NCBI GenBank assembly: GCA_002049785.1
Contig: MUKB01000042.1
Location: 1-10,119, forward strand
Length of the DNA: 10,119 nt
Reading direction: 5' to 3'
Origin: Caldifarciminota bacterium 4484_100
GTDB taxonomy: Bacteria; Hydrothermota; Tepidihabitantia; SM23-42
Of the stretch, positions 1-10,119 are shown one piece after another (position 1 is the first letter of the stretch; each line of letters opens with the position of its first letter). The notes under the pieces were generated by a model that saw only the letters and a program-made list of their open reading frames with translations, ran no database searches and was not told the origin of the DNA. Both the position numbers and the translations under genes were made by a program.

Positions 1-740
1 ATCTTGCCGAACATCTCAGCCGGAGGTTCGGTGATTCCGATATAATTGCCAAAACTTTTGCTCATCTTACGCACACCATCAGTTCCCTCTAATATCGGTA
101 GCATTATAACAACCTGGGGTTCGAGTTTAAATTCCCGCATCAATTCCCTGCCTACAAGAAGGTTGAATTTCTGGTCAGTCCCACCCAGTTCAACATCTGC
201 CTTAATCGCAACTGAATCATAACCCTGACAGAGCGGGTAGATGATTTCGTGCATATAAACCGGGATTCCCTTTTTAAGACGCTGGGAAAAATCGTCACGC
301 TCAAGAATACGGGCAACCGTATATTTGGAAGCGAGTTCAATAAAGTCGAACATCGTGAGGGAACCAAGCCATTTACTGTTATATGTTATTTCGGTTCGTT
401 TGGGATTGAGAATACGGAAGATCTGTTCTTTATATTTTGTCATATTCTTTTTTATCTGTTCTTTCGAGAGTTTGGGCCGGGTTTTTGAGAGACCGGATGG
501 ATCACCGATCATACCGGTGAAATCACCAACGATGATGACAGCAGTATGACCCAGATCCTGGAACTGTCTCAGTTTTCTCAGGACAACACTGAAACCGAGA
601 TGGATTTCCGGGCCGGATGGATCGATCCCCAGTTTTATGCGCAGATGTTTCTTCTTTTTCAGCTTTCTTATCAGCTCTTCTTCAGATATTATCTCTGCAA
701 CATTACTCTTTATTAATTGTAATTGCTTCTCGATTTCCAT
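1..740 (-). CDS. tyrS: Tyrosyl-tRNA synthetase, N-terminal part (3' end outside window)
   Basis: Class I aminoacyl-tRNA synthetase that charges tRNA-Tyr in the cytoplasm. About 246 residues are present and the frame runs off the left edge. Visible in order: MEIEKQLQL start; [13 protein letters not shown] containing the HIGH-type ATP-binding motif (HLGF, H47); a Rossmann stretch with [12 protein letters not shown] and [14 protein letters not shown]; a Tyr/tRNA-specificity region with [17 protein letters not shown]; and KMSKS at about residue 225 followed by FGNYIGI. The style is that of the TyrZ-type bacterial enzymes. The C-terminal anticodon and S4-like part lies outside the window. The ATG at 738-740 is preceded in frame by GTG GCA, so a GTG start two codons earlier is possible. 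There is no clear Shine-Dalgarno. It lies 8 bases after the stop of the radical SAM gene, so it is probably co-transcribed with it. Identity is secure. Confidence 0.95.
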
Positions 741-748
741 TGCCACGC

Positions 749-1933
749 TTATAAACGAATCTTGCGATGCAAGGGAAGATTAATCAAGTCATTCAGATTG
801 CCACCCTTTTCATATATCTCTTTTATATTTGCTGCGGCATAAGGGAAGAAGACACAGGGATAGACATTCGCCTGCCAGTCAAGGTAGAAATAGCCGCCGG
901 GTCTTCCTGCTGAGATACAACCATCAGATACCGGACCATGATTCCAGAAGTCGGCGAACATAATTTTCCGTTTCTTAATGATTTCCCAGGATTTTTGCCA
1001 GAGATAGACACGTTGGTCTGGGGTGGGGATGAGTGCGAGATCAACATCACGACCGATGGGCATATAATGGAATACCCAGGCATAGGCTGCACCGAGTTCA
1101 CCAAAATAATAATCGATGAATCGGTCTGAAACGATCTCCTCGGCATTGAACCGGGTGGCGGTTATCGAGACCCCGAAGGTCACCCGATGTTTCTTCAGAA
1201 TCTTCATTGCCCGGATAATCCTTTCGAAAACACCCTTACCCCTTCTCTGTTCAGTCAATTCCTTCATACCTTCGACCGAAATCGCCGGGGTTATATTTCC
1301 GAGTTCAGCCATAATCCCTGCAACTTTATCGTCAATCAATGTGCCGTTTGTATACATCAGAAACAGGGAGTCCGGATGTTCGCGATATATATCGAGAACT
1401 CCTTTACCATTCCATCGATACATTAGAGGTTCACCACCAGAAATGACCGCGAATCGCGCACCCCAGTAATCACGCATCTCTTTGATAACTCTGGTGAAAA
1501 TTTCATAGTCGAGTTGGTCCTTTTCTGACGCAGAGTTTGCATAACAGCCCCGACATCGGAGATTGCATCTCTTTGCCGGTGATATGGTCATAAATCCTGG
1601 AGGGTCAAAGCCAAATTTTGCCCGAAATTCTGCCTCTTTCCGTGCCCTGAGGTCGCTTAGGATTGCCTTATTCACAATCGTATCGGCAAATCGTGATGAG
1701 GAACCCACTCTCAGGCCTGACCAGACCATTGCACGAATCATATAATATTTGTCTTCAATCACACCAGGCAGGGCAACCGGACCCGGGACGCGCTTGACCG
1801 CATTCTTTATTCCCATTTCCACAATGGGAAAGAGGAATTTCTGGAAGAGGAGACTCCTTGAAGTTGAAAAGGCAATCTTTAGAAGATTGCTTACAAGGAG
1901 GTTATTGAACTGAACCTTTTTTTCAACCTGCAT
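749..1933 (-). CDS. Radical SAM protein with SPASM/Twitch-like C-terminus
   Basis: A 394-residue radical SAM enzyme. The [4Fe-4S] motif is C123-x3-C127-x2-C130 ([11 protein letters not shown]), with the SAM-binding GGEP at 166-169 and a TNGTLID strand near 195. The C-terminal part has C339 and C360 ([12 protein letters not shown], then [10 protein letters not shown]), which resembles the start of a SPASM/Twitch auxiliary-cluster domain. The full four-cysteine SPASM set is not present before the stop. Residues 1-110 are an N-terminal extension with no motif I recognise. The substrate is unknown; relatives modify peptides or act in cofactor biosynthesis. The ATG at 1931-1933 is chosen because a good promoter ends only 6 bases upstream, implying a leaderless message. 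The gene precedes tyrS by 8 bases. The C-terminus may be shortened by its TAA stop. Confidence 0.88.
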
Positions 1934-1939
1934 ATTGGT

Positions 1940-1967
1940 ATTATAATTAATTTGCGTAAAAAGTCAA
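1940..1967 (-). promoter_or_regulatory. Sigma-70 type promoter for the radical SAM-tyrS unit (leaderless)
   Basis: On the minus strand, TTGACT (1962-1967), a 16-base spacer and a perfect TATAAT (1940-1945). The -10 box ends 6 bases before the ATG at 1933, so transcription should start at or within a base of the start codon. No Shine-Dalgarno is present, which fits leaderless translation. The promoter lies in the gap after the hydrogenase operon, where I see no terminator hairpin. Confidence 0.75.
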
Positions 1968-2001
1968 TCTGATTTTGTGTGTCGGATTTAGACTTAAGTG
2001 T

Positions 2002-2706
2002 TTAGTAGAATTTTCCCCGCAATTCAGTATTCGACACATAGGTTCGGGCGTCTTCGAGGAACTGCTCCGCTTCTTTCTTGGTAAAGACCTTCAGTTTTCG
2101 GTATTCCTCTTTATAGGCATTATCTGGAACATACTGTTGCAGAACCCATCGTTTTGCGCCCCTTATGGATTCTCCCATTTTTTTGATTATCTCTTTGTTG
2201 ATGAGTCCTGGAACACAGGTAGTACGAAATTCGTATTCCACAGAACCCTGCATTAGAATTTCAATTGAACTTTTTAATTTATTGAGTTCAATCATTTTTC
2301 CTGCGGCCTTAAAATAGCGTTCATCCAGCGGTGCCTTTATATCCATTGCGACATAGTCAATCAATTTTTCTTTAAGCAGGGTTTTCAGTATTTCAGGAAA
2401 GGAACCATTGGTATCAAGTTTTATAAGTAGGTCAAGCCCTTTTATTCTTCTGGTAAGTTCAAAGACATCTTTTTTAAAGACTAAGGGTTCACCCCCGGTC
2501 AGGACCACTGCGTCAATCCAGCCCTTCTTCTGTTTCAATTTTTTTTCGATTGTGTCCCATTCGATTATCGGAAATCTTTCAGAATGTAGAATCAACTCCC
2601 AGTTTTGACAGAAGGGGCAGAGGAAGTTACATTTATCAAAGAAGAGGACGGTTGTCAATTTTCCATCCCAGTCGACAAGTGAAGTTTCAATGATCGCTCT
2701 AATCAT
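2002..2706 (-). CDS. nrdG: NrdG-type radical SAM activating protein
   Basis: A 234-residue radical SAM protein of the anaerobic ribonucleotide reductase activase type (NrdG2-like, related to pyruvate formate-lyase activases). These enzymes use SAM and a [4Fe-4S] cluster to install a glycyl radical on a partner. Visible: LFFDKCNFLCPFCQNW with C26-x3-C30-x2-C33, TGGEP at 70-74, KLDTNG near 140, and DYVAMDIKAP. No NrdD or other glycyl-radical enzyme is nearby. It is the last gene of the hydrogenase operon, starting 3 bases after the maturation protease and in the same reading frame, separated only by TGA CCA. Family-level assignment is strong; the true partner is uncertain. There is no Shine-Dalgarno, and the ATG sits in a predicted hairpin (2688-2708), which suggests translational coupling. 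Confidence 0.85.
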   Translation of the reverse strand: MIRAIIETSLVDWDGKLTTVLFFDKCNFLCPFCQNWELILHSERFPIIEWDTIEKKLKQKKGWIDAVVLTGGEPLVFKKDVFELTRRIKGLDLLIKLDTNGSFPEILKTLLKEKLIDYVAMDIKAPLDERYFKAAGKMIELNKLKSSIEILMQGSVEYEFRTTCVPGLINKEIIKKMGESIRGAKRWVLQQYVPDNAYKEEYRKLKVFTKKEAEQFLEDARTYVSNTELRGKFY

Positions 2707-2708
2707 TG
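2688..2708 (-). promoter_or_regulatory. Hairpin enclosing the nrdG start codon
   Basis: On the minus strand, CAATGAT (2702-2708) and ATCATTG (2688-2694) form a perfect 7-bp stem with the 7-base loop TAGAGCG. The nrdG ATG (2704-2706) lies in the 5' arm, and the stop codon of the upstream protease gene is 1 base outside the stem. No Shine-Dalgarno precedes the ATG. A ribosome finishing the protease gene would open the stem, so the structure could couple the two genes. Function is inferred. Confidence 0.45.
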
Positions 2709-2709
2709 G

Positions 2710-3156
2710 TCAGTTCTGCAGGTCATCGATAATACTTTGCACTAATTGAGGGATTGCTGTTTTCACTTCCCGGGTGCAGTCTTCAGAGAAACTCGCATTA
2801 TCTTTTATCTCAACTGCATAGACCTTTATCTTTTTCGGTATTTTGTAGCCAAATTTTTCTCCGAGGTGGAGGATATTGAGAAAACTGGTGGTATGGGAAG
2901 AGACGAGATTGTGCTTTTCTATTTCAGGGCTGAATGTATAGATATTACCAGGAATCCCATTTTCAGTCTTTATGGAATCGATGAATATGACATAATCAAA
3001 CCCGGCGATTTCATCAAGCATTGCAAATCCATCGATTGTTCCGGATTTGATCACAGGACCATTCAGCTTTTTTTTCAGTTCTTCAGCAACCTTTATCCCT
3101 ACCGCATCATCACAACGATACGGATTTCCAATACCATAGATCAGGGTTCGGGTCAA
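2710..3156 (-). CDS. [NiFe] hydrogenase maturation endopeptidase (HyaD/HycI family)
   Basis: A 148-residue nickel-dependent processing protease. It cleaves the C-terminal tail of the hydrogenase large subunit after the metal centre is inserted. Family features seen: N-terminal LIYGIGNPYRCDDAVG with D16/D17 where the first metal ligand lies, FIDSIK with D60, and SSHTTSF with H88. These correspond to the Glu/Asp, Asp and His ligands known from HybD. The length of about 150 residues is normal for the family. The start is TTG at 3154-3156, 2 bases after the large-subunit stop; TRTLIYGIGNP matches the usual N-terminus, and no better start is available. The Shine-Dalgarno is weak, so translation is probably coupled. 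The neighbouring large subunit carries the matching cleavable tail. Confidence 0.93.
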   Translation of the reverse strand: MTRTLIYGIGNPYRCDDAVGIKVAEELKKKLNGPVIKSGTIDGFAMLDEIAGFDYVIFIDSIKTENGIPGNIYTFSPEIEKHNLVSSHTTSFLNILHLGEKFGYKIPKKIKVYAVEIKDNASFSEDCTREVKTAIPQLVQSIIDDLQN

Positions 3157-3158
3157 GT

Positions 3159-4622
3159 TTAGTAGGTCCGAAGTTTCTTTATGAACCTGTGTTTGTGATC
3201 GAATATATCCACCTCAAGTGGTGTATAGCCGTTTATGGTATGGGTGGCGCAGGCAAGGCAGGGGTCATAGGCACGAAAGGCCATTTCAATCATATTGAGA
3301 ATTCCATCGTTTGCATTATCACCCTTGATTAACCCTTTGGCTGCTTTGGCGATAGACATATTTATTGCTGCCGAGTTGTTCACAGTTGCAACAATTAGAT
3401 TTGCCTTTGTGAGTCGACCATTTTCATCGGTTTCATAGTGATGGATAAGGGTTCCCCTTGGTGCTTCAATAACACCGATCCCTTTCTTTGGAGTCTGAAA
3501 ATCCATATTCCTGATATCGGGGTCCATAATCTCCGGGTCATTTATCAATTCGACCATTCTTTCTGCGGCCTGAAGGGCCTCAATCAATCGTGCCCAGTGT
3601 GTGGCCAGGGTATAGTGGACCGGTTTTCCGCCTAAGGTATCATAAAATTTTTCATAGTGTTCCTGGGCAAGGGGTGTTGCCATTCCGTCTGAGGCGTTCA
3701 ACCTTCCTAAGGGTGCGACCCGATAAACGCCGCTGTCTTTGCCGTCAACAAAATCCTTCCAGCCGACATTCTTGAGATAGGGATATTTTATATATGACCA
3801 GGTCTCAACATGTTCGGCAATATGATCGAGGTAATCCTGCACCTTGAATCGGGCGAACTCCTTACCTTCAGGGTCAACCACCCTGATCCAGCCGTCGTAG
3901 AAATTGACCTTATTGTTGTCATCAACCAAGCCCATATAGTAGGTCTTATGGGTATAGGTATCAGAGAGGATCAGGTCAACATATGCTTTATTTTTCAAGA
4001 CAATGTCATCAAATACCTGGAGGCTGAACTTTGCAAATTCTACTGCATCTTGTGCCGTCTTTTTGAATTCTTCCTGAATCTCTTTGTCCATCGGTTTTGA
4101 TACTCCGCCAGGAAGGCAGTGGACCGGATGGACAACCCTGCCGCCCATTGTCTGAATGATATTTCGGGTTCTTTTTCGGATATCTATCACCTTTTTCCCG
4201 ATTTCCAGGCCAACTTTTTCTATTACTCCGAGTACATTCCGCTTTTCCTTCGGGGCATCAGGACCGACAATGAAGTCAGGACCACCCAGGAAATAGAAGT
4301 GGAGGTTGTGGTCTTCAAACATAAATGCATTATAGACAAATTCCCTTATCTTTCTGGCAGCTGGTGGTGGTTCGACACCGTAAAGGTTGTCAAGGGTCTT
4401 TCCTGAACAGGTATGATGGGCAGTGGGGCAGACTCCACAGATTGTTTCGGTGATGCGGGGCATCTCCTCGGCAAGCCGGCCAATGGCAAATCGCTCATAG
4501 CCCCTCAACTCAGGGATCTGGAGGCAGGCGTGTGCTACTTCACCTTTATCATCGAGAAATATTTCAATCTTGCCGTGGCCTTCTAATCTTGTAATCGGAT
4601 CAATCTTTATTTCTTTATACAT
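3159..4622 (-). CDS. mvhA: [NiFe] hydrogenase large subunit, F420-non-reducing (Mvh-like, group 3)
   Basis: A 487-residue catalytic subunit that carries the Ni-Fe(CN)2CO centre. The N-terminal L1 motif is RITETICGVCPTAHH with C62 and C65; the C-terminal L2 motif is DPCLACATH with C455 and C458. Other family signs are IDPITRLEGHGKIEI at the start and HLHFYFLGGPDFIVG. Group 3c-like (methyl-viologen-reducing) similarity is suggested by overall style and by the MvhG-type partner. A 26-residue extension follows H461 and should be removed by the protease encoded immediately downstream. The start is ATG 4620-4622, because the protein begins at MYKEIKIDP, 1 base after the small-subunit TAG, with a G-rich ribosome-binding site overlapping the end of the upstream gene. 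An in-frame start 29 codons earlier would lie inside the small-subunit gene. Confidence 0.95.
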   Translation of the reverse strand: MYKEIKIDPITRLEGHGKIEIFLDDKGEVAHACLQIPELRGYERFAIGRLAEEMPRITETICGVCPTAHHTCSGKTLDNLYGVEPPPAARKIREFVYNAFMFEDHNLHFYFLGGPDFIVGPDAPKEKRNVLGVIEKVGLEIGKKVIDIRKRTRNIIQTMGGRVVHPVHCLPGGVSKPMDKEIQEEFKKTAQDAVEFAKFSLQVFDDIVLKNKAYVDLILSDTYTHKTYYMGLVDDNNKVNFYDGWIRVVDPEGKEFARFKVQDYLDHIAEHVETWSYIKYPYLKNVGWKDFVDGKDSGVYRVAPLGRLNASDGMATPLAQEHYEKFYDTLGGKPVHYTLATHWARLIEALQAAERMVELINDPEIMDPDIRNMDFQTPKKGIGVIEAPRGTLIHHYETDENGRLTKANLIVATVNNSAAINMSIAKAAKGLIKGDNANDGILNMIEMAFRAYDPCLACATHTINGYTPLEVDIFDHKHRFIKKLRTY

Positions 4623-4623
4623 C

Positions 4624-5589
4624 CTAACCCCCCTTTTTTCTTTTGAGGATAGAACTGGGTAGGGAATACATATAAAAGAGACCAATCGGATCAGGGACAG
4701 AGTCCGCAACCTTTTTTATCTCTTCTTCATCATCAATATCGATAATCGAGGCGAGCGCGGATAAGAACCGTGCTCCCATATCCTTCACCTGTTTTGTTGG
4801 ACCAAAACATCCGCGACAGGGCATATTTGCATTTATACACCGTTCTCCACATCCACCCCTGGTTGCCGGACCCATACAGAGGATACCTTCGGCAAGAAAA
4901 CACTTTTCAGGGTCGGCCTTGACCATCGATATCCTTTTTATATCCTTGATAACAAGTTTATCCGGTTTTGACTCATTGCGTGGGCAGGTTTCGCACAGGG
5001 CCTTTTCTGATGCGATTACCGAACCTTTAGGAGGGAGATTGTTCTCGAGGATAGCGGTTATTGCCTTTAGTATCAAGTCTGGAGGTGGTGCACAGCCCGG
5101 GATATAATAGTCAACATCAACCGTCTGGTCTAAGGTTTTTACCGTATTGAAGAATTCAGGCAGTTTGAGTTTTCCATAGGGGGTTTCAGTTACGGTTTTG
5201 GGATATATCCCTTCTGGGTTCACTGTTGACGGGGTCAGTTTATATGCGGTTTCAAAGATCTCAGCACGATTGGAAACATTGGCAAGGCCAGGGATTCCAC
5301 CAAGATGTGCACAGGAGCCGAAGGCGACTACCAGTTGGGATTTTTGACGCAGGAGTTTGGCAAGATATTCTTGTTCTTCAGTTCTTATCGCACCGTTTAT
5401 ACAGCTCACCGCAATCGATTTATCCGGCATTGCCTCAATATCTTTATATTTAAAGTCCATCGCCACAGGCCAAAGGCGAAATTCGACCGCGTCGGCGACA
5501 TTCAGTATATCCTCGGCCAGATCAACAACCGCCTCTTCACATCCACCACAAGAGGCACACCAGTAAAATGCGACCAATGGCTTGGCCAT
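4624..5589 (-). CDS. mvhG: [NiFe] hydrogenase small subunit (MvhG-like, iron-sulfur)
   Basis: A 321-residue electron-transfer subunit. Cysteines for the proximal cluster are C14 and C17 (CASCGGCE), C93 (FGSCAHLGG) and C166 (IPGCAPPPD). The C-terminal half has C199/C202, C230/C238 and the conserved block with C247, C251, C258 and C261 (GGCGERCINANMPCRGCFGP), for two further clusters as in MvhG and related group 3 subunits. There is no twin-arginine signal, so it is cytoplasmic. It is first in the operon, with ribosome-binding site AAAGGAGG 6 bases before ATG 5587-5589. It ends 1 base before the large subunit. No MvhD, Hdr or diaphorase gene is linked in the window, so the electron acceptor is unknown. 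Confidence 0.94.
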   Translation of the reverse strand: MAKPLVAFYWCASCGGCEEAVVDLAEDILNVADAVEFRLWPVAMDFKYKDIEAMPDKSIAVSCINGAIRTEEQEYLAKLLRQKSQLVVAFGSCAHLGGIPGLANVSNRAEIFETAYKLTPSTVNPEGIYPKTVTETPYGKLKLPEFFNTVKTLDQTVDVDYYIPGCAPPPDLILKAITAILENNLPPKGSVIASEKALCETCPRNESKPDKLVIKDIKRISMVKADPEKCFLAEGILCMGPATRGGCGERCINANMPCRGCFGPTKQVKDMGARFLSALASIIDIDDEEEIKKVADSVPDPIGLFYMYSLPSSILKRKKGG

Positions 5590-5612
5590 TAATTCCTCCT
5601 TTCTAAGACACC

Positions 5613-5718
5613 CTAATCTTTATAAATTCGACCCGGAAAAATCATTCAATCGGGCGGGATTTTTAATCATAGTTCTAAAAATATTCTTACTTTACATCCA
5701 ATTATATATAAAGATTAG
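5613..5718. repeat. 12-bp perfect inverted repeat flanking the hydrogenase operon start
   Basis: CTAATCTTTATA at 5613-5624 and its exact reverse complement TATAAAGATTAG at 5707-5718. The right copy lies inside the -35/-10 spacer of the hydrogenase promoter. The left copy lies in the leader, about 23 bases before the small-subunit start codon. Centres are 94 bp apart, close to nine helical turns, which would allow one regulator to bind both and loop the DNA. The right copy is upstream of the predicted transcription start, so an RNA hairpin from this promoter is excluded. Confidence 0.6.
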
Positions 5719-5728
5719 AGAAAGTCAA
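5701..5728 (-). promoter_or_regulatory. Sigma-70 type promoter of the hydrogenase operon
   Basis: Minus strand TTGACT (5723-5728), a 16-base spacer and TATAAT (5701-5706). The -35 box overlaps the TGA stop of the upstream FAD dehydrogenase gene. Predicted start is near 5694, giving a leader of about 105 bases before the small-subunit ATG. The spacer contains one arm of the 12-bp inverted repeat, a natural position for a repressor or activator. Confidence 0.75.
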
Positions 5729-7134
5729 TGATTGTTTTGAAATATCTTTCCAGGATTTAATATATTCTTTGGATCAAAGATTCTTTTTATTTCTTTCATT
5801 ATTTGTAGGTTGGTTTCAGCTATTGCCATAGGTAAATATGCAATTTTTGAAAGACCAATTCCATGTTCGGCGGTAATCGTTCCACCAAGATTTAAGGCAA
5901 TCTTATAGACATTTTTTCTTATCTCATTGACCTTTGAACGGTTAATTTTTTGGCCTTTTTCAATGCCGATATCGGTATGGATATTTCCATCACCCAGATG
6001 GCCGAATGCATAGAGCTGGGCATTATATGATTTGAGCATAGCCTTTATTTCTTTTATTAACTGGGGAACCCTATCCTTGGGTACAACCAGATCTTCGCGC
6101 GCAATATTCTTTGTCAATTCTTTTAAGGCATCTCCAATATTCCTTCTCGGCTCCCAGATTCTTTCTTTATCCTTTTCTCCTTCTGCAACCAGGACATCCA
6201 GGGCGCTATTTTTTAAGGCGATATCACCCACATTCTCATAGATTCTACGGACTTCAGTTTGGCAGTCCCCGTCGATTTCAACGATTATATGGGCACCTGC
6301 TTCAGGGTAGGGCAGGCGTTTTTTGAGAAATCTACCCAATAGTCTGATAACATCACCTTCGATAAATTCGATAGCAGCAACCTGGGGAGCCTGGCTGATG
6401 GTTGTAATTGCAAATTCTACCGCGGAACTGACCAAGGGGAATGGTATGAGCAGGTCGACCACCACCCGGGGACGGGGGAGAAGCTTCAATATCGCCTGGG
6501 TGACAATGGCCAATGTTCCTTCTGAACCAACGATGAGGTTGATCAGGTCATAGCCGGTTACATTTTTAAGGAGTTTACCGCCCAATTTGATGATCTCTCC
6601 AGTGCCGGCGACGATCTCAAGGCCGAGCACATAATTCCTGGTAACACCGTATTTCATCGCCCTTGGTCCACCTGCACATTCCGCAATATTCCCGCCAATC
6701 GTGCAGGAATCGAGGCTTACCGGATCCGGAGGAAAGAAGAGGTTGTATTTTTTCAATTCCTGGTCCAGCTTTTCAGTAATTATTCCGGGTTCGGTTGTGA
6801 CTGTAAGATTTTTCTGGTCAACTTCTTTGATTTTATCCATCCGCTCAAATGAGAGCACGATTCCGCCGAATAAAGGAACCGCTCCAGCAGAGAGGCTTGT
6901 ACCACCTCCCCTTGGTGTGATCGGAATATTGTATTCATAACCCAGCTTCACAATCTCTGAAACTTCTTTTGTGGTTTCTGGTTTTATTACGACTTCGGGC
7001 ATTGAATGGTAGAGTGGTGTTTCGTCATGTGCATAGTTTTCTAAGATTTCAGGCTCCTGAATTACTCTGGTTCTGGTCTGGAGAATCTTACTGAGTTGGT
7101 TGATTATTTTGTCGTCGATTTTCATGTAGGGCAT
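5725..7134 (-). CDS. FAD-linked 2-hydroxyacid dehydrogenase (GlcD / D-lactate dehydrogenase family)
   Basis: A 469-residue flavoprotein of the PCMH (vanillyl-alcohol oxidase) fold that oxidises 2-hydroxyacids such as glycolate or D-lactate to 2-oxoacids. Seen in order: PEVVIKPETTKEVSEIV starting the FAD-binding domain (~45-215); PRGGGTSLSAGAVP (74-87) for the pyrophosphate; DSCTIGGNIAECAGGPRAMKYG (142-163); GSEGTLAIVT (203-212). The FAD-oxidase C domain has FGHLGDGNIHTDI (377-389) and TAEHGIGLSK (421-430). The length is usual for GlcD. No GlcE, GlcF or Fe-S partner is adjacent, so the electron acceptor and exact substrate are uncertain. The start at ATG 7132-7134 sits 6 bases after a TATAAT box, suggesting a leaderless message. 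Confidence 0.9.
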   Translation of the reverse strand: MPYMKIDDKIINQLSKILQTRTRVIQEPEILENYAHDETPLYHSMPEVVIKPETTKEVSEIVKLGYEYNIPITPRGGGTSLSAGAVPLFGGIVLSFERMDKIKEVDQKNLTVTTEPGIITEKLDQELKKYNLFFPPDPVSLDSCTIGGNIAECAGGPRAMKYGVTRNYVLGLEIVAGTGEIIKLGGKLLKNVTGYDLINLIVGSEGTLAIVTQAILKLLPRPRVVVDLLIPFPLVSSAVEFAITTISQAPQVAAIEFIEGDVIRLLGRFLKKRLPYPEAGAHIIVEIDGDCQTEVRRIYENVGDIALKNSALDVLVAEGEKDKERIWEPRRNIGDALKELTKNIAREDLVVPKDRVPQLIKEIKAMLKSYNAQLYAFGHLGDGNIHTDIGIEKGQKINRSKVNEIRKNVYKIALNLGGTITAEHGIGLSKIAYLPMAIAETNLQIMKEIKRIFDPKNILNPGKIFQNNH

Positions 7135-7140
7135 ATGTCT

Positions 7141-7168
7141 ATTATATTCTGTTATCGATTTTATTCAA
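7141..7168 (-). promoter_or_regulatory. Promoter of the FAD dehydrogenase gene (leaderless)
   Basis: Minus strand TTGAAT (7163-7168), a 16-base spacer and TATAAT (7141-7146), then 6 bases and the ATG. This repeats the spacing seen before the radical SAM gene. Its -35 box is 14 bases from the -35 box of the divergent promoter for the small basic protein, so the two are back to back and could share a regulator. Confidence 0.75.
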
Positions 7169-7182
7169 GGGAGAATTTCAGA

Positions 7183-7210
7183 TTGACATTTCAATTTTGT
7201 TGATTACAAT
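7183..7210 (+). promoter_or_regulatory. Promoter of the small basic protein gene
   Basis: TTGACA (7183-7188), a 16-base spacer and TACAAT (7205-7210). Predicted start is near 7217, so the leader is only about 12 bases, just enough to hold the AAGGAGG ribosome-binding site at 7218-7224. Divergent from the FAD dehydrogenase promoter. Confidence 0.7.
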
Positions 7211-7228
7211 TGTTCTGAAGGAGGTATA

Positions 7229-7393
7229 ATGAAGGAACGAAGGAAAAAGGTTGGGCGCAGAAAGGGAAAACGGAGAAGGTTGCTCACCGAAGATGAATTT
7301 CGCAAATTGATTGAACAGGGTAAGGTTTCTGAAAAGGATCGAAGGTCCTGGGTTGAGCGGAGAAGGGGAGGAAGGCGGAGACGTCGGTCGTGA
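7229..7393 (+). CDS. Small, extremely basic protein (54 aa), unrecognised
   Basis: I do not recognise a family. The reading frame starts at ATG 7229, 4 bases after a strong ribosome-binding site (AAGGAGG, 7218-7224) and just after a good promoter, and ends at TGA 7391-7393. It begins MKERRKKVGRRKGKRRR, has a central acidic/hydrophobic segment (LLTEDEFRKLIEQGKVSEKDRR, about 18-39), then WVERRRGG and a final run of five Arg and a Ser. Arg plus Lys make 26 of 54 residues. There is no membrane segment and no cysteine. The layout of two basic tails around a short helix suggests nucleic-acid or ribosome binding. The next gene encodes an HU/IHF protein, which fits a nucleoid role. Ribosomal-protein-like or cryptic small proteins are alternatives. 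Expression signals are strong; function is inferred. Confidence 0.75.
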   Translation: MKERRKKVGRRKGKRRRLLTEDEFRKLIEQGKVSEKDRRSWVERRRGGRRRRRS

Positions 7394-7402
7394 ATTTGAA
7401 CA

Positions 7403-7430
7403 TTGACACCCTATAATTTATGGTTATAAT
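7403..7430 (+). promoter_or_regulatory. Perfect-consensus sigma-70 promoter of the HU/IHF gene
   Basis: TTGACA (7403-7408), a 16-base spacer and TATAAT (7425-7430): both boxes match the consensus exactly. Predicted start is near 7437, leaving a leader of about 68 bases. The octamer ATGGTTAT occurs at 7420-7427, overlapping the -10 box, and again at 7441-7448, 21 bp (two helical turns) away, a possible operator pair. Confidence 0.8.
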
Positions 7431-7504
7431 GGACTTATCGATGGTTATCAATTTTTATTTCTTTAAAAGTTTATGAACAACAGGTGTCAGGCAAAGGAGG
7501 ATTT

Positions 7505-7801
7505 ATGAGAAGGGAATATTTGATTGAAAAGATATCTGAGAAGATTGGCCCTGCATATACAAAGGGTGATATTGAGAAACTGATTGATACATTTCTTGAT
7601 ATCCTCTTTGAGATGTTGATTAAGGATAAGCGGGTGGAGTTGAGGCGTTTTGGCACATTTGAATTGAGACGGCGTCCTGGGAGAAAGGCAGTGACACCAA
7701 AGACAGGTAAGGAATATACACTGCCTGACCGATATGTTCCTTTTTTCCGGCCCTCAAAGATTTTTAAGAAGATGATTAACGACCGGATTAAACCAGAATG
7801 A
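7505..7801 (+). CDS. HU/IHF-family DNA-binding protein
   Basis: A 98-residue nucleoid protein that bends DNA as a dimer. It follows the family plan: N-terminal helices (REYLIEKISEKIG, then IEKLIDTFLDILFEML), the core RRFGTFELRRRPGR at 48-60, the DNA-binding beta arm around VTPKTGKEY (63-71) with proline at the tip, and FFRPSKIFKKMIN at the end. The arm sequence is more IHF/HU-mixed than classical HU, so I leave the subtype open. The start is ATG 7505, 4 bases after AAAGGAGG (7493-7500). An in-frame start at 7484 would lie before the ribosome-binding site and encode a foreign MSGKGGF leader. It has its own promoter and terminator, so it is probably monocistronic. Confidence 0.95.
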   Translation: MRREYLIEKISEKIGPAYTKGDIEKLIDTFLDILFEMLIKDKRVELRRFGTFELRRRPGRKAVTPKTGKEYTLPDRYVPFFRPSKIFKKMINDRIKPE

Positions 7802-7834
7802 AGTTCGACTATTAAAGGTTTTTTAGAAAAATTT

Positions 7835-7869
7835 AAAAGGGGACAGCTGTTCGACAGCTGTCCCCTTTT
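7835..7869. terminator. Strong intrinsic terminator after the HU/IHF gene, probably bidirectional
   Basis: A perfect 15-bp stem: AAAAGGGGACAGCTG (7835-7849), loop TTCGA, CAGCTGTCCCCTTTT (7855-7869), followed by more T on the plus strand. It lies 33 bases after the HU/IHF stop. Read on the minus strand it is followed by TTT-rich sequence and lies 16 bases after the stop of the gdhA remnant, so it would also have terminated that gene. Confidence 0.92.
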
Positions 7870-7885
7870 TTAATTAATTCTCAGA

Positions 7886-8437
<552 letters not shown>

Positions 8438-8463
8438 GTTATCTTGACAATTTCAATAGGATG
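8438..8463 (+). mobile_element. Possible right end of the IS110-like element
   Basis: After the transposase remnant comes AGTTATCTTGACAATTTCAATAGG. IS110-family elements often carry a -35-like TTGACA close to the right end, which makes a promoter when the ends join in the circular intermediate; TTGACA is at 8444-8449 with no -10 box following in place. The end point near 8460 is a guess. No left end or matching core is visible, because the left part is deleted. Confidence 0.4.
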
Positions 8464-8483
8464 TTCCCCAATTCGAACTGTGC

Positions 8484-10119
8484 CTATTTCAACCACACCA
8501 CCTTTGTTGTCTGTGTGCGATTGCCCGCCTCAATATGGATGAAGTAAATGCCCTGGGATAATCTAAAACTGTGATTTACTGTAAAAGGACCATCACGAGA
8601 AATCACCGGGCTGACACCAAAAATGTTATTCACCACAGAACCGGCCTGCTCCTCAACCCCGGGCCAGTTCCAATAACGGTTATATGCAGTATCCGCATTC
8701 GCCTGTAAGTCACCCAGGTTATCACCACTCAATATCGCAAAGGCCACAACCACAGTACTACCCGGCACCAAAGTAAACGGACCCGCCGAATTACAGGTCG
8801 ACCAATCATAAGGACGATCACTCGATGAATTCTGAATCGAATCATCCATAAACTGAATCTGTATATTGTCCGGTAAACCACTATACGGATAAACATACTG
8901 CGCATGATCAATCGACGCCAAATTCGCCGCTGCTGTGTCACGCGGAGGATCCAGTATCTCAACTCCACAATACGGCGTCGACTCATACACCCAGGTCAAA
9001 TTACGAACCGCCTCAGACGAACCCTGATTGCTCGAACTGCTCCCAATATCAAAATCCATAAAAACCGCCGCATAAAGATTATTGATCGTGGTCAAACCTT
9101 CATTCCGCAGAACAAACTTCATTATCACAAAATCATTCGCCGTCGAATCATCCCAGGCCCAGGAATATTGCTCACAAACCAAACCCTTGGACGATGGATG
9201 ATTTGAATCATCATAACACGCCGTCGCATACTCATCCCGATTGTCCGGACCCGGCTCATACATCCGCACCATCCCATCCGGCGCCGTAGTCGTCTCCCAA
9301 TCCGTATCATCACTACCCGACTCATAATAACGATCCACCACATAATTGGCATCCGTCCCCACTGCAAAACCACCATAATACAGATGATTGAGACCAGAGA
9401 TTGGATAACAGAAGCCGTCGCCTTCAGCCTGGCTTGATTCCATAAATCCTAAGGCGCCGTATCTCGTCACTGTGAATTTCACATTGCCACAGTCATGGGT
9501 GACCCAGTCAACACCAGGATTTCCTACAATGAGTGTAAAACTCAGGTCGGTCGTATAGCCACCATCCGCAGTGACATTGAGCGAGAACTCGATGGGTGTT
9601 CCTTCTGGTGTATTGGGATCGACCGTAACATTGTATGGGTCAGCGGTGTTTTCAATACTATCACCAGGTGCAATGGTGCCATAAGCGCCATTGGGATCGT
9701 TTATGGTGATATAAGAAGAATTTGATGAGAGTGTGTCCTGGACACCATTGGCAATTTCTGAGCCGCTATTCTTTAAGATAACCGTGAGGTCAGCGGTTTC
9801 TCCAGGATCAAGTATGCCGTTATTGTTCCCTCCTGTATCATAGACATTTGTTTTTATATTGGTAATATAAATCCCGGTGGCGGTATAGTCCAGGACCACA
9901 TCATCGGCGAAGACCTTCGCCGTTTCTGATGCCCCTCAACATGTATGGGCAGTTGTGTCATAAAGTGCAATTTCGATCTTCTTGATATCTCCAGGGTTGA
10001 CACCGGGAAGATTTGTCAATTCGTCATCGATGTTGAATGCATAATTATGCCACATAGAGTCATTGACGATAATGAGATGGGTTGTGCTGGAGTTCTGCCA
10101 GGGGCAGGGTGTGGTGAAA
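8484..10119 (-). CDS. Secreted beta-sandwich protein with T9SS/FlgD-like C-terminal tail; frame interrupted by one TGA; 5' end outside window
   Basis: The readable frame runs from the right edge to TAG 8484-8486, crossing one in-frame TGA (9936-9938). Upstream of the TGA is a beta-sandwich end (WHNYAFNIDDELTNLPG, then DIKKIEIALYDTTAHTC). Downstream the same protein continues with GASETAKVFADDVVLDY. Next comes a CARDB/NEW3-like adhesion domain (DTGGNNNGILDPGETADLTV). A larger domain rich in Asp, Ser, Tyr and Trp follows, with LRNEGLTTINNLYAAVF and MDFDIG, of a type seen in extracellular peptidases and surface proteins. The end, LSQGIYFIHIEAG through KVVWLK, is the last strand pair of a T9SS type A / FlgD-Ig sorting domain. 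The TGA could be a nonsense mutation, an error or selenocysteine. A GTG at 9897-9899 can start the distal part but has no ribosome-binding site. Confidence 0.7.
9898..9938 (-). promoter_or_regulatory. In-frame TGA followed by a SECIS-like hairpin
   Basis: Minus-strand order: TGA (9936-9938), GGG, lower-stem arm GCATCA (9927-9932), GAAA bulge, upper-stem arm CGGCGAA (9916-9922), loop GGTC (9912-9915), TTCGCCG (9905-9911), one unpaired A, and lower-stem arm TGATGT (9898-9903). That is 7 upper pairs and 6 lower pairs including one G-U. The apical loop starts 20 bases after the TGA. Bacterial SECIS elements place a small G-starting loop 16-37 bases after UGA, and the E. coli fdhF element, as I recall it, carries the same AGGUCU around its loop. 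Selenocysteine insertion is therefore possible but not shown. Confidence 0.4.

Follow-up and report, generated by a model that had tools for sequence, protein, structure and literature searches.

A 2026 compilation (PMC13188914, Table 1) lists 119 families and subfamilies of prokaryotic selenoproteins, among them an Omp28-related selenoprotein (NF045500) entered as GOS_C. No carbohydrate-binding-like β-sandwich family appears anywhere among the 119 entries of that table, no selenoprotein model of NCBIfam 20.0 matches any of 60 members of the family described below at E ≤ 0.1, and the open-licence literature yielded neither a published description of a jelly-roll family bearing selenocysteine (Sec) or of WOR-3/Stahlbacteria selenoproteins, nor a published type IX secretion substrate containing Sec. 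The Sec jelly-roll family is absent from the catalogues checked, namely Table 1 of PMC13188914 and NCBIfam. The window analysed here is a stretch of 10,119 nucleotides that constitutes an entire contig (C119) of a 53%-complete genome (G000), and carries a member of this family. Based on the comparative sequence evidence presented below, we consider it very probable that the in-frame TGA of this gene is decoded as Sec, and that its product is a genuine selenoprotein.

Features of the window gene, together with those of Sec-bearing neighbours of related copies, are summarized in the Table. Under the standard code, the first start past the TGA is a GTG at 9897-9899, which would yield a protein of 471 residues; the database protein P0003 is likewise 471 residues long. 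Since the window is a whole contig of an incomplete genome, the 5' part of the gene lies off the contig. Contig C9 of the same genome ends in the N-terminal half of a Sec jelly-roll domain (L154; C9 positions 1-315, minus strand, corresponding to model positions 1-107 of 200), which is preceded by a Sec Omp28-like gene. This half-domain may be what the window gene lacks at its 5' end; the C9 and C119 contig ends have just one base in common. Judged by eye, the DNA immediately downstream of the window gene appears degraded. It includes a remnant at 7886-8050 (minus strand) that we take to resemble the C-terminus of glutamate dehydrogenase, and a frame at 8052-8339 (plus strand) presumably resembling the C-terminal part of an IS110-type transposase. 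A long palindrome (AAAAGGGGACAGCTGT..ACAGCTGTCCCCTTTT) followed by T's is present at 7835-7871, and looks by eye to be either a terminator or a repeat element.

Table. Coordinates of the candidate selenoprotein gene in the window and of Sec-bearing neighbours of related loci.
Feature	Position	Strand	Remarks
Readable frame, 544 codons with TGA read as Sec	8484..10118	-	Stop TAG 8484-8486; open from the contig end (10118)
In-frame TGA, putative Sec codon	9936..9938	-	Residue 61 of open frame P0001; sole interruption of the frame
Candidate SECIS hairpin	9898..9932	-	Lower stem 9927-9932/9898-9903; upper stem 9916-9922/9905-9911; GGUC loop 9912-9915
C-terminal part of CBM-like jelly-roll domain, predicted to hold Sec	9885..10118	-	From alignments, and from model and fold comparison on a relative's domain (L160); N-terminal part beyond the contig end
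Region past the Sec domain, with motif GGNNNGILDPGET recurring in homologs	9567..9875	-	Matched by an M36 peptidase model over residues 82-184 (20.5 bits, far under cut-off)
Type IX secretion sorting tail	8496..8564	-	TIGR04183, 26.1 bits against a cut-off of 23, residues 515-541
Omp28-like thioredoxins, TGA as UxxC	L129 7287-8336 and 8450-9484; L130 10300-11367; L154 538-1314; others	L129 and L130 +; L154 -	Most with a type IX-like tail
Small lipoprotein-like proteins, TGA as UxxC	L129 11576-12277; L133 1889-2614; L077 866-1594	L129 +; L133 and L077 -	CSEAP after the signal; thioredoxin-like start

The seven close relatives that we name are metagenome-assembled genomes of candidate division WOR-3/Candidatus Stahlbacteria. 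When the N-terminal 110 residues were searched against 65 genomes belonging to the class, 46 gave matches, that in G021 lying solely beyond the Sec column. Matches reaching this column comprised 102 distinct loci, 101 of which have TGA at the same column, while the remaining locus (L106) has Cys. A search at the level of the phylum matched 53 of 147 genomes: nine further loci (L144-L152) all carry TGA at the column, G117, G118 and G119 gave weak TGA-free matches only, and some other TGA-free matches end short of the column. Because standard gene callers treat UGA as a stop, database homologs would be expected to terminate at the Sec column. This was the case, within three residues, for 119 of the best 120 of 385 homologs, while P0210 reads through; the 187-residue WOR-3 'hypothetical protein' P0111, for instance, ends at Sec. 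P0210 (294 residues) and L106, whose hairpin is partly unpaired, are the two Cys homologs among the matches listed, with the column assigned by alignment and by eye. Neither Trp nor Ser was seen at the column among the homologs aligned, so that the alignment proposed as a check in the initial annotation gives TGA, with Cys in L106 and P0210. That annotation had also regarded the protein as an oddity without known example; instead, it belongs to a family of about a hundred loci, found alongside other apparently exported Sec proteins. Its description of Cys-Sec-Gly in a sorted surface protein holds as far as the sorting tail of the window protein is concerned, but the preceding Cys is not conserved (C in 55 and G in 31 of 101 loci). 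Short stand-alone Sec jelly-rolls that end soon past the Sec were also observed (L113, L116, L123, L125 and L127), some of them lipoprotein-like by eye.

The hairpin of the window begins 3 bases past the TGA and comprises 6 lower and 7 upper pairs with a GGUC loop after 20 nt. Folding reproduced this two-part structure as initially annotated, with a minimum free energy of -17.2 kcal/mol. Considered as a lone sequence the hairpin is modestly unusual (z -2.2), with 7 of 200 shuffles folding equally well. An Rfam search of window positions 9800-10119 returned no SECIS family, its one chance match scoring under the gathering score. We assessed the fit to bacterial SECIS (bSECIS) elements using our own version of the published rules, under which the apical loop lies 16-37 nt downstream and a G occupies one of its first two bases. 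The window hairpin, with GGUC at 20 nt and -15.7 kcal/mol in this test, passes, in agreement with the initial annotation, as do 99 of 101 family loci compared to 20 of 101 shuffled sequences. Since the same rules are also satisfied by 30 of 143 ordinary TGA stops from the loci that we fetched, the window hairpin by itself constitutes weak evidence, and it is the comparative evidence that carries the case.

We aligned the stems of the 101 TGA loci by anchoring them on an A-x-V-x-A motif. Every one of the 101 loci has standard pairs at a1-b2, a2-b1, a3-f3, k1-f2, k2-f1 and k3-v3, while t3-b3 is paired in 98, and the outermost tested pair, t2-d1, in just 58. The GU of the loop is invariant, and the apical loop lies 17-23 nt downstream of the UGA. 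Four pair types occur at a3-f3 (GC 87, AT 12, TA 1, CG 1), a synonymous pair linking two third codon positions, and five at k1-f2 (AT 64, GC 31, GT 4, CG 1, TA 1). Among 97 distinct stems, the number of double-changed cells was 71, compared to 14.8 in shuffles, with none of 500 shuffles reaching 71, and 94.3% of cells were paired, compared to 30-61% once the partner was slid. A cruder covariation measure failed to reach significance (6 pairs changed on both sides against 4.1 in shuffles, 51 of 500 of which attain the value of 6). When mapped on a tree of 98 loci built from the protein upstream of the TGA only, the minimum numbers of changes were 11 for a3-f3, 12 for t3-b3, 10 for k1-f2, 6 for k3-v3 and 4 for k2-f1. 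Codon choice within the stem is similarly skewed: GCG is used in 87 of 101 loci, compared to a frequency of 0.25 elsewhere in the same ORFs, and GTC in 90 of 101, compared to 0.33. We infer that RNA pairing largely accounts for the protein variants AKVFAD, AEVSAD and ARVLAD. Taken together, these patterns of evolution suggest that SelB, together with Sec-tRNA-Sec, would bind the hairpin just behind the UGA and insert Sec, and that translation would go on past the UGA to the TAG at 8484.

The initial annotation had proposed a search for the sel genes. The window genome encodes a tRNA-Sec (72.3 bits, anticodon TCA), while selA, selB and selD were not found over cut-off, an absence that its 53% completeness may cause. 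By our own thresholds, 49 of 61 genomes have selA, selB or tRNA-Sec, and 41 of these 49 carry the family, against 0 of the 12 in which none of the three was found (Fisher's exact test, 7e-8). One of these 12 (G014) has a TGA-containing selD; moving it to the other class gives 41 of 50 versus 0 of 11 (4e-7). Both values overstate independence, since a single family (f4) accounts for 8 of the 12 genomes lacking Sec genes. Conversely, 8 of the 49 genomes with Sec genes are without the jelly-roll family. Both selA and selB are present in most family-bearing relatives. Among family-bearing genomes, selA was not found in G000, G027 and G051, selB was not found in G000, G009, G054 and G060, and laxer filters still gave no clear tRNA-Sec in 7 of 41 (G004, G007, G009, G015, G027, G054 and G060), the best candidate of G027 scoring 48.4 bits, barely over the gathering score of 47. 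G007 (L077), a single-contig genome, has family copies and selB, yet its selA is a mere fragment and a clear tRNA-Sec was not found, gaps that reflect either sequencing errors or real loss. As a positive control, the single expected TGA was recovered in 21 of 22 over-cut-off selD matches of the relatives.

In a model of a relative's domain (L160; pLDDT 93.7), the Sec occupies the loop joining the final two strands of a carbohydrate-binding-module-like β-sandwich, and fold comparison of this model identified a jelly-roll. The list of folds compared by VIA-align was restricted to those ranked by Foldseek, so that absence of a family from it means nothing. PF02018 (CBM_4_9) matches 12 of 60 members at E ≤ 0.1, with a best value of 3.2e-4, and a precomputed PF02018 match exists for P0156. 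Apart from the Sec column, the domain has no conserved Cys/Sec column: the runner-up shows Cys in 41 of the 60 members, and a conserved partner Cys, sought within the domain in the same members, was not found. As judged from its sequence, the region beyond the Sec domain is possibly Ig-like. At the C-terminus, Pfam PF18962 matches residues 519-541 with 19.9 bits, under its cut-off of 27. Relatives start with signal-peptide-like stretches, as assessed by eye, and together with the type IX sorting tail these lead us to predict that the window product is exported. This product is probably released following export, or anchored at the surface.

Copies of the family are located near selA, selB or tRNA-Sec in six of the regions that we fetched (L064, L077 and L128-L131). 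Beside some copies lie genes for apparently exported proteins in which an in-frame TGA forms a UxxC motif, either Omp28-like thioredoxins with a sorting tail or lipoproteins. Of the 94 loci with sufficient upstream flank, 16 have a Sec thioredoxin-like gene whose end lies no more than 1.5 kb before the Sec jelly-roll gene; Omp28-like Sec genes immediately precede the latter at 16 loci. Downstream, a Sec thioredoxin-like gene starts within 3 kb in 14 of 73 loci (12 of the lipoprotein type and 2 of the Omp28 type), with lipoprotein-like Sec genes found ~1.5 kb downstream of several copies. Upstream and downstream genes are both present in L025, L027, L028, L032, L077 and L078. These numbers are undercounts, because genes cut by the end of a locus are missed. 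The SECIS rules were passed by the neighbouring Sec thioredoxin-like genes in 24 of 25 and 13 of 14 cases. Among the matches listed, the Omp28-like proteins of the non-Sec genomes G028, G029, G030, G032, G034, G036, G040, G042, G044 and G046 are free of TGA, and Sec-using genomes have both TGA-bearing and TGA-free Omp28-like paralogs. Five WOR-3 Omp28-like neighbours, though related to NF045500, scored 28-56 bits against it, far below its curated cut-off of 200. At L131, the frame at 10714-11133 (minus strand) and that upstream of it appear by eye to encode another protein with a sorting-type tail, and contain an in-frame TGA in the context WCIGGS-U-SPPG.

What would a Sec in this position do? 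The most likely role, in our hypothesis, is that of a solitary extracellular selenol, which would form mixed selenenyl-sulfide or diselenide bonds with the UxxC thioredoxin-like selenoproteins encoded beside some copies, while the variable C-terminal parts would supply the target. The case for an extracellular redox role shared with these adjacent Sec thioredoxins comes from the gene context of a minority of the loci, and we view such a role as plausible, if a little short of an even chance. Three kinds of putative selenoprotein, the Sec jelly-roll with its variable C-terminal parts, the Sec Omp28-like thioredoxin with its type IX tail and the Sec lipoprotein thioredoxin, are encoded next to one another in some genomes, and in several they adjoin selA, selB and selC. 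It is tempting, albeit tentative, to envision a WOR-3 extracellular selenium redox system in which these three apparently exported kinds would transfer electrons, or link partners covalently, outside the cell. Alternatively, the Sec may serve the sugar-binding-like domain in binding a metal or small molecule rather than in redox exchange with thioredoxin-like neighbours. The carbohydrate-binding-module fold of the model and the lack of a conserved partner Cys in the domain would suit such a function, whereas the Sec thioredoxin-like genes adjoining some copies suggest the redox system instead; we consider the binding function possible, if somewhat doubtful.

Alternatives to Sec decoding fared less well. 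Were the UGA a true stop subject to regulated readthrough or reinitiation, the locus would express two proteins, and the hairpin would be a regulatory element rather than a SECIS. Possible starts are indeed present just past the UGA, where database proteins such as P0064 and P0067 have their first residue. However, the stop at the column is TGA in every one of the 101 loci and never TAA or TAG, the hairpin matches the published SECIS loop pattern, the downstream product would be without a signal peptide despite bearing a sorting tail, and none of the 12 genomes lacking Sec genes yielded a member of the family. This explanation is therefore very unlikely.

Less likely still is a nonsense mutation, such as the TGG-to-TGA change offered initially as the main rival, or an assembly error in a decaying gene. 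The position of the window at a contig end, as well as the glutamate-dehydrogenase-like remnant and transposase-like piece seen by eye just downstream, would fit such an event, but neither a mutation nor an error can recur at one column in 101 loci (101 of the 102). Coding constraint argues against decay as well. In 39 close pairs, which are non-independent, the median dN/dS was 0.104 before the TGA (32 usable pairs; maximum 0.26) and 0.142 after it (26 usable pairs; maximum 0.52), counting the downstream part from the 12th codon past the TGA. This result, together with the frame running from 10118 to 8484-8486, bears out the earlier view that the sequence is protein-like on both sides of the TGA, and the compensatory changes in the hairpin likewise contradict decay. 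Finally, a general reassignment of UGA in these bacteria (e.g. to Trp or Gly), for which the recurrence of in-frame TGA in several gene families of these genomes might speak, can be dismissed for practical purposes, as initially anticipated, since TGA terminates three intact frames of the window (protease-like, FAD enzyme and HU/IHF, as named by eye) as well as 17 of the 101 frames of the family itself, is not seen in the SelA and SelB matches listed for the same genomes, and is followed by a SECIS-like hairpin in 99 of 101, 24 of 25 and 13 of 14 of the conserved cases tested, with Cys the alternative residue seen.

If Sec decoding of the window TGA is correct, these findings would add a family of selenoproteins with Sec housed in a fold of the sugar-binding type, and probably extracellular. 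Since public annotation cuts genes at Sec, further genes of this sort may be hidden, and with few Cys forms seen, prediction methods dependent on Cys homologs could miss the family. The short hairpin, with its compensatory changes over roughly a hundred natural variants, also provides a data set for SECIS rules.

In common with selenoproteins decoded by way of SelB and a bSECIS, the Sec jelly-roll family displays a UGA followed by a stem-loop with its loop at 17-23 nt, a covarying pair closing a small loop that contains GU, co-occurrence with sel genes, and Cys forms. In contrast to those tabulated in Table 1 of PMC13188914, its Sec is solitary, with no conserved CxxU or UxxC, and Cys forms are rare among the matches listed. 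The Omp28-related selenoprotein NF045500 is a Sec protein resembling the neighbours of the WOR-3 family; being thioredoxin-like with a UxxC, it differs in fold from the Sec jelly-roll. Compared to CBM_4_9 (PF02018), which only 12 of 60 members match even at E 0.1, the family has a Sec-bearing loop. Like type IX substrates (TIGR04183), the window protein has a C-terminal sorting tail and its relatives have, by eye, signal-peptide-like starts; unlike them, the family carries selenocysteine, as predicted here, in the exported part.
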